Notes under the pieces: generated by a model | What the model saw: only the letters and a program-made list of their open reading frames with translations | Databases searched by the model: none | Told to the model about the DNA's origin: nothing | Shown: one piece after another, positions 1 to 64,000 of the stretch | Position numbering within the stretch: the stretch's first letter is position 1 | Layout: each line of letters starts with the position of its first letter | From: an uncultured Tateyamaria sp. | GTDB taxonomy: Bacteria; Pseudomonadota; Alphaproteobacteria; Rhodobacterales; Rhodobacteraceae | Direction: 5' to 3' | Assembly (NCBI RefSeq): GCF_947494755.1 | Contig: NZ_CANLVZ010000001.1 | Coordinates: 1 to 64,000 of the forward strand | Length of the DNA stretch: 64,000 nt | Translations under genes and position numbers: made by a program

Positions 1-180
1 CACGTAGGTGAAAGCAACCAGTGGCAAGGACTGCTTTCTGCAAGAAAGCTGTCAGCCACCCCCTATCGTTCAACTCAAACCCATCCCGATCACGTAGGTG
101 AAAGCAACCAGTGGCAAGGACTGCTTTCTGCAAGAAAGCTGTCAGCCACCCCCTATCGTTCAACTCAGACCCATCCCGAT
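1..180. repeat. Two tandem copies of a 90-bp repeat
   Basis: Bases 1-90 and 91-180 are the same 90-bp unit and differ only at 78 (a) versus 168 (g). A third unit begins at 181 with cacg and then diverges. Each unit holds a short perfect palindrome, gctttct-gca-agaaagc. The window begins inside the array, so more copies may lie to the left. No reading frame is convincing here. The role is unknown. The array lies downstream of the cuckoo-RNA operon. Confidence 0.9.
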
Positions 181-235
181 CACGGTCAGAATACGCGCCT
201 CGGCACAATATATCTCAGTGACCGAACGCTTCTGA

Positions 236-275
236 GTGGCCGACAGCTTTCTTTCAGAAAGCAGTCCTTGCCACC
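236..275. repeat. Inverted partial copy of the 90-bp repeat core
   Basis: This 40-bp stretch is the reverse complement of the core of the 90-bp unit (for example bases 21-62), with about three mismatches. The 7-bp palindrome arms gctttct/agaaagc are kept, while the 3-nt loop has changed from gca to ttc. Conserved arms with a changed loop suggest the hairpin itself matters. Confidence 0.85.
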
Positions 276-303
276 CTTTGTGTTCACCTTCGTGAACACA
301 AAG
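276..303. other. Perfect 12-bp inverted repeat at the 3' end of the sRNA array
   Basis: Arms ctttgtgttcac (276-287) and gtgaacacaaag (292-303) pair perfectly around a 4-nt loop. On the minus strand the hairpin begins inside the T-rich tail of the second cuckoo-type hairpin (300-307). It may be a final processing or termination structure of that transcript. It could equally be a protein-binding palindrome. Confidence 0.7.
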
Positions 304-385
304 AAAACGGCGACCCCAGGGAGGAGGGGCCGCCGCTCTTGCAACATCGCGTCGGTCAGGGAGGAGGAGGACCGGTGGCGATGTG
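298..385 (-). ncRNA. Cuckoo (CcsR-like) sRNA, distal copy
   Basis: Read on the minus strand this is two consecutive hairpins, each exposing a CTCCTCCC loop. The first pairs 370-383 with 345-357: a 6-bp CATCGC/GCGATG outer stem plus GGTC/GACC inside. The second pairs 326-335 with 308-317 with a single A.C mismatch, and is followed by TTTTCTTT as in an intrinsic terminator. Paired hairpins with CCUCCUCCC loops behind a DUF1127 gene define the CcsR or cuckoo RNA family of Rhodobacteraceae, which is stress-induced in Rhodobacter sphaeroides. Ends are estimated from the hairpins. Confidence 0.82.
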
Positions 386-414
386 TCTCGTGATGCACCC
401 GTCAGTGGGCGCGG

Positions 415-500
415 AATAAAAGGTGCGGCGACGTCAGGGAGGAGGAGGACGCCGCCGCCAATTTACAGATGCCCCAGGGAGGAGGAGAGGGACATCTGAT
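415..500 (-). ncRNA. Cuckoo (CcsR-like) sRNA, proximal copy
   Basis: This has the same two-hairpin plan as the distal copy. The first stem pairs CAGATG-CCC (466-474) with GGG-A-CATCTG (489-498) around a loop containing CTCCTCCTCCC on the minus strand. The second stem pairs 448-458 with 425-435, with one A.C mismatch at the same relative place as in the distal copy, and is followed by TTTTATT. It begins about 10 nt after the stop of the DUF1127 gene, so it is probably cut from the 3' part of that mRNA, as described for ccaF1-ccsR in R. sphaeroides. Confidence 0.82.
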
Positions 501-508
501 CTCGGTGT

Positions 509-742
509 TCAGTGCGCAGCCGTGCCGTGGGCCGACTCCCAAGCGACGCGCTTGAGTTCGGAGCGGTGCATGCCCAGGTCAGCCAGCTCGCGGTTGGACA
601 GGGCATCCAACTCGCCCAGTGTCGTACGATAGATGCGGTTCTGTGCGCGCTTTTCGGCGGCGGTTTCCAGAATGCGGGCGGCTGTCCCAAGGATCCGCTC
701 AAGCAGATCGCTGCGGGTGTTGATATCGTTGTAATAGGCCAT
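509..742 (-). CDS. ccaF1: DUF1127 family small protein (CcaF1-like)
   Basis: A 77-aa protein with the DUF1127 (YjiS-like) signature: a basic helical segment ending in L-G-E-L-D-A-L-S-N-R-E-L-A-D-L-G, then M-H-R-S-E-L. Family members are small, Arg-rich and often stress-induced. The R. sphaeroides relative CcaF1 is reported to bind RNA and to be cotranscribed with the CcsR sRNAs. Here two CcsR-like sRNAs follow the stop codon directly, which supports the same operon. The ATG at 742 has CGAGG 8 nt upstream. The function here is inferred from the family and the locus. Confidence 0.82.
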   Translation of the reverse strand: MAYYNDINTRSDLLERILGTAARILETAAEKRAQNRIYRTTLGELDALSNRELADLGMHRSELKRVAWESAHGTAAH

Positions 743-786
743 GTGTTTTGCCTCGTTTTCTAAACTTGCTCAATTTCGTTGACCCA

Positions 787-814
787 AACATAAGTGAATG
801 CTGCGCTTGCACAA
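787..814 (-). promoter_or_regulatory. Possible promoter of the DUF1127-cuckoo RNA operon
   Basis: On the minus strand TTGTGC (814-809) and TATGTT (792-787) are separated by 16 nt, about 45 nt upstream of the start codon. The equivalent Rhodobacter operon is driven by the heat-shock sigma factors RpoHI/RpoHII. I cannot tell from sequence alone which sigma factor would use this site. Confidence 0.35.
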
Positions 815-979
815 TGCTTTCTGCGGCAATGCTGCTATGCAGCAATTGCATGGGGTTACGGTTGAAAACTTGTGCGGACCGCCCAATGAACTGGCAATGA
901 TGTCGCGGCTGTGCCGGTGTCTCTTGTGCGCGCTGCGAAATCTGCCAGTTAATGCGGCACCCGAGCGGAGAAATGCACC

Positions 980-2053
980 ATGCCTGTGACCAAAGACGAT
1001 ATCCTCGCCACCTTGGCCCGTGTCGGCATGCCCGATGGGGGCGACCTCGTAAGCCGCGATATGATTCGTGCGGTATCGATCGAGGGCGATCAGGTGCAAT
1101 TCGTGATTGAAGCGCCCAGCCCAGAGGTCGCAGCCCGGATGGAGCCGATCCGTGCGGCTGCTGAACAGCTTGTGCGTGATATGGACGGTGTGGCGCAGGC
1201 CCGCGTGGCCCTGACCGCCCATGGCCCCGCCGCCAAACCCGCCGCACCGCCCAGCCTCAAGATCGGCGGCCACCCCAAACCGCAAGAGGGGCCCACCAAA
1301 CCCTCTGGCGTGCAACGCATTCTGGCCATCGGCTCGGGCAAGGGCGGTGTGGGCAAATCCACTGTCTCGTCCAACCTCGCCGTGGCCCTGGCCCGGCAGG
1401 GACGCAAGGTGGGGCTGCTTGACGCAGATATATACGGTCCGAGCCAGCCGCGCATGATGGGCGTCAACAAGCGCCCCGCTTCGCCCGATGGCAAGACGAT
1501 CATTCCGCTACAGGCCCATGGCGTGACGCTCATGTCCATCGGCTTCATGATGGAAGAGGGCAAGGCAGTCGTGTGGCGCGGCCCGATGCTGATGGGCGCG
1601 CTGCAACAGATGCTGGGGCAGGTGAAGTGGGGCGAACTGGACGTGCTGCTGGTCGACCTGCCCCCCGGCACGGGCGACGTGCAGCTGACGCTGTGCACCA
1701 AATCCGAGCTGACGGGTGCCATAGTCGTATCGACCCCACAGGATGTGGCGCTCATAGATGCACGCAAGGCGCTCGACATGTTTGCCACGCTGAAGACCCC
1801 CGTTCTGGGCCTGATCGAGAACATGTCGATGTTCGTTTGTCCCGATTGTGGGTCGCAGCACCAGATTTTCGGGCAGGGGGGTGTTGCGGCAGAAGCCGAG
1901 ACGATGGGCGTGCCGCTGCTTGGCGCACTGCCCATCGACCTCGATACCCGGCTGGCGGGGGACGGGGGCACACCGATTGCCGCCGGGGACGGGCCGATGG
2001 CCGAGGCCTATGCGCGCATTGCTGAGGGGCTGATCAAAGGCGGGATGGCCTGA
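980..2053 (+). CDS. mrp: Mrp/NBP35 (ApbC) family Fe-S carrier ATPase
   Basis: A cytosolic P-loop ATPase that binds Fe-S clusters and passes them to apoproteins. An N-terminal FeS_assembly_P (DUF59) domain covers about residues 1-80. It is followed by a Pro/Ala-rich linker and the ATPase domain with the deviant Walker A GKGGVGKS at residues 120-127. The CPDC pair near residue 290 is the expected cluster-binding CxxC. The length of 357 aa is usual. The ATG at 980 has ggag at 967-970. The gene is divergent from the DUF1127 operon and is separated from mraZ by a long leader, so it is probably its own transcription unit. Confidence 0.95.
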
Positions 2054-2678
2054 TCTAAGCAGTCTGATCCATGGGAAATCATGGGCGAGGGGCGGTATTC
2101 GGTCCCTAATTCCGAATCAGAATTGGATCAATTGCGCATTCTAGGCAGAAATACGTTGAGAACAAAAAGTAAACACGCGAAGAAAGGTGCCCAGTGCCGC
2201 ATTTTTTTGGGAAAATGTGGGGCAGATTGGGCGCCTGAAGTCAGGCACAACATATAGTGTTCAGGCTTCGATGTGTGACTGCATAAGCTCCATTTGATCG
2301 AAAACTATAGCTAAAACCGTGAATGACATGGCCGTTAATGTACTGTCCTGCCCCTATATGTCCTCAAAAAACCATTGCGTACCATGTTATCCCATGGCAT
2401 CCCTAGTGCATCAGATGAGAACGAGACACGGGGCAACAAACGACCCCACGCAGAAAACAAAACTCTAGCAGGTTTCATACAGGCAACTCGCTTTCATCAG
2501 ACCAGAGATCCGGCGCGCGAGCGAGCAGACATCCCCCCAGGTGGCGCGCGCAGCTGGACATCCCGCAAGTCGGGACGAGGGCGGCGGGTTGATCAGTGGC
2601 AGCAGATCAACCCGCCGTTTCCATTTCTACCGCACGGATGGGGATCGCGCGCGGACATAAAGAGGGACGGGCCAAACG
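2054..2678 (+). other. Non-coding region and dcw 5' leader (UpsM-like)
   Basis: About 625 bp without a convincing gene. Near mrp there is a long imperfect hairpin at 2189-2232 (GCCCA/TGGGC outer arms, CATTTT/AAAATG inner arms) and a small CCTGA/TCAGG hairpin just after it. A TATATG near 2356 could be a -10 element. The region ends in a strong terminator-like hairpin (2582-2620) shortly before mraZ. In R. sphaeroides the dcw 5' UTR is largely terminated at this position to give the abundant sRNA UpsM. The layout here is the same, but start and processing sites cannot be fixed from sequence. Confidence 0.55.
2582..2620 (+). terminator. Terminator/attenuator hairpin upstream of mraZ
   Basis: A perfect 13-bp stem, CGGCGGGTTGATC (2582-2594) with GATCAACCCGCCG (2605-2617), and a 10-nt loop, followed by TTTCCATTTC. 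It ends about 60 nt before the mraZ start codon, so read-through would be needed to express the division cluster. This matches the termination site that creates UpsM in Rhodobacter. Confidence 0.8.
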
Positions 2679-3170
2679 GTGGCACGCAGGTTCAGAGGCG
2701 AAAGCGACCACAAGGTGGACGCGAAGGGCAGGGTGTCTATCCCGGCCTCGTTTCGTCGTGTGATCGAGGCGGGCGACCCGGACTGGACCGACGGCCTGCC
2801 GCCCCGCATCATCCTCGTTTACGGTGGGTCCACCCGTGACTTCCTCGAAGGCTTCACCATCGAGGCGATGGACGAGGTCGACGACAAGATTTCCAAGCAT
2901 CCGCGCGGCTCGGCCAAGCGCAAGGCGATGGAGCGGCTTTATAGCGCGCAATCCATCGAGACGGTCGTGGATGACACGGGCCGCATCGTGCTGCCGGCCA
3001 AGCTGCGCGACAAGATCGGGCTGGATGGCATGGCACGTTTCGTCTCCTCGGGCGATACGTTCGAGATTTGGCGGCCCGAAGCGTATGACGCCAGCATCGC
3101 CGCGCTGGACGATGACGGGTTCGACCCCGACCTTGATCCGTCCGTCTATCTGGACGGGGACATGGTATAA
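2679..3170 (+). CDS. mraZ: Division/cell wall cluster transcriptional regulator MraZ
   Basis: First gene of the dcw cluster, a SpoVT/AbrB-fold DNA-binding protein that forms rings and controls the cluster promoter in other bacteria. Two AbrB-like halves are visible, with [10 protein letters not shown] near residue 15 and [12 protein letters not shown] near residue 105. The 163-aa length is slightly above the E. coli protein. It starts at GTG (2679), and agaggga lies about 12 nt upstream. The stop codon is one base before the rsmH ATG, so the two are probably translationally linked. Confidence 0.95.
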
Positions 3171-3171
3171 G

Positions 3172-4137
3172 ATGTCGGCTGGGGGGCCACATATACCGGT
3201 ACTGATCGACGCGATCCTGTCGCATTGCGCCCCTATCGAGGGGCGCTGGCTGGATGGCACGTTTGGCGCGGGCGGCTATACCCGCGCACTGCTCGAGGCG
3301 GGGGCCGAACAGGTCATCGCGGTTGACCGCGACCCGCTCGCCTTTGACATGGCCGCTGATTGGGCGAACGAATACGGCGACCGGCTGGTGATGCAGCCCG
3401 GCGTGTTTTCGCAACTTGATACCTATGCCAGCGATCTGGACGGCGTGGTGCTCGACCTTGGGGTCAGCTCCATGCAGCTTGATCAGGCCGGGCGCGGGTT
3501 TTCCTTCATGAAGGACGGCCCCCTCGACATGCGGATGAGCCAGGGTGGACCCTCCGCCGCTGATATCGTCAATGGTGTTGAAGAAGAGACCCTCGCCGAT
3601 ATCCTGTTCCACTACGGCGAAGAGCGCGCCAGCCGCCGCATCGCGCGCGCCATCATCGCCGCCCGCCCTATCACCACCACGCTGGAACTGGCAGGCGTGG
3701 TCGGAAAATGCCTGCCGCGCCCCAAGCCCGGACAGTCCCACCCCGCGACCCGCAGCTTTCAGGCGCTGCGCATCGCAGTGAATAATGAATATGGTGAGCT
3801 CTATCAGGGGCTTATGGCGGCTGAACGGGCTTTGGCGCCGGGTGGTAAGCTGGCCGTTGTCACCTTTCACTCGGTCGAGGATCGCATGGTCAAACGCTTT
3901 CTGACCGCGCGCGCGGGCCAGCAGGCCAATGCCAACCGCTATGCCCCCGAGACCACGAAAAGTGCCGCGCAATTCGCTGTCAAAAGCCGCAAGGCCATTG
4001 GCCCCGACGATGCCGAGCTTGCCGCCAATCCGCGCAGCCGGTCTGCCAAGTTGCGCATCGCAACCCGCACAGACGCCCCGGCGGGGGATATTGACGCAAA
4101 ATCCATTGGAATGCCGCAGATCAAGGGGACGCTCTGA
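3172..4137 (+). CDS. rsmH: 16S rRNA (cytosine1402-N4)-methyltransferase
   Basis: RsmH (formerly MraW) methylates N4 of C1402 in the 16S rRNA decoding centre using S-adenosylmethionine. The N-terminal motif H-I-P-V-L and the SAM-binding [10 protein letters not shown] at residues 28-37 are clear, as is [12 protein letters not shown] in the C-terminal half. The ATG at 3172 follows the mraZ stop immediately and gives 321 aa, the normal length. A longer in-frame reading would overlap all of mraZ and is rejected. It overlaps ftsL by one base (TGATG). Confidence 0.96.
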
Positions 4138-4493
4138 TGCGCACCATACTGTATATATTGACGACGCTGGCCGTGATCGGCCTCGCGTTTTGGGCCTACC
4201 GCGAGAATTACGCCACGCAAGAGTCGCTCGCCGAGACCGACCAGTTGCACCGCGATATCCGCGCCGCACATGCGCGTCTGGCGGTGTTGCGCGCCGAATG
4301 GGCCTATCTGAACCGCCCCGACCGGCTGCGCGACCTGGCGGACATCAACTTTGATCGCCTTGGCTTGTTGCCTTTCCGCCCCGACCAGTTCGGGCGCGTG
4401 GATGAGGTCGCTTATCCTGCGCCGCCCAAACTGATCCTCGACAATGCGATCGAGCTGTCTGGTGAGCTTGACCAAGAGGAGCAGCAGCCATGA
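4137..4493 (+). CDS. ftsL: Cell division protein FtsL
   Basis: A 118-aa bitopic membrane protein of the divisome FtsQLB subcomplex. One N-terminal transmembrane helix (about residues 4-20) is followed by a periplasmic helix rich in Ala, Arg and Leu that can form a coiled coil (about 28-60). A short acidic tail follows. Primary sequence is poorly conserved in this family, so the call rests on topology and on its place between rsmH and ftsI. It overlaps rsmH by 1 nt and ftsI by 4 nt (ATGA). Confidence 0.9.
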   Translation: MRTILYILTTLAVIGLAFWAYRENYATQESLAETDQLHRDIRAAHARLAVLRAEWAYLNRPDRLRDLADINFDRLGLLPFRPDQFGRVDEVAYPAPPKLILDNAIELSGELDQEEQQP

Positions 4494-6280
4494 TCCGCAC
4501 CCCTCTGCGCCCGCTCGCCCGTATTCTGCCGGCCCGCGAAGCTGGTGAAAACCCGGACGCGATTGAACGCGAGAACATCCGCGCCCGTCACGAGGACATG
4601 CGCGATCATGCCCGTCAGCGCGCCGAAGGGCGGCTTTTGGTGCTGGGCCTGTTCTTTTTCTGCGCCTTTGGCGTTGTGGGTCTGCGGATGGGTGCATTGG
4701 CAACATCCGAGCCGGTCGAGCCGCGCACAGCTGCACAAGGTGCTGCGATCTCGGCCTCGCGCGCGGATATTGTGGATCGCAACGGGCATCTGCTGGCTAC
4801 GAATTTCGAAACTCACGCGCTTTACGCCCAACCGCCCCACATGGTGGACCCGGTGGCCTCGGCCAAAGGGCTGGCAGCCGTGTTTCCCGACCTCAAGGAG
4901 GCGGACCTGATCCAGCAGTTTACGGGCAAGCGCAAGTTCTTGTGGATCAAGAAGAAAATCAGCCCTGAACAGATGCAACTGGTGCATGAAATCGGCGACC
5001 CCGGTCTGATGTTCGGCCCGCGCGACATGCGCCTTTATCCGAACGGAGCCTTGGCCGCACACGTTCTGGGGGGCGCATCTTTCGGCAAGGAGGGCGTCAG
5101 CGCCGCTGAAGTCATCGGCGTTGCGGGCGTTGAAAAGCAGTTTGACGACTATCTACGTGACCCCGCAAATGGGCAGAAGCCGTTGGAATTGTCGCTGGAC
5201 CTGACGGTGCAGGCGGCCTCGGAACGGGTGCTGTATGGCGGTATGAAGATTATGAACGCCAAGGGCGCAACATCCGTTTTGATGGACGTGCATACGGGCG
5301 AGGTGATCTCGGTCGTGAGCCTGCCCAATTTCGATCCCAACAACCGCCCCCGCCCCGCCACCAAAGGCGATCAAAGCGACAGCCCGCTCTTCAACCGGTC
5401 GGTGCAGGGGGTTTATGAACTTGGCTCGACCTTCAAGATCTTTGCCGCCGCGCAGGCTGTCGAGTTGGGCCTTGTCTCCCCCTCGACCATCATCGACACT
5501 TCGGGTCCGATGCGTGTGGGTGGTTTTCCGATCGGCGAATTCCGTAACAAGAATTACGGCAAGCTGAGCGTCAGCGACATCATCGTCAAATCCTCCAACC
5601 GCGGCACCGGGCGCATGGCCTTGCAGATCGGTGTGAAACGCCAGCAGGACTTCCTGAAATCCCTCGGCTTTTTCGAGGCGACCCCGTTCGAGATTTTCGA
5701 GGCGCGCACCGGCAAGCCGCTCTTGCCCAAACGCTGGACGGACCTGAGCGCCGTCACGATCAGCTATGGGCACGGGTTGTCGACGTCGCCGATGCATCTG
5801 GCCGCCGGTTATGCGGCCATCGCCAATGGCGGCTTCAAGGTGGACCCGACGATCCTGAAAAAGTCCGGCCCCCAAACCAAGGAGCGCGTGATGAGCACGG
5901 GTGCGGCCAACGCGGCGCGCGACATGCTGCGCGCGGTGGTGACCTCCGGCACGGCCAGCATGGGCGAAGTGCCCGGCTATGCAGTGGGCGGCAAGACGGG
6001 GACAGCGGACAAACCCAAGCCACGCGGCGGGTATTACGAGGACAAGGTGATCGCCACCTTCGCCACCCTTTTCCCCGCCCATGATCCCAAATACGTGCTG
6101 GTGGTGACGCTGGACGAACCGGTCGAGACGTCCGGAGACAAGCCGCGCCGCACCGCAGGCTGGACGGCAGTGCCCGTCGCCGCCGAAATGATCGGGCGCA
6201 TCGCACCGCTTTTGGGCCTGCGTCCAACCGTTGAACCGGGCCGACTGGCTGATATAACGCTCACCAGCAGCAACGACTGA
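4490..6280 (+). CDS. ftsI: Septal peptidoglycan transpeptidase FtsI (PBP3)
   Basis: Class B penicillin-binding protein that cross-links septal peptidoglycan with FtsW. A cytoplasmic N-terminus is followed by one transmembrane helix (about 48-66), a non-catalytic dimerisation domain and the transpeptidase domain. The three active-site motifs are present: S313-T-F-K, S368-S-N and K502-T-G. The length of 596 aa is normal. The start overlaps the end of ftsL by 4 nt. A 36-nt gap separates it from murE. Confidence 0.96.
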   Translation: MIRTPLRPLARILPAREAGENPDAIERENIRARHEDMRDHARQRAEGRLLVLGLFFFCAFGVVGLRMGALATSEPVEPRTAAQGAAISASRADIVDRNGHLLATNFETHALYAQPPHMVDPVASAKGLAAVFPDLKEADLIQQFTGKRKFLWIKKKISPEQMQLVHEIGDPGLMFGPRDMRLYPNGALAAHVLGGASFGKEGVSAAEVIGVAGVEKQFDDYLRDPANGQKPLELSLDLTVQAASERVLYGGMKIMNAKGATSVLMDVHTGEVISVVSLPNFDPNNRPRPATKGDQSDSPLFNRSVQGVYELGSTFKIFAAAQAVELGLVSPSTIIDTSGPMRVGGFPIGEFRNKNYGKLSVSDIIVKSSNRGTGRMALQIGVKRQQDFLKSLGFFEATPFEIFEARTGKPLLPKRWTDLSAVTISYGHGLSTSPMHLAAGYAAIANGGFKVDPTILKKSGPQTKERVMSTGAANAARDMLRAVVTSGTASMGEVPGYAVGGKTGTADKPKPRGGYYEDKVIATFATLFPAHDPKYVLVVTLDEPVETSGDKPRRTAGWTAVPVAAEMIGRIAPLLGLRPTVEPGRLADITLTSSND

Positions 6281-6316
6281 GGTGCGATCCGCACCCGAGC
6301 CAAAAAGGCCAAACAC

Positions 6317-7792
6317 ATGGGCGCGCCAGCACGATCACTCTCGACCCTGGGGCTGACGGCCCGGGGCGGGGCCAATCCAGACATCACCGGCATCGCCGTG
6401 GACAGCCGCGAGGTCAAGGACGGGTTCCTGTTCGCCGCCATGCCCGGTGCGCGCATACACGGGGCCGAATTCATCCAATATGCACTGCGCATGGGGGCCG
6501 TGGCCGTGCTGACGGACGCGGAAGGGGCCGAGATTGCCGCTGACGTGTTGGACGGCATTGCGGTCGTCATCACCGACGCCCCACGCGAGGCGCTGAGCCG
6601 CACCGCCGCTTTGTGGTTTGGCGCGCAGCCCGAGACGATGGTCGCCGTCACCGGCACCAACGGCAAGACGTCCGTGTCGACCTTCGTGCGCCAGATCTGG
6701 GTCGAGATGGAGTTGCCGGCCGTCAACCTCGGCACCACCGGGGTTGAGGGGGCATGGACCGCGCCGCTCGCCCACACGACGCCCGAACCGATCACCCTAC
6801 ACCGCACATTGGCCGAAGCCGCTGCCAACGGCATCACCCATGCGGCGATGGAGGCGTCGTCCCACGGGCTCGACCAGCGCCGCCTTGATGGCGTGACGCT
6901 CAAGGCCGCCGGATTCACGAACTTCACGCAGGATCACCTTGACTACCATCACACGTTCGAGGCCTATTTCGACGCCAAGGCGGGCCTGTTCGCCCGCGTG
7001 CTGCCCGAGGACGGGGTGGCGGTGATCAATATGGACGATGCGCGCGGCGTGGACATGGCCGCCATTGCGCGCGCGCGTGGCCAGAGCGTGCTGAGCGTCG
7101 GGCGCGACGGCGGCGATCTGCGCCTGTCTGCCCAACGCTTCGATGCGACGGGGCAGGATGTGCGATTTGAATTCGGCGGCAAGGCCTACACCGCGCGCCT
7201 GCCCTTGATCGGCGGTTTTCAGGCGGACAATGTGATGCTGGCCTGCGGCCTCGTGATCGCCTGCGGCGCGGAGCCTGCGCAGGTGTTCGACACGCTGCCG
7301 CATCTGGGCACTGTGCGGGGCCGTATGCAACTGGCCGCGCGACGCGAGAACAGCGCGGCGGTCTTTGTGGATTACGCCCATACGCCCGATGCGGTCGCCA
7401 CGGCCCTGTGGGCCATGCGCCCGCATGTCATGGGCAAGCTGGTCGCGATCGTGGGCGCAGGGGGGGACCGAGATGCAGGCAAACGCCCGCTGATGGGGCA
7501 GGCGGCGGCGCAACACGCAGATGTGGTCTTCGTCACTGACGACAACCCGCGCAGCGAAGACCCTGCATCAATCCGTGCCGCCGTGATGCAAGGCTGCCCC
7601 GACGCCACCGAAGTGGGCGACCGGGCCGAGGCGATCTTGCGCGCGGTGGATACGCTCGAACCGGGTGACGCGCTGCTGATCGCGGGCAAGGGCCATGAAA
7701 CCGGGCAGATCGTCGGGGATGATGTGCTGCCCTTTGACGATGCTGAACAGGCAAGCGTGGCTGTGGCCGCGCTGGAGGGACGACTGACATGA
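6317..7792 (+). CDS. murE: UDP-MurNAc-tripeptide synthetase MurE
   Basis: Cytosolic Mur ligase that adds the third stem amino acid to UDP-MurNAc-L-Ala-D-Glu. The ATP-binding G-T-N-G-K-T lies near residue 113. A D-N-P-R motif in the C-terminal domain is the marker for meso-diaminopimelate as substrate, as expected for a Gram-negative. Length is 491 aa. It overlaps murF by 4 nt (ATGA), a sign of translational coupling. Confidence 0.96.
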   Translation: MGAPARSLSTLGLTARGGANPDITGIAVDSREVKDGFLFAAMPGARIHGAEFIQYALRMGAVAVLTDAEGAEIAADVLDGIAVVITDAPREALSRTAALWFGAQPETMVAVTGTNGKTSVSTFVRQIWVEMELPAVNLGTTGVEGAWTAPLAHTTPEPITLHRTLAEAAANGITHAAMEASSHGLDQRRLDGVTLKAAGFTNFTQDHLDYHHTFEAYFDAKAGLFARVLPEDGVAVINMDDARGVDMAAIARARGQSVLSVGRDGGDLRLSAQRFDATGQDVRFEFGGKAYTARLPLIGGFQADNVMLACGLVIACGAEPAQVFDTLPHLGTVRGRMQLAARRENSAAVFVDYAHTPDAVATALWAMRPHVMGKLVAIVGAGGDRDAGKRPLMGQAAAQHADVVFVTDDNPRSEDPASIRAAVMQGCPDATEVGDRAEAILRAVDTLEPGDALLIAGKGHETGQIVGDDVLPFDDAEQASVAVAALEGRLT

Positions 7793-9237
7793 GCCTCTGG
7801 ACCTCGACCGACGCCGCCGCCGCGACAGGCGGGCGCAACACCACCGATTGGGAGGCCACCGGCGTGTCCATCGACACGCGAACGCTGCAACCCGGTGATC
7901 TGTTCGTCGCCCTGAAAGCCGCGCGTGACGGGCATGATTTCGTTGTCGCCGCTTTGGAAGCCGGAGCTGCCGCCGCCGTCGTGACTCATGTGCCGGATGG
8001 GGTGGGGGAGGATGCCCCACTGCTGATCGTGCCGGATGTGCTGGCGGCCCTCGAGACGCTCGGTGCTGCGGCGCGCGCGCGGACGGATGCCAAGGTGGTG
8101 GCGATCACCGGCTCGGTCGGCAAAACCTCGACCAAGGAGATGATGCGCGCGATCCTGTCCGATCAGGGGCGTACCCACGCCTCGGTCGCCAGTTACAACA
8201 ATCACTGGGGCGTGCCGCTGACGCTGGCCCGGATGCCCGCCGACACCGAATATGCGGTGATCGAGATCGGGATGAACCACCCCGGCGAGATCGCGCCGCT
8301 CGCCAAACTGGCCCGCCCCCACGTGGCCATGATTACCACCGTGGCCGCCGCCCATCTCGAGGCGTTCGAGAACATCGAAGGGATCGCGCTGGAAAAGGCG
8401 TCGATCATCGAGGGGCTGGAATACGGGGGCACCGCGATCCTCAACAACGATTGTTCAACGGCGGCCATCCTGCAGGCCAAGGCCCATGACGCCAAGCGCC
8501 GCGATATCGGGTTCGGCGAGCACGGCTTTGATTTCGTTTTGAAATCCGTGGATCTGCAACAGGACACGACTGTGGTGCGCGCGACGGTGCATGATGCACC
8601 ACTGTTGTTCAAGGTTGGCGGGGTGGGCAAACATTTCGCGATGAACGGGCTCGGGGCCTTGGCCGCAGCAGAGGCTCTGGGTGCGGACCTCGCGCTGGCC
8701 GCCCAATCCCTCGGACGCTGGTCGCCTTACGAAGGGCGCGGCGCGCGCGAGATCATAACGCTGGACCCGGTCGAAACCCATCTGACGCTGGAACTGATCG
8801 ACGACAGCTACAACGCGAATCCCACCTCCATGGCCGCCTCGCTCGAAGTCTTGGCGGCGGCACAGGTGACGCACGACATCGGGCGCGTCAGCAAGGGGCG
8901 ACGCATCGCTTTTGTGGGTGATATGAAGGAACTCGGTCCCGACGGGCCCGATATGCACGCCGAGTTGGTCGAACTGGACGCGGTCGCCACGCTCGACGTG
9001 ATCCACTGCATCGGTCCGCTCATGCGGAACCTGCACGAAGCGCTTCCGGCGGAAAAACAGGGGATGTGGGCCGAAACCGCAGCCGAGATGGCACCCCGCG
9101 TTGCCCGTCGCCTCGACAGCGGCGATGTTGTGCTGGTCAAGGGCTCGCTCAGCATGAAACTTGCCCTGATCGTTGACGCGATCCGCAAAATGGGCCATCC
9201 GGGGGCAACGGGCGCAGACCCACAAGATAATGAGTAG
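7789..9237 (+). CDS. murF: UDP-MurNAc-tripeptide:D-Ala-D-Ala ligase MurF
   Basis: Cytosolic Mur ligase that attaches the D-Ala-D-Ala dipeptide to complete UDP-MurNAc-pentapeptide. The N-terminal substrate-binding fold ([17 protein letters not shown]) and the P-loop [12 protein letters not shown] near residue 105 are diagnostic. Length is 482 aa. It lies 11 nt before mraY and overlaps murE by 4 nt. Confidence 0.96.
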
Positions 9238-9248
9238 GGACAGCAGCA

Positions 9249-10331
9249 ATGCTCTATTGGTTGACGGCACTTTCCGATGGCGGGGACTTTTTCAACCTGT
9301 TCCGCTACATCACGTTCCGCGCCGGCGGCGCGTTTCTGACCGCGCTCTTGTTCGGGTTCATCTTTGGCAAGCCACTGATCAACGTGCTGCGCAAACGGCA
9401 GGGTAAGGGACAGCCGATCCGCGATGATGGCCCCGAAGGGCATTTTGCCAAGGCGGGCACACCGACCATGGGAGGGTTGCTGATCGTGGGGGCACTGGTC
9501 ACATCCACATTGCTGTGGGCACGGCTCGACAACCCGTTCGTGTGGATCGTTCTGGGGGTCACGCTGGCCTTCGGTCTGATCGGGTTTGCCGATGATTATG
9601 CGAAAGTGTCCAAGCAGACGACAGCCGGAGTGCCGGGGCGCGTGCGCCTGCTCTTGGGCTTTGTGATCGCGGCCATTGCTGCATACCTCTCCACGCTGGC
9701 GCACCCTGATGGGCTGCAAAACCAATTGGCCGTGCCGGTGTTCAAGGATGTGCTGATCAACCTTGGCCTTGTGTTCATCCCGTTTTCGATCATCGTGATC
9801 GTGGGCTCGGCCAACGCAGTGAACCTGACGGATGGGCTCGATGGGCTGGCGATCATGCCGGTGATGATCGCGGCGGGCACGCTTGGGGTGATCGCCTATG
9901 TGGTGGGGCGCGTGGACTTCACCGAGGACCTAGGGCTGCACTATGTGCCGGGTACGGGCGAGTTGCTGATCTTCACCATGGGCATCATCGGTGGCGGGCT
10001 CGGATTCTTGTGGTACAACGCACCCCCGGCGGCGGTCTTTATGGGCGACACAGGTTCACTTGCGCTCGGCGGCGCGCTCGGAGCCATCGCGGTGGCGGCC
10101 AAACACGAGATCGTCTTTGCCATCGTGGGCGGCGTGTTCGTGGCCGAAGCGCTCAGCGTGATGATCCAGGTGATCTATTTCAAACGCACCGGCAAACGGG
10201 CATTCCTGATGGCCCCTATCCATCACCACTATGAGAAAAAAGGCTGGGCCGAACCGCAAATCGTGATCCGCTTCTGGATCATCGCCTTGATCCTCGCCAT
10301 GATCGGCCTCGCCACGCTCAAGGTGCGGTAA
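9249..10331 (+). CDS. mraY: Phospho-MurNAc-pentapeptide transferase MraY
   Basis: Integral membrane enzyme that transfers phospho-MurNAc-pentapeptide to undecaprenyl phosphate, forming lipid I. It has multiple hydrophobic helices. Signature motifs include K-A-G-T-P-T-M-G-G, the catalytic [17 protein letters not shown] and [12 protein letters not shown]. The length of 360 aa is standard. An intergenic palindromic repeat follows the stop, ahead of murD. Confidence 0.97.
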
Positions 10332-10338
10332 TGCGCAT

Positions 10339-10400
10339 CCTGCCCCTTCTTCTGACCAAAAGTACCGCAGGGAGCGCGAGGGGCTGGCCCCTCGTTCCCG
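10339..10400 (-). repeat. REP-like intergenic palindrome, copy 1
   Basis: Read on the minus strand this contains CGAGGGGC-CA-GCCCCTCG, then CCCTGCGGTA, GGTCA and AGAAGGGG. The same ordered modules occur on the plus strand at 47041-47112. It fills most of the 91-bp gap between mraY and murD, and its stem could affect mRNA stability inside the operon. Confidence 0.75.
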
Positions 10401-10422
10401 TCCCGACCCCGAGCACAGACCC

Positions 10423-11820
10423 ATGATCCCGGTGCGCGGCCTCACAGGCGCACGCGTCGGCGTGCTGGGACTCGGCCGCTCCGGCCTGTCGGCGGCACGG
10501 GCGCTCGCCGCAGGCGGGGCGCAACCTATCTGCTGGGACGACAATCCGGATGCGCGTGTCAAGGCCGAGGCCGAAGGGTTCACCTGCACCGACCTCAAGA
10601 AACAGAACGCCTTTGACGACATCGCCCGGCTGATCGTCAGCCCCGGAATCCCGCATCTTTACCCCGCGCCGAACCCGGTGGTGGCGGCAGCCCTCGCCGC
10701 AGGCGTGCCGGTCGACAACGATATCGGGTTGTTCTTTCAATCCTTTGCCACGCCGGACTCGAGCGCACTCGACACGCCGCCGCGCGTGATCGCCGTCACC
10801 GGATCGAACGGCAAATCCACAACATCAGCCTTGCTCCATCACATCATGGAGGTCGCGGCCCGGCCCAGCCAACTGGCGGGTAATATCGGGCGCGGTGTGC
10901 TGGACCTCGACCCGCCGCGTGACGGCGAGATCATCGTGCTGGAATTGTCGAGCTATCAGACCGACCTCGCGCGCGCACTGACCCCCGACGTGGCTGTCTT
11001 CACCAATCTCAGCCCTGACCACCTCGACCGGCACGCAGGCATGGGGGGATATTTCGCGGCCAAGCGTCGCCTTTTCGCCGAAGGCGGACCCGACCGGGCC
11101 ATCATCGGGGTGGACGAGGCCGAGGGGCGCTACCTCGCCAACCAACTCAGCGAAGGGCGCGGTGATGATCGCGTCATCCGCATCTCGGTCGACACCAAGT
11201 TGAACGGGCCCGGCTGGCAGGTCTTTGCCCGCAAGGGGTTTTTGTCGGAAACCCGCAAGGGGCGGCAGGTGGCCTCGATCGATCTGCGCGACGTGGCGGG
11301 ATTGCCCGGTGCGCACAACCACCAGAACGCCTGCGCGGCCTATGCGGCGGCCCGGGCGGTAGGCGTGGCCCCCAAAGTGATCGAGGGCGCATTCCGCACC
11401 TTCGCCGGGCTGCCGCACCGCAGCCAGTTGATCGCCGAGGCGGGTGGCGTGCGTTATGTCAATGACAGCAAGGCCACGAACGTGGACAGCGCGGCCAAGG
11501 CGCTGGCGGCTTTTGACAACGTGCGCTGGATTTGTGGTGGGTTGCAGAAAGAGGGCGGGCTTGGCGGGTTGGCCGAGGCGGCGGCCGGGTCGGTGCGCAA
11601 GGCCTACGTGATCGGGCGCGAGGCGGCGCAATTTGCAATGCAATTGGATGTCGAGGCGCAAGTGTGCGGCACGATGGTGGCAGCCGTCGAAGCTGCGATG
11701 GCGGATGCCGAACCGGGCGACGTTGTACTGCTGGCCCCTGCGGCGGCGAGCTTTGATCAATATGACAGCTTCGAGCGGCGCGGCGAGGATTTTGCGGAAG
11801 AAGTCACCAAACGGCTCTGA
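10423..11820 (+). CDS. murD: UDP-MurNAc-L-alanine:D-glutamate ligase MurD
   Basis: Cytosolic Mur ligase that adds D-glutamate. The N-terminal Rossmann motif [12 protein letters not shown] and the ATP-binding [10 protein letters not shown] (about residues 125-134) are clear. The C-terminal motifs Y-V-N-D-S-K-A-T-N and [12 protein letters not shown] are also present. Length is 465 aa. It is the last gene of the first dcw segment. The cluster is then broken by an opposite-strand gene before ftsW. Confidence 0.96.
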
Positions 11821-11895
11821 TCCAACGGAGCGCGCTGACGCGCGCACGACATCCTTGATTTGGGACAGTCGGCTGCTGGCTCACCAAGACAGAAA

Positions 11896-12059
11896 TCTGT
11901 CTCGGATCCACCCTTGCCTGATCCCGGGCCTGCCAGATGACGTCTCGCCCCTCAAGGCAAATAGCCGTCTCCCCGTTCCGGGGGCCCTCGGCGATTTGCC
12001 TTGATGCGCGCGCCTTCATCTGACCGTTCGGGTGCAGGCAACGGCGGCTCCGAGACAGA
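11896..12059. repeat. Nested inverted repeats between convergent genes
   Basis: Outer arms TCTGTCTCGGA (11896-11906) and TCCGAGACAGA (12049-12059) enclose inner arms TCAAGGCAAAT (11952-11962) and ATTTGCCTTGA (11994-12004). Both pairs are perfect 11-mers. The block fills the gap between murD and the convergent flavoprotein gene. It has no coding potential I trust and could be a two-way transcription barrier or the footprint of a small mobile element. Confidence 0.7.
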
Positions 12060-12061
12060 GA

Positions 12062-13237
12062 TCAGTCCTGAAGCGCGCCCGCGCAGGCCATGGCCGATGA
12101 CCAGGCCCATTGAAAATTGTAGCCCCCAAGCCAGCCGGTGACGTCAACCGCCTCGCCGATGAAATAGAGGCCCGGCGTGGTTTTGGATTCCATGGTCTTT
12201 GAACTCAGCCCATCCGTATTGACCCCACCTCGGGTGACTTCGGCGGTGCGGTAGCCTTCGGTGCCATCGGGCGTGAGTGCCCAGTGGGAGAGATCGTGCA
12301 CAAGCGCGTCGATGCGCGCATCTGACAAATCGCCCAAGCGCCCAGACAGATCCATCTGTGTGCTGAGGTGATCCACGAGACGGGCGGGCAGGTGGCGGCC
12401 AAGCTCGGTTGTCAGTGCCTTCTTGCCCTCACGCGTGCGTTTGTCACGTAAGGCGGATCCCAGATCCGCCTCTGGGGCCAGATGCAGCCGGATTGGCTGG
12501 CCTGCATCCCAATAGCTCGAGGCTTGCAGGATCGCGGGACCGGACAGACCACGATGGGTGAACAACACCGCCTCGTCGAAGGCTGGGCCATTGGCCGTCA
12601 CGCGGGCGGGGCAGGCGACGCCTGAGATGTCCGCGAACCGCCGATCCGCAAAGGTAAAGGGGACCAAGGCAGGCTCAAGCGGGGTGACCGCATGCCCGAA
12701 TTGGCGCGCGATGTCGTAGGCAAAGCCGCTCGCGCCCATTTTGGGGATGGATTTTCCGCCCGTGGCGATCACCACATTGCGGGCGGTGACGGGCGTTGCG
12801 CGATCGTCCTGCGTCACGATGGCCGTAAATCCGTCCGCCACCTTTGCGAGATCGCTGACGGAGGTGCGCAATCGCAGTTCCACACCTGCGCCTTGCATCA
12901 GACCGTGCAGCATGGCGATGATCTCTTTGGCTGACACATCGCAGAACAATTGCCCAAGCGTCTTTTCATGCCACGCGATCCCGTGCGCATCGACCAAGCC
13001 AAGAAAATCCCATTGCGTGTAGCGCGCCAATGCGGATTTCGCAAAATGCGGATTTTGGGACAGGAAGGCGGCGGGCTCACAATACATGTTGGTGAAGTTG
13101 CACCGGCCACCGCCTGAAATGCGGATCTTTTCCCCGGCGGCTTTCGCGTGGTCTATGACCAGCACCCGCCCGCCCGCGTGGGCGGCGCACATCATGCCAG
13201 CCGCGCCAGCCCCTATGACAAGTGTATCGTAGTCCAT
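12062..13237 (-). CDS. HI0933/YhiN (BaiN-like) family flavoprotein
   Basis: A 391-aa FAD-dependent oxidoreductase of the TIGR00275 family. The N-terminal dinucleotide-binding motif V-I-G-A-G-A-A-G is followed by the family hallmark K-I-R-I-S-G-G-G-R-C-N-F-T-N near residue 37. An internal A-T-G-G-K-S-I-P-K-M-G-A-S-G motif and a C-terminal F-I-G-E-A-V-D-V-T-G-W-L-G-G-Y-N-F-Q motif that closes the FAD site also match. The physiological substrate of most members is not known. The gene runs against the dcw genes and splits the cluster between murD and ftsW. Confidence 0.9.
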   Translation of the reverse strand: MDYDTLVIGAGAAGMMCAAHAGGRVLVIDHAKAAGEKIRISGGGRCNFTNMYCEPAAFLSQNPHFAKSALARYTQWDFLGLVDAHGIAWHEKTLGQLFCDVSAKEIIAMLHGLMQGAGVELRLRTSVSDLAKVADGFTAIVTQDDRATPVTARNVVIATGGKSIPKMGASGFAYDIARQFGHAVTPLEPALVPFTFADRRFADISGVACPARVTANGPAFDEAVLFTHRGLSGPAILQASSYWDAGQPIRLHLAPEADLGSALRDKRTREGKKALTTELGRHLPARLVDHLSTQMDLSGRLGDLSDARIDALVHDLSHWALTPDGTEGYRTAEVTRGGVNTDGLSSKTMESKTTPGLYFIGEAVDVTGWLGGYNFQWAWSSAMACAGALQD

Positions 13238-13344
13238 GACCCGTGCGTGCAGGATTGCACAGAAAGGGTCAAGGCGCAGGGGTTGCGGCGCGGCGGCGCA
13301 GGCCTACGTCCTGAGACAGCAATAAAATGGAAAGGAATTTGACT

Positions 13345-13872
13345 ATGACTGCATTGGCCGCAGGCAGCATGTTTCCCAAGACCGAAGTCCACACCCTTGG
13401 CGGGGGCACCACGACATTGGGCGAGCCGCAAGGCGGGCGCGACTGGCAGTTGGTGATTGTATATCGCGGCCTACACTGCCCGCTGTGCAAGCGCTATCTG
13501 GCGGAAGTGGAGGAGATGCAGTCCAAATTCCACGAGCTTGGCGTCGATGTGGTTGTTGTCTCGGGTGACCCCAAGGACAAGGCGCAGACCATGGCGGATG
13601 AGCAAAGCCTCACGATGCCAGTGGGTTATGGGATGACGCTCAAGCAGATGGACGCTCTGGGCCTTTATGTGTCGGATCCGCGCGGCCCGCAGGAAACCGA
13701 CCGCCCCTTTGCCGAGCCGGGGCTGTTTGTTATCAACTCCGATGGCATGATCCAGATGGTGGATGTGTCGAACGCGCCGTTCCTGCGCCCAGGCCTTGAA
13801 GGGACGTTGAACGGCATCAAGTTTGTCCGCGAAAACGACTACCCCATCCGCGGCACGCATAAAGCCGCTTAA
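13345..13872 (+). CDS. AhpC/TSA (peroxiredoxin-like) thioredoxin-fold protein
   Basis: A 175-aa thioredoxin-fold protein of the AhpC/TSA-like group. The motif Y-R-G-L-H-C45-P-L-C48-K carries a CxxC in place of the usual single peroxidatic Cys context. V-V-S-G-D-P and a C-terminal D-V-S-N-A-P-F-L-R-P match Roseobacter relatives. It probably acts as a thiol peroxidase or thiol-disulfide reductase, with unknown substrate. The ATG at 13345 is preferred over 13327 because aaagga ends 8 nt upstream of it. It is divergent from the flavoprotein gene (107 bp apart), suggesting a shared regulatory region. Confidence 0.82.
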   Translation: MTALAAGSMFPKTEVHTLGGGTTTLGEPQGGRDWQLVIVYRGLHCPLCKRYLAEVEEMQSKFHELGVDVVVVSGDPKDKAQTMADEQSLTMPVGYGMTLKQMDALGLYVSDPRGPQETDRPFAEPGLFVINSDGMIQMVDVSNAPFLRPGLEGTLNGIKFVRENDYPIRGTHKAA

Positions 13873-13879
13873 GTCCCGC

Positions 13880-13918
13880 GCGCGCCAGCCGAACAAGGGC
13901 TAGCCCGCGCCGTTTTTT
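13880..13918 (+). terminator. Probable terminator after the peroxiredoxin-like gene
   Basis: GC-rich dyad (AGCC at 13887-13890 with GGCT at 13898-13901, and further GC-rich pairing outside) followed by six T at 13913-13918. It would insulate the peroxiredoxin-like gene from ftsW. Confidence 0.5.
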
Positions 13919-13993
13919 GCCGCTATGCTTATGCGCAGGCACTTCGGGACACACCGAAGGTCAGAGGCAGTGACAGCAGTAAGGCGGCAGATC

Positions 13994-15157
13994 ATGACAG
14001 AAATGGTCTATGGCGCGGTCCCGGTGCGGGACGGCGAACCCATCCTTCCAAAATGGTGGCGCACCATCGACAAATGGTCGCTCAGCTGTGTGCTGATCCT
14101 GTTTGCGATTGGTCTGTTGCTTGGGCTGGCGGCGTCAGTGCCGCTGGCTGAAAAGAACGGCTTTCCCCCCTTTCACTATGTCATCCGACAGGCGGTCTTT
14201 GGTGTGGTCGCGCTGATCGCGATGATCCTGACCTCGATGATGACGCCCGTTCTGGTGCGTCGCTTGGCAGTTCTGGGGTTTTTGGTCGCCTTTGTGGCGC
14301 TGGCTCTGCTGCCCTTCTTTGGCACGGATTTCGGCAAGGGCGCGATGCGGTGGTATTCGCTTGGCTTTGCGTCGATCCAGCCTTCCGAGTTTCTCAAGCC
14401 CGGATTTGTTGTCGCCGCAGCCTGGATGATGGCCGCTAGTCAGGACATCAATGGCCCGCCGGGCAAGGTGTGGTCCTTTGCGTTATGCATTTCCATCGTT
14501 CTGATGCTCGCCCTGCAACCTGATTTTGGGCAGGCCTGTCTGGTGCTGTTTGGCTGGGGTGTGATGTATTTCGTGGCCGGTGCGCCGATGGTTCTGCTGG
14601 TCGGCATGGCAGGGATGGTCGTGTTTGCGGGCACCATCGCCTATTCCAATTCCGAGCACTTTGCCCGCCGCATTGATGGCTTCCTGTCTCCGGACGTCGA
14701 TCCGCGCACGCAGCTTGGTTATGCCACCAACGCAATTCAGGAGGGTGGGTTGTTTGGCGTGGGCGTGGGCGAGGGACAGGTGAAATGGTCGCTGCCGGAT
14801 GCACATACGGATTTCATCATCGCCGTGGCTGCCGAGGAATACGGGCTGATCCTGGTTCTGTGCATCATCGTGCTTTATACTGGCATTGTCGTGCGCTCGC
14901 TCTTGCGCCTTGTGCGCGAACGCGATCCGTTCATTCGCCTCGCGGGCACGGGCCTCGCCTGCATGTTCGGCGTGCAGGCGATGATCAACATGGGTGTCGC
15001 CGTGCGCTTGCTGCCTGCCAAGGGCATGACCTTACCGTTTGTATCCTATGGCGGCAGTTCGGTGATTGCCTCGGGCATTGCGGTGGGCATGTTGCTCGCT
15101 TTCACCCGGACCCGGCCACAGGGTGAAATTTCGGACCTTTTGGGGCGGCGCAGATGA
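13994..15157 (+). CDS. ftsW: Septal peptidoglycan glycosyltransferase FtsW
   Basis: SEDS-family membrane polymerase that works with FtsI at the septum. The 387-aa product has about ten hydrophobic helices and SEDS motifs such as K-G-A-M-R-W, P-S-E-F-L-K-P and the C-terminal [10 protein letters not shown]. The ATG at 13994 gives the usual cytoplasmic N-terminus ([16 protein letters not shown]). An upstream ATG at 13925 would add 23 atypical residues. It overlaps murG by 4 nt and begins the second dcw segment. Confidence 0.95.
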
Positions 15158-16251
15158 GCCAGCCCCTGCTCCTCATCGCGGCGGGCGGTACGGGCGGGCA
15201 CATGTTCCCGGCCCAGGCGCTGGCCGAGGCGATGTTGGCGCGCGGCTGGCGGGTCAAGCTGAGCACGGATGCGCGCGGCGCGCGTTATACCGGCGGCTTT
15301 CCCCATACGACCGAGATCGAACAGATATCCTCGAGCACCTTTGCGCGTGGTGGCCTGCTGGCCAAGGCCGCGACCCCGTTTCGGATCGGGGCAGGCGTGC
15401 TGAGCGCGGTCGTGAAGCTGACGCGCGACAAACCAGCAGTCGTGGTCGGCTTTGGTGGCTATCCCACGATCCCGGCCATGGCAGCGGCCACAGTGCTGCG
15501 CCTGCCGCGCATGATCCATGAACAAAACGGTGTGTTGGGCAAGGTCAATCAGGCCTTTGCCTCCCGCGTTGATGCGGTGGCCTGCGGCACGTGGCCAACC
15601 GATCTGCCCGAGGGCGTTGAAGGCATCCATGTGGGCAATCCGGTGCGCAGTGCGGTGCTGGAACGGGCAGGGGCCGGATATATCGCGCCCGGCGACTACC
15701 CGATGGAACTGTTGGTGATCGGCGGCTCTCAGGGCGCGCGCATCCTGTCGGATGTGATCCCGCCCGCCATTGCCAGCCTGCCGGTCGAGCGGCTGAGAAA
15801 CATCCGTGTCAGCCATCAGGCGCGCGGCGAGGATGAAGAGCGCGTGCGCGCCTATTACGACGAACATGGGATTGCCGCCGATGTGCAGCCATTTTTCAAG
15901 GACGTGCCGCGCCGCATGTCCGAGGCGCAACTGGTCATCAGCCGCGCGGGGGCATCCTCGGTTGCGGATATTTCCATCATCGGGCGCCCCTCGATCCTCA
16001 TCCCTTACGCGGCGGCCACGGCCGATCACCAGACCGCCAACGCGCGCGGCCTTGTCGATGCGGGGGCCGCCATTCTGATCCCCGAAAGCCGGCTCAGCGT
16101 GGATGCCGTCGCGGCACAGATCGCAACCGTCCTCGACAATCCCGATGGCGCGCTTCAGATGTCGCGCGCCGCGCAAAGCGTCGCCAAACCTGATGCCACC
16201 GAAACACTGGCCGCCATGGTCGAAATTTTAGCCGAGAAAGGCCAGTCATGA
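15154..16251 (+). CDS. murG: Lipid II synthase MurG
   Basis: Membrane-associated GT28 glycosyltransferase that adds GlcNAc from UDP-GlcNAc to lipid I. The N-terminal glycine-rich loop [12 protein letters not shown] and the second domain motif I-G-G-S-Q-G-A-R are diagnostic. [10 protein letters not shown] and the [13 protein letters not shown] donor site follow. Length is 365 aa. It overlaps both ftsW and murC by 4 nt. Confidence 0.97.
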
Positions 16252-17654
16252 ACGCTGCCACCAAACTGCCCGGAGACGTGGGCCCCATCCATTTCGTCGG
16301 CATCGGCGGCATCGGCATGTCCGGCATTGCCGAGGTGCTGCTGAACCACGGCTACCGCGTGCAGGGCTCGGACCTGAAACGCTCGCCCATCACCGACCGG
16401 CTGGCCGAATTGGGCGCGCATATCTTTGTTGGTCAAACGGCCAATAATGTCGAAGACGCGGCAGTCGTCGTCATCTCCTCCGCCATCAAGCCGGGCAATG
16501 CCGAACTGGATGCGGCCCGTGCCTTGGGCCTGCCCATCGTGCGCCGGGCCGAGATGCTGGCCGAACTCATGCGCCTGAAATCCAACATCGCCGTCGCCGG
16601 CACCCACGGCAAGACGACCACAACTACCATGGTCGCCGCCCTGCTGGACGAGGGCAAATTCGACCCCACCGTCGTCAATGGCGGCATCATCCACGCCTAT
16701 GGTTCCAACGCGCGCAAAGGTGAGGGCGAGTGGATGGTCGTCGAGGCGGATGAAAGCGACGGCACCTTCAACCGCCTGCCCGCCACCATCGCGATCGTCA
16801 CCAACATCGACCCCGAGCATATGGAGCATTGGGGGACCATCGAGAACCTGCGGCAGGGTTTTCTCGACTTTACCTCGAACATTCCGTTTTACGGCGTCGC
16901 CGTGTGCTGCACCGATCATCCCGAAGTGCAGGCGCTGGTGGGCAAGATCACCGACCGGCGCGTCATCACCTACGGCTTCAACGCCCAGGCCGATGTGCGC
17001 GCGATCAACCTGACTTATAAGGCTGGCGTCGCTCATTTCGATATCGCGCTGCAAGGCGAGGATATGGTGATCGAAGGGTGCAGCCTGCCGATGCCGGGGG
17101 ATCATAACGTGTCGAACGCGTTGTCCGCCGTCGCCGTCGCCCGTCATCTGGGCATGAAGGGCGAGGAAATCCGCACCGCGCTGGCCAATTTCGGGGGCGT
17201 TAACCGCCGCTTTACCCGGGTGGGCGAGATTGAGGGTGTCACGATCATCGACGATTACGGTCACCACCCGGTGGAGATTGCCGCCGTGCTCAAAGCCGCC
17301 CGCCAAGCCACGACAGGTCGCGTGATCGCAGTGCATCAGCCGCACCGCTTCACCCGGCTGCACCACCATTTCGATGAATTCTGCGCCTGCTTCAACGATG
17401 CCGATGTGGTCGGGATCACCGACATCTTCTCGGCTGGTGAGGACCCCATCGAAGGGGCCTCGCGCGATGATCTGGTCGCGGGCCTCATCCGCCACGGGCA
17501 CCGCCACGCGCGCGCCGTGATGGGCGAGGATGATCTGGAACGGCTTGTGCGCGAACAGGCGCGCCCCGGTGACATGGTGGTCTGCCTTGGCGCGGGCACG
17601 ATCTCGACCTGGGCCAATGCCTTGCCGGGCCGGTTGCAGAAAGGGGCCGCATGA
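16248..17654 (+). CDS. murC: UDP-MurNAc:L-alanine ligase MurC
   Basis: First Mur ligase, which adds L-alanine to UDP-MurNAc in the cytosol. The N-terminal [12 protein letters not shown] motif binds the nucleotide sugar, and [10 protein letters not shown] near residue 117 is the ATP P-loop. D-D-Y-G-H-H-P-V-E and H-Q-P-H-R-F-T-R complete the active site. Length is 468 aa. It overlaps murG and the next small gene by 4 nt each. Confidence 0.97.
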
Positions 17655-17914
17655 TTCTCGCACTTGCCTGTATCGGATGGGTCTTTGCCGCCACGTTGGT
17701 GGCGATGCTGCCCATGCGTCGCCAATATATCCCCGGCATCGCCTTGCTGATCGCCGCCCCTGTCCTGATCCTCTGGATCGGGATCAGCGTTGCATGGTGG
17801 GCGGGCGCACTCGCGCTGGCCGCTTTCGTATCGATGTTCCGCAATCCGTTGCGCTACTTCTGGGCCAAGGCCCGTGGTCAAAACCCCCAACTTCCGCCGG
17901 AGCTGCGCTCATGA
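17651..17914 (+). CDS. DUF2484 family membrane protein, first copy
   Basis: An 87-aa hydrophobic protein with about three predicted transmembrane segments and a basic C-terminal tail (R-Y-F-W-A-K-A-R-G). It matches what I recall of DUF2484, a family seen in Rhodobacterales between murC and murB. The function is unknown. It overlaps murC and the next gene by ATGA. Resemblance to the next protein suggests a tandem duplication. Confidence 0.8.
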
Positions 17915-18159
17915 GCCTACCCCTGATCCTTGCCTGTCTTTGGGGCCTTGCCGCCAACGTGATGGCTATGTTCCCAAGCCGGGACAACCACTGGACAAAC
18001 GCCTATGGGCTGATCGCCATCGGCATTCCCATCGTTGGTTTTGTCACCTGGCAACACGGGCCATGGGCCGGGTTGCTGGTGCTGGCGGCAGGGATGAGCA
18101 TTCTGCGCTGGCCCGTCATCTATCTGGGTCGCTGGATCAAGGGGCGGATCGTGCGATGA
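17911..18159 (+). CDS. DUF2484 family membrane protein, second copy
   Basis: An 82-aa membrane protein that aligns with the preceding one: an L-A-C-(x)-W start, then A-M-(L/F)-P, a mid-protein hydrophobic pair and a C-terminal basic stretch after a Pro-containing loop. Both are probably DUF2484 paralogues. The ATG at 17911 overlaps the upstream stop, and the gene overlaps the next small gene by 4 nt. A longer in-frame reading from 17530 lies inside murC and is rejected. Confidence 0.78.
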   Translation: MSLPLILACLWGLAANVMAMFPSRDNHWTNAYGLIAIGIPIVGFVTWQHGPWAGLLVLAAGMSILRWPVIYLGRWIKGRIVR

Positions 18160-18425
18160 CAGGGCTGGCGGTCACATCCGTTGCCGTGGGCTGCGTGCTT
18201 GCGTTCATACTGGTGCGCCGTGGCCGCCCGCTTTTGGTGCTGGCCGGGATCCTGATGCTGATTAGCCTGACGCTTTATTCCAGCTTTACGCCCGCGAACC
18301 TGCATCCCGGGGATGGGGTCGGCTTTATCCTGCTGTCCTATCTGATTGCGCCCACGGCGGCGACCGGGCTGGTGGGCGGTGCGATCTTTGCATGGCTGCT
18401 GCGGGACCGTACCCGGGCGACTTGA
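18156..18425 (+). CDS. Small three-helix membrane protein of unknown function
   Basis: An 89-aa protein with three hydrophobic segments (about 3-20, 26-45 and 58-82) and a short Arg-rich C-terminus. I do not recognise a named family. It is joined by ATGA overlap to the two DUF2484 genes, and murB starts 32 nt after its stop, so all are likely made from the same mRNA. A role with the Mur enzymes at the membrane is possible but is only inferred from position. Confidence 0.7.
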
Positions 18426-18457
18426 CCACGCCCGCGCTACAGGCCAAGGGTCGCCAC

Positions 18458-19384
18458 ATGCGTTATGATCTGCCACAGGTGCGCGGCACCCTGACCCCGA
18501 ACAAGGACCTCTCAAGCCTCACCTGGTTGCGCGTCGGCGGACCGGCGGATTGGCTGTTCCAGCCCGCCGATATCGCGGATTTGCAGGCGTTCATGGCCGC
18601 ACTGCCGCCCGAGGTGCCCGTCTTTCCCATGGGGGTCGGCAGCAATCTGATCGTGCGCGACGGGGGCTTGCGCGCGGTGGTGATCCGGCTTGGGCGCGGC
18701 TTCAACGGCATCACCGTCGAGGGCGAGACTGTCACCGCAGGCGCAGCGGCCCTTGACGCACATGTGGCGCGCCGAGCTGCGGATGCGGGCACCGATCTGA
18801 CCTTTCTGCGCACCATTCCCGGCTCGATCGGCGGGGCGGTGCGGATGAATGCGGGTTGCTATGGCAGCTACACAGCAGATGTTTTCGAGGGGGCCGAGGC
18901 GGTGCTGCGCGATGGCAGCCTGCTCCGCCTTGGGCCCGATGACATGAATTTCCGCTATCGCCAGTCCGACCTGCCCGCAGGCGCGGTGCTGACATCGGTG
19001 ACCTTGCGCGCGCCCTTGGGCGATGCGGCCGCCCTGCATGCACGGATGGAGGATCAACTGGCCAAGCGCGACGCGACCCAACCAACGAAGGACCGCAGCG
19101 CCGGATCGACATTCCGCAACCCCGCCGGATTTTCGTCCACGGGGCAGGCTGATGACGTCCATGACCTCAAGGCGTGGAAGGTGATTGACGACGCGGGCCT
19201 GCGCGGTGCCATGCGGGGTGGGGCGCAGATGAGCGAGAAACATTCCAACTTTCTGATCAACACCGGCACGGCCAGTGCAGCTGATCTTGAAGGATTGGGC
19301 GAAGAGGTGCGGAAAAAGGTTTACGATTCCAGTGGTATCACGCTAGAATGGGAAATTATGCGCATAGGCGAACCGGGGCAGTAA
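18458..19384 (+). CDS. murB: UDP-N-acetylenolpyruvoylglucosamine reductase MurB
   Basis: FAD/NADPH-dependent enzyme that reduces UDP-GlcNAc-enolpyruvate to UDP-MurNAc. The FAD-binding motifs [21 protein letters not shown] and [12 protein letters not shown] are present, with late S-A-G-S-T-F-R-N-P. The ATG at 18458 gives 308 aa beginning [10 protein letters not shown], the usual family start. An ATG at 18392 would overlap the preceding gene. No tyrosine-loop extension is obvious, so it is probably of the shorter type II form. Confidence 0.95.
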
Positions 19385-19480
19385 AAAACCGGCACTATGG
19401 GCAAGGCGGGCCGAACATAAAAATCAAATATCGGCGATAACCAATGAGGGCTCGAAAACGGGCTCCGAGACGAGAGGCAC

Positions 19481-20404
19481 ATGGCGGGTCAGTCGAGCAG
19501 GACGTCCCCGAAAGTGGTTGTATTGATGGGTGGCCCCTCGGCCGAACGCGAGGTGTCCCTGTCCAGCGGGAAACCCTGCGCAGCCGCCTTGAGGGACCGG
19601 GGATATGAGGTGGTCGAGGTCGATGCAGGCCCCGACCTTGCTTCTGTTCTTGCATCCGAAAAACCAGACGCGGTTCTGAACTGCCTGCATGGGCGGTGGG
19701 GCGAAGACGGTTGCGTGCAGGGCATGCTTGAATGGCTGGGCATTCCCTATTCCCATTCCGGTGTGCTGTCTTCGGCGCTCGCCATGGACAAGCAGCGTAC
19801 CAAGGACGTCTATATCGCTGCCGGTCTGCCCGTCGTCAAAAGCATCATTGCGCCCGCATCGGACGTGCGCGCACGCCACGTGATGCAACCTCCTTACGTG
19901 GTCAAACCCAACAACGAAGGCTCAAGCGTTGGCGTCTACCTCGTCCACGAGGCGGCCAATGGTCCGCCCCAGCTTAGCCACGACATGCCCGCCGACGTGA
20001 TGGTCGAAGCCTTTGCCCCGGGGCGCGAGTTGACAACAACCGTGATGGGCACGCGCCCCCTTGGCGTGACCGACATCATCACCGAGGGCTGGTATGACTA
20101 TGACGCCAAATACAAAATGGGCGGGTCGCGCCATGTGATCCCGGCTGATGTGCCCACCGAAATCACCGAGCTTTGCCTTGATTACGCCGTGCGTGCCCAC
20201 AACGCCTTGGGATGTCGGGGTGTCAGCCGCACCGATTTCCGGTGGGACGAGGACAAGGGCGCGGACGGGTTGATCCTGCTCGAAACCAACACGCAGCCGG
20301 GCATGACGCCCACATCCCTGACCCCTGAACAGGCGCTGGCCGCGGGCATCTCCTTTGGTGAGCTGTGCGCGTGGATGGTGGAGGACGCCTCATGCCATCG
20401 TTGA
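19481..20404 (+). CDS. ddl: D-alanine-D-alanine ligase
   Basis: ATP-grasp ligase that makes the D-Ala-D-Ala dipeptide used by MurF. The N-terminal [17 protein letters not shown] motif is characteristic. The central [11 protein letters not shown] loop and the C-terminal [11 protein letters not shown] metal and substrate site are also present. Length is 307 aa. gagagg lies just upstream of the ATG. It is about 96 bp after murB and overlaps ftsQ by 13 nt. Confidence 0.96.
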
Positions 20405-21273
20405 ACCGTCGTCGCAGCCCCAAGGCCGATCCGGCCCCCTCGCGCTGGTCGTACCGGATGCAGCGGTTGATGCTGACGCCGCTGTTCCGACTGACCCTGC
20501 GGGCGGGCCTGCCCTTTGCGGTCTCGCTTGGCGCGGCCACATGGTTCCTGTCGGACCCGGACACCCAGACCGCGATCCGCGACGCCGTGGCCGAAACGCG
20601 GGCCAGCATCGAACAGCGCCCCGAATTCATGGTCAATCTCATGGCCATTGACGGGGGTGATCCGGAACTCGCCGAAGCGATCCGCACAGCGATCCCGCTG
20701 GACTTCCCGATTTCGTCCTTTGACCTCGATCCGGCGGCGATGCGGGCCAAAATCCTCGAAATGCCGCCCATCCGCGAGGCGAGCGTGCGCATTCGTCCCG
20801 GCGGTGTGCTGCAAATTGATCTGATCCCGCGGGTGCCTGTCGCGATCTGGCGCACGCCCGAGGGTTTGACGCTGATCGACGAAAGCGGTGTTCACGTCGG
20901 CCCCATCGCGCGCCGTGGTTTGCGGCCCAACCTGCCTGTGATTGCAGGTGACGGGGCCCCTGCCCATGTGAACGAGGCGCTGACGCTGGTGCGGGCAGGG
21001 GGCCCGTTGGGGGATCGCCTGCGCGGGCTGGTCCGGCTGGGCGATCGGCGGTGGGACGTGGTGCTCGATCGCGACCAGCGCATCATGCTGCCGGTCGAAA
21101 ACCCGGTAGGCGCCCTTGAGCGCGTGATTGCCCTGCACGGTGTGGACGAAGTCCTCAGCCGCGATATTGCCCGCATCGATCTGCGCCTGACAGGCCGCCC
21201 GACCGTGCGCATGAACACGACCGCCACCGAAGAATGGTGGCGTATCCGACAGTTGAATTCCGGGACCGAGTGA
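20392..21273 (+). CDS. ftsQ: Cell division protein FtsQ
   Basis: Bitopic divisome protein of the FtsQLB complex. A basic cytoplasmic tail precedes one transmembrane helix (about residues 36-53). A POTRA-like segment follows (around I-S-S-F-D-L-D-P-A through [20 protein letters not shown]), then the FtsQ beta domain. The ATG at 20392 gives 293 aa. The alternative at 20365 would extend further into ddl. The ftsA start follows after 5 nt. Confidence 0.93.
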
Positions 21274-21278
21274 CAGTT

Positions 21279-22613
21279 ATGACCGATCTATATGACAGCC
21301 AACGCAGCATGCGGAACATGCGCAAGATCGCGATGCAGCGGGGAGTTGTCGCCATTCTGGACGTGGGCAGCTCCAAGATCGCCTGCCTCGTGCTGCGCTT
21401 TGATGGCACCGCCAAACTGGGCGAAGAGGGCGAGATCGGATCCTTGGCCGGGCAGTCGGGATTTCGGGTCATCGGGGCGGCGACTACCCGGTCGCGCGGG
21501 GTCCGCTTTGGCGAGATCTGCGCGATGCAGGAAACCGAGCGCGCCATTCGCACCGCCCTGCAAGCTGCCCAGAAAATGGCCAATATCCGCGTCGATCATG
21601 TGATTGCCTGCTTCTCGGGGGCCGAGCCGCGCAGCTATGGTCTTGATGCTCAAGTCGATCTGGAAGGGCAGGTCGTGTCCGAACAGGATGTGGCCCGCGT
21701 GCTGTCGATGTGTGATGTGCCCGATTACGGCGAAAACCGCGAAGTGCTGCACGCGCAGCCGGTGAACTTTGCGCTCGATCACCGCTCGGGCCTGTCGGAC
21801 CCGCGCGGGCAGTTGGGCAACTCGTTGGCGGTGGACATGCACATGCTGACCGTGGATGCCCCCGCCGTGCAGCATCTGGCCCATTGCGTAAAACGCTGCG
21901 ATCTGGAACTGGCCGGGATCGCATCCTCGGCCTATGCGTCAGGCATTGCCGCGCTGGTTGAGGATGAGCAGGAACTGGGCGCGGCTTGTATCGACCTTGG
22001 TGGCGGCTCCACCGGCGTGTCGATCTTTATCAAGAAACACATGATTTATGCGGATGCCGTGCGCATGGGCGGGGATCACGTGACCTCGGACATTTCGATG
22101 GGCCTGCAAGTGCCCACCGCCAATGCCGAACGGATCAAGACCTTTTACGGCGGCGTTCAGGCCACGGGCATGGATGACCGCGAGATGATCGAGATTGGCG
22201 GCGACACTGGCGATTACGAACACGACCGGCGCACGGCCAGCCGCGCCGAGTTGATCGGCATCATGCGTCCGCGCGTCGAAGAGATTTTGGAAGAAGTACG
22301 CGCCCGCCTGGACGCTGCCGGGTTTGACCACCTGCCAAGCCAGCAGATTGTACTGACCGGCGGAGGCAGCCAAATCCCCGGCCTGGACGGGCTGGCCAGC
22401 AAGATCTTGGGCCAGCAAGTGCGCCTGGGTCGCCCCTTGCGGGTCCACGGATTGCCGCAGGCCGCGACCGGCCCCGGATTTGCGAGCGCCGTCGGCCTCG
22501 CCCTGTTTGCAGCCCATCCACAGGACGAGTGGTGGGACTTTGATATCCCGCATGATCGTTATCCGGCGCGCTCGCTCCGGCGGGCGGTAAAATGGTTCCG
22601 AGACAACTGGTGA
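21279..22613 (+). CDS. ftsA: Cell division actin-like protein FtsA
   Basis: Actin-fold ATPase that tethers FtsZ filaments to the membrane. The phosphate-1 loop A-I-L-D-V-G-S-S-K near residue 25, I-D-L-G-G-G-S-T-G-V in the second half and L-T-G-G-G-S-Q-I-P-G are actin-family motifs. The C-terminal R-R-A-V-K-W-F-R-D-N-W can serve as the membrane-binding amphipathic helix. Length is 444 aa from the ATG at 21279. An in-frame ATG at 21234 lies inside ftsQ. Confidence 0.95.
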   Translation: MTDLYDSQRSMRNMRKIAMQRGVVAILDVGSSKIACLVLRFDGTAKLGEEGEIGSLAGQSGFRVIGAATTRSRGVRFGEICAMQETERAIRTALQAAQKMANIRVDHVIACFSGAEPRSYGLDAQVDLEGQVVSEQDVARVLSMCDVPDYGENREVLHAQPVNFALDHRSGLSDPRGQLGNSLAVDMHMLTVDAPAVQHLAHCVKRCDLELAGIASSAYASGIAALVEDEQELGAACIDLGGGSTGVSIFIKKHMIYADAVRMGGDHVTSDISMGLQVPTANAERIKTFYGGVQATGMDDREMIEIGGDTGDYEHDRRTASRAELIGIMRPRVEEILEEVRARLDAAGFDHLPSQQIVLTGGGSQIPGLDGLASKILGQQVRLGRPLRVHGLPQAATGPGFASAVGLALFAAHPQDEWWDFDIPHDRYPARSLRRAVKWFRDNW

Positions 22614-22788
22614 TCGCAATATCTGGGTGTTGAGCGGACATAGAGTGAACGACAGCAAGAATTTGCCCATATTTTGCGGTAAATCCGCGTTTTAAGGGTG
22701 ACGTTGGGGCCACAAATCGCTAGGATTGTGGGAATTTAGGCACAAAAACACCCGCGAATGCGGCAAACCAGACAGGCGGACCTGATCG

Positions 22789-24405
22789 ATGACATTGAAC
22801 CTATCGTTGCCCGGACATGACGAGCTGAAACCACGCATCACCGTGTTTGGCGTTGGTGGGGCAGGCGGGAACGCCGTCAATAACATGATTGAAAAACAAC
22901 TGGATGGCGTCGATTTCGTCGTTGCCAACACCGATGCGCAGGCACTGCAACAGTCCGCCGCGACAAACCGGGTTCAGTTGGGGATCAAGGTCACCGAGGG
23001 GCTCGGGGCCGGGGCACGTGCCTCTGTCGGGGCCGCAGCAGCCGAAGAATCAATCGAACAGATCGTCGATCATCTGGCGGGTGCGCATATGTGCTTTATC
23101 ACCGCTGGTATGGGCGGTGGCACTGGCACAGGTGCGGCACCCATCATCGCGCAAGCCGCGCGTGAGTTGGGCGTCCTGACCGTTGGCGTCGTCACCAAGC
23201 CCTTCCAGTTCGAAGGTGCCAAGCGGATGAAGCAGGCCGAAGACGGTGTCGATGCCCTGCAAAAAATGGTCGATACGCTGATCATCATTCCCAACCAGAA
23301 CCTGTTCCGTCTGGCCAATGAAAAGACGACCTTCACCGAGGCGTTCTCGATGGCCGATGACGTGCTGTATCAAGGTGTCAAAGGCGTGACCGACCTGATG
23401 GTCCGTCCGGGCCTGATCAACCTCGACTTTGCGGACGTGCGTGCCGTGATGGACGAGATGGGCAAAGCCATGATGGGCACAGGCGAGGCCGACGGCGAAG
23501 ATCGTGCGATCCAGGCCGCCGAGAAGGCCATCGCGAACCCGCTGCTGGACGAAATCAGCCTGCGCGGTGCCAAGGGCGTGCTTATCAACATCACCGGCGC
23601 ACACGATCTGACCCTGTTTGAACTCGACGAAGCGGCCAACCGCATCCGCGAAGAAGTCGATCCAGACGCCAACATCATTGTCGGTTCGACACTGGACACG
23701 GCGATGGAAGGCATGATGCGCGTCAGCGTTGTCGCCACGGGCATCGATGCCAGCGACGTACACTCCGAAATGCCGGTCCCACGCCGGTCGATGGCGGCAC
23801 CTTTGGCGCAATCGGTTGCGGCCGAAGCACCCGCACCGGCTACTCCGATGGCAGACCCGGAACCCGCCCCTATGGCCGCAGCCGCCGAAGAGCCATCGCT
23901 GTTTCAGGAACTTGACGTGAACGAGGCCGCCGCACAGGACATGGCCGAGGATATCTTTGCAGATGACACGCCTGTCGCTGCCGAAGATGACCTGCCGCCC
24001 CCGGCATATCAGCCGCAAGTTGCTGCGTTCGAGCCAAGGCCCGAACCTGAAATGCAGCCTGCCGAAAACTTCATCGCGCCCCGCGCGCCAGCCCCGGGCA
24101 CACCATCGCCCGAAGCGCTGGCCCGTCTGCGTGCCGCCACGCAAAAAGCGGCACCCGCACCGCAGCCGGCACCGGCAGCTCAGCCCAGTGCGGAAAAACC
24201 ACGGTTCGGGATCAATTCACTGATCAATCGGATGACAGGCACGCCCGAAGGGGCTCCGGCGCAGGCACCGGCGCGTCAACAGCCACCCGTTCAGACCCGT
24301 GCGGCGGCTCCGGCCCCTGCGCCCGCGCCTCAACCAACCGAGGCTGTGGACCCAGAACAGGAGCGGATTGAAATTCCGGCCTTCCTGCGGCGCCAAGCCA
24401 ACTAA
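22789..24405 (+). CDS. ftsZ: Cell division GTPase FtsZ with long C-terminal linker
   Basis: Tubulin-like GTPase that forms the Z-ring. The tubulin signature [10 protein letters not shown] lies near residue 108, and the T7 loop N-L-D-F-A-D-V near 210. The globular core ends near residue 320. A roughly 200-residue Pro/Ala/Glu-rich linker follows, then the conserved tail E-I-P-A-F-L-R-R-Q that binds FtsA and partners. The length of 538 aa is typical for Rhodobacterales and much longer than E. coli (383 aa). A 175-bp gap from ftsA leaves room for its own promoter. A strong terminator follows. Confidence 0.97.
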
Positions 24406-24426
24406 ATTCTGGTCACGAACAAATTG

Positions 24427-24461
24427 AAGGGTCGCCAAAAGGCGACCCTTTTTCTATTTTT
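24427..24461 (+). terminator. Rho-independent terminator of ftsZ
   Basis: GGGTCGCC (24429-24436) pairs with GGCGACCC (24441-24448) around AAAA, with two flanking A.T pairs, followed by TTTTTCTATTTTT. It closes the dcw transcript. Confidence 0.93.
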
Positions 24462-24603
24462 AAACAAGGGCTTATATTTGCGTGCGCGTCATGCCGCCTC
24501 GATATGTTGCGCATGTTTCAGACCGTTGCAAAGATTGAGTTGAGTGTTTTGCTGCACCGCAATAACTGTCAATCAGTCAAGAAAATGCGAGCGGGTGGGA
24601 CCA

Positions 24604-25527
24604 GTGCAGACGACAGTCAAAGGGCCAGTAAGTTTTACAGGGTGCGGTTTGCACTCCGGTAAACCTGTGCACCTGACGATCCGTCCGGCCACTGCAGAAC
24701 ACGGCATCTGGTTTCGTCGGACAGACGTTGAAACCGGCGACACGATGATCCCTGCACGCTACGACGTGGTCCGCCAGTCTCCGCTTTGCACAACGCTGGT
24801 GAATGATGCGGGCGTGTCCGTCGGCACGGTCGAACATATCATGGCAGCCCTCGCCGGGTGCGGCGTGCACAACGCATTGGTCGAATTGAATGGCCCCGAG
24901 GTTCCGATCCTTGACGGGTCGGCTGTGCCGTTTGTGCGTGGCATCATGCAACGCGGCTTGCGCCGGTTGAGCGCACCGATCCGGGCTATCGAAATTCTAA
25001 AATCCGTGACCGTGACGCAAGGCGACGCATCTGCGACCCTCGCGCCTACGGATGTGATGCGCATCGATTTCCACATTGATTTCGCGGACAGCGCCATTGG
25101 CCGTCAGTCCAAGTCGCTGAACATGTCCAATGGCAGTTTTGCGCGCGAGTTGAGCGACAGCCGCACCTTCTGCCGTCAGGACGATGTTGAGCGGATGCAG
25201 GCCAGCGGCCTTGCCTTGGGCGGTGCGCCCGGTGTGAACGCGGTTGTGTTCAACGGCGACCGCGTGTCGAGCCCCGGCGGTTTGCGCCATTCGGATGAAC
25301 CCGTGCGCCACAAGATGCTGGATGCATTGGGAGATCTGGCGCTGGCCGGTACCCCGGTGATCGGTCATTATACCGGCGTTTGCGCGGGCCACACGATGAC
25401 CAACCAGTTGTTGCGCAAGGTTTTTGCAACCCCGGGTGCATTTCGGATGGTGACCTGTTCGGACAAACAGGCGGCGATGCTGCCCGGTGCAGGCCTCGTC
25501 TGGGACGAGATTCCGGCAGTTGCCTAA
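24604..25527 (+). CDS. lpxC: UDP-3-O-acyl-N-acetylglucosamine deacetylase LpxC
   Basis: Zinc enzyme for the committed step of lipid A synthesis. From the GTG at 24604 the product is 307 aa and begins MQTTVKGPVSFTGCGLHSG, the normal family start. An in-frame GTG at 24595 and an ATG at 24544 are alternatives. Motifs include V-E77-H78-I-M-A-A-L (general base and zinc His), H-K-M-L-D-A-L-G-D-L (zinc His and Asp) and G-H-T-M-T-N. It follows the ftsZ terminator by about 140 bp, so it needs its own promoter. Confidence 0.94.
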   Translation: MQTTVKGPVSFTGCGLHSGKPVHLTIRPATAEHGIWFRRTDVETGDTMIPARYDVVRQSPLCTTLVNDAGVSVGTVEHIMAALAGCGVHNALVELNGPEVPILDGSAVPFVRGIMQRGLRRLSAPIRAIEILKSVTVTQGDASATLAPTDVMRIDFHIDFADSAIGRQSKSLNMSNGSFARELSDSRTFCRQDDVERMQASGLALGGAPGVNAVVFNGDRVSSPGGLRHSDEPVRHKMLDALGDLALAGTPVIGHYTGVCAGHTMTNQLLRKVFATPGAFRMVTCSDKQAAMLPGAGLVWDEIPAVA

Positions 25528-25630
25528 ACGAGGGCGAAAACGTCATTTTATCCTTGGTTATGTTTGTGGTACAGACAGGCAAACAGCCTGGAACAGGGCG
25601 ATGTTGAGCGTTTCTTGGGGGTAGCAGGGT

Positions 25631-26500
25631 ATGATCGGCGGTAAATCCTTTTTCCGATTCACGATGATCCTAGGGGTCACGGCAATGTTGTCCGCGTGCG
25701 GGGGCGGCAATGATCGCCCCACAACGGGCAGTTTCTTCAATCGTCAGGAGGTGCCGCTTGAAACCTTCGCCGCCGAACAGATCTTTGAGCGCGGCGAGTT
25801 CGAGCTGGAGCAGGGCAACCCGACCGAGGCGGCCTTTTATTTCTCCGAGATCGAACGGCTGTATCCCTATTCCGATTGGGCGCGCCGCGCGCTGGTGATG
25901 CAGGCCTTTGCCCATCATCGCGACAAGGATTACCCCAACAGCCGTTCCGCCGCACAGCGGTTCATCGATTTCTATCCCGATGACGATGACGCCGCCTATG
26001 CCCAGTATCTTCTGGCACTGTCCTATTACGATCAGATCGACGAAGTGGGCCGGGATCAGGGCCTGACCTTTCAGGCGCTTCAGTCCTTGCGTGAAGTGAT
26101 AGAGCGCTATCCCGACAGCGAATATGCAAAATCCGCGATCCTGAAATTCGACCTCGCCTTTGACCATCTTGCTGGCAAGGAAATGGAGATTGGGCGCTAT
26201 TACCTGCGCCGCGACAACTTCACTGCCGCCATTAACCGGTTCCGCGTGGTGGTCGAGGATTTCCAGACCACCAGCCACACGCCCGAGGCGCTGCACCGCT
26301 TGGTCGAAAGCTACCTGTCGCTTGGTCTCACGGACGAGGCGCAAACGGCTGGCGCGATCCTGGGCTATAACTACCAGTCGACGGAGTGGTACGAAGACAG
26401 CTTCAAGCTGCTGACCGGGCGGGGCCTGAAACCGCGCGTCCGCGGCGATGGTTGGCTGGCGCAGGTCTATCGTCAGACGGTCCAGGGGCGCTGGCTGTAA
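25631..26500 (+). CDS. bamD: Outer-membrane assembly lipoprotein BamD
   Basis: Periplasm-facing lipoprotein of the BAM complex, which inserts beta-barrel proteins. The signal peptide ends in a lipobox L-S-A-C23. The rest consists of helical TPR repeats (for example F-E-R-G-E-F-E-L-E-Q-G-N-P-T-E-A-A and Y-L-L-A-L-S-Y-Y-D-Q-I), matching the YfiO/ComL family. Length is 289 aa. It is followed closely by recN, a neighbour order common in alphaproteobacteria. Confidence 0.93.
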   Translation: MIGGKSFFRFTMILGVTAMLSACGGGNDRPTTGSFFNRQEVPLETFAAEQIFERGEFELEQGNPTEAAFYFSEIERLYPYSDWARRALVMQAFAHHRDKDYPNSRSAAQRFIDFYPDDDDAAYAQYLLALSYYDQIDEVGRDQGLTFQALQSLREVIERYPDSEYAKSAILKFDLAFDHLAGKEMEIGRYYLRRDNFTAAINRFRVVVEDFQTTSHTPEALHRLVESYLSLGLTDEAQTAGAILGYNYQSTEWYEDSFKLLTGRGLKPRVRGDGWLAQVYRQTVQGRWL

Positions 26501-26539
26501 ACAATGGGGCGGGTGTCTGCCACCTGATGGGCTGAACAG

Positions 26540-28192
26540 ATGCTGCGCGGGCTAGATATCTCGGACATGTTGATCATTGACCGTCTGGAACTTGTGTTCC
26601 AGCCGGGCCTCAACGTGCTGACGGGCGAGACCGGAGCGGGAAAGTCTATCCTATTGGATTCGCTTGGGTTTGTGCTGGGATGGCGGGGCCGCGCCGAACT
26701 GGTCCGGCAGGGGGCCAAACAGGGCGAGGTGACGGCGTGGTTTGACCTACCTGACGATGGGCACCCGGCCCACGCTGTGCTGGAAGAGGCGGGTTTGCCC
26801 ACCAGTGACGAGTTGATCCTGCGCCGCGTGAACACGGCTGATGGGCGCAAGACGGCTTGGGTCAATGACCGGCGCTGTTCGGGTGAGGTGCTGCGCGCCC
26901 TCAGCGAGACGTTGATTGAGTTGCACGGCCAGCATGACGATCGCGGCCTGCTGAACCCGCGCGGTCACCGCGCCATTCTGGACGACTTCGCAGGTCTTGA
27001 GGCCGCCCGGTCCCGCACCCGTCAGACATGGCGCTCGATGGGCGAGGCGAAGAAAGCCCTTGCCGCCGCCGAGGCCGAGATGGAGGCGATCCGCGCCGAA
27101 GAAGAGTTTTTGCGTCACGCGGTTGCCGAGTTGGATGCGCTGGATCCGCAAGCCGGGGAAGAGGCCGAACTCGACACCCGCCGCCGCATGATGCAACGGG
27201 CCGAGCGCATCCGCGAAGATGTCCAGCGCGCGCAACAGATTCTTGGGCAGGGTGGGGCAGAGGGGGCGCTGAGTGATGCCTTGCGCTGGCTTGACGGCGT
27301 GGCAGAACAGGCCGAGACCCAGCTTGACGCGCCGCTTGCGGCCTTGGGCCGCGCGATGGTCGAGGTGGATGAAGCCAGCGAGGGGATCGCCCGCGCGCTG
27401 GATCAGATGTCGTTCAATCCCAGTGAGTTGGAAGATGCGGAGGAGCGTCTGTTTGCAATCCGCGCCCTTGCGCGCAAACACGGTGTGTCCCCGGATGATC
27501 TGGCCGCCTTTGGCGATGGGTTGCGCACCAAGCTCGCGGCCCTTGATGCAGGTGACGCCGATCTGGGCCGCTTGCGGGCTGACCTGCGTAACGCTCAAGA
27601 GACCTATGATGCCGCCGCGCAGAGCCTGCACGAGGGTCGCGCCAAGTCCTCCAAGGCGCTGGACAAGGCGGTCATGGCCGAGCTTGCCCCGCTCAAGATG
27701 GAGCGGGCGGTGTTCGCCACGCAAATCTCCGATGACACACCCGGTCCCGATGGGCGCGACGCGGTGGCCTTTACCGTGGCCACCAACCCCGGCGCACCTG
27801 CGGGCGCGCTCAACAAGATCGCCTCGGGCGGTGAGCTCAGCCGCTTCTTGCTGGCGCTCAAAGTGTGCCTGACCCGCGAGCAGTCCGGGCTGACGATGAT
27901 CTTTGACGAAATTGATCGCGGTGTCGGTGGGGCCACGGCGGACGCCGTGGGGCGGCGCCTCGCGGCGCTTGCGCAAGGCGGGCAGGTTCTGGTTGTCACG
28001 CATTCACCGCAAGTGGCCGCTCTTGGTGCGCATCACTGGCGCGTGGAAAAGCAGGTGGCCAAGGGCATGACCACATCGCGCGTGGTGCCACTGGCCGATC
28101 CTGACCGCATCGATGAAATCGCGCGCATGCTGGCGGGCGACACCATCACGGATGAGGCACGCGGGGCCGCACGCGCCTTGCTGAGTGGTTAG
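26540..28192 (+). CDS. recN: DNA repair protein RecN
   Basis: SMC-like ATPase used in double-strand break repair. The N-terminal Walker A T-G-E-T-G-A-G-K-S lies near residue 32. Central coiled-coil arms run from about 150 to 370. The C-terminal ABC signature A-S-G-G-E-L-S-R-F is followed by Walker B M-I-F-D-E-I-D-R-G-V-G-G. The length of 550 aa is standard. No clear SOS box (GTTC-N7-GTTC) was seen in the short gap upstream, so it may be cotranscribed with bamD. Confidence 0.95.
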   Translation: MLRGLDISDMLIIDRLELVFQPGLNVLTGETGAGKSILLDSLGFVLGWRGRAELVRQGAKQGEVTAWFDLPDDGHPAHAVLEEAGLPTSDELILRRVNTADGRKTAWVNDRRCSGEVLRALSETLIELHGQHDDRGLLNPRGHRAILDDFAGLEAARSRTRQTWRSMGEAKKALAAAEAEMEAIRAEEEFLRHAVAELDALDPQAGEEAELDTRRRMMQRAERIREDVQRAQQILGQGGAEGALSDALRWLDGVAEQAETQLDAPLAALGRAMVEVDEASEGIARALDQMSFNPSELEDAEERLFAIRALARKHGVSPDDLAAFGDGLRTKLAALDAGDADLGRLRADLRNAQETYDAAAQSLHEGRAKSSKALDKAVMAELAPLKMERAVFATQISDDTPGPDGRDAVAFTVATNPGAPAGALNKIASGGELSRFLLALKVCLTREQSGLTMIFDEIDRGVGGATADAVGRRLAALAQGGQVLVVTHSPQVAALGAHHWRVEKQVAKGMTTSRVVPLADPDRIDEIARMLAGDTITDEARGAARALLSG

Positions 28193-28287
28193 GGCAACGC
28201 CGAGGGCCGCGCGACAAAACGTGGGCTATCGCCGCCTTGGGACTTGTCCTAAGACGGACAGGTAAATGTCATTGCGATCTGCGCCCC

Positions 28288-29976
28288 ATGTCCCCTTTTC
28301 AGCGCTCTATTCTGACCAAACAGCTTGACCTTGCGGTGACCGCATGTCGCGACGGCTGGCATGTGTTGCGCCATCGTGGGCCAAGCCAGATTCAGTTCTG
28401 GTTCATCGCCCTTGCCATCGGGATCGCCGCCGGATTTGCCGCGCTGTTTTTCCGCAAGGGGATCGAGGCCTTGCAGGCCTGGCTTTATGGGACGGAGGAC
28501 GTGCAATACCTGCACAGCTTTGCCTCATCCCTGCCGTGGTATCTGATCCTGATCATTCCCATCATCGGCGGGCTGGTTGTGGGCTTGATCCTGCACAATT
28601 TTACGAGCGATGGGGTGGCCCGGTCCGTTGCGGACGTGATCGAGGGGGCCGCCTTGCGCGATGGGCGAGTCAGCACGAGGGCCGGGTTCGCCTCGGCCTG
28701 CGCGAGCTTTATCACGCTGTCCTCGGGCGGCTCCACGGGGCGGGAGGGGCCGGTGGTGCATATCGCGGCCGTGATCTCGACCAAGGTGTGCCGCTGGATC
28801 AAGGCCGACGGGATCACGGGCCGCGACCTGCTTGGCTGTGCGGTGGCGGCGGCGGTCTCGGCCAGCTTCAACGCGCCCATCGCGGGGGCATTGTTCGCGC
28901 TCGAGGTGGTGTTACGCCACTTTGCGGTCCACGCCTTTGCGCCCATCGTGATCGCGGCTGTGGCGGGGACAATCATCAACCGCCTCGAATTCGGGGACGT
29001 GACCGAGTTCATGCTGCCCGAAGCCAACGAATTGGTTTTTTATCAGGAATTGCCCGCCTTTCTGTTGCTCGGCCTGATGTGCGGGCTAGTGGCTGTGGTG
29101 CTGATGCGCGCGATCTTCTGGACGGATGATGTCGGCTCCGCCTTGCAAGCGCGCACGGGCCTGCCGCGCTGGCTGCGGCCCGCGATTGCGGGGGCGTTGC
29201 TGGGGGGGCTGGCGATCTTCTATCCCCACATTATCGGCGTCGGATATGAAACCACATCAATGGCGCTGACGGGCAAGCTGGCGCTGAACGAGGTGGTGGT
29301 GTTTGTGGTCCTCAAGACGGCAGCAGTGGCAATCACCATGGCAGGCCGTATGGGGGGCGGGGTGTTTTCCCCCTCGCTGATGATCGGGGCGCTGTCAGGG
29401 CTGGGCTTTGGCCTTGTGGCGACCAGCATTTTCCCCGAGGTGTCAGGATCGGTCACACTCTATGCGCTGGCAGGGATGGGCGCGGTTGCGGCGGCGGTTC
29501 TCGGTGCGCCGATATCGACCACCCTGATCGTGTTTGAGTTGACGGGGGACTGGCAGACCGGGCTTGCCGTGATGGTCGCAGTGTCCATGTCTACGGCGTT
29601 GTCGTCGCGGCTGGTGGACCGCAGTTTCTTCCTGACCCAGCTTGAGCGGCGCGGCGTGCATCTGGCGGCAGGGCCGCAGGCGTATTTGCTGGCGATGTTC
29701 CGGGTCAGCGGCGTGATGCGCAAGATGAATGACCCGCGTGCAGCGGATGAGACCGTGTGTTGGGAGATGATCGGCGAGGGCATCTATGTGGATGCGACTG
29801 CGACGCTCGAGGTAGCCCTGCCGATCTTCGATCGCACGATGGTCCGCTTTATCCCGGTGGTGACGCTGACAGGGCAGAACGCAGCGCCCGAATTGCGCGG
29901 CGCGTTGTTCCATGTGGATGCGCTCAAGGCATACAACCGGGCGCTGGCGGCCACAGCAGCCGAGGAACACAGCTAG
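28288..29976 (+). CDS. ClC family chloride channel/transporter
   Basis: A 562-aa membrane protein of the ClC family with about 17 hydrophobic helices and a degenerate CBS-like C-terminal tail. The anion-path motif G-S-T-G-R-E153-G-P (148-155) keeps the gating glutamate. The segment F-N-A-P-I-A-G-A-L-F-A-L-E206-V207 aligns with the E. coli segment ending E202-E203. The proton-path glutamate (E203) is therefore Val here, as in animal ClC channels. The ATG at 28288 avoids an unlikely 17-residue extension. It stands alone between recN and a convergent DUF427 gene. Confidence 0.9.
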   Translation: MSPFQRSILTKQLDLAVTACRDGWHVLRHRGPSQIQFWFIALAIGIAAGFAALFFRKGIEALQAWLYGTEDVQYLHSFASSLPWYLILIIPIIGGLVVGLILHNFTSDGVARSVADVIEGAALRDGRVSTRAGFASACASFITLSSGGSTGREGPVVHIAAVISTKVCRWIKADGITGRDLLGCAVAAAVSASFNAPIAGALFALEVVLRHFAVHAFAPIVIAAVAGTIINRLEFGDVTEFMLPEANELVFYQELPAFLLLGLMCGLVAVVLMRAIFWTDDVGSALQARTGLPRWLRPAIAGALLGGLAIFYPHIIGVGYETTSMALTGKLALNEVVVFVVLKTAAVAITMAGRMGGGVFSPSLMIGALSGLGFGLVATSIFPEVSGSVTLYALAGMGAVAAAVLGAPISTTLIVFELTGDWQTGLAVMVAVSMSTALSSRLVDRSFFLTQLERRGVHLAAGPQAYLLAMFRVSGVMRKMNDPRAADETVCWEMIGEGIYVDATATLEVALPIFDRTMVRFIPVVTLTGQNAAPELRGALFHVDALKAYNRALAATAAEEHS

Positions 29977-29986
29977 GCCGGTGCGC

Positions 29987-30030
29987 GGTCTGTTTTGCTG
30001 ACGCAAAAGGCACCCGCCCACCGACCCTTG
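29987..30030. repeat. Dispersed convergent-gene repeat, copy 1
   Basis: Starts GGTCTGTT, continues with a hairpin TTTTGC-tgac-GCAAAA and ends with CACCCGCC and CCGACCCTTG. The same ordered elements occur at 61659-61704. Both copies lie between tail-to-tail genes, so a role as a two-way terminator is possible. Confidence 0.65.
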
Positions 30031-30035
30031 CGTCG

Positions 30036-30380
30036 TCAGATCTGTTCGACCGCGATTCCGTCACCGGCGTAAAAGGCGAGGTGGTCCTTGATCCGCGCCA
30101 CACCCTCTTTAGGGCTCTCATAGCTCCAGACCTTGTTTTCCAGCGTTTGGGATTTCGTTACGACAGAGAAATACGTGGCATCCCCTTTGTGCGGGCAATG
30201 CGTGGTCTTGTCGGTCCGGTCCAGAAAGGCCATCGCGATATCGTCGCGCGGGAAATAGATCACAAAGGGATAGTCCCCCTCGGTCAGTTCAAGCGCCTGA
30301 GTGCTTTCGCCCAGAACGGCCCCGCCCGCGCGCACAGTCCATGTGCCGGGTGCTTTGCGGATCGTGATATGATCAGCCAT
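30036..30380 (-). CDS. DUF427 domain protein
   Basis: A 114-aa protein of the DUF427 family (compact beta-sandwich, function unknown). Family features visible are V-R-A-G-G-A-V-L-G-E-S near the N-terminus, Y-F-P-R-D-D-I near residue 42 and H-C-P-H-K-G-D-A-T-Y-F-S near residue 62. A C-terminal H-L-A-F-Y follows. ggaga is placed well upstream of the ATG. It is convergent with the ClC gene and runs in the same direction as the aminopeptidase, cobT and cobS genes. Confidence 0.88.
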   Translation of the reverse strand: MADHITIRKAPGTWTVRAGGAVLGESTQALELTEGDYPFVIYFPRDDIAMAFLDRTDKTTHCPHKGDATYFSVVTKSQTLENKVWSYESPKEGVARIKDHLAFYAGDGIAVEQI

Positions 30381-30452
30381 GAGGTCTCCTTTTCGAGCAT
30401 TTGTGATGTGATGACGCGCAGGTGTATCAGAGGAATGCCGGTGCGACCAGAG

Positions 30453-32243
30453 CTAGAGCGGTGCACAGGCCTGTTCCAGCCACGCGCGCGCCTGATCCGA
30501 GACGCGGGGACCGATTTTCTCAAGCGTTTCAGCGTGATAGGCGTTAAGCCATTGGCGCGAGGGCCCATCCAGCATCTCGGCCACGATCAGGCGGCGGTCG
30601 ATCGGCGCAAAGGTCAGGGTGCGCCAGCTCAGCATGTCGCGGTGCGCATCTCCGTCTGCCGGTGGCGTGGCCTTTTGCGCGACAATCAGGTTCTCGATCC
30701 GAATGCCAAACGCCCCCTCGCGGTAATAGCCCGGTTCGTTGGACAGGATCATGCCGGGTTGCAGTGGCACGGCGCTGACGCGGCTGAGCCTTTGGGGGCC
30801 TTCGTGCACGGACAGGTAGGTCCCAACGCCGTGCCCCAACCCATGGTCAAAGTCCTGATGCGCATACCACAGCGGCGCGCGCCCGATGGCCTCGATATCG
30901 CGGCCCGCCAGTCCTTTGGGCCAGCTCAGCCGCGACATGGCGATCATGCCCATCAGCACGCGGGTGAAGGCGGTGTGCGCCTCTTCGGGTGGCGTTCCGA
31001 TGGGGATCGTCCGGGTAATGTCGGTGGTGCCGTCGAGGTATTGACCGCCGCTGTCGAGCACAATCAGGTGGCCGTCCTCAAGCAGGCTGTCCGTCTCTTC
31101 GGTCACGCGGTAATGCATGATCGCGCCGTTGGGGCCGGTGCCGGCAATGGTCTCGAAACTGATGTCCTGCAGCGCGTTGTCGCGGCGGCGGTAGGTTTCA
31201 AGCTGGGTAACGACTTGCGTTTCGCGCACGCTGCCCGGGTCTTGCGCGTCAAGCCAGCATAACAGTTCGACAACGGCCGCCCCGTCGCGCAGATGTGCCT
31301 CGGCGCTGCCCGCGATTTCGGCGTCGTTCTTGCAGGCCTTGGGCAGCGCGCAAGGATCATCACCCCATTGGACCCGGTCCCCTACCGCGTCCGCTACGGC
31401 GATGGGCACCGAGGATTTGTCGAGCAGGACCGGTCCGTCAAGCCCGGCCACATGATCCAGAAACGCCTCTGGGGGATGAGAGGTCACGTCCGCCCCAAGA
31501 TGGTCGCGCACATTGTCCAGCTTGGACGGGTCCATGAACAGATCCACCGCACCCGAAGCGTGCAGAACAGCGAACCCTTGGGCAATCGGATTGCGCGGGA
31601 TGTCGGCACCGCGAATGTTGAGCAGCCAGCACAGGCTGTCAGGCAAGGTGATCACTGCTGCGGCCAAGGCGCCCTTGGTCAATTCCCACGCAAGGTGGGC
31701 ACGCTTGTCGCCATGGCTTTCACCGGCAAATTCAATCGGATGGACCTTGGCCGGTTCCGCCGCCGGGGCAGGCTGATCAGCCCAGATGCGATCGACCAGA
31801 TTCCCGACCTGCACCAAATCTACCCCGGACCCTTCAAGGGTCCGCCGCGCCTGTTCCATCTGGCTCGGCGTGTGAAGCCATGGGTCAAAGCCGACGCGGC
31901 CCCCGTGGGGCAATTGATCCCGCAACCAGTCCGCCAATGACGTTTCAGGCCAGGGCACGGGGGTGAAGTCGGGTGCGACCTGCGCCTTGACCTGCGTGCG
32001 ATAGCGCCCATCGATGAAGACGCCTGCGATGTCTTCCAGAACCGCACAAAACCCGGCTGAGCCGGTGAAGCCTGTCAGCCACGCCAACCGCTCATCGCGG
32101 GCCGAGACATATTCACCCTGATGCGCATCCGCGCGCGGTACCAGAAAACCATCCAGCCCCTCGGTGGCCATGACCTCACGCAACATGGCCAGACGGGGCG
32201 GACCCTGTTCAGGGCGGGCAGTGACCTCAAAGCTCTGAAACAT
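30453..32243 (-). CDS. M24B family Xaa-Pro aminopeptidase
   Basis: A 596-aa metallopeptidase of the aminopeptidase P type that removes N-terminal residues before proline. Two creatinase-like N-terminal domains precede the pita-bread catalytic domain. Metal ligands are visible in L-D-S-G-G-Q-Y-L-D-G-T-T-D-I-T-R, G-L-G-H-G-V-G-T-Y-L-S-V-H-E-G-P and I-L-S-N-E-P-G-Y-Y. The three-domain length matches eukaryote-like long members rather than E. coli PepP (441 aa). It is probably cytosolic, since no signal peptide is seen. Confidence 0.92.
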   Translation of the reverse strand: MFQSFEVTARPEQGPPRLAMLREVMATEGLDGFLVPRADAHQGEYVSARDERLAWLTGFTGSAGFCAVLEDIAGVFIDGRYRTQVKAQVAPDFTPVPWPETSLADWLRDQLPHGGRVGFDPWLHTPSQMEQARRTLEGSGVDLVQVGNLVDRIWADQPAPAAEPAKVHPIEFAGESHGDKRAHLAWELTKGALAAAVITLPDSLCWLLNIRGADIPRNPIAQGFAVLHASGAVDLFMDPSKLDNVRDHLGADVTSHPPEAFLDHVAGLDGPVLLDKSSVPIAVADAVGDRVQWGDDPCALPKACKNDAEIAGSAEAHLRDGAAVVELLCWLDAQDPGSVRETQVVTQLETYRRRDNALQDISFETIAGTGPNGAIMHYRVTEETDSLLEDGHLIVLDSGGQYLDGTTDITRTIPIGTPPEEAHTAFTRVLMGMIAMSRLSWPKGLAGRDIEAIGRAPLWYAHQDFDHGLGHGVGTYLSVHEGPQRLSRVSAVPLQPGMILSNEPGYYREGAFGIRIENLIVAQKATPPADGDAHRDMLSWRTLTFAPIDRRLIVAEMLDGPSRQWLNAYHAETLEKIGPRVSDQARAWLEQACAPL

Positions 32244-32249
32244 GATCCA

Positions 32250-32286
32250 CCTTCATCTTGCCAAATATCTGCCCCGTAGGGTCGGG
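32250..32286 (-). repeat. Possible short intergenic repeat element
   Basis: On the minus strand this reads ACGGGGCAGATATTTGGCAA, then GATGAAGG. It resembles the ATATTT-containing tail of intergenic repeats I recall from Roseobacter genomes and loosely resembles the REP-like copies in this window. It lies between the cobT stop and the aminopeptidase start and may also carry that gene's ribosome-binding site. Confidence 0.3.
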
Positions 32287-32287
32287 T

Positions 32288-34165
32288 TCAACCGGCGCGC
32301 CGCATCCCCATCACGCGCGCCCGTGCTCGCGGATCGCTGTCAAACAGGGCCGCCAATTGTTCGGTCATCGCCCCGGCGAGTTGCTCCACATCTGTGATCG
32401 TCACCGCGCGGTCGTAATAGCGGGTCACATCGTGGCCAATTCCGATGGCAAGCAGCTCGACCGCCTTCTTGCGCTCTACCATGGCGATCACGTCGCGCAG
32501 ATGTTTCTCAAGATAATTGGCGGGGTTCACCGACAGCGTGCTGTCATCCACCGGTGCCCCGTCCGAAATTACCATCAGGATCTTGCGCGCCTCGGGGCGG
32601 CTCATCATGCGGCGATGCGCCCATTCCAGCGCCTCGCCGTCGATGTTTTCCTTGAGCAGACCCTCTTTCATCATCAGTCCCAGATTGGGGCGCGCGCGGC
32701 GCCACGGCGCATCGGCGGACTTGTAGATGATGTGGCGCAGATCATTCAGGCGACCGGGTTGGGCGGGGCGCCCTTCGTTCAGCCATGCCTCGCGGGCCAG
32801 GCCCCCTTTCCACGCGCGGGTGGTAAAGCCGAGGATCTCGACCTTCACGTTGCAGCGCTCCAGCGTGCGGGCCAGAACATCCGCACAGATCGCGGCAATC
32901 GAGATCGGGCGTCCCCGCATCGAGCCGGAATTGTCGAGCAACAGCGTCACGCAGGTATCGCGGAACTCGGTATCCTTTTCGACCTTGAAGGACAGGGGCG
33001 TGGTCGGGTTTGCCACGATGCGCGCCAAGCGGCCGGCATCGAGCGTTCCTTCCTCCAGATCGAACTCCCAACTGCGGTTTTGTTGGGCCTGCAAGCGGCG
33101 CTGCAACTTGTTGGCCAGACGGCTCACCGCTCCTTTCAGCGGCTCAAGCTGTTGGTCGAGATAGGCGCGCAGGCGTTCCAGCTCGATGGGCTCGGCGAGA
33201 TCTTCGGCAGAGATCTCTTCATCGTGGGTATCAAGGTAGACGCGGTAATCCGGATCGGCCTCGGACACAGGCTGTGGGGCCGGGGGTTCAAGCGGGGCCT
33301 CGCCATCGGGCATCTCCGCCTCTTCGCCCATTTCCTGATCGGCCATGTCGTCCATGGAGACTTGCGCCTGGCTCGCATCCTGTTGTTCTTCCTGCGAACT
33401 TTCGGGCGTGCCTTCGGCCTCTTCGTCGTCCTGATCGTCCTGGCCGGTGCTGTCGGGCTCCTGATCCTCTTCGGACCCTTCCTCGGCCTCGTCTTCTTGA
33501 TCCTCGTCGATCTGATCGGGGTCATCGCCCAATTGATCGCCATAGCCAAGGTCAGTGATCACCTGCCGAGCGAATTTTGCGAAGGCGGCCTGATCGTCGA
33601 GAATGTCATCAATGCGGTCGAGCGTGCCACCCGCCTGATCCTCAATGAATCCGCGCCACAGCTCCATCGCGTTCTGCGCGCCACCGGGCAGGTCGCGGCC
33701 CGTTGCAAGGTGGCGCACAAGATAGCCCGCAGCCGCCGCCAAAGGCACGTCGCTGGCCTGTTTGACCTGCTCATAGCCGCGGCGCATCGCGTCATGGCTG
33801 ATCTTGGCATCGATATTTCCCGCCGTGCCCGGCATGTCGCGCGCGCCCATCGCCTCGCAGCGCGCCGTTTCCATCGCCTCGTAAAGATCACGCGCCATCT
33901 CGCCTTGCGGAGAGTATCGCGAATGGGTCTGCCCGTTGTGATAGCGGCGGTGGAGCGCCAGCGCATCCGCCGTTCCGCGCGCCAGCATCACCTCGTCGCG
34001 GGTCATGCGGCGCGACACCTGCGGCAGACGCATCGCATCGCCCGACACGCCCGAAGGGTCGACCGAATAGCTGACGTTCAACTCAGGATCATTGGCCATG
34101 ACCTTGGTGGCCTCGGCCAGCGCCTTTTTGAACGGATCGGCGGGGTTGTCGTTTTGCGTGCTCAT
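32288..34165 (-). CDS. cobT: Aerobic cobaltochelatase subunit CobT
   Basis: Subunit of the ATP-dependent CobNST complex that inserts cobalt into hydrogenobyrinic acid a,c-diamide in aerobic B12 synthesis. The 625-aa protein has a helical N-terminal part, a very acidic low-complexity linker (about 215-330) and a C-terminal von Willebrand A domain. That domain carries the MIDAS motif L-L-D-N-S-G-S-M near residue 412. It overlaps the preceding small gene by one base, and cobS lies just beyond that. CobN is not in this window. Confidence 0.94.
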
Positions 34166-34551
34166 CAGTCAGCCCCTTCCAAAATACCGGCAGACGCGAG
34201 GTCGGCACGGAGCCGTTCGCAGGCCAGCGTCGCCTCAACTGTTGCGTCCCATGCCGGACCTTCCATGGCGCCGCCATTGGACAGCAATGCATCGGCGCGA
34301 CGGTCCCAGTCCTTCGCCCCCTGTGCGCGGGCCGCCATGGCCAACGCGGGGTCGGTGATGTGGGGCAGGATGGCATCAAATTGCGCCTCGGTCGCCACTT
34401 TGATCACCTCCACATCGCCGTACACACTGGCCGCTTGCGCGTAAGCATCAGCTTGGCCGACGCAATTGGCAAATTCCAGCGCGGTTTGCGCGATGTCCGC
34501 AACGGCGGGTGTCGCACTCAACGCGCACACAGCCACCGCGGCCCGCATCAT
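34165..34551 (-). CDS. Small secreted protein of unknown function between cobS and cobT
   Basis: A 128-aa protein that begins with a plausible Sec signal peptide (about residues 1-18, ending A-V-A-D). It has two Cys in the mature part (in A-N-C-V-G and A-C-E-R-L) that could form a disulfide in the periplasm. I recognise no family. It overlaps cobS by 4 nt (ATGA) and cobT by 1 nt, so all three are probably translated together, although the chelatase is cytosolic. The second ATG at 34548 is an equally good start. Confidence 0.72.
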
Positions 34552-35534
34552 CCCAGGCTCACGCTGGCCGCTGATTCCGGCAATTCTTCGTCAAACAGGC
34601 GTTGGTAGAATTCGGCCACGGTTTGCCGCTCCAACTCGTCGCATTTGTTCAGGAATGACAGGCGGAAAGCATAGCCGACATTGCGGAAAATTTCAGCGTT
34701 TTGCGCCCACGCGATCACGGTCCGTGGCGACATCACCGTGGACAGATCCCCGTTCATGAACGCCGTCCGCGTGAGGTCGGCGACGGTCACCATCTGCTTG
34801 ACCGTCTTGCGCCCTTCGGCAGTGTTGTAATGCGGGTTTTTGGACAGCACGATGGCCGTTTCGGCATCAATACTCAGGTAGTTCAGCGTGGCGACCAGCG
34901 ACCAGCGGTCCATCTGACCTTGGTTGATCTGTTGGGTGCCGTGGTAAAGGCCCGTGGTATCCCCAAGGCCCACTGTGTTCGCGGTCGCGAAGATGCGGAA
35001 ATAGGGGTGGGGTTCGATCACCTCGTTCTGATCCAGCAGGGTCAGCTTGCCGTCCACTTCCAGCACGCGCTGGATGACGAACATCACATCCGCCCGGCCC
35101 GCATCGTATTCATCGAACACGATGGCGGTTGGATTGCGCAAGGCCCAGGGCAGGATACCTTCTTGAAAATCAGTGACTTGCTTGCCGTCTTTCAACTTGA
35201 TCGCGTCCTTGCCGATCAGGTCGATGCGCGAAATGTGACTGTCGAGGTTTACACGAACCGCAGGCCAGTTGAGGCGCGCGGCGACCTGTTCGATATGGGT
35301 CGATTTGCCCGTGCCGTGATAGCCCTGGATCATCACACGGCGGTTGTGCGAAAACCCGGCCAGAATGGCCAGCGTCGTGTCAGGATCGAACTTGTAGGTG
35401 CTGTCGATGTCGGGCACGCGGTCCGAGCTTTCGGCAAAGCCCTTGACGACCATGTCACTATCAATGCCAAAGACCTCACGGACCGAAATCTCTTCGCTTG
35501 GTTTTGCATTGATATCCATCGCGCCGTCGGCCAT
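34548..35534 (-). CDS. cobS: Aerobic cobaltochelatase subunit CobS
   Basis: AAA+ ATPase subunit that powers CobNST. Walker A G-Y-H-G-T-G-K-S is at residues 71-78, followed by Walker [10 protein letters not shown] and a sensor segment [18 protein letters not shown]. The ATG at 35534 gives 328 aa starting [13 protein letters not shown], the usual family length. An upstream in-frame ATG at 35600 would add 22 residues unlike the family. It is the first gene of the cobS-unknown-cobT set. Confidence 0.95.
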
Positions 35535-35770
35535 CTCGACTATCCCTTTGAAAAACGTAAAAGCGCGCCCGTGACAGGCGCGCCCGTGGTGGTGCAACAT
35601 AACGCGGCCAAGGGCAAGGGGAAGGGGAAAATCACCTCTGCAACAATGCGTGTTTCCGCGCGACCGCGCGGGCGCTCAGGCGCGGCACGATCATGTTTTC
35701 AACGGGCTGGCGGCGCACCAGTCCAGTTGAGAAAAACGCTATGCCAGTCGGGCACAGCGACTCCGCGCCG

Positions 35771-36397
35771 CTACTTGAAATTCCGGCTGTCCTTGATCTG
35801 ATCCCAGGCCCAAACGACCTCTTGCAGCTGTTCTTCCTGGCTGCGGTCGCCGCCGTTCATGTCCGGGTGCAGCACTTTGATAAGGGCCTTGTAGGCTTTG
35901 CGCACCTCGGCCTTGGTTGTGCATTGGGCGGCGTCCAGAATTTCAACAGCGCGCTTTTCGGTGGGGGGTAGTTTGCGCCCGCCGCCGGGTTTGTTGCGGC
36001 CCGGATTTTGGGTCGAGTTGTTGCCGAGCACCTGATGGGGGTCCTCGATGCCCAAACGGGCCCATGCGCGCGCCTCGGGGTCAGTCATGGGTTTGGTCGC
36101 GCGTTCCCACACCTTGTCCTTGGACTGTTGGGCATTGATTTCGGCCTCGGTCGTGCCGTCAAAGAAATTCCATTTCAGATTATATTCGCGCACATGCTGC
36201 TGGCAGAACCAGAAAAAGTCATCCAGCACATCGGGCGCTTTGGGCGCGCGGAACTTGCCCGCTTCTTCGCAACCATCATGGTCGCACTGGCGCACAGAGG
36301 TCTCGGACGCCCCGGACATCCCACGCCGTCCACGCGGATTTTTCTTTTTCGCCGACGAGACGGACATGTCAAAACCAAAGGGATCAGATTTGCGCAT
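35771..36397 (-). CDS. J-domain protein with N-terminal Cys/His-rich region
   Basis: A 208-aa cytosolic protein. The C-terminal part is a J domain (A-V-E-I-L-D-A through L-H-P-D-M-N-G-G, HPD near residues 177-179), which stimulates DnaK. The N-terminal half has a C-D-H-D-G-C motif near residue 38 and F-C-Q-Q-H near 64, spaced like a small zinc site. It is not a full DnaJ because there is no G/F or DnaJ zinc domain. It sits upstream of cobS, a neighbour pair I recall from other Rhodobacteraceae. A chaperone role for the chelatase is possible but unproven. Confidence 0.85.
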   Translation of the reverse strand: MRKSDPFGFDMSVSSAKKKNPRGRRGMSGASETSVRQCDHDGCEEAGKFRAPKAPDVLDDFFWFCQQHVREYNLKWNFFDGTTEAEINAQQSKDKVWERATKPMTDPEARAWARLGIEDPHQVLGNNSTQNPGRNKPGGGRKLPPTEKRAVEILDAAQCTTKAEVRKAYKALIKVLHPDMNGGDRSQEEQLQEVVWAWDQIKDSRNFK

Positions 36398-36473
36398 CAG
36401 GGAGGTCCTTTCCGACTCGAGGACAGGAGTTTAGACTTGTGGGGTGAGAGTGGAAGGGGGGGCAGGGAAAAAA

Positions 36474-36731
36474 ATGTCAGTTCGGCAGGAAATAGAAGAT
36501 CGGTTACGCGCGTCGTTTGAGTTGCGCGAGGTCGAGGTTGTGGATGACAGCGCGTCCCATGCGGGTCATGCCGGGGCACCGGCGGCGGGAGAAAGTCACT
36601 TTAACGTCATGCTGCGCACATCTGAATTTGCAGGGAAATCCCGAATCGCACGGCACCGTGCGGTTCATGCAGCCCTTGGCCCCGACCTGATTGGTCGTAT
36701 CCACGCGCTTGCCCTCGATCTGGGCGATTAG
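36474..36731 (+). CDS. BolA family protein
   Basis: An 85-aa BolA-fold protein. The N-terminal helix R-Q-E-I-E-D-R-L-R-A-S-F and S-H-F-N-V-M-L are typical. S-R-I-A-R-H-R-A-V-H-A-A-L-G and the late I-H-A-L-A-L contain the invariant His used for Fe-S binding with monothiol glutaredoxin. The ATG at 36474 follows ggga at 36465-36468. An ATG at 36444 would add ten atypical residues. It is divergent from the J-domain gene and overlaps the convergent DUF4177 gene by 4 nt. Confidence 0.9.
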   Translation: MSVRQEIEDRLRASFELREVEVVDDSASHAGHAGAPAAGESHFNVMLRTSEFAGKSRIARHRAVHAALGPDLIGRIHALALDLGD

Positions 36732-37234
36732 CTGTCGGTTTTTTCGCCGTCGGCGGTGCCGCGCTGTGTCGCGAGGTTCTTGAGCGACGTGGTCATGCCC
36801 GCAACCTCGCTGGTTTCTTCCACGCCGTTGTCGGGCAGCATGTCGGTGGCCCCTTTTCCGGGCGTGAATGTGTCGTCTGATTTGGCCTCTGACCCGTCGG
36901 GTTCCGCTGCGGTGGCGTCATCGTCGCTGTCCGCCGCCTCGGGCACCTCGACGAGGGCGGGTGCGGGCAGCAATTCGGGTTCGAAATCGTCCATCGGGTC
37001 GGCGACTGCACGGCGGAACACCATGACATTGCGCCACTCGGTCGTCGATCCGGTCAGGCCCGAGCGCTCGACGGAAGGCAGGGTTTCGGCGCGCTGAAAT
37101 TCCCAGCCCTCGCCGCCCATTTCGTTCATCAGAAGTTCAAGCGCATTGGCAAAGCGCCCCTCGGGCCCTTTGACGCCTTTGCCCTTGACCCCTTTGGTGG
37201 GGGCGGGCACGACTTTGTATTCCCAACCGGACAT
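36728..37234 (-). CDS. DUF4177-like protein with acidic tail
   Basis: A 168-aa protein. Residues 1-75 (M-S-G-W-E-Y-K-V-V-P-A-P, then G-G-E-G-W-E-F-Q-R-A-E-T-L) match DUF4177, a small domain of unknown function with a conserved G-W-E. The C-terminal 90 residues are acidic, low-complexity and probably disordered. There is no signal peptide. It is convergent with bolA and transcribed away from the thioesterase region. Confidence 0.8.
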   Translation of the reverse strand: MSGWEYKVVPAPTKGVKGKGVKGPEGRFANALELLMNEMGGEGWEFQRAETLPSVERSGLTGSTTEWRNVMVFRRAVADPMDDFEPELLPAPALVEVPEAADSDDDATAAEPDGSEAKSDDTFTPGKGATDMLPDNGVEETSEVAGMTTSLKNLATQRGTADGEKTDS

Positions 37235-37312
37235 GCTTGACCTCTTGTGTCGGATGCGTGTCGCAGGCGTATAGCGACACGGGCGCGCCGTGAAAAGGGG
37301 TATGCACCGCGT

Positions 37313-37786
37313 TCAGCGCCGCTTGATCCCGATGCTGGCCCCCGCCCGCTCGGGGCGGGGCAGTGTGGCGTGCGCGCTTGCAAGTGCGCCCACCTTTGCC
37401 AGCACATCGTCGGGCATCGGGGCAACACGCGGCCCTGATTGATCGACATGCAGTGTCATCGCCTCGCCGCAGGCGGCAAGCCAGCCGTCCGCGTGGTGGA
37501 TTTCCTGATAGGAATGGAAGCGTTTGGCATCATAATCAACGAGTTGGAAGGTCACGAATACCGGATCGTTCACGTGCAACTCGCGCACATAGCTCAGGTG
37601 GAATTCCGCCGTGTAGGTCGTGCATCCGGTCCGCTCGAGATAGTCGGGCCCGAACCCCATCAGCGGATAGACCTGATCGGCGCCTTCATCAAAAAGCACG
37701 TTGTAATAAGCCATGTTCAGATGCCCGTTATAGTCGATCCATTCGGGTTTCACGGTCATCTGTTCGGATCGAAAGGGGGCGGTCAT
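37313..37786 (-). CDS. Hot-dog fold acyl-CoA thioesterase
   Basis: A 157-aa thioesterase of the 4-hydroxybenzoyl-CoA thioesterase/YbgC type. The active-site region W-I-D-Y-N-G-H-L-N-M-A-Y-Y (about residues 15-27) and Y-V-R-E-L-H-V-N-D-P-V-F-V are characteristic. Related proteins act on betainyl-CoA or other short acyl-CoAs, and the substrate here is not known. The ATG at 37786 (MTAPFRSEQM) is preferred over 37981, which would run into the divergent methyltransferase gene. Confidence 0.88.
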   Translation of the reverse strand: MTAPFRSEQMTVKPEWIDYNGHLNMAYYNVLFDEGADQVYPLMGFGPDYLERTGCTTYTAEFHLSYVRELHVNDPVFVTFQLVDYDAKRFHSYQEIHHADGWLAACGEAMTLHVDQSGPRVAPMPDDVLAKVGALASAHATLPRPERAGASIGIKRR

Positions 37787-37861
37787 GGGCGGCTCACAGC
37801 ATTGCAGTTTTGTCGAGCCTAGGGCAGAGCAGGAGGCAAGACCACCCATCCCGGAGCGGAT

Positions 37862-39052
37862 ATGACCACTGACGATGTGCAGGCCCAGTACGAGGCCTAT
37901 CCCTACCCTGAGCGCAAGCCGACGGACGAGCGCAAGCGGTTGATCACCGGCTCGCCGTCGCTGCCGGTCGAGATGGATCATTGGTTATGGGGCGGGGCGC
38001 GGGACTGGTCGGTACCCTTGCGCGCGCTGGTGGCTGGTGGGGGCACCGGCGATGCGCTGATCCAGCTTGCCCAGATGCTGAGCGATGCGGGCCGCCCTTA
38101 CGACATCACCTATCTGGACATGTCCGTGGCGTCCCGCGGCATTGCCGAAAAACGTGCAGCGGTGCGCAGACTGGGCGGCATCACCTTTGTCACTGGATCA
38201 CTGCTGGGCGCGAGGGATTACGGGCCCTTCGACTATATCGACTGCTGCGGCGTGCTGCACCATCTGCCCGACCCGCAGGCCGGGTTTGATGCGCTTGCGG
38301 GGGCGCTGGCCCCTGACGGGGGAATGGGTTTGATGGTCTACGCGCCTCATGGCCGGTCCGGCGTCTATCCGTTGCAGGCCGCCTTCGGGCAGTTGTTTCA
38401 GGGGCTTGAGCCGCGCAAAAGGCTCAAGCGCGCCAAGACGATCTTTGCCGCATTGCCCGAGGCGCACCCGCTCAAGCGGAACCTGCGCGTGGTGGACCAT
38501 CAACAGGGGGATGCGGGGTTTTATGATCTGTTGCTGCACAGCTCCGACGTGCCGTTTTCGATCACCAATCTGATGGGCGCGCTCGACGCTGCGGGGCTGG
38601 AATTTTCCGGCACGCCGCAGCCGATGCTCTACGATCCCGACCCACTGGTGGGGGAGATGGCGGAGATGGATGCGGTCACGCGGATGCAACTGGCCGAAAA
38701 CCTACGCGGCACGTTCAAGACCCATGTGATCTATGCGCGCCCCAAAGGGGAGGTGATCGCGCCGCCCTTTGGTCAGCCCGAGGCGGTCCCGCATCTGCGC
38801 GATGTGTCGGGGGCGCAGCTGGCGCAGCATGTGGCCGAGACGGGACGGATCACGGTAGACACGGCGGGCGAGGCATTCGTGTTCGAAGTCCGTCGCGCCG
38901 CGGCCTCCGCGATCGTGCTGGTCGACGGGCGGCGCAGCCTTGCGCAGATCGACGCGGCATCGGGGCTGGAAGGGTTCGAACAGGTGTGGTCACAGATCGA
39001 GGCCGCGCTGTGCGCCTCGGGCATGATGCACTATTCGCGCTTGCTGGTCTGA
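37862..39052 (+). CDS. Class I SAM-dependent methyltransferase
   Basis: A 396-aa protein. It starts with the Y-E-A-Y-P-Y-P-E-R motif found in a bacterial methyltransferase group. A Rossmann core follows: V-A-G-G-G-T-G-D motif I near residue 58, then Y-L-D-M-S and C-C-G-V-L-H-H-L-P-D-P. The extra C-terminal third (about 280-396) may select substrate. The substrate is unknown. It is divergent from the thioesterase gene (75 bp apart) and convergent with gatB. Confidence 0.88.
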   Translation: MTTDDVQAQYEAYPYPERKPTDERKRLITGSPSLPVEMDHWLWGGARDWSVPLRALVAGGGTGDALIQLAQMLSDAGRPYDITYLDMSVASRGIAEKRAAVRRLGGITFVTGSLLGARDYGPFDYIDCCGVLHHLPDPQAGFDALAGALAPDGGMGLMVYAPHGRSGVYPLQAAFGQLFQGLEPRKRLKRAKTIFAALPEAHPLKRNLRVVDHQQGDAGFYDLLLHSSDVPFSITNLMGALDAAGLEFSGTPQPMLYDPDPLVGEMAEMDAVTRMQLAENLRGTFKTHVIYARPKGEVIAPPFGQPEAVPHLRDVSGAQLAQHVAETGRITVDTAGEAFVFEVRRAAASAIVLVDGRRSLAQIDAASGLEGFEQVWSQIEAALCASGMMHYSRLLV

Positions 39053-39055
39053 CTG

Positions 39056-39083
39056 GTGAGGTGGGCAATAGCGCCCGCCTCAC
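39056..39083. terminator. Stem-loop between convergent methyltransferase and gatB genes
   Basis: GTGAGGTGGGC (39056-39066) pairs with GCCCGCCTCAC (39073-39083) over 11 bp with one G.T wobble and a 6-nt loop. It lies between the two stop codons. No T tract follows, so termination is only inferred from position. Confidence 0.5.
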
Positions 39084-39084
39084 G

Positions 39085-40596
39085 TCAGCCGTTCAGCTTT
39101 TTCGCGACCAACTCGTTGACGGCCTTGGGGTTGGCCTTGCCCCCTGTCGCCTTCATCACCTGACCGACGAACCAGCCCGCGAGCTTGGGGTTTTCCCGCG
39201 CCTTTTCGACCTGCGCCGGGTTGGCGGCGATGATCTCGTCCACTGCCGCCTCGATCGCTCCGGTATCGGTCACCTGTTTCATGCCGCGCGCCTCGACGAT
39301 GTCGGCAGGGTCGCCACCTTCGGTATAGACGATCTCGAACAGGTCCTTGGCGATCTTGCCCGAGATGTCACCCTTGGCGATCAGATCCACGATGCCGCCC
39401 AATTGAGCTGGAGACACAGGGCTGTCGGTGATGTCGCGGTCGTCTTTCTTTAGGCGGCCGAACAACTCGTTGATTACCCAGTTTGCGGCCTGTTTGCCGT
39501 CGCGCCCTTGCGCCACGTCTTCAAAGAAGGCGGCGGTGTCGACCTCGGCGGTCAGCACGGAGGCGTCGTAATCCGTCAGCCCGAAATCACCCATGAACCG
39601 GGCCTTTTTGGCGTCGGGCAGTTCGGGCAGGCTGGCGGCAATCTCGTCCACCCAGGCCTGTTCGATTTCAAGTGGCAACAGGTCGGGGTCGGGGAAATAG
39701 CGATAATCATGCGCCTCTTCCTTGGAGCGCATGGATCGCGTTTCACCCTTGTCGGGATCGTAAAGCCGGGTTTCCTGTTCGACCTTGCCACCGCCTTCGA
39801 CGATGGCGATCTGGCGGCGCGCTTCGACCTCGATGGCTTGCTGGATAAAGCGCATGGAGTTCATGTTCTTGATCTCGCACCGCGTGCCAAGATGAGAAAA
39901 ATCCTGCGTTTCCTGATACCTCTCGTAGGCACCGGGCAGGCAGATCGACACGTTCACATCCGCGCGCATCGCGCCCGACTGCATGTCGCCGTTGCAGGTG
40001 CCCAGATAGCGCACGATTTGGCGCAGCTTGGTCAGGAACGCTGCCGCCTCTTCGGGGCCGCGGATATCGGGGCGGGACACGATCTCCATCAAGGCCACGC
40101 CGGTGCGGTTGAGATCGACAAAGGACATGTTGGGGTCCATGTCGTGAATGGATTTGCCCGCGTCCTGCTCTATGTGGATGCGCTCGATCCGCACTAGACG
40201 TGCCACGCCTGCGCCCATTTCGACAAGCACTTCGCCTTCGCCCACGATGGGGTGGTAAAGCTGGGAAATCTGATAGCCCTGCGGCAGGTCGGGATAAAAG
40301 TAATTCTTGCGGTCAAAGGCCGAGTTCAGGTTGATCGCGGCCTTGAGGCCCAGCCCCGTGCGCACGGCTTGTTCGACGCAATATTCGTTGATGACGGGCA
40401 ACATGCCGGGCATGGCCGCATCCACGAAGGCGACATTGGCGTTGGGTTCGGCCCCGAACTGGGTCGAGGCGCCCGAAAACAGCTTGGCGTTGGAGGCGAT
40501 CTGGGCGTGGACCTCCATCCCGATCACGAGTTCCCAGTCGTGTTTCGCCCCGGCAATGGTTTTGACTTTGGGGGTGTCGTAAGTGAGGTCCAGCAT
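39085..40596 (-). CDS. gatB: Aspartyl/glutamyl-tRNA amidotransferase subunit B
   Basis: Subunit B of GatCAB, which converts misacylated Glu-tRNA(Gln) and Asp-tRNA(Asn) to the amidated forms. The N-terminal [12 protein letters not shown], the [10 protein letters not shown] region and the [13 protein letters not shown] motif are diagnostic. The C-terminal YqeY-like tail with A-N-P-K-A-V-N is present. The length of 503 aa is standard. gatA and gatC are not in the window. Confidence 0.96.
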
Positions 40597-40716
40597 GGTC
40601 TCGTCCCGTGTGATCGCGCCGCTTTGCGGTCGGGATAGATCAGGGCGTGATGCGCTGCAAGAGGGCGCGACGATTGCACACCTTTAGCGACCTGCAATTT
40701 GTGGCAGACTATAGCG

Positions 40717-41202
40717 ATGCAGATTGACGAAATCACGACACCCGACGGCAGCCTGATCGCAGATTACGCAAGGCGTGTCGGGTACTATACCGATTGCTTT
40801 GAAACGCCTGTGGCCGCGCCGGTGTCGTTGCCTGATTTCATCACCGCCTTCTACACCCAACCCCTGTTCCGGGCCGAACGGGTGGTGCTGCGCCTGCTGG
40901 CGCGCGCACCCAGCTCGGATGCAGAGGTGGCGGCACTTGCGAGCGGGCGAGGCGAGACATTCGCGGTCTGGCGGGTCGAGGCGCGCCGGGACGACCAGAT
41001 CTTGCTAGCCGAGCGGTCGGGGCGGACGATGTCCTGGCTGCAGGCCACGCCCGACGCCTTGCGGTTCGGGTCTGTCGTGGTGCCGGTGCCCGGACGGGGT
41101 GGTGCGCCCACGCTTGGCCCTGTGTTCCAGAGCCTGATGGGCGCGCACAAGGTCTACTCCCGCGCACTGCTATCAGGGGCGGTGCGCAGGGGCGCGCGGT
41201 GA
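40717..41202 (+). CDS. Conserved hypothetical protein
   Basis: A 161-aa soluble protein with no signal peptide. I do not recognise it with confidence. The pattern Y-Y-T-D-C-F near the start, repeated aromatic and beta-strand-like stretches (F-A-V-W-R-V-E-A-R, G-S-V-V-V-P-V-P) and the length suggest a DUF2867- or START-like fold. The ATG at 40717 is preferred, and an ATG at 40699 would add six residues. It is divergent from gatB and meets the cysteine hydrolase tail to tail. Confidence 0.65.
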   Translation: MQIDEITTPDGSLIADYARRVGYYTDCFETPVAAPVSLPDFITAFYTQPLFRAERVVLRLLARAPSSDAEVAALASGRGETFAVWRVEARRDDQILLAERSGRTMSWLQATPDALRFGSVVVPVPGRGGAPTLGPVFQSLMGAHKVYSRALLSGAVRRGAR

Positions 41203-41207
41203 GGCGC

Positions 41208-41759
41208 TTACAGATCATCGGACGTGGCCACCACGCTGCCAAAGCTGGATGACAGTGGTGCCATGATCGCGGCGTGTACCTGTTCGGCAAGCACATCGAC
41301 CCCGTTATAGGCCACATTGGCGGCGGCGCAGGCGTCTTCGACCACGGTGACATTGAAGCCCATGCCAGAGGCCGCGCGCGCCGTGCCGTTCACGCACATC
41401 TGGCTCATCGCGCCGCACAGGGTCACATCCGTGATCCCCTGATCGCGCAGCCGGGCCTCAAGGTCGGTGCCGTAGAAGGCACTGGGCCGGGTCTTGCCGA
41501 TGATCGGCTCGCCGTCCAGCGGCGCGACTTTCGGGTGAGTGTCTGCCCCTTCGGTGCCGGGGTGAAAGAACGGAGCCGCGTCCGAGGCCATCACGTGACG
41601 GATGTGAAACAGGGGCGCGCCCTTGGCGCGCGCATCGGCCAGCAGGGCAGCGGCATTGTCAGTGGCCGGGTTCGTGTTGGGCAGCGCCATCTTGGGCTCG
41701 GGGAAGTCGGGAAAGTAATCGTTCTGGAGGTCGATGAGGATCAGGGCTGATTTGGTCAT
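41208..41759 (-). CDS. Isochorismatase-like cysteine hydrolase
   Basis: A 183-aa hydrolase. The catalytic triad is visible as Asp10 in L-I-D-L-Q-N-D-Y-F, Lys in I-I-G-K-T-R-P-S-A-F and Cys in M-S-Q-M-C-V-N-G-T-A-R. Such proteins hydrolyse nicotinamide, ureidoacrylate or similar amides, and the exact substrate cannot be told. It is divergent from the ruined GlxA-type regulator at 41832-42211. GlxA-type regulators often sit beside such hydrolases. Confidence 0.9.
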   Translation of the reverse strand: MTKSALILIDLQNDYFPDFPEPKMALPNTNPATDNAAALLADARAKGAPLFHIRHVMASDAAPFFHPGTEGADTHPKVAPLDGEPIIGKTRPSAFYGTDLEARLRDQGITDVTLCGAMSQMCVNGTARAASGMGFNVTVVEDACAAANVAYNGVDVLAEQVHAAIMAPLSSSFGSVVATSDDL

Positions 41760-41831
41760 GCGTTGTCTCCTTTGTCCTCTCTATTTCGTATCCATAGCGC
41801 TGCTTTACGGTTGGCGTATGTGACAAGTTCT

Positions 41832-42211
41832 GTGCCAAATCCGCCAAAATTTGCCTTGATCGCCTATGAGGGCGCGCAGATGTCAGCGGTACTGGGGCTG
41901 GCGGACCTGTTCGACGTGGCCAACCGCATGGCGGCAGAGGCGGGCGGGGCGCGGATCGCCTAGGAGGTTCTGCACGATGTGCCGACGGGCAGCAGCCGGG
42001 CTGATGATGCGGCCACCGGATAGGGCCCGCGCCGTTATGTGCAGGGCTTGCGGGTGGAAAAGGCCAAGGGCCTGCTGGAACGAACCACGGCCTCGGTTGC
42101 CGAGATTTGCTGGCCGTCGGATATCAGGACGTCTCCGCATTTTCGCAGCTGGTCAAGTCGGTGTCGGCGTTGAGCGCGCGCACCTATCGGCAGCGCTTTC
42201 GGATCGGCTAG
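41832..42211 (+). pseudogene. Remnant of a GlxA-type AraC family regulator
   Basis: Starting at GTG 41832 the frame encodes the DJ-1/PfpI-like beginning F-A-L-I-A-Y-E-G-A-Q through F-D-V-A-N-R-M-A-A-E-A-G-G and ends at a stop near 41962. Most of the middle is gone. A reading with stops and frame changes resumes with R-R-Y-V-Q-G-L-R-V-E-K-A-K-G-L-L-E and ends with V-G-Y-Q-D-V-S-A-F-S-Q-L, then R-T-Y-R-Q-R-F-R-I-G, the AraC helix-turn-helix end. An intact gene would be about 960 bp, but only 380 bp remain. Its stop overlaps the convergent gene by 4 bp. Confidence 0.85.
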
Positions 42212-43515
42212 CCTGGCCGCATCTCGGCCCCTTTGTCGGTGAAGATCACGCGGTTGCCCGCGCGGAGCTCGCGGCGAAACACGTTCGCCAGATAGCGCAA
42301 GGCGTCCGAATACCCCGACGCGGCAAAGGTATCCGCGCAGCGCACCCGCAGCGCGTTGTCAAAACCGCGTGCGGCGTGGGCCCACAACATCGGATGCAAT
42401 TCGGTCAGGTGATCGCGCACGATCCAGATCGCCGCCTCGGCGATCTGGGCACGCACATAGTCGGTCTCATCCTGCCCGGTGGGCATGGAACCCATCGTGT
42501 TGGCGCAATAGGCGGCCAGCAGGTTCACCGTGTACTGATCAGGCGCATGGCGCAGGATATCGTGCAGCCCATCAACAAAGAATGCGATGTCGATGCGCAG
42601 GCACGCCTCCGCATCGACCGAGATCGCGTCGAGCATCATCCACGTATACCCACCCGCACCCCAGATATCATGGGTCCGGCCAGCCACGCGCCGTGCTTCC
42701 AGCTCGAGCCGGTCATAATCGCCGTGCCAACGCGGCAGCAATTGCGCGCCAAAGGTCCGGAACGCCTGTGCGTTCTTGGGATCAAGGTCGATCCAGGTTT
42801 CATATTGGGTGACGAGGTGGCGCACCGCCCCGCCGCGGCCTGATGACAGCGCGCAGGCCGTGGCCGCCAGCAGGGGCGATCCGGCAATGCAATCGGCGTG
42901 GTCCTTCACGATGTCGGCGGCCCGATCAAAATGGGCCGAAAACGCCTCGCGGTTACGCAGCGGCACCTCGATATCCCAGCCCGTGCCGCGCCACGCCCAA
43001 CCAATGTCCATATGGGCCTGTGCCACGATGGCCGACAGGATCGGATTGGTGGAGTCTTCAGCCAGGACCTGTTCAAGTGCTTCGATCCCGGCCAACAAAG
43101 GCGCGCCCGGTGTGGGCCGCCCGGACAGTAGCGCATGTTCGGCAGCACCGACCACGTCGGCGCGCGCGCCATAGGCCATCAGCTCGGCCACGGGTTTGCC
43201 GCCGGGGGTTTTGCGCCGCGCGCTGTCGGCTTGGGCGATCTCTTCCGTCAGCCGCGCCCAGTCTTCGGAGCGCGCAAGTTTCTGCCCGCGCGCCTGATGG
43301 GCGTCACGGGTGCGTTCTTCGGCTGTCGGGTCAGGGCAAGGGATCGAGAGGGCATCATCCAGAACGGCCGCAACCTGTGCCTTGGGCGCTTTGCGACGGG
43401 ACTGCCGGACATGTTGCAGAACGCCATCATGAGCCATGTCCAGACGCGTGAGCGAAAATCGATCACGTATGTGTACCAAGGATCCCAAAATGCGCTCTGC
43501 AAATGCCATCATCAA
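42208..43515 (-). CDS. Conserved hypothetical protein, mostly alpha-helical
   Basis: A 435-aa protein that I do not recognise. There is no signal peptide or transmembrane segment. The middle and C-terminal parts read as helical, TPR-like pairs (L-A-G-I-E-A-L-E-Q-V-L-A-E-D-S-T-N-P, then Y-E-T-W-I-D-L-D-P-K-N-A-Q-A-F). Asp, His and Trp residues are frequent. Normal length and codon use suggest it is functional. It stands alone, its tail overlapping the dead regulator's tail, and its upstream region faces the lytic transglycosylase gene. Confidence 0.65.
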   Translation of the reverse strand: MMMAFAERILGSLVHIRDRFSLTRLDMAHDGVLQHVRQSRRKAPKAQVAAVLDDALSIPCPDPTAEERTRDAHQARGQKLARSEDWARLTEEIAQADSARRKTPGGKPVAELMAYGARADVVGAAEHALLSGRPTPGAPLLAGIEALEQVLAEDSTNPILSAIVAQAHMDIGWAWRGTGWDIEVPLRNREAFSAHFDRAADIVKDHADCIAGSPLLAATACALSSGRGGAVRHLVTQYETWIDLDPKNAQAFRTFGAQLLPRWHGDYDRLELEARRVAGRTHDIWGAGGYTWMMLDAISVDAEACLRIDIAFFVDGLHDILRHAPDQYTVNLLAAYCANTMGSMPTGQDETDYVRAQIAEAAIWIVRDHLTELHPMLWAHAARGFDNALRVRCADTFAASGYSDALRYLANVFRRELRAGNRVIFTDKGAEMRPG

Positions 43516-43741
43516 CCATCCTACTGTTTACTCCTCCTGAGTGCGCGCAAATTGGGTCACAATTCGGGCGGGGTGGCGTCAAGTTCACGGAGTTTCGGCG
43601 GTCCAGATGTGCACATTCCCGCGCAGGTTTTGACAATAATCGTCATGCGTGCTGATTGTCGCTGATGGGGCGTCAAATGGGCGAAAAGGTGCGCGCTGCG
43701 TGCTGGACAGGGGCCTGTGCGGCCCAACATACTGCGCGCCC

Positions 43742-44410
43742 ATGAGATATGTTGCCATCCTCGCCGCGCTTTGCGCATGTTTTGCTGTGTTTGCGCCGCC
43801 TGTGCAGGCGCAGGATGCCCCGTTTGACGGGCTGCGTCCGCCCGCCCGTGAGGGCAACGTGCCCCGCACCCGGTGGGCCCATCAACCTGGTCATGTCTTG
43901 TGGAATCGCGCCGCCAATTCGGCCCTCAAGACCCACGGTCGCCCGCTGGTCGACCTGGTTCCGGCAGATATTGAAACCTGGTGCCCGCGCTATGAAACGG
44001 CATCGGATCGGGATCGGCGTGCTTTCTGGATCGGGTTTCTTTCAGCCCTCGCCAAATATGAGAGCACGTACAAACCCCGCGCGGTGGGTGGCGGCGGCAA
44101 GTGGTACGGTCTGTTGCAAATCCTGCCCGCTACGGCGCGCGGATATGACTGCAATGTGGGCACAGGCGAAGCCCTCAAAAACGGTGCCGCAAACCTGAGT
44201 TGTGCAGTGCGCATCATGGCCGTCACCGTGCCGCGTGATGGTGTGATCTATGGCCCCGGGGGGCGCGGGGTTGCGGCGGATTGGGGCCCGATGCGGTCCA
44301 AGGCGAAGCGTGCCGATATGGCCGGGTGGTTGCGCCGCCAGACCTATTGCGCCCCGATCAATGCGGTGCGCCCCCAATCGCGCCCGCGGGTGCTGGTCGC
44401 TTCGGACTGA
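43742..44410 (+). CDS. Secreted lytic transglycosylase-like (SLT) protein
   Basis: A 222-aa exported protein with a Sec signal peptide (about 1-23, cut after V-Q-A-Q). The SLT core follows: S-A-L-A-K-Y-E107-S-T-Y-K-P, where Glu107 is the expected catalytic acid, then W-Y-G-L-L-Q-I-L-P-A-T-A-R-G-Y. Such enzymes cleave the glycan strand of peptidoglycan with 1,6-anhydro formation. The ATG at 43742 is chosen because it opens the signal peptide. The 226-bp divergent gap upstream holds no other gene that I see. Confidence 0.87.
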   Translation: MRYVAILAALCACFAVFAPPVQAQDAPFDGLRPPAREGNVPRTRWAHQPGHVLWNRAANSALKTHGRPLVDLVPADIETWCPRYETASDRDRRAFWIGFLSALAKYESTYKPRAVGGGGKWYGLLQILPATARGYDCNVGTGEALKNGAANLSCAVRIMAVTVPRDGVIYGPGGRGVAADWGPMRSKAKRADMAGWLRRQTYCAPINAVRPQSRPRVLVASD

Positions 44411-44447
44411 GGCGGATAATTTATAAATTTAACAATGAGTTAGGGTA

Positions 44448-45335
44448 TTAATCTGCGATCTGATCTTTGATCGTATCCCATATCTCGGGATAGGTGAGCA
44501 GCAGCAGATGCCCGTGCCCTTCGATCAGTTCCAGGGTCGCGCCCGGCAGGGTGTCGGTGAACCGTTTCGTGGCTCTCGGAGGAAAGACGGGATCAACCGC
44601 GCCGTGATAATAGGTCAGCGTCGCCCCATCTGCCGTCTCTGGATCGGGGTTGGTCCACCGCCTGAGCGCGCGGGTGTGGCGTCGTCCCAGCCCTTCCTCT
44701 GGCAGGGTGATCCGGTCGTCATTGGCCGCAACCAAGGCGTCAGCGGCCTGGGACGTTGTGGGGCTGACATCGGCGTCCGGGCCATAGGCGAGCCTGCGAT
44801 AATAGGCGAGCCAGACCTTACGCGGGTTGAGGCTGCCCGTGCGGGCGGCGGCGGCCACTGTGCCGCCTGCGCCGCGCACCCCGGCAAGGATGGGCTGGGG
44901 CGCAGGCAACGCCGAGGATATGGCATGCACATACACATCCGTATTGGGGCTGGTCTGCCGGATGCGCTTGGCCGCCTCCAGCGCGATGACAGCTCCTGTC
45001 GAATGCCCGACCAGGTCAATCCGCGTCAGCGCATGCTCGCGGGTCAGCCTTGCGATGCGGGTTGCGGCCTTGTCGATCACCACCCACTCTTCAGCGGGCC
45101 GTCCGTCAAAGCCGGGCAGGCGGTAATAGGCCACCGCCCGGGTCTTGGTTGCCAGTGTTTCAAGCGGGGCCAGTACCCGAATGGAGGTGAACGCGCCGGG
45201 CACCCCGATCACGGCATGGTTGGCGGTCTCAAACGCACCTGGTGCAAAGGTCAGCGGATCGGTCGTGTTGAACTGCTCGGGCACGCCGCACCCTGCGCCC
45301 CAAAGGAGGGCGGCAAAGAGGACGGCGCGCCTCAT
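44448..45335 (-). CDS. Alpha/beta hydrolase lipoprotein
   Basis: A 295-aa hydrolase with an N-terminal lipoprotein signal (lipobox W-G-A-G-C16). The nucleophile elbow is G-H-S112-T-G-A. The acid is probably in Y-H-G-A-V-D-P-V-F-P-P and the base in I-E-G-H-G-H-L. Substrate unknown; an esterase or lipase-like role at the envelope is plausible. Its start overlaps the stop of the next gene upstream (45332-45763) by 4 nt, so the two are probably translated together. Confidence 0.85.
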   Translation of the reverse strand: MRRAVLFAALLWGAGCGVPEQFNTTDPLTFAPGAFETANHAVIGVPGAFTSIRVLAPLETLATKTRAVAYYRLPGFDGRPAEEWVVIDKAATRIARLTREHALTRIDLVGHSTGAVIALEAAKRIRQTSPNTDVYVHAISSALPAPQPILAGVRGAGGTVAAAARTGSLNPRKVWLAYYRRLAYGPDADVSPTTSQAADALVAANDDRITLPEEGLGRRHTRALRRWTNPDPETADGATLTYYHGAVDPVFPPRATKRFTDTLPGATLELIEGHGHLLLLTYPEIWDTIKDQIAD

Positions 45336-45763
45336 CCCAGAAGAGAGAAATGGTGGCGTTGCACGTCGATGGCGCGCGCTTTCAACGCCGCCTCGAATGT
45401 GTCTGAGGGGGGCGTAGCCTCAAGCGGGATGCGGACCTTGCGCCCGGAAGTCAGTACCGCGCTCGCCCGTACCGAAAAGTCGAGCCGTGTGTCGAGCCGG
45501 ATATGGCTGATCTTGTCCCAGATGATGTCGCCGGTTTGTCGTCCGGCAAACCAGCGCAAGCCCTCGCTTTCCAGCGACAGGCCAGCCCGTCGCCCCGAAA
45601 ACAGGTCATAAAGGGCCGGAGCCGTGGTCAGCGCGATCAGCGCCATCAGCCAGAAGGCTGCGTCAAACAGCGCAATGGCCAGCAGGATCGCGCCCCACAC
45701 CCCCACCACCGTCGTCAGCGTGCGCCAATTGCGCCCTGTGGTCTCGTATCGATAGGGCGTCAT
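45332..45763 (-). CDS. Small membrane protein with PH-like soluble part
   Basis: A 143-aa protein. Two hydrophobic helices (about 18-34 and 36-50) are followed by a soluble beta-rich part (G-L-S-L-E-S-E-G-L-R-W-F, D-K-I-S-H-I-R-L, R-K-V-R-I-P-L) resembling bacterial PH-like (YdbT/YvbH) domains. The family is not certain. It lies directly upstream of the lipoprotein hydrolase and overlaps it by 4 nt. Confidence 0.68.
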   Translation of the reverse strand: MTPYRYETTGRNWRTLTTVVGVWGAILLAIALFDAAFWLMALIALTTAPALYDLFSGRRAGLSLESEGLRWFAGRQTGDIIWDKISHIRLDTRLDFSVRASAVLTSGRKVRIPLEATPPSDTFEAALKARAIDVQRHHFSLLG

Positions 45764-45768
45764 GCCGC

Positions 45769-46506
45769 CTAGCGCCCGCCGGTCACATCAAGGGTGGAGC
45801 CTGTGACATAGCTCGCCTGATCGGAGGCCAGCCACAGGATGGCGCGCGCGACCTCTTCGGCGGAGCCTTCGCGTTTCATCGGCACCATGTGGGCAAGACG
45901 CTGTGCGCGGCCCGGCTCGCCCCCCTTGGCGTGGATCTCCGTGTCGATCAGCCCGGGGCGCACCGACATGACGCGGATCCCTTGGGCGGCGACTTCGTCC
46001 GACAGCCCCTTGGTGAAGGTGTCGATGGCAGCCTTGGAGGCGGCGTAGTCGATGTATTGATTGGCCGATCCCAGCCTTGCGGCGGCGGAAGAGACGTTGA
46101 TGATGGCACCGCCCGTGTCCTGCATCCGCAGTACGCCCTCTTTGGCGATGAGCATGGCCCCGATGACGTTCACATTCATCATCTGGCTGAGCCGGGTGTG
46201 GTCCATTTCGGTCAGCTTGGCCGATTGGGCCACGATGCCTGCATTGTTGATCAGCGTGTCGAGCCGTCCGAACGTGTCGTCGAGCGTTTTGAAGATGGCC
46301 GCGATATCGTCAGGGTTCGAGACGTCCCCTTGGGCAAGCACGACCTTGGCCCCTGCGGCCTCGGCGTCGGCCTGGACAGCCTTGGCCCCATCGGTGTCAC
46401 TGCGATAGTTCAGCACCAGATCATAGTCTGGTGCGGCCAGTCGGGCACAGGCAGCCCCGATCCCGGCGGAGGCTCCGGTGATGAGGCAGACGGGGCGTTG
46501 GGTCAT
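45769..46506 (-). CDS. Short-chain dehydrogenase/reductase
   Basis: A 245-aa SDR with the full classical signature. The cofactor motif is T-G-A-S-A-G-I-G (residues 10-17), followed by N-N-A-G near 87. The catalytic Ser lies in N-V-S-S-A-A, and Y-I-D-Y-A-A-S-K holds the catalytic Tyr and Lys. N-Y-R-S-D after the second beta strand hints at NADP(H). The substrate is unknown; quinone or sugar-like aldehyde reduction is common in this YgfF-like group. It is followed after 5 nt by the small membrane protein gene. Confidence 0.9.
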   Translation of the reverse strand: MTQRPVCLITGASAGIGAACARLAAPDYDLVLNYRSDTDGAKAVQADAEAAGAKVVLAQGDVSNPDDIAAIFKTLDDTFGRLDTLINNAGIVAQSAKLTEMDHTRLSQMMNVNVIGAMLIAKEGVLRMQDTGGAIINVSSAAARLGSANQYIDYAASKAAIDTFTKGLSDEVAAQGIRVMSVRPGLIDTEIHAKGGEPGRAQRLAHMVPMKREGSAEEVARAILWLASDQASYVTGSTLDVTGGR

Positions 46507-46518
46507 GGGTAGGGGCCT

Positions 46519-47016
46519 TTAGTTGAGTGTCAGGGCAGGGGTGTAGACATGAAAGCCGTCAAGGTCGCCCTTGCCAATCTGCACCCCGGCCATGCGCAGG
46601 GTCGCGTAGGCAAGGGTGAGGTGGAAATGGGCGTTGGGCAACGCATAAAGCAGGGCGTAGTCGCGGCCTGATTGCGTCAGCGTCGCCTCGCCGGCTGTAT
46701 GTGTGATGTGTCGGGTGTCGCTGTCGGCAAGATCCGCCTCCATGATCGTGTCGAGCAGATAGCCCATGTCATGAGCGAGTGCCGTGATCAGGCCAGGATC
46801 GCTGTCAAAAGGCAGATCGGGGGCGGCGTCACCGCGCAAGGGCAGCACCGTACGCGCGACATAGCCCAGAGCGACGCAGAAATGCTCACCGGCGGTGAAG
46901 CTGTCGGGAGTGAGCCGGGCCGTGAGCGGTTCGGGGCTGTCGAGGCAGCCCAGAAGATGCGGCACGGTTTTGGTGAGCCGTTTGAGAGGCGGCACGATTG
47001 CTGCGTAGAGCATCAT
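46519..47016 (-). CDS. DUF1993 domain protein
   Basis: A 165-aa protein of the DUF1993 family (DinB-like four-helix bundle, function unknown). It begins M-M-L-Y-A-A-I-V-P-P-L-K-R-L-T. It contains L-T-A-R-L-T-P-D-S-F and H-F-H-L-T-L-A-Y-A-T-L-R near the C-terminus, where the His pair could bind metal. The ATG at 47016 is preferred, since 47067 lies inside the REP-like repeat. It precedes the SDR gene in the same direction (12-nt gap). Confidence 0.87.
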   Translation of the reverse strand: MMLYAAIVPPLKRLTKTVPHLLGCLDSPEPLTARLTPDSFTAGEHFCVALGYVARTVLPLRGDAAPDLPFDSDPGLITALAHDMGYLLDTIMEADLADSDTRHITHTAGEATLTQSGRDYALLYALPNAHFHLTLAYATLRMAGVQIGKGDLDGFHVYTPALTLN

Positions 47017-47040
47017 GGGTGTTTCGCCTGCGGCGGGCGG

Positions 47041-47112
47041 GTCGAGGGGGCCAGCCCCCTCGCGCATGCGCGCTCACCCCCGCGGTATTTCGGGTCAAAA
47101 GAAGGGGAAGGC
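47041..47112 (+). repeat. REP-like intergenic palindrome, copy 2
   Basis: Contains CGAGGGGGC-CA-GCCCCCTCG, an extra CGCGCATGCGCG palindrome, then CCCCGCGGTATTT, GGGTCA and AAGAAGGGG. Order and spacing match the copy at 10339-10400 (opposite strand). It occupies the gap between pepN and the DUF1993 gene. Confidence 0.78.
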
Positions 47113-47113
47113 C

Positions 47114-49675
47114 TCATGCTTCGCGGATCCGGGTGATCATTTCGGTGGTGTCGCGGCTGAGGTTGGGGGTGCTGGCGATCCGGTCGAGTTCCTTGCCGAT
47201 CATCGACTGGCGGATTGCGTCGTAGCGTCGCCATGTCTGGAACGCCGCACACATCCGCGCGGTGGTTTGCGGATTGACCGGGTCAAGCTGGATCAGCCAG
47301 TCGGCCAGAAGTGTGTAGCCCGACCCGTCCTTGGCGTGGAAACCTGCGTGGTGTCCTGCCAGTGCGCCGAGTGTGGCGCGGAAACGGTTGGGGTTTTTCC
47401 AGTTGAAATCGGCGTGCCCGGTCAGCGCCTTGGCGGTGTCAGCCGCATCGTCGGGTTTGGCCTCCATCACCTGCAGGCCGAACCATTTGTCCATCACCAG
47501 CCGGTCATCTTTCCACTGCGCCTCGAATGTGGCCAGTGCTGCGTCGCCCCGGCCCGCACGGATCAGGTTGGCCAGCGCGGCAAGTTGCTGGGTCATGTTA
47601 TCGGCTGCGTCATATTGTGTTTGTGCGGTGTCCCCACCGTCTTGACGGGTGATCAGCGACAGCATGGCGTTGCCCAATGTGCGCTTGCCCGCTTGCGCGG
47701 CGTCGGGGCGGTAGGGGGCGGTGACCTGCTGTGCTGTGTAAAGATCGGCGAGGTCGTCGCGCATCTGATCCGATAGTGCTTGTTTGAGGTTGGTGACCGC
47801 CGTCCAGATGGTGTCGGGGTCAGGGATGTGCCCGTCGCGGTGCAGATCGGCGGCAAGTTCGGATTGCCCCGGCAGGCCCAGCATCAACGCCCGGTAAGCC
47901 GGATCGAGACTGTCATCGCTCAGCACCTTGGCAATACCGTCGAGCCAGGCGCTGTCGGGCACTGTCCCTTTGGTCAGCGTGTTCATCAGCGAGGTGCGGG
48001 CGAGGTTGCGCGCGGCCTCCCACCGTGTGAACGGGTCCGTGTCATGGGCCAGCAGAAAGGCGTGATCGGCACCGTGATCCAGCACGATGGGGGCCGAGAA
48101 GCCGCGCAGGATCGAGGGGACCGGTTTGGCTGCCTGCCCGGGAAATGAAAACGTCTGGCTGGCCTCGGTCAGTTCAAGGATCTGCGTGCCCATCGCTTCG
48201 GACCCGTCGGGGGCCAGCAGGCCGACGGCCAGCGGGATCACCTGAGGTTGCGGATCGGCAGTGGTTGCTGAGGGAGGTGTCGATTGCGCGAAGGTGAGGG
48301 TGTAGGTGTTGTCCTCGTAGCTTTCGGAGACGGCGACGCGTGGTGTGCCGGCTTGTGAATACCACCGTTTGAATTGCGTGAGGTCGCGCCCCGTGGCGTC
48401 AGTGAATACGGCCAGCCAGTCCTCAATGGTGCAGGCCTGACCGTCGTGGCGGTCGAAGTAGAGATCAAGCGCCTTGGCATAGGCATCATCCCCCACAAGC
48501 GTTTTGAGCATGCGGATGACCTCGGCCCCTTTTTCATAGACAGTGGCGGTGTAGAAGTTGTTGATTTCCTGAAAGCTTTCGGGTCGGACTGGGTGCGCGA
48601 GGGGCCCCTGATCCTCTGGGAATTGGCGACCCCGCAGGTCGATCACGTCCGAAATCCGCTTGACTGGCTCTGAGCGCATATCGGCAGTGAACTGGCTGTC
48701 GCGGAACACGGTCAGCCCTTCCTTGAGGCACAGCTGGAACCAGTCGCGGCAGGTGATCCGGTTGCCGGTCCAGTTGTGGAAGTATTCATGGGCGATGATC
48801 GCCTCGATCCGCTCGAAATTCATGTCCGTCGAGGTTTCGGGGCTGGCAAGCACGGCGGAAGCGTTGAAGATATTGAGCCCTTTGTTTTCCATCGCGCCCA
48901 TGTTGAAGTCGTCCACGGCCACGATGTTGAACACATCCAGATCATAGGCGCGCCCATAAACTTCTTCGTCCCATGTCATCGACGCCTTCAGTGCCTCCAT
49001 ACCGAAGGCGCATTTGCCCTCATCTCCGGGGCGCACATAGAGGGCGAGGTCCACATGCCGCCCCTCGGACGTGGTGAACGTATCGCGGTGCGCGACGAGT
49101 TCTCCGGCGACAAGTGCGAACAGATAGGCGGGTTTGGGCCAGGGGTCGTGCCATTCGGCCCAGCCATCCCCCGCGGCGACCGGGTTGCCATTGGACAGCA
49201 ATGTTGCGTGGGGGCCGTTGATGCGCACCGTAAAGGTGGACATGACATCGGGGCGGTCGGGATAAAAGGTGATCTTGCGAAACCCCTCGGCTTCGCATTG
49301 GGTGCAGTACATCCCGTTGGATTGGTAGAGCCCCTCAAGGGCCGTATTGGCGGCCGGGTCGATCTGGACCTCAGCCTCCCACAGGAACGGCATGTTGGGA
49401 ACATCGCAGGTCAGCCCCTCTGCCGTGAGGGTCGGGGTCACGGATTCTCCGTCGATTCTGGCAGAGATCAGCGAGAGGTTCTCGCCATGTAGGAAAAACG
49501 TGCTGTCCGTCGCATCCGGATTGGGCGCAAAGCGGATGCGCGAGGTGACCCGGGTCGCCGAGGGGGCCAGATCAAAGGTCAGATGTACCTCTTCGACGGT
49601 GAAGCCGAACGGGGTGTAATCGGCGAGGTAAATCGTCTGAGGGGCCGCATCGCGCATCAAGTATTGCCTTTTCAT
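47114..49675 (-). CDS. pepN: Aminopeptidase N (M1 family)
   Basis: Cytosolic zinc aminopeptidase of 853 aa. The substrate-binding G-A-M-E-N and the zinc motif H296-E-Y-F-H300 with Glu319 (H-E-x2-H-x18-E) are intact, followed by N-W-T-G-N-R-I-T-C-R-D-W-F-Q-L. The C-terminal half is the alpha-helical cone domain. It ends close to the REP-like repeat and is divergent from the 41-aa peptide gene. Confidence 0.96.
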   Translation of the reverse strand: MKRQYLMRDAAPQTIYLADYTPFGFTVEEVHLTFDLAPSATRVTSRIRFAPNPDATDSTFFLHGENLSLISARIDGESVTPTLTAEGLTCDVPNMPFLWEAEVQIDPAANTALEGLYQSNGMYCTQCEAEGFRKITFYPDRPDVMSTFTVRINGPHATLLSNGNPVAAGDGWAEWHDPWPKPAYLFALVAGELVAHRDTFTTSEGRHVDLALYVRPGDEGKCAFGMEALKASMTWDEEVYGRAYDLDVFNIVAVDDFNMGAMENKGLNIFNASAVLASPETSTDMNFERIEAIIAHEYFHNWTGNRITCRDWFQLCLKEGLTVFRDSQFTADMRSEPVKRISDVIDLRGRQFPEDQGPLAHPVRPESFQEINNFYTATVYEKGAEVIRMLKTLVGDDAYAKALDLYFDRHDGQACTIEDWLAVFTDATGRDLTQFKRWYSQAGTPRVAVSESYEDNTYTLTFAQSTPPSATTADPQPQVIPLAVGLLAPDGSEAMGTQILELTEASQTFSFPGQAAKPVPSILRGFSAPIVLDHGADHAFLLAHDTDPFTRWEAARNLARTSLMNTLTKGTVPDSAWLDGIAKVLSDDSLDPAYRALMLGLPGQSELAADLHRDGHIPDPDTIWTAVTNLKQALSDQMRDDLADLYTAQQVTAPYRPDAAQAGKRTLGNAMLSLITRQDGGDTAQTQYDAADNMTQQLAALANLIRAGRGDAALATFEAQWKDDRLVMDKWFGLQVMEAKPDDAADTAKALTGHADFNWKNPNRFRATLGALAGHHAGFHAKDGSGYTLLADWLIQLDPVNPQTTARMCAAFQTWRRYDAIRQSMIGKELDRIASTPNLSRDTTEMITRIREA

Positions 49676-49761
49676 GGAACCAAACGGGATGGCGCGAAGT
49701 TAAGCTCATGATGCGGGGGCTTCAAGGTCACCCGCTGCCGCGTTTAACGGAAGGATACACC

Positions 49762-49887
49762 ATGTCAGCGTCCGACACAGAGATTGAGAAGCAAGCAGTG
49801 AGCCATCGCCCATCGTTGCTGGGCATTGGCGTCGCCGTTGTTGCGGTTGCGTTTGTGCTGATCGGCATTTCGACGTTCGGCAATTGA
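49762..49887 (+). CDS. 41-aa single-pass membrane peptide
   Basis: A small gene with a strong ribosome-binding site (ggaagga at 49749-49755, 6 nt before ATG). The peptide has a polar N-terminus (M-S-A-S-D-T-E-I-E-K-Q-A-V-S-H-R) and one hydrophobic helix (about residues 20-38) ending I-S-T-F-G-N. Similar tiny membrane proteins are often unannotated. It is divergent from pepN. A terminator-like hairpin lies 140 bp downstream at 50027. Function unknown. Confidence 0.68.
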   Translation: MSASDTEIEKQAVSHRPSLLGIGVAVVAVAFVLIGISTFGN

Positions 49888-50026
49888 GGTGGGCAGGATG
49901 AAGCGACAAGCAGTGAAGGTGTGACCGCGCCCACCATCATCGACTGATACGAGTAAGTGAGACCGCACACCTTAGGCGCTATAGATAGAATGATTGGCGA
50001 TATTGTTGTCGCCTTGAGTTGACTGA

Positions 50027-50062
50027 CCCGATGTTGCCTTGATTTGGCGGTATCGGGTTTTT
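50027..50062 (+). terminator. Rho-independent terminator
   Basis: CCCGATGTTGCC (50027-50038) pairs with GGCGGTATCGGG (50046-50057) over 12 bp including three G.T wobbles, with a 7-nt loop, followed by TTTTT. It would end the transcript of the 41-aa peptide gene or of an RNA from 49888-50026. Confidence 0.78.
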
Positions 50063-50132
50063 GCATGGTATCGTCCGGATGGGGCGTGCAGGGTTGGTGC
50101 GACACCCAAGAGAGGCTGGAGATTTGGGGAGG

Positions 50133-50270
50133 ATGCGCAAGACATCAGAGTTGCCACAAAAGATGTGCCCCGTATGTAACCGCCCGTTCACGTGGCGCAA
50201 GAAGTGGGAAAAGGTCTGGGCCGAGGTCAAATATTGTTCCGAGCGATGCCGCCGTGCCTCCAAGACCTAA
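50133..50270 (+). CDS. DUF2256 family zinc-finger-like peptide
   Basis: A 45-aa protein with the DUF2256 pattern: [17 protein letters not shown] and [11 protein letters not shown]. The two CxxC/CxxxC pairs should bind zinc. Function unknown. The ATG at 50133 has ggag 11 nt upstream and a second purine-rich run touching the codon. It ends about 125 bp before glcB. Confidence 0.87.
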
Positions 50271-50395
50271 AAAGAGACCGATCCGAAGAACCTTCGCACT
50301 CTTTGGTAAAATTATATGACCAATGTTGTTTACGATAGGAAACTTTTTCTCTAAGTCTCGGGCAACGCCAGAATCCGACCTCAGGAGACCCGATC

Positions 50396-52549
50396 ATGAC
50401 GACATATGTAGAACGCGCCGATCTGAATGTTGCCGACGATTTGGCACAGTTCGTTGAGGGTCACGCATTGCCAGGCACGGGTGTCGGGTCGGCGGATTTC
50501 TGGGCGGGGTTTTCGGCCATCGTTCACGATCTCGGCCCCAAGAACCGCGCTTTGCTGGACACGCGCGAAAAGATGCAGGCCAAGATTGACGACTGGCACG
50601 TGGCTCATCGCAGCGGCCCCCATGATGCTGCCGCCTACGAGGCTTTTCTGCGCGAGATCGGATATCTGGTCCCTGAAGGCCCTGATTTCGAGATCGAAAC
50701 TCAGAACGTCGACCCCGAAATTGCCCACACACCCGGTGCGCAGCTTGTTGTGCCGATCACCAATGCGCGCTTTGCGCTGAACGCGGCGAATGCGCGTTGG
50801 GGCAGCCTTTACGACGCGCTTTACGGGACGGATGCACTGGGTGATCTGCCAAGCGGCAAGGGCTATGACCAGGAGCGCGGTGCGCGCGTTGTTGCGTGGG
50901 CCAAGAGTTTCCTCGACGGGGCTGTCCCACTCAACGGGGCCAAATGGGCGGATGTTGATCATCTGGGCGTCGATGGCCACGCGCTGGTCCTCAAGGCCGG
51001 TGGGCAGACGGTCACGCTGGCTGATCGTGATCAATATGCGGGCCATGCGGGCGGCGATGAGTGGACGCATTTTCTGTTCAGGAACAACGGCCTTGGCATT
51101 GAATTCCTCGTCAACCCAAACCACGAGATCGGGGCCGTGGATGCAGCAGGTATCGCGACAGTCAACCTTGAGGCCGCTTTGTCCACAATCATGGACTGCG
51201 AAGACAGCGTGGCGGCCGTGGATGCCGAGGACAAAGTGCTTGCCTATTCCAACTGGTTGGGCCTGATGAAGGGCGATCTGTCGGAGACCTTCGAGAAGGG
51301 TGGCGCGTCCGTCACGCGGCGCATGTACGGCGATTTCACCTACACCGCCCCCGATGGCAGCGACCTGCCCATCAAATGCCGCAGCCTGATGCTGATCCGC
51401 AATGTCGGCCACCTGATGACCAATCCTGCGATCCATGACCGCGATGGCAATGAGGTCGGGGAGGGGTTGATGGATGCCATGATCACGACCCTGATTGCGA
51501 TGCACGATCTGGCCAAAACCGAAGGGCCGCGCAACTCGGTGACCGGGTCGGTCTATGTGGTGAAGCCCAAGATGCATGGGCCCGAAGAAGTCGCCTTTGC
51601 GGACGAGATTTTCACCCGCGTGGAAAAAGTGCTGGGCCTGCCCGCCAACACGGTCAAACTGGGCATCATGGACGAAGAGCGGCGCACATCCGCCAACCTC
51701 AAGGAATGTATCCGCGCGGCCAAATCGCGGGTGGCCTTTATCAACACAGGCTTCCTTGATCGCACCGGCGACGAAATCCACACCTCGATGGAAGCAGGCC
51801 CGATGATCCCCAAGGGCGAGATGAAGGGGGCGGCCTGGATTTCGGCCTATGAGGATCGTAATGTGGACATTGGCCTCGCCTGCGGTCTGAAGGGGCGGGC
51901 GCAGATCGGCAAGGGCATGTGGGCCATGCCTGACCGTATGGAAGAGATGCTGGAGGCCAAGGTGGGTCACCCTCAAGCGGGCGCGACCTGCGCCTGGGTG
52001 CCCTCGCCAACGGCAGCCACCTTGCATGCCACCCACTATCACAAGGTCGACGTTATGGCCCGCCAGGACGAGATCAAGGAAGGCGGTGCCCGTGGCACGC
52101 TGGCGGACCTGCTGACCATCCCGGTCGCCCTGGGCCGCAATTTCTCGGACGACGAAATCGCACGCGAGATGGAGAACAACGCCCAAGGCATCCTTGGCTA
52201 TGTGGTGCGCTGGATCGATCAGGGGGTGGGCTGTTCCAAAGTGCCCGACATCAATGATGTGGGCCTGATGGAAGACCGTGCGACCTGCCGCATCTCGGCG
52301 CAAGGCATGGCCAACTGGCTGCACCACGGTGTGGTGAGCGAGGATCAGGTGATGGCCGCGCTCAAGAAAATGGCCGCTGTGGTGGATCGCCAGAACGAAG
52401 GCGATCCGACCTATACTGCGATGGCTCCGGGCTATGACGGGGTCGCCTTTCAGGCTGCTTGCGATCTGGTCCTGAAAGGGCGTGTGCAGCCTTCGGGCTA
52501 TACCGAGCCTGTCTTGCACGCCCGCCGGCTGGAATACAAAGCGGGCTGA
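50396..52549 (+). CDS. glcB: Malate synthase G
   Basis: Enzyme that condenses glyoxylate with acetyl-CoA to malate, used with the glyoxylate cycle or glycolate breakdown. The 717-aa length and motifs such as [28 protein letters not shown] and [16 protein letters not shown] identify the G isoform (E. coli GlcB is 723 aa). agga is well placed upstream of the ATG. A GlcG-like gene follows after 87 bp. Confidence 0.97.
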
Positions 52550-52636
52550 GCGCAGGTTTGACGGGCAAGCCCCTCAGGTATCCCAACACTTCAGGACGAA
52601 AGACGGGGCAGACAGCCCTGCACAAGGAGAGACGAT

Positions 52637-53062
52637 ATGACAATTTCACTGCGCAAGGCGCGTACGATCATTCGCAAGGCGCTTGAAAAGGGCCGCGAGA
52701 TGAACCTCAAACCGCTGTCGGTTGTGGTGCTGGATGCAGGCGGCCATGTTCAGGCGTTCGAGCGTGAAGACGGGGCCGCGCCGGGGCGCTTTGCGATTGC
52801 GCACGGCAAGGCATATGGCGCGGTGATGCTGGGCATGTCGGGCACCGCGCAGATGGCGCGGGCCGAACAGCAGGCCTATTTCATGGATGCGGTGAACGGG
52901 TTGTTCGGCGGTCAGGTCGTGCCTGTGCCCGGTGGGGTGTTGATGCGCGACAAGAAGGGGGCCGTGATCGGCGCGGTCGGTGTCACGGGCGATACCTCTG
53001 ACAATGATGCCGCAGCCGCCGTCGCCGGGATCGAGGCGGCCTCTCTTTCGGCTGAGATTTAG
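52637..53062 (+). CDS. GlcG/HbpS family protein
   Basis: A 141-aa protein of the GlcG/HbpS (DUF336) family, known for heme-binding or sensory members and for neighbours of glycolate genes. Motifs include P-L-S-V-V-V-L-D-A-G-G-H-V-Q-A-F near residue 26, H-G-K-A-Y-G-A near 56 and P-V-P-G-G-V-L-M near 97. G-A-V-G-V-T-G-D-T-S-D-N-D lies near 113. There is no signal peptide, so it is cytosolic. It follows glcB, as in glc loci, though glcDEF are absent here. aggaga lies upstream of the ATG. Confidence 0.9.
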   Translation: MTISLRKARTIIRKALEKGREMNLKPLSVVVLDAGGHVQAFEREDGAAPGRFAIAHGKAYGAVMLGMSGTAQMARAEQQAYFMDAVNGLFGGQVVPVPGGVLMRDKKGAVIGAVGVTGDTSDNDAAAAVAGIEAASLSAEI

Positions 53063-53174
53063 GCACATATCGCTCTGCGGGTCTGCGCACAGTCATCTGC
53101 GCGCGGGAGGCTCTATGCGTTTTGCGACCTGCGCTCTATAACGGCCTGACCGCTTGCAGTTTGTCGAGGATTCC

Positions 53175-53954
53175 ATGGCCCGTCCCATCATCGGTATCAT
53201 TTCCAACCACCACGTCATCAATGATGAGTACGAGGTGCAGGCCGCCGGGTTGATCAACATCTCCGCTGTGGCGGATGTGGCCGAAGGGCTGCCCTTGCTG
53301 GTGCCTGCAGAGCCGGACAAGGTGCGCATTGAGGATCTGCTGGCCCATTGCGCAGGCTTCGTATTCACCGGCGGGCGCGCCAATGTGCACCCCGATGAAT
53401 ATGGCGAAGAGGCCACGGACGCCCATGGGGCCTTTGATCGCAAGCGCGACCGGGTGACCTTGCCGCTGATCCGCGCCCTTGTGGAGCGTGGTCAGCCCTT
53501 GCTTGGGATTTGTCGCGGCTTTCAGGAAGTGAACGTGGCCATGGGCGGCTCGCTCTACCCCGAGATCCGCGACCTGCCAGGCCGCTCCAACCACCGCATG
53601 CCCCCCGATGGCACGCTCGAGGAAAAATTCGCGCTGCGCCACGACGTGACCTTCACCGAAGGCGGTGTGTTCCATCAGTTGATGGGCGCGCAATCCGTGC
53701 CGACCAACACGCTGCACGGGCAGGGGATCAAGACGGCGGGACCACGTGTGATCGTGGACGGCCATGCGCCCGATGGCACACCTGAGGCCATCTATATCGA
53801 AGGCGCGCCGGGCTTCAGCCTGTCGGTGCAATGGCATCCCGAGTGGAATGCCCAGGCCGATCCGGTGTCGCGCCCATTGTTCGAAGCCTTTGGCGCGGCC
53901 TGTCGTGACTGGGCTGACGGGGGCCGTGCGCGCCCCGCGCTGCGCACCGCCTGA
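53175..53954 (+). CDS. Class I glutamine amidotransferase-like hydrolase (C26, PuuD-like)
   Basis: A 259-aa hydrolase related to gamma-glutamyl-GABA hydrolase. The nucleophile is Cys113 in L-L-G-I-C-R-G-F-Q-E-V-N, and the His/Glu pair is in V-Q-W-H-P-E-W. The substrate could be gamma-glutamyl polyamine derivatives, but no other putrescine pathway gene is nearby. The ATG at 53175 has gagga just upstream and is preferred to 53154. Confidence 0.88.
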   Translation: MARPIIGIISNHHVINDEYEVQAAGLINISAVADVAEGLPLLVPAEPDKVRIEDLLAHCAGFVFTGGRANVHPDEYGEEATDAHGAFDRKRDRVTLPLIRALVERGQPLLGICRGFQEVNVAMGGSLYPEIRDLPGRSNHRMPPDGTLEEKFALRHDVTFTEGGVFHQLMGAQSVPTNTLHGQGIKTAGPRVIVDGHAPDGTPEAIYIEGAPGFSLSVQWHPEWNAQADPVSRPLFEAFGAACRDWADGGRARPALRTA

Positions 53955-53999
53955 CCGGCGTTAAGCCTGCATTAACTGCGATGGGTCTAGCGTGGCGGT

Positions 54000-54560
54000 A
54001 TGCCACGATACATCCGCTCAACCCTGCCTGATCATCCCTATTTCTTCACGGTGCGCGCGGCCCGCCGCGGCGATGACCTGTTCGTCCGCAATATCGACGT
54101 ACTGCGCCGCGTGATGCGCAAAGCGCGCAGTGCCCAACCGTTTGAGATCGACGAGATCGTGGTGTTGCCGGATGTGATCCACTGTGTGTGGACCTTGCCA
54201 GAGGGCGACGCCGATTTTTCACGCCGCTGGCGCATGATCAAAAGCCTGTTTTCGCGGGCCGTACCCGCGCCAGAGGATGTGAGCGCGCAACGCTTGCGTC
54301 CCGGCGAAAAGGGGCTGTGGCAGCGGCGGTTCTGGGAACATTGGATCCGGGACGCGGATGATCTGGCGGCGCACCGGCACCTGATCTTCACGGCCCCCGT
54401 GCAGGCGGGTCTCGTGAACAGGCCGGAACAGTGGCCCTATTCATCGATCCACCGCGCATTGGCACGAGGCACCGTTGCGCCATTCGATACTGTCAGCGCA
54501 GGTTATGCCCCTATGAGGCGCACGACACGTGCGCCTTACATGACCCCGGTGGCCTCGTAA
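54000..54560 (+). CDS. RAYT-like Y1 transposase homologue lacking catalytic residues
   Basis: A 186-aa protein matching REP-associated tyrosine transposases (Y1_Tnp). It has a W-T-L-P-E-G-D-A-D-F-S-R-R-W block, G-L-W-Q-R-R-F-W-E-H-W-I-R-D and W-P-Y-S-S. In active members the HUH motif reads P-D-H-x-H, whereas here it is P57-D-V59-I-H61. The catalytic Tyr and following Asn of the H-x-x-Y-I-x-x-N-P-V motif are Leu128 and Ala132. Both active-site parts are thus altered while the frame is intact. It is probably not a working nuclease and may be a domesticated DNA-binding protein. Confidence 0.85.
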   Translation: MPRYIRSTLPDHPYFFTVRAARRGDDLFVRNIDVLRRVMRKARSAQPFEIDEIVVLPDVIHCVWTLPEGDADFSRRWRMIKSLFSRAVPAPEDVSAQRLRPGEKGLWQRRFWEHWIRDADDLAAHRHLIFTAPVQAGLVNRPEQWPYSSIHRALARGTVAPFDTVSAGYAPMRRTTRAPYMTPVAS

Positions 54561-54584
54561 GGCGGAGGTGTCGTCCGCCCCCCT

Positions 54585-55346
54585 TCAGACCGTTTGTCCG
54601 CCCGAAATCTGGATGCTTTGTCCGTTGATGCTTTGAGATCCGGGGCCGACCAGCCACAGCGCGGCAGCTGCGACTTCCTCGACCTCAAGCAGGCGCTTGT
54701 GCCGGTTGGCCTTGACCATGACATCGCGCGCCGCTTCGGCACTCATACCGGTGCGCGCGGCGATGGCCTCTTGATTCCGATCCACGATGGGCGTGTCCAC
54801 ATAGCCCGGGCAAAGCGCATTGAAGGTATAGGGCGTGCCCATATAATCCTCGCTCAGGCTGCGGATCAGCCCGATCAGCCCGTGTTTGGAGGCCGCATAG
54901 GTCGGCGCGCCAGGCAAGCCCCGCAGGCCCGCAATGGACGACACCGCAATGACGCGCCCCCAATCGGTCTGGCGCATCGAGGTCAGGCTTTCGCGGATGG
55001 TCAGGAACGCCCCGTCAAGGTTCGTCGCCATCATGTCACGCCAAAATGCCATGTCGGTTTTGTGCAGGCTGCGTCCCTCGGCGATGCCCGCATTTGGCAC
55101 GCAAATCTGGATGGGGCCGCGCGCCTCAACAGCTGCGGCGATCACGTCGCAGACCGACGTCTCATCGCGCACGTCCATGGCTGCGCCGAACAGACCGTCG
55201 CCTGCCACCTCGTCCAGCACCGATTGGCGCCGCCCGGTGATCGTAACCTGCGCCCCTTGGTCCGCGAAGGCGCGGGCGATGGCGAGCCCAATCCCGGTTC
55301 CGCCGCCCGTGACCAAAGCGTGTTTGCCGCTCAACATGTCGTCCAT
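54585..55346 (-). CDS. Short-chain dehydrogenase/reductase
   Basis: A 253-aa SDR. The cofactor motif T-G-G-G-T-G-I-G lies near residue 13. The usual N-N-A-G reads P-N-A-G, with the first Asn replaced by Pro. The catalytic Ser is in V-S-S-I-A-G, and Y-A-A-S-K-H-G holds the catalytic Tyr and Lys. N-A-L-C-P-G-Y-V-D-T-P-I-V resembles 3-hydroxybutyrate and 3-hydroxyacyl-CoA dehydrogenases, but the substrate is not certain. It is convergent with the RAYT-like gene, with a short GGCGGA/TCCGCC dyad at 54561-54579 between them. Confidence 0.88.
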   Translation of the reverse strand: MDDMLSGKHALVTGGGTGIGLAIARAFADQGAQVTITGRRQSVLDEVAGDGLFGAAMDVRDETSVCDVIAAAVEARGPIQICVPNAGIAEGRSLHKTDMAFWRDMMATNLDGAFLTIRESLTSMRQTDWGRVIAVSSIAGLRGLPGAPTYAASKHGLIGLIRSLSEDYMGTPYTFNALCPGYVDTPIVDRNQEAIAARTGMSAEAARDVMVKANRHKRLLEVEEVAAAALWLVGPGSQSINGQSIQISGGQTV

Positions 55347-55441
55347 CCCGTGATCCTTTCACAATCGGTTGCATCCAGCTTGCGTGTCCGCGGCGATTGG
55401 ATCAACCTTGATTGGATAGGGTGCGGAAAAGAGGCGGGCGG

Positions 55442-55894
55442 ATGTTCAAAATGATCGACATACCTCCGGTCTGGCTGATGCTGGCGATTGCATTGGCCTG
55501 GGCGCAGGCGGAATATGCACCTATGGGCATCAGCATTGCGCACCCCGTGATTGACCTCTTCTCCGGCTTGCTGATCGGGGGCGGCGTCGTCTTGATCGCC
55601 TTGGCGGCCCTCACCTTTGCCCGCGCCCGCACCACCATCATCCCGCATCAGACCCCGACCGACCTGATCACCACCGGCGTATTCGGGCGCAGCCGCAATC
55701 CGATCTATCTGGGCGATGCGTTGATCCTGACCGGCCTGATCCTGCGCTTTGATGCGGTGCCATCGCTGGTCCTTGTCCCGATTTTTATCTGGTGGATCGA
55801 GCGGCATTTCATCGTCTCGGAAGAAAACAGGATGCGCCGTGTCTTTGGTGCCGACTTTGCGGCATACGAACAGAAAGTACGCAGGTGGGTCTAA
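55442..55894 (+). CDS. Isoprenylcysteine methyltransferase-like membrane protein
   Basis: A 150-aa integral membrane protein with four or five hydrophobic segments. The C-terminal motif S-R-N-P-I-Y-L-G-D-A-L and E-E-N-R-M-R-R-V-F-G-A-D-F-A-A-Y match the ICMT/PEMT-like (NnrU-related) methyltransferases, which use SAM on lipid-like substrates. The bacterial substrate is unknown. The ATG at 55442 has gagg upstream. It is divergent from the SDR gene. Confidence 0.87.
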   Translation: MFKMIDIPPVWLMLAIALAWAQAEYAPMGISIAHPVIDLFSGLLIGGGVVLIALAALTFARARTTIIPHQTPTDLITTGVFGRSRNPIYLGDALILTGLILRFDAVPSLVLVPIFIWWIERHFIVSEENRMRRVFGADFAAYEQKVRRWV

Positions 55895-56039
55895 ATCTTT
55901 TCGTTTCTTTCGTGGCTGACGTTGGGGCCGCGCTTGTATCTCGGGGCAGGTATCGATAGTGGACACCCCTATCTGCTGCACCATATCGCCTGATGGCTTG
56001 GCCATGACATATTTGCACTAACATGGGGGAACGCGCGCC

Positions 56040-57620
56040 ATGAAGATCGGAACACCAAAAGAAACCTATACCGGAGAGCGCCGGGTCGCCATGACCCCCG
56101 ACAGCGCCATCGCGTTGCAAAAGCTGGGTCACACCTGTGTGGTCGAGACGGGCGCGGGCCAGGAGGCTGGATTTCTGGACGCGGATTACAAGGCTGCAGG
56201 CGTTGAGGTGGTCAAGACCGCCGCCGCCCTTTGGAAAGCCGCCGACGTGGTCGCCAAGGTGCGCGCGCCTGATGCGACCGAAATGAAGCGGTTGCGCGAA
56301 GGCCAGACGCTGATTTCCTTCTTCAGCCCGGTGGCCGACGAGGCCAAGATGCAGTCGGCGGCCAAGAAGGGCGCGACCGTGGTGGCGATGGAGATGATCC
56401 CCCGCATCAGCCGTGCCCAGAAAATGGATGCCCTGTCGTCCATGGCCAATATCGCGGGCTACCGCGCGGTGATCGAAGCGGGCAACAACTTTGGTCGCTT
56501 CTTTACCGGACAGATTACGGCGGCGGGCAAGGTGCCCCCGGCCAAGGTGCTGGTTGTCGGGGCCGGGGTTGCGGGCCTCGCCGCCATCGGCACGTCCACC
56601 TCGCTTGGTGCGATCACATACGCCTTCGACGTGCGCCCGGAAGTGGCCGAACAGGTCGAGTCGATGGGGGCGGAATTCGTCTACCTCGACTTTGAGGAAG
56701 AGCAGACAGATGGGGCGGCGACGGGCGGATACGCCTCCGTCTCGTCCCCTGAGTTCCGCGAAGCGCAGCTTGCCAAGTTCCGTGAGTTGGCCCCCGAGGT
56801 CGATATCGTCATCACCACCGCCCTGATCCCCAACCGCGAAGCGCCCGAGCTGTGGACCGAGGATATGGTTGCGGCAATGAAGCCCGGATCGGTCATCGTG
56901 GACCTGGCGGCGGAAAAGGGCGGCAACTGCAAGCTGACCGTGGCGGATGAAAAGATCGTGACCGACAACGGCGTCACCATCATCGGTTACACCGACTTCC
57001 CGAGCCGGATGGCGACGCAGGCGTCCAGCCTTTATGCCACCAACATCCGCCATTTGATGACGGACCTGACGCCCGAAAAAGACGGTGTTATCAATCACAA
57101 CATGGAAGATGATATGATCCGGGGGGCCACGATCGCCCATGCCGAGGAAGTCACCTTCCCGCCGCCACCCCCCAAGGTGGCCGCTATCGCCGCCAAGCCC
57201 AAGAAGGAAGCGGCCAAGGAACTGACGCCCGAGGAGAAACGCGCCGCTGAAACGGCTGCCTTCCAGACCCAGACCAAGAACCAGGTCATTCTGCTTGCCG
57301 TGGGCGCGGCTGTCGTCCTCGGCATCGGGATGATCCCCGGCATGCCCGCCAGCTTCATGCAGCACTTCATCGTGTTCGTGCTGTCCGTCTTCATCGGCTT
57401 CCAGGTGATCTGGAATGTGGCGCATAGCCTTCACACGCCACTGATGGCCGTTACCAACGCGATCTCGAGCATCATCATCCTTGGTGCGCTGATCCAGATC
57501 GGATCGACCAGTGCGCTGATCACGCTGCTTGGAGGGCTCGGTATCTTCATGGCGTCCGTCAACATCTTTGGCGGTTTCCTCGTCACCCGGCGCATGCTCG
57601 CCATGTTCCAGAAATCCTGA
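56040..57620 (+). CDS. pntA: NAD(P) transhydrogenase subunit alpha
   Basis: Alpha subunit of the proton-translocating transhydrogenase that makes NADPH from NADH at the inner membrane. The 526-aa chain joins the NAD(H)-binding domain I (residues 1-375, with R-V-A-M-T-P near 15 and [11 protein letters not shown] near 174) to a C-terminal membrane part. That part has about four helices (from about 415). This is the two-subunit form (as in E. coli, 510 aa), not the split PntAA/PntAB form. pntB begins 13 nt later. Confidence 0.96.
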
Positions 57621-57633
57621 GGGGGGCGCACTC

Positions 57634-59151
57634 ATGGAAAACGCATTTACCATTGCAGCTTATGTGGTTGCGGCCATCTTGTTCATCCTGTCGCTCGGGG
57701 GGCTTTCCGGTCAGGAAAGCGCCAAGCGGGCGGTCTGGTACGGCATCGTCGGCATGGCCATCGCGGTCCTTGCCACGCTGATCGGCCCCGGCTCGGGCCT
57801 CTGGCTTGCCTCGCTGGTCCTGATCGGGGGTGGTGCAGCCGTGGGCTATCAACTCGCCACCAAGGTTGAAATGACGCAGATGCCCGAACTTGTCGCCATC
57901 ATGCACTCGCTCGTGGGTCTCGCAGCGGTCTTTGTCGGGTTCAACGCGGATCTGATGATCAACTATATCGACGGGATCTATCAGGCCGAAGGGATGGTTC
58001 TGGGCAGCGTGGCCGAGGACGGGCTGACCGTGATCGGACTGCCGAAAGAGGACTATGAAGGTCTGTCCGCCTTCGGTCAGCTGATCGCCAAGAAATCGGG
58101 GGTCGAGATCGGCATCTTGCGCGTTGAACTGGTGCTGGGCATCTGGATCGGGGCGGTGACCTTTACCGGCTCTGTCATTGCCTATGCCAAGCTGGCGGGC
58201 GGCTCTTCGTTGTTGCCCTTCCAGGTCGACACGAGCGCCAAGAAGCTGCCGGGCGGGCACTATCTGAACGCTGCGGCGGCGGGCCTGTCGCTGCTTTTGA
58301 CATTCATCTACCTTGGCTCCGGCGGGACGTTCACGCTGGTGCTTCTGACACTTCTCGGGCTGTTCATCGGCTATCACCTGATCATGGGGATTGGCGGCGC
58401 GGACATGCCTGTGGTTGTCTCGATGCTGAACTCCTATTCCGGGTGGGCAGCGGCGGCTATCGGCTTCAGCCTCGGCAATGATCTGTTGATCGTGGTCGGC
58501 GCGCTGGTCGGCTCGTCTGGTGCGATCCTGTCCTACATCATGTGCAAGGCGATGAACCGGTCCTTTGTGTCGGTCATTCTGGGCGGCTTTGGCGGCCCCG
58601 CGGGTGAGCAGATGGCGGTCGAAGGCGAACAGGTCGCCATTGACGCGGACGGCGTGGCCACGGCCCTGAACGAGGCCGACAGCGTGGTGATCATCCCCGG
58701 CTATGGCATGGCCGTGGCGCAGGCGCAGCAGGGCGTCGCCGAACTCACGCGCAAGCTGCGCGCCAAGGGCAAGACCGTGCGCTTTGCGATCCACCCGGTT
58801 GCGGGGCGTCTGCCAGGGCACATGAACGTGCTGCTGGCCGAGGCGAAGGTGCCCTATGACATCGTGCTGGAAATGGACGAGATCAACGATGACTTCCCGG
58901 ATACGGATGTCGCCATCGTCATCGGCTCCAACGACATCGTGAACCCCGCCGCGCAGGACGATCCGAATTCGCCCATCGCTGGGATGCCGGTGCTGGAATG
59001 CTGGAAGGCCAAGCAGGTCTTCGTGTCCAAGCGCGGGCAGGGGACGGGGTATTCCGGCATCGAGAACCCGCTGTTCTTCAAGGACAACACGCGGATGTTC
59101 TACGGCGATGCGAAGGCATCCATCGATACGCTGCTGCCGCTGATCGACTGA
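57634..59151 (+). CDS. pntB: NAD(P) transhydrogenase subunit beta
   Basis: Beta subunit, with membrane domain II (about residues 1-260, eight or nine helices) followed by the NADP(H)-binding domain III. Domain III motifs include [32 protein letters not shown] and [10 protein letters not shown]. The ATG at 57634 with ggggg upstream gives 505 aa. An in-frame ATG at 57529 lies inside pntA. A terminator follows 48 bp after the stop. Confidence 0.96.
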
Positions 59152-59198
59152 CGCGCTTCTCGTGCTCGCGTCGCACAGGCGCAGTGACGTCACAGACG

Positions 59199-59223
59199 TG
59201 GCGGCCTTCGGGTCGCCATTTTC
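59199..59223 (+). terminator. Rho-independent terminator of pntAB
   Basis: TGGCGGCC (59199-59206) pairs with GGTCGCCA (59211-59218) over 8 bp with one G.T wobble and a TTCG tetraloop, followed by TTTTC. Confidence 0.88.
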
Positions 59224-59277
59224 TGAGTCTGCAACGCAACATATACCGAGAAAACCGCACATGGCCCGCTGCACGTC

Positions 59278-60228
59278 TTGCGCCATGCGCGCCAGATGCC
59301 AAACAAAACTCTTATGAGGATCAAGCACCGACATCGCATCGCAGCCAAGGCGACAGAGCCGGACGGTTTTGTGCACCCGATGGCGCGCCATGTTGCGATG
59401 TATTTCCCCCGCTCGACCAAGCGGCTGGTGGTGTCGTTTGACAACGTGATGAGCCGCGCCGCCCCGCGTCCGCACTTCCCTTGGGGGGCGAATTTCGTGG
59501 ACCGTATGGGGGCCTCACATCTGGGTCTGATGATGGCGAGCCCGGATGATTGGTTTCGGCATGCGGATGTCTGGGCGTTCTTTGACGGGCTGCGCGATGA
59601 TGGCTTCTTTGAAAGCTTCGATGAGGTCATATTCTACGGCAGTTCGATGGGGGGCTATGGCGCGCTGACTTTTGCGAAAGCCGCGCCGGGTGCCCGGGTG
59701 GTTGCGATGGTGCCGCAAACCCATCTTGACCCAAGCGTGGTGCCGTTTGAAACGCGCTATGACGCTGGGTTCGCACGGGGAAAGTGGTTTGGACCCTACC
59801 TTGATGCGGTGGATGGGGCGCGGGCCGCATCAGTTGTCTATGTGCTGTATGACCCGCATTTTGGCCCCGACGCGGCGCATGTCGCGCGGCTTGATCCCGC
59901 TAATCTGGTGGAGTTGCGGCTCCCGTGGAGCCTGCATCACTCGGGACCGATTCTCAGCAAGACGGGGCGCATGAATGATGTGCTGGAGGCGGCCTTTGAC
60001 GGCACACTGACGGCGACCTCGTTTCGCGCGATGGTCCGCGCGGGAGAACGCTGCGAAATGGGCGCGCGGCAAAGCCTGCGCGCGGGGCTGTCAAAGGGGC
60101 ATCCCAAGTTGGTGATGCGCGCCCTCAGCGGCCTGGCACAGTCGCATCCCGAATGGGAATTTCCCAAGATCAAAGAGCGCGCGCACCGACTTGTCCAGCA
60201 GGCGGCGCGGACCCACGAGGCCTCCTGA
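59278..60228 (+). CDS. Hypothetical protein with GxSxGG motif
   Basis: A 316-aa protein. The segment I-F-Y-G-S-S-M-G-G-Y-G-A-L-T-F-A near residue 120 is a serine-hydrolase nucleophile elbow in an alpha/beta fold. A possible His base is in L-H-H-S-G-P-I near 220. The N-terminus is basic, and A-T-E-P-D-G-F-V-H-P is followed by R-L-V-V-S-F-D-N. Similar proteins in Roseobacters sit near surface polysaccharide genes, but no such genes are here. The start is uncertain, with 59296 and 59314 as alternatives and no clear ribosome-binding site. Confidence 0.65.
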   Translation: MRHARQMPNKTLMRIKHRHRIAAKATEPDGFVHPMARHVAMYFPRSTKRLVVSFDNVMSRAAPRPHFPWGANFVDRMGASHLGLMMASPDDWFRHADVWAFFDGLRDDGFFESFDEVIFYGSSMGGYGALTFAKAAPGARVVAMVPQTHLDPSVVPFETRYDAGFARGKWFGPYLDAVDGARAASVVYVLYDPHFGPDAAHVARLDPANLVELRLPWSLHHSGPILSKTGRMNDVLEAAFDGTLTATSFRAMVRAGERCEMGARQSLRAGLSKGHPKLVMRALSGLAQSHPEWEFPKIKERAHRLVQQAARTHEAS

Positions 60229-60362
60229 CGTACTACATCTGCGATGGCTTTCCGAACGCGGTATACAATTGTACCCCGTTAACATGTTGAAAGTAGACGC
60301 AAAAAGAGTTGGATTTGTGCCGGGTTCGGGTTAGGTCTGAGCCAAACAGGCTTGGAGCAGAC
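60229..60362. promoter_or_regulatory. Intergenic region with TACAATTGTA palindrome
   Basis: A perfect 10-bp palindrome TACAATTGTA (60264-60273) lies about 90 bp upstream of the DUF3422 start within a relatively AT-rich stretch. It could be an operator half-site pair for a GntR- or TetR-like repressor. Nothing else stands out. Confidence 0.3.
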
Positions 60363-61646
60363 ATGGCACCCGTCGAAGATCATCCCTTGCGCTATCAATT
60401 GGCCAACGAGCTGCATGCCCGCCCGTTTCCGTCAATGCGCGCGCCCTGTGCGGCGGCCTATGTGGCCTTCAAACAGCCTGAAATGGCGGCCAGCCGGGAT
60501 CGCGCGGCGGACCTGGATCACCTCCACAAGCTGCTCGATCGCCACGGCGTTGCGCATCCCCAGCCAGGCGCGACCCACTATTACGGGCAGATCGGGCGCT
60601 ATTGGCTGAAATGGGAACAGCACACCGAATTCGTGACCTACACCATCTTTTCCGATGGGGTGGAGGAGCGCGCCTTTGATCCGCGTGCCTTTGATCCATT
60701 CCCCGAGGAGTGGTTGGCAGACGCGCCGGGCCAGCGTGTGACGTCGATCCTTGTGCGGGTGGAACCCCGGATGGAGGCGGAGGCGCTGCGCGCGCGCCTG
60801 CGCGAGTGGTTTGTACCCGAGAGCCTTGCCGTGAGTGCGGTGCTTGAGGATGCGGCCGTGATGGCGGGCGATTTCCGCATCGATCAGAACGGGCACATGC
60901 GCTTTGCCGTGTTCACCTCCGAAGGGACGGGCCAGCGCCGCGTGGGCCGCATCGTGCAGCGCCTGTGCGAGATTGAAACCTACAAGTCGATGTCGATGCT
61001 GGGCTTTGCCCGTGTGCGCAGTCTGGGCGCGCAACTCGGCGCGCTCGACACCCGCGTGACCGAGTTGGTGGAAAGCATGTCTGTCGAAGGATCACGGGCC
61101 GAGCAGACTTTGCAGGCACTGCTGGCGATCTCGGCAGAGCTTGAGACGGTATCAGCGCAATCCTCGTTCCGCTTTGGGGCCACATGGGCCTATGAGGCGA
61201 TTGTGAACGAGCGGATCGCTGCCCTGCGCGAGGACCGTTTTGAGGGTCGTCAGACCTTTCGGGAGTTCATGGTGCGTCGTTATCAGCCGGCGATGCGCAC
61301 CGTACGCTCGGCACAGGATCGGTTGGAGGCCATGAGTGCGCGCGGCGTGCGTGCCGCCAATCTGTTGCGCACACGGGTGGATGTAGAGCGTTCCGCGCAG
61401 AACCAGGCCTTGCTTGAGAGCATGGACAAGCGATCGGACTTGCAGCTTCGCTTGCAGCGCACGGTTGAGGGGCTGTCGGTCGTGGCCATCAGTTATTACG
61501 CGGTCTCGCTGGCGGGCTATCTGCTCTATCCGCTCGAGGGGCCAACGGGGCTGTCCAAGAACCTGCTGACGGCGCTGGTCACTGTGCCTGTGGTCTTGGG
61601 AGTCTGGTGGCTGGTGCGCCGCTTGCGCCGCTCGGTCGAGAAGTAG
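60363..61646 (+). CDS. DUF3422 family membrane protein
   Basis: A 427-aa protein of the DUF3422 family, common in proteobacteria and of unknown function. It begins with the family motif H-P-L-R-Y-Q-L-A-N-E-L-H-A-R-P-F-P (residues 6-22). A long soluble part with helical, possibly coiled-coil segments (about 210-375) is followed by two transmembrane helices near the C-terminus (about 378-418) and a basic end. The ATG at 60363 is preferred over 60309 because it places the family motif at the N-terminus. Confidence 0.9.
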   Translation: MAPVEDHPLRYQLANELHARPFPSMRAPCAAAYVAFKQPEMAASRDRAADLDHLHKLLDRHGVAHPQPGATHYYGQIGRYWLKWEQHTEFVTYTIFSDGVEERAFDPRAFDPFPEEWLADAPGQRVTSILVRVEPRMEAEALRARLREWFVPESLAVSAVLEDAAVMAGDFRIDQNGHMRFAVFTSEGTGQRRVGRIVQRLCEIETYKSMSMLGFARVRSLGAQLGALDTRVTELVESMSVEGSRAEQTLQALLAISAELETVSAQSSFRFGATWAYEAIVNERIAALREDRFEGRQTFREFMVRRYQPAMRTVRSAQDRLEAMSARGVRAANLLRTRVDVERSAQNQALLESMDKRSDLQLRLQRTVEGLSVVAISYYAVSLAGYLLYPLEGPTGLSKNLLTALVTVPVVLGVWWLVRRLRRSVEK

Positions 61647-61658
61647 CGCCGACGGGCT

Positions 61659-61704
61659 GGTCTGTTCCGGCTTTGCCGAAATGCGCCCACCCGCCGACCC
61701 TTGG
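61659..61704. repeat. Dispersed convergent-gene repeat, copy 2
   Basis: Starts GGTCTGTT, continues with a small hairpin (TTCCGGC-ttt-GCCGAA) and ends CACCCGCCGACCCTTG. It matches 29987-30030 in order and spacing, with the hairpin arms changed on both sides. Like copy 1 it lies between tail-to-tail genes. Confidence 0.65.
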
Positions 61705-61709
61705 CCGAT

Positions 61710-62225
61710 CTATAGCAGCCCGTCTTCTTGCAGGTGCTGGATGATTGGCGAAGGCTCCAGCTCTTTTTCCAGTTCTTTCTGCTTTTTCTTTACGATTCCC
61801 ATGAGTTTAAGGCGCTCCTGCACCGCTTTTTCCGCATCAATGATCGCCTTTTCGGCCGCGATGATCAGTCTGTCCACGACTCTCGATTTCCCGCCAACCT
61901 TTGATTTGATGTGGCTCACAATGATGGATGCCGCTGACAAATTCGCAGCGGCTCCGATCAGCGTGTTCGCGTTCGTGGCCGTCGGTGCGAACTCGGCGAC
62001 GTTGTTGGCATAAGAGATGATATCGCTCAGCACGTTGATGGCTGCGCTTACCTCATCGCCGTCGCCGTTGATTGCCTTTTTCCAGGCGTCATACCCCTTT
62101 TGCATGCTGCTGCTATGAATGGTGTACAGCGCATCAAGGATGCCGTTGGCGTTGCTTTGTGCCAGCGCCTGAGTACCAAAGGTCGCGGCCGCGGCCAGAC
62201 TGGCGATGAAAAATCTGCGGTTCAT
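61710..62225 (-). CDS. Secreted protein of unknown function, helical
   Basis: A 171-aa exported protein. The N-terminus M-N-R-R-F-F-I-A-S-L-A-A-A-A-T-F is followed by A-L-A-Q, giving a signal peptide that could be Tat-type because of the RR-x-F. The mature part is helical, with a Lys/Glu-rich C-terminal stretch (K-K-K-Q-K-E-L-E-K-E-L-E). I recognise no family. The ATG at 62225 has gga(g) 8 nt upstream, partly inside the right arm of a perfect inverted repeat. It lies downstream of the permease genes on the same strand. Confidence 0.7.
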   Translation of the reverse strand: MNRRFFIASLAAAATFGTQALAQSNANGILDALYTIHSSSMQKGYDAWKKAINGDGDEVSAAINVLSDIISYANNVAEFAPTATNANTLIGAAANLSAASIIVSHIKSKVGGKSRVVDRLIIAAEKAIIDAEKAVQERLKLMGIVKKKQKELEKELEPSPIIQHLQEDGLL

Positions 62226-62257
62226 AAAATAAGCTCCTGTTTCAATGAGCTTATTTT
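62226..62257 (-). promoter_or_regulatory. Inverted repeat covering the ribosome-binding site
   Basis: On the minus strand AAAATAAGCTC and GAGCTTATTTT are perfect 11-bp arms separated by 10 nt, ending one base before the ATG of the secreted protein gene. Part of the Shine-Dalgarno sequence lies in the second arm, so folding would hide it. The A-tract/stem/T-tract layout also fits an intrinsic terminator for the permease operon upstream. Confidence 0.75.
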
Positions 62258-62289
62258 GTGCCATCATCCTGTGGTAGAAAAGTAAGGTA

Positions 62290-63285
62290 TTACCGACCTC
62301 TGATCCGCGGATCGAGCGCGTCGCGCAGGCCATCCCCGAGGTAGTTCACCCCGAGCACCGTGAGCGAGATCAGGATACCCGGCAGGATCACCCGTTCGGG
62401 GTACTGCTCCATCCGTTGCACGGAGTCGGCCAGCAACTTGCCCCATGTGGGGAAGTCGGACGGAAAGCCCACGCCGAGGAAGGAGAGCGCGCTTTCGGTG
62501 ATGATCGCTGTCGCCAGTCCAAGCGTGGCGGAGACCATGATGGGCGAGACCACATTGGGCAGCAGGTGTCGCCTTATGATCGCACCCGAGGTGGTTCCGA
62601 TGGAGCGAGCCGCGAGGATGAATTCACGCTCTTTCAGCGCCAGAATATCGCCCCGCACGATCCGTGCGGTCTGCATCCAGCTGGTCAGGCCAATCACCCC
62701 GACGATGAGGATGAACATGCCTCCTTCGGGTCCGAAATTGGCCCGCAACGGTTCGCGAAACAGCGTCACCGCGACCAGCAGCAGAGGCAGGATCGGCAGG
62801 GACAGCACCAGATCGGTGAAGCGCATCAGCCAGAAATCCGCCTTTTTGAAATAGCCTGAGACGACGCCGACCAGCGTGCCGATGACCAGCGCCAGCACCA
62901 TCGCCGCCCAGCCCACGGCCATCGAGGCGCGCCCGCCCGCGATCAGGTTGGCGAGGATGTCGCGGCCCAGATTGTCGGTGCCGAGCGGATTGCCCCAGCC
63001 CACCTTGGCGGTGCTGTCCCAGAGGGCGGTGTAGATCGGGCGCATATCCTTGTTGCGGATGTCGAGCTTTTGCGGATCCAGCGTCCAGATGTAGGGGCCG
63101 AGCAGCACCGCCAGCGTGATGAAGATCAGGAACCCACCGCCAAACAGCGCGCCCTTGTGATGCTTGAACTGGTCCCAAACATCCTTCCACTGGCTGCGCG
63201 GCTCTTTCGGCGGTTCCTTGTCCTGCAGGGCGGCCAGCGCGTCGATTTCAAGGTCGGGACCTGCGGCGATAGGTTGATCAGTCAT
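62290..63285 (-). CDS. Oligopeptide/dipeptide ABC transporter permease (OppC/DppC type)
   Basis: A 331-aa inner-membrane permease. The N-terminal cytoplasmic part (about 1-45) is followed by six helices. The family motif G-T-D-N-L-G-R-D-I-L-A-N lies near residue 104. The EAA loop (about 240-262, R-S-I-G-T-T-S-G-A-I-I-R-R-H-L-L-P-N), which contacts the ATPase, is clear. The ATG at 63285 overlaps the upstream permease by 8 nt. ATPase and binding-protein genes are not in the window. Substrate specificity cannot be inferred. Confidence 0.92.
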   Translation of the reverse strand: MTDQPIAAGPDLEIDALAALQDKEPPKEPRSQWKDVWDQFKHHKGALFGGGFLIFITLAVLLGPYIWTLDPQKLDIRNKDMRPIYTALWDSTAKVGWGNPLGTDNLGRDILANLIAGGRASMAVGWAAMVLALVIGTLVGVVSGYFKKADFWLMRFTDLVLSLPILPLLLVAVTLFREPLRANFGPEGGMFILIVGVIGLTSWMQTARIVRGDILALKEREFILAARSIGTTSGAIIRRHLLPNVVSPIMVSATLGLATAIITESALSFLGVGFPSDFPTWGKLLADSVQRMEQYPERVILPGILISLTVLGVNYLGDGLRDALDPRIRGR

Positions 63286-64000
63286 AGCGGATCCTCGGGT
63301 CGAGCACGCCGTAAAGCACATCAGCGATGAGGTTGAAGAGCACGATCAGGATCGCGAAAATAAAGGTCAGCGTCATCACCATGGGGATGTCATTGGCGAA
63401 CAGGGCCGTCAGTAGCAATTGCCCGATCCCGTTCACCTTGAACACGTTCTCGGTGATGATCGCGCCGCCAAAGATCGCAGGCACCCCAAGCGCGATGACA
63501 GTGATCACCGGGATCATCGAGTTGCGCAGCACATGCACCATGACCACCACGCCCTCTTTCAGCCCCTTGGCACGGGCGGTGCGCACATAATCCTGGCCCA
63601 GATTGTCGAGCATGGAGGAGCGCATGTAGCGGCTCAGTTGTGCCGTGGTTTGCAGGGCCAGCACCATCACCGGCATGACCATCTGCATGAACTGGACCTT
63701 GAAGCTTTCCCAATCGGTGACAACGTGCGTGGTGTCATAGATCGAGGGCAGCCAGCCAAGCTGCACTGAAAACAGCACGATCAGCAGCGGGCCGGTGAAA
63801 AAGGGGGGGATCGAAAAGCCGATCATGGTGATGAACGTGCCGGTCTGGTCAAACACCGAATATTGCTTGTAGGCCGAATAGATGCCGATGGGCAGCGCGA
63901 TCAAAATGCCCACCACGTAGGACAGGCCGACGACCCAGAGGGTCTGGGGGATGCGCTGCACGACGATGTCCATGACGGGGCTGCGGGTCTGCCACGAGAT
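63278..64000 (-). CDS. Oligopeptide/dipeptide ABC transporter permease (OppB/DppB type), partial
   Basis: The C-terminal 240 residues of an OppB-type permease; the 5' part lies beyond the right edge. Reading is open to base 64000 (I-S-W-Q-T-R-S-P-V before the first Met in view). The EAA-like loop Y-V-R-T-A-R-A-K-G-L and the end L-Y-G-V-L-D-P-R-I-R-Y-D are typical. It partners the OppC-type gene to form the transmembrane heterodimer. Confidence 0.92.
   Translation of the reverse strand: MSWQTRSPVMDIVVQRIPQTLWVVGLSYVVGILIALPIGIYSAYKQYSVFDQTGTFITMIGFSIPPFFTGPLLIVLFSVQLGWLPSIYDTTHVVTDWESFKVQFMQMVMPVMVLALQTTAQLSRYMRSSMLDNLGQDYVRTARAKGLKEGVVVMVHVLRNSMIPVITVIALGVPAIFGGAIITENVFKVNGIGQLLLTALFANDIPMVMTLTFIFAILIVLFNLIADVLYGVLDPRIRYD

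Follow-up and report, generated by a model that had tools for sequence, protein, structure and literature searches.

A CcsR-type RNA operon behind a DUF1127 gene in Tateyamaria and its inferred control by an LsrB/VtlR-type regulator

The window examined here, the initial 64 kb of contig C1 in the 4.1-Mb genome of an uncultured Tateyamaria sp., holds, close to the contig start, a short DUF1127 gene followed by a series of hairpins, which raises the question of what kind of RNA is encoded there and what might switch it on. Our preferred answer, to which we give a probability of roughly 0.7, is a CIN1-type stress-RNA operon under the inferred control of an LsrB/VtlR-type regulator. It builds on the genes and hairpins of the locus, covariation in the first hairpin pair, a conserved promoter block, and the presence and phylogeny of the regulator.

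The DUF1127 gene (509-742, minus strand) codes for a CcaF1-like small protein of 77 amino acids, whose reading frame (742-509) matches Pfam family PF06568 (E 1.6e-9; 37.8 bits, cut-off 23.3), and is one of four DUF1127 matches in the whole genome. Orthologues of the protein occur in 18 other Tateyamaria loci, and its closest named relatives are Tateyamaria records, the best of 22 loci reaching 94% identity; with the DUF1127 protein of the Rhodobacter sphaeroides-like locus L023, a locus whose RNA scores above the CcsR1 cut-off, it shares 38% identity over 73 amino acids.

Behind this gene, the motif CCTCCTCCC occurs at 319-327, 359-367, 437-445 and 477-485, its only four sites in the 64-kb window and all on the minus strand, against a mean of 0.56 and a maximum of 3 in 100 shuffles of the window. 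The sites belong to two minus-strand hairpin pairs. The first CcsR-type RNA (420-503) comprises hairpins 498-466 and 458-425, with CCUCCUCCC in either loop; the second (302-386) comprises hairpins 384-344 and 338-305; and a small motif-less hairpin (395-412, minus strand, seen in the fold of 508-297) separates both RNAs. The first pair folds with -39.5 kcal/mol (507-417, z -5.3), the second with -43.5 kcal/mol (387-297, z -5.6) and the whole stretch 508-297 with a z-score of -7.7, and in each case none of 200 shuffles was as good. The last hairpin is followed by UUUUCUUU (299-339, minus strand), and this hairpin with its U run, the sole terminator-like site in positions 1-1100 (shuffle average 1.1), is the probable intrinsic terminator of the operon. 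Its anti-Shine-Dalgarno (aSD) motif lies in the loop and upper stem and is less exposed than the others, because the stem absorbs part of it (-28.0 when folded freely, -19.1 if the motif is forced open).

Cuckoo RNAs are described as two to four adjacent hairpins with CCUCCUCCC in each loop (PMC3927594), and the association of CcsR RNAs with a DUF1127 gene has been labelled the CIN1 locus (PMC10253847/PMC8307010). The window shows adjacent hairpins with such loops in two pairs, the motif of hairpin 4 being partly in the stem, next to a short DUF1127 gene and, for the first pair, a structure conserved over 18 distinct sequences with variable stems; the hairpin RNAs add a member to the known cuckoo/CcsR (CIN1) group. 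The covariance models agree with this placement: the CcsR1 model (RF02791) matches the two pairs with 43.5 bits (E 4e-9) and 31.0 bits (E 2e-5), and the ar14 model (RF02344) with 48.1 and 36.6 bits, the matches of both models to both pairs ranging from E 4e-9 to 6e-5. Both pairs miss the gathering scores (65.3 for RF02791, 58.8 for RF02344), so that a default Rfam scan of the window comes back empty and both pairs fall outside the narrow Rfam family RF02791. When the whole genome was searched with CcsR1 (150 of 1684 first-look candidates scored), the next match after the two in the window had E 1.7 and lay far below them. At a lax limit of E 10, some CcsR1 match was found in 12 of 14 control genomes, none of them over the cut-off, and in 61 Rhodobacteraceae genomes ar14 matched 51 at E ≤0.1 and exceeded its cut-off in 11.

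The earlier note on this DNA had described four minus-strand CCUCCUCCC-loop hairpins in two pairs behind a DUF1127 gene, which motif sites, folds and Pfam confirm, and had likened them to the ccaF1-CcsR operon, a likeness supported by the DUF1127 gene and the two aSD hairpin pairs. The covariance-model check that it proposed yielded the two CcsR1 matches given above, both under the gathering cut-off, and its count of two RNAs with four motifs was borne out, four motifs being normal within the genus.

A DNA match to the locus was found in 19 of 20 Tateyamaria genomes, the own genome included (18 of the 19 others, with four to six motifs). Counted over these 19 loci, the window among them, six have four motifs, three have five and ten have six, and hairpin loops hold 98 of the 99 genus motifs; for isolated CCTCCTCC sites of the loci examined the count is 14 of 31. 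When the first pair was aligned (alignment A1, 18 distinct sequences), 96.7% of cells were paired; structures slid out of place gave only 32-57%. Both sides had changed at six of 20 base pairs, and of 500 shuffles none reached four of the five covariation measures, with 20 reaching the fifth (pair types). Helix 1 loses two of its base pairs, one in five and the other in seven sequences. The loop motif is fixed, and the stems vary.

Across the Rhodobacteraceae, a DUF1127 gene and the motifs could be placed together in 39 of 42 loci, two of which are the same locus (L047 repeats L025 and was counted here, and left out of the promoter model described below); three loci (L014, L050 and L055) were left out of the 39, gene and motifs not both being placeable by script. 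In hairpin loops lay 303 of 311 family motifs, with 2 to 17 per locus, numbers that are lower bounds, many loci being truncated at 1.5 kb. Alignment A2 does not include L074. One locus, L020, carries at least 17 CCTCCTCC hairpins behind a single DUF1127 gene, against four in the window.

Two characterized systems are among the closest. The ccaF1-CcsR1-4 operon of R. sphaeroides likewise has a DUF1127 gene directly ahead of tandem RNAs of two hairpins each, with the same motif in the loops, and a 3' terminator (PMC10253847, PMC8307010), but has four RNAs where the present locus has two, with a CcsR1 score below the cut-off here; the R. sphaeroides-like L023 contains ten motifs, not eight, and its promoter box, exact in the window, is degenerate (11 of 13 positions). 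The ar14/NfeR1 RNA of Sinorhizobium meliloti also displays CCUCCUCCC in each loop and has an LsrB-bound TGCA-N6-GCAT promoter motif (PMC10746234), but it combines three hairpins in one RNA, the window stays under the ar14 cut-off, and the text of PMC10746234 names no DUF1127 gene.

The region upstream of the operon offers a candidate for its control. A VtlR/LsrB-type box, CAATGCTGCTATGCA (TGCATAGCAGCATTG in operon sense), lies at 827-841 on the plus strand and agrees at 13 of 15 bases with CAATGCAGCCATGCA, the motif that PMC12595884 gives for VtlR. At 837-850 on the minus strand follows an exact TGCA-N6-GCAT (T-N11-A), the LsrB motif published for S. meliloti nfeR1, where it stands at -72 to -60 (PMC10746234). 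A second conserved block, ATTGTGCAnnnGCAGCAT (787-815, minus strand), contains another TGCA-N6-GCAT at 811-798, and the probable -10, TATGTT, was assigned by eye at 792-787 on the same strand; a sigma-70 promoter scan gave no match. TGCA-N6-GCAT taken alone is no evidence, since it occurs eight times in the window with 4.9 expected, and against the consensus GCAT-N3-TG-N3-T one specified position of the block differs, here and in most family loci. Both the conserved promoter block and the probable regulator lie outside the stretch covered by the earlier note.

In aligned Tateyamaria upstream regions the box block, which reads ATGCA-N5-TGCATRGCRGCATTG in operon sense, is far more conserved than its surroundings. 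Scored over 13 positions, the box is complete in 19 of 19 Tateyamaria loci; among 29 loci from other Rhodobacteraceae, one per genus, 20 score 13, five 12, three 11 and one 10; ten additional loci from named genomes comprise six exact boxes, two at 12, one at 11 and one at 10; and of the three loci left out above, L014 and L050 are exact and L055 has 11 of 13. Shuffles averaged 8.6, reaching at least 11 in 1.7% and 10 in 12% of cases, and the maximum in downstream control sequence was 10, attained in one of 39 loci. Read in the opposite orientation, the nearly palindromic box still scores at least 10 in 16 of 39 promoters. In L012 and L053 the box has only the background score of 10 of 13, and these two loci were omitted from the promoter model. 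Since this locus and a single published motif served to define the box, the family counts test its conservation and not the identity of its binder. In an alignment of 39 promoters, from which loci below 11 of 13 were omitted, 22 of 71 columns are invariant, eleven of them inside the second block, and this block (TTGTGCA-N3-GCAGCA) together with the probable -10 keeps a nearly fixed distance from the box block.

Searched as a 13-base pattern, the box has three exact occurrences in the genome and 241 with at most two mismatches, against 28 for the reversed pattern. One of the other exact boxes, at C7:55079 (L081/L184), has neither a DUF1127 gene nor CCTCCTCC behind it and was set aside as a probable chance match; the third is at C9:125524 (L082). 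On the minus strand of L081 (1552-2261), a frame resembles, by eye, a ZIP-type transporter in two pieces.

In Rhizobiales, VtlR/LsrB activates AbcR RNAs, NfeR1 and DUF1127 genes (PMC12595884, PMC7486931, PMC8844928, PMC11975290, PMC10746234), and LsrB has been called unique to that order and placed in an operon with trxB (PMC11975290). The present genome nevertheless contains an orthologue of this regulator, an LsrB-type LysR gene at C1:169909-170811 (protein L136), assigned by clade and by similarity to Agrobacterium LsrB. Synteny with trxB failed as a route to it: a LysR gene lies directly behind trxB in 15 of 30 loci examined in the class (out of 53 trxB matches), and the trxB of this genome (C2:110362) has other genes on both sides, so that L136 was identified by similarity. 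Of the 30 LysR-type proteins that the genome was found to encode, L136 is the closest to Agrobacterium LsrB (239 bits and 41% identity; next 132 bits), and all 15 trxB-linked LysR proteins have it as their best match (38-52% identity for 14 of them, 23% for the divergent L118). Its DNA-binding part is identical at 51 to 56 of 65 positions to that of four compared proteins and at 48 of 66 to that of Agrobacterium LsrB, whose chain is PDB 9HH1 (PMC11975290), the best PDB match of L136 (E 6.7e-71; next 1.9e-29). In a phylogenetic tree from which L118 was omitted, L136, Agrobacterium LsrB (9HH1) and 14 trxB-linked proteins form one clade (support 100/98), which holds L136 alone among the 30 LysR-type proteins of the genome. 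Of 61 Rhodobacteraceae genomes, 59 encode the regulator (the own one, 57 at 50-79% identity and one as a fragment), as do all 56 good assemblies; its counterpart in the R. sphaeroides-like genome G034 has 71% identity. Another LysR gene, which neighbours a further DUF1127 gene (C5:21978 and C5:22271), was rejected as the regulator since it falls outside the LsrB clade, its own placement being unsure on a long branch; in the locus in question (L165, C5:20000-25000) these two genes are divergent.

L136 retains none of the four cysteines that Agrobacterium LsrB has in the aligned part; its sole cysteine is residue 190, and the redox input may therefore differ; the signal to which the regulator responds may accordingly not be that of Agrobacterium LsrB. 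Behind the regulator gene (L166, C1:167000-174000) a TGCA-N6-GCAT site is followed by a match to SorX (RF02784; 53.7 bits, cut-off 46.6), and in five other regulator loci of the family SorX scores above the cut-off in four and just below it in one; in the R. sphaeroides-like L222 no SorX match was found behind the regulator gene. The arrangement resembles that of S. meliloti, in which AbcR1 and AbcR2 adjoin lsrB (PMC7486931/PMC8844928/PMC11975290/PMC12595884). Unlike the operon in the window, the SorX element is a separate locus with one short RNA and no DUF1127 match nearby, yet it too lies downstream of a TGCA-N6-GCAT site. Set against the Rhizobiales VtlR/LsrB regulon (PMC12595884, PMC7486931, PMC8844928, PMC11975290), the present case shares the regulator clade, a near-identical box and targets of the aSD sRNA and DUF1127 type, and differs in belonging to the Rhodobacteraceae and in a regulator gene that stands apart from trxB and is followed by a SorX-type element.

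A sequence-only model built on the 39 promoters found one strong site in the own genome, with E 3e-16 against 0.008 for the runner-up (150 of 1827 candidates scored). Across the class, it matched at E 0.05 in 99 of 289 genomes, most matches being weak (17 candidates per genome scored among the matches listed). Of 26 loci examined outside the family, seven have a DUF1127 gene or an sRNA-like element beside the site: two a DUF1127 gene, four a CTCC-rich terminated segment and one, L213, an mmgR match over the cut-off (13 of the 26 loci were scanned with Rfam). The six best (L196-L201) include four with a CTCC-rich segment and an intrinsic terminator and one with a DUF1127 gene, and the remaining L199 has neither; in L211 the DUF1127 gene is on the opposite strand. 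Nothing fitting was found at 19 of the 26 loci, Rfam again covering 13 of the 26, and many of these sites are probably due to chance. Terminators follow the site in four of 26 loci and in none of 26 control regions, and CTCC occurs 33 times against 17 in the controls. The regulator was found in eight of nine chosen genomes, one of the nine from the Rhodobacteraceae, and not in G171, the genome of L199. In three genomes the site comes directly after the regulator gene, the box beginning 41 (G272), 89 (G303) and 78 bases (G080, a weaker site with E 0.031) past the stop codon, with a CTCC-rich segment and a terminator after it; the listed sites of G352, G298, G263 and G120 do not directly adjoin the regulator gene in this way.

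The most serious competing explanation, which we regard as unlikely, is that the CIN1 locus is driven by RpoH-type sigma factors alone and the conserved block serves another DNA-binding protein or the divergent mrp gene. The ccaF1 gene of R. sphaeroides is reported to have an RpoHI/RpoHII promoter (PMC10253847/PMC8307010), and the R. sphaeroides-like L023 scores just 11 of 13 box positions. Moreover, a divergent mrp gene stands upstream in all 19 Tateyamaria loci and in 29 of the 36 Rhodobacteraceae loci tested (L006, L007 and L054, with exact boxes in all three, were excluded for too short upstream sequence), and the block therefore sits within a shared intergenic region. All 29 loci with mrp have box scores of at least 11, and the boxless L012 and L053 are both among the seven without it, which leaves a role for mrp conceivable. 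The block is nevertheless kept in five of those seven (four exact, one at 12 of 13), and sites like it are found in other families ahead of DUF1127 genes and sRNA-like CTCC-rich segments, three of them directly behind an LsrB-type gene. The near-fixed spacing between the block and the probable -10 of the operon also counts against this explanation.

Less probable again is that the hairpin pairs are mainly a platform that binds or titrates the DUF1127 protein, and not antisense RNAs. The linkage of gene and hairpins in 39 of 42 loci would suit such a role, as would the finding that R. sphaeroides CcaF1 binds RNA and influences CcsR maturation (PMC10253847/PMC8307010); a motif fixed in the loops above variable stems argues against it, and S. 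meliloti NfeR1 with its three aSD motifs mutated lost silencing of a target fusion (PMC10746234). That the hairpins are chance C-rich repeats of G+C-rich DNA that happen to fold, as scores under the Rfam gathering cut-offs might suggest, is so improbable that we reject it, given the motif count, the fold z-scores, the covariation, the conservation and the placement of the motifs in loops.

Under the preferred reading of an LsrB/VtlR-controlled CIN1-type operon, its transcription, binding, processing and targets, as read from the DNA, would run as follows. The regulator encoded at C1:169909-170811 would bind the box at 827-850 and activate the promoter with its -10 near 792-787, where a stress sigma factor perhaps acts with it, as in R. 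sphaeroides. A single transcript would span the DUF1127 gene and both hairpin pairs, stop at hairpin 4, and be cleaved to give an mRNA and two CcsR RNAs. The CCUCCUCCC loops of the latter would pair with the Shine-Dalgarno regions of several mRNAs, and the DUF1127 protein would tune RNA processing and stability. The promoter evidence would thereby add a specific regulator that does not appear in the operon model in the published text available to us, and no link of VtlR/LsrB to CcsR or to DUF1127 control in Rhodobacterales was found in the limited collection of literature searched.

If this reading of the promoter is true, the stress RNAs of marine and phototrophic Rhodobacteraceae and the AbcR/NfeR1 RNAs of Rhizobiales answer to one transcription factor and one box. 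It could be tested in R. sphaeroides, in which CcsR targets and phenotypes are known, and would correct the view, stated in PMC11975290, that LsrB is unique to Rhizobiales. We lean, somewhat less firmly, towards a broader proposal: the LsrB/VtlR-type LysR protein may be a core regulator in many Alphaproteobacteria that ancestrally activated DUF1127 genes and aSD sRNAs, the main strong target in Rhodobacteraceae being the DUF1127-CcsR operon and an sRNA often lying directly behind the regulator gene. AbcR, NfeR1, CcsR and SorX would then be branches of one circuit.

Repeated sequence adjoins the operon. Directly behind the terminator hairpin lies a perfect inverted repeat, TTTGTGTTCAC-CTTC-GTGAACACAAA (277-302), and at the contig start (1-300 of the window) a 90-bp unit occurs twice in tandem with 98% matches. 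The unit has an internal inverted repeat around CTGCTTTCTG/AGAAAGC and looks like a REP-type palindromic element; related copies are found at 236-296, at C5:273180 and C1:232525, and in relatives.
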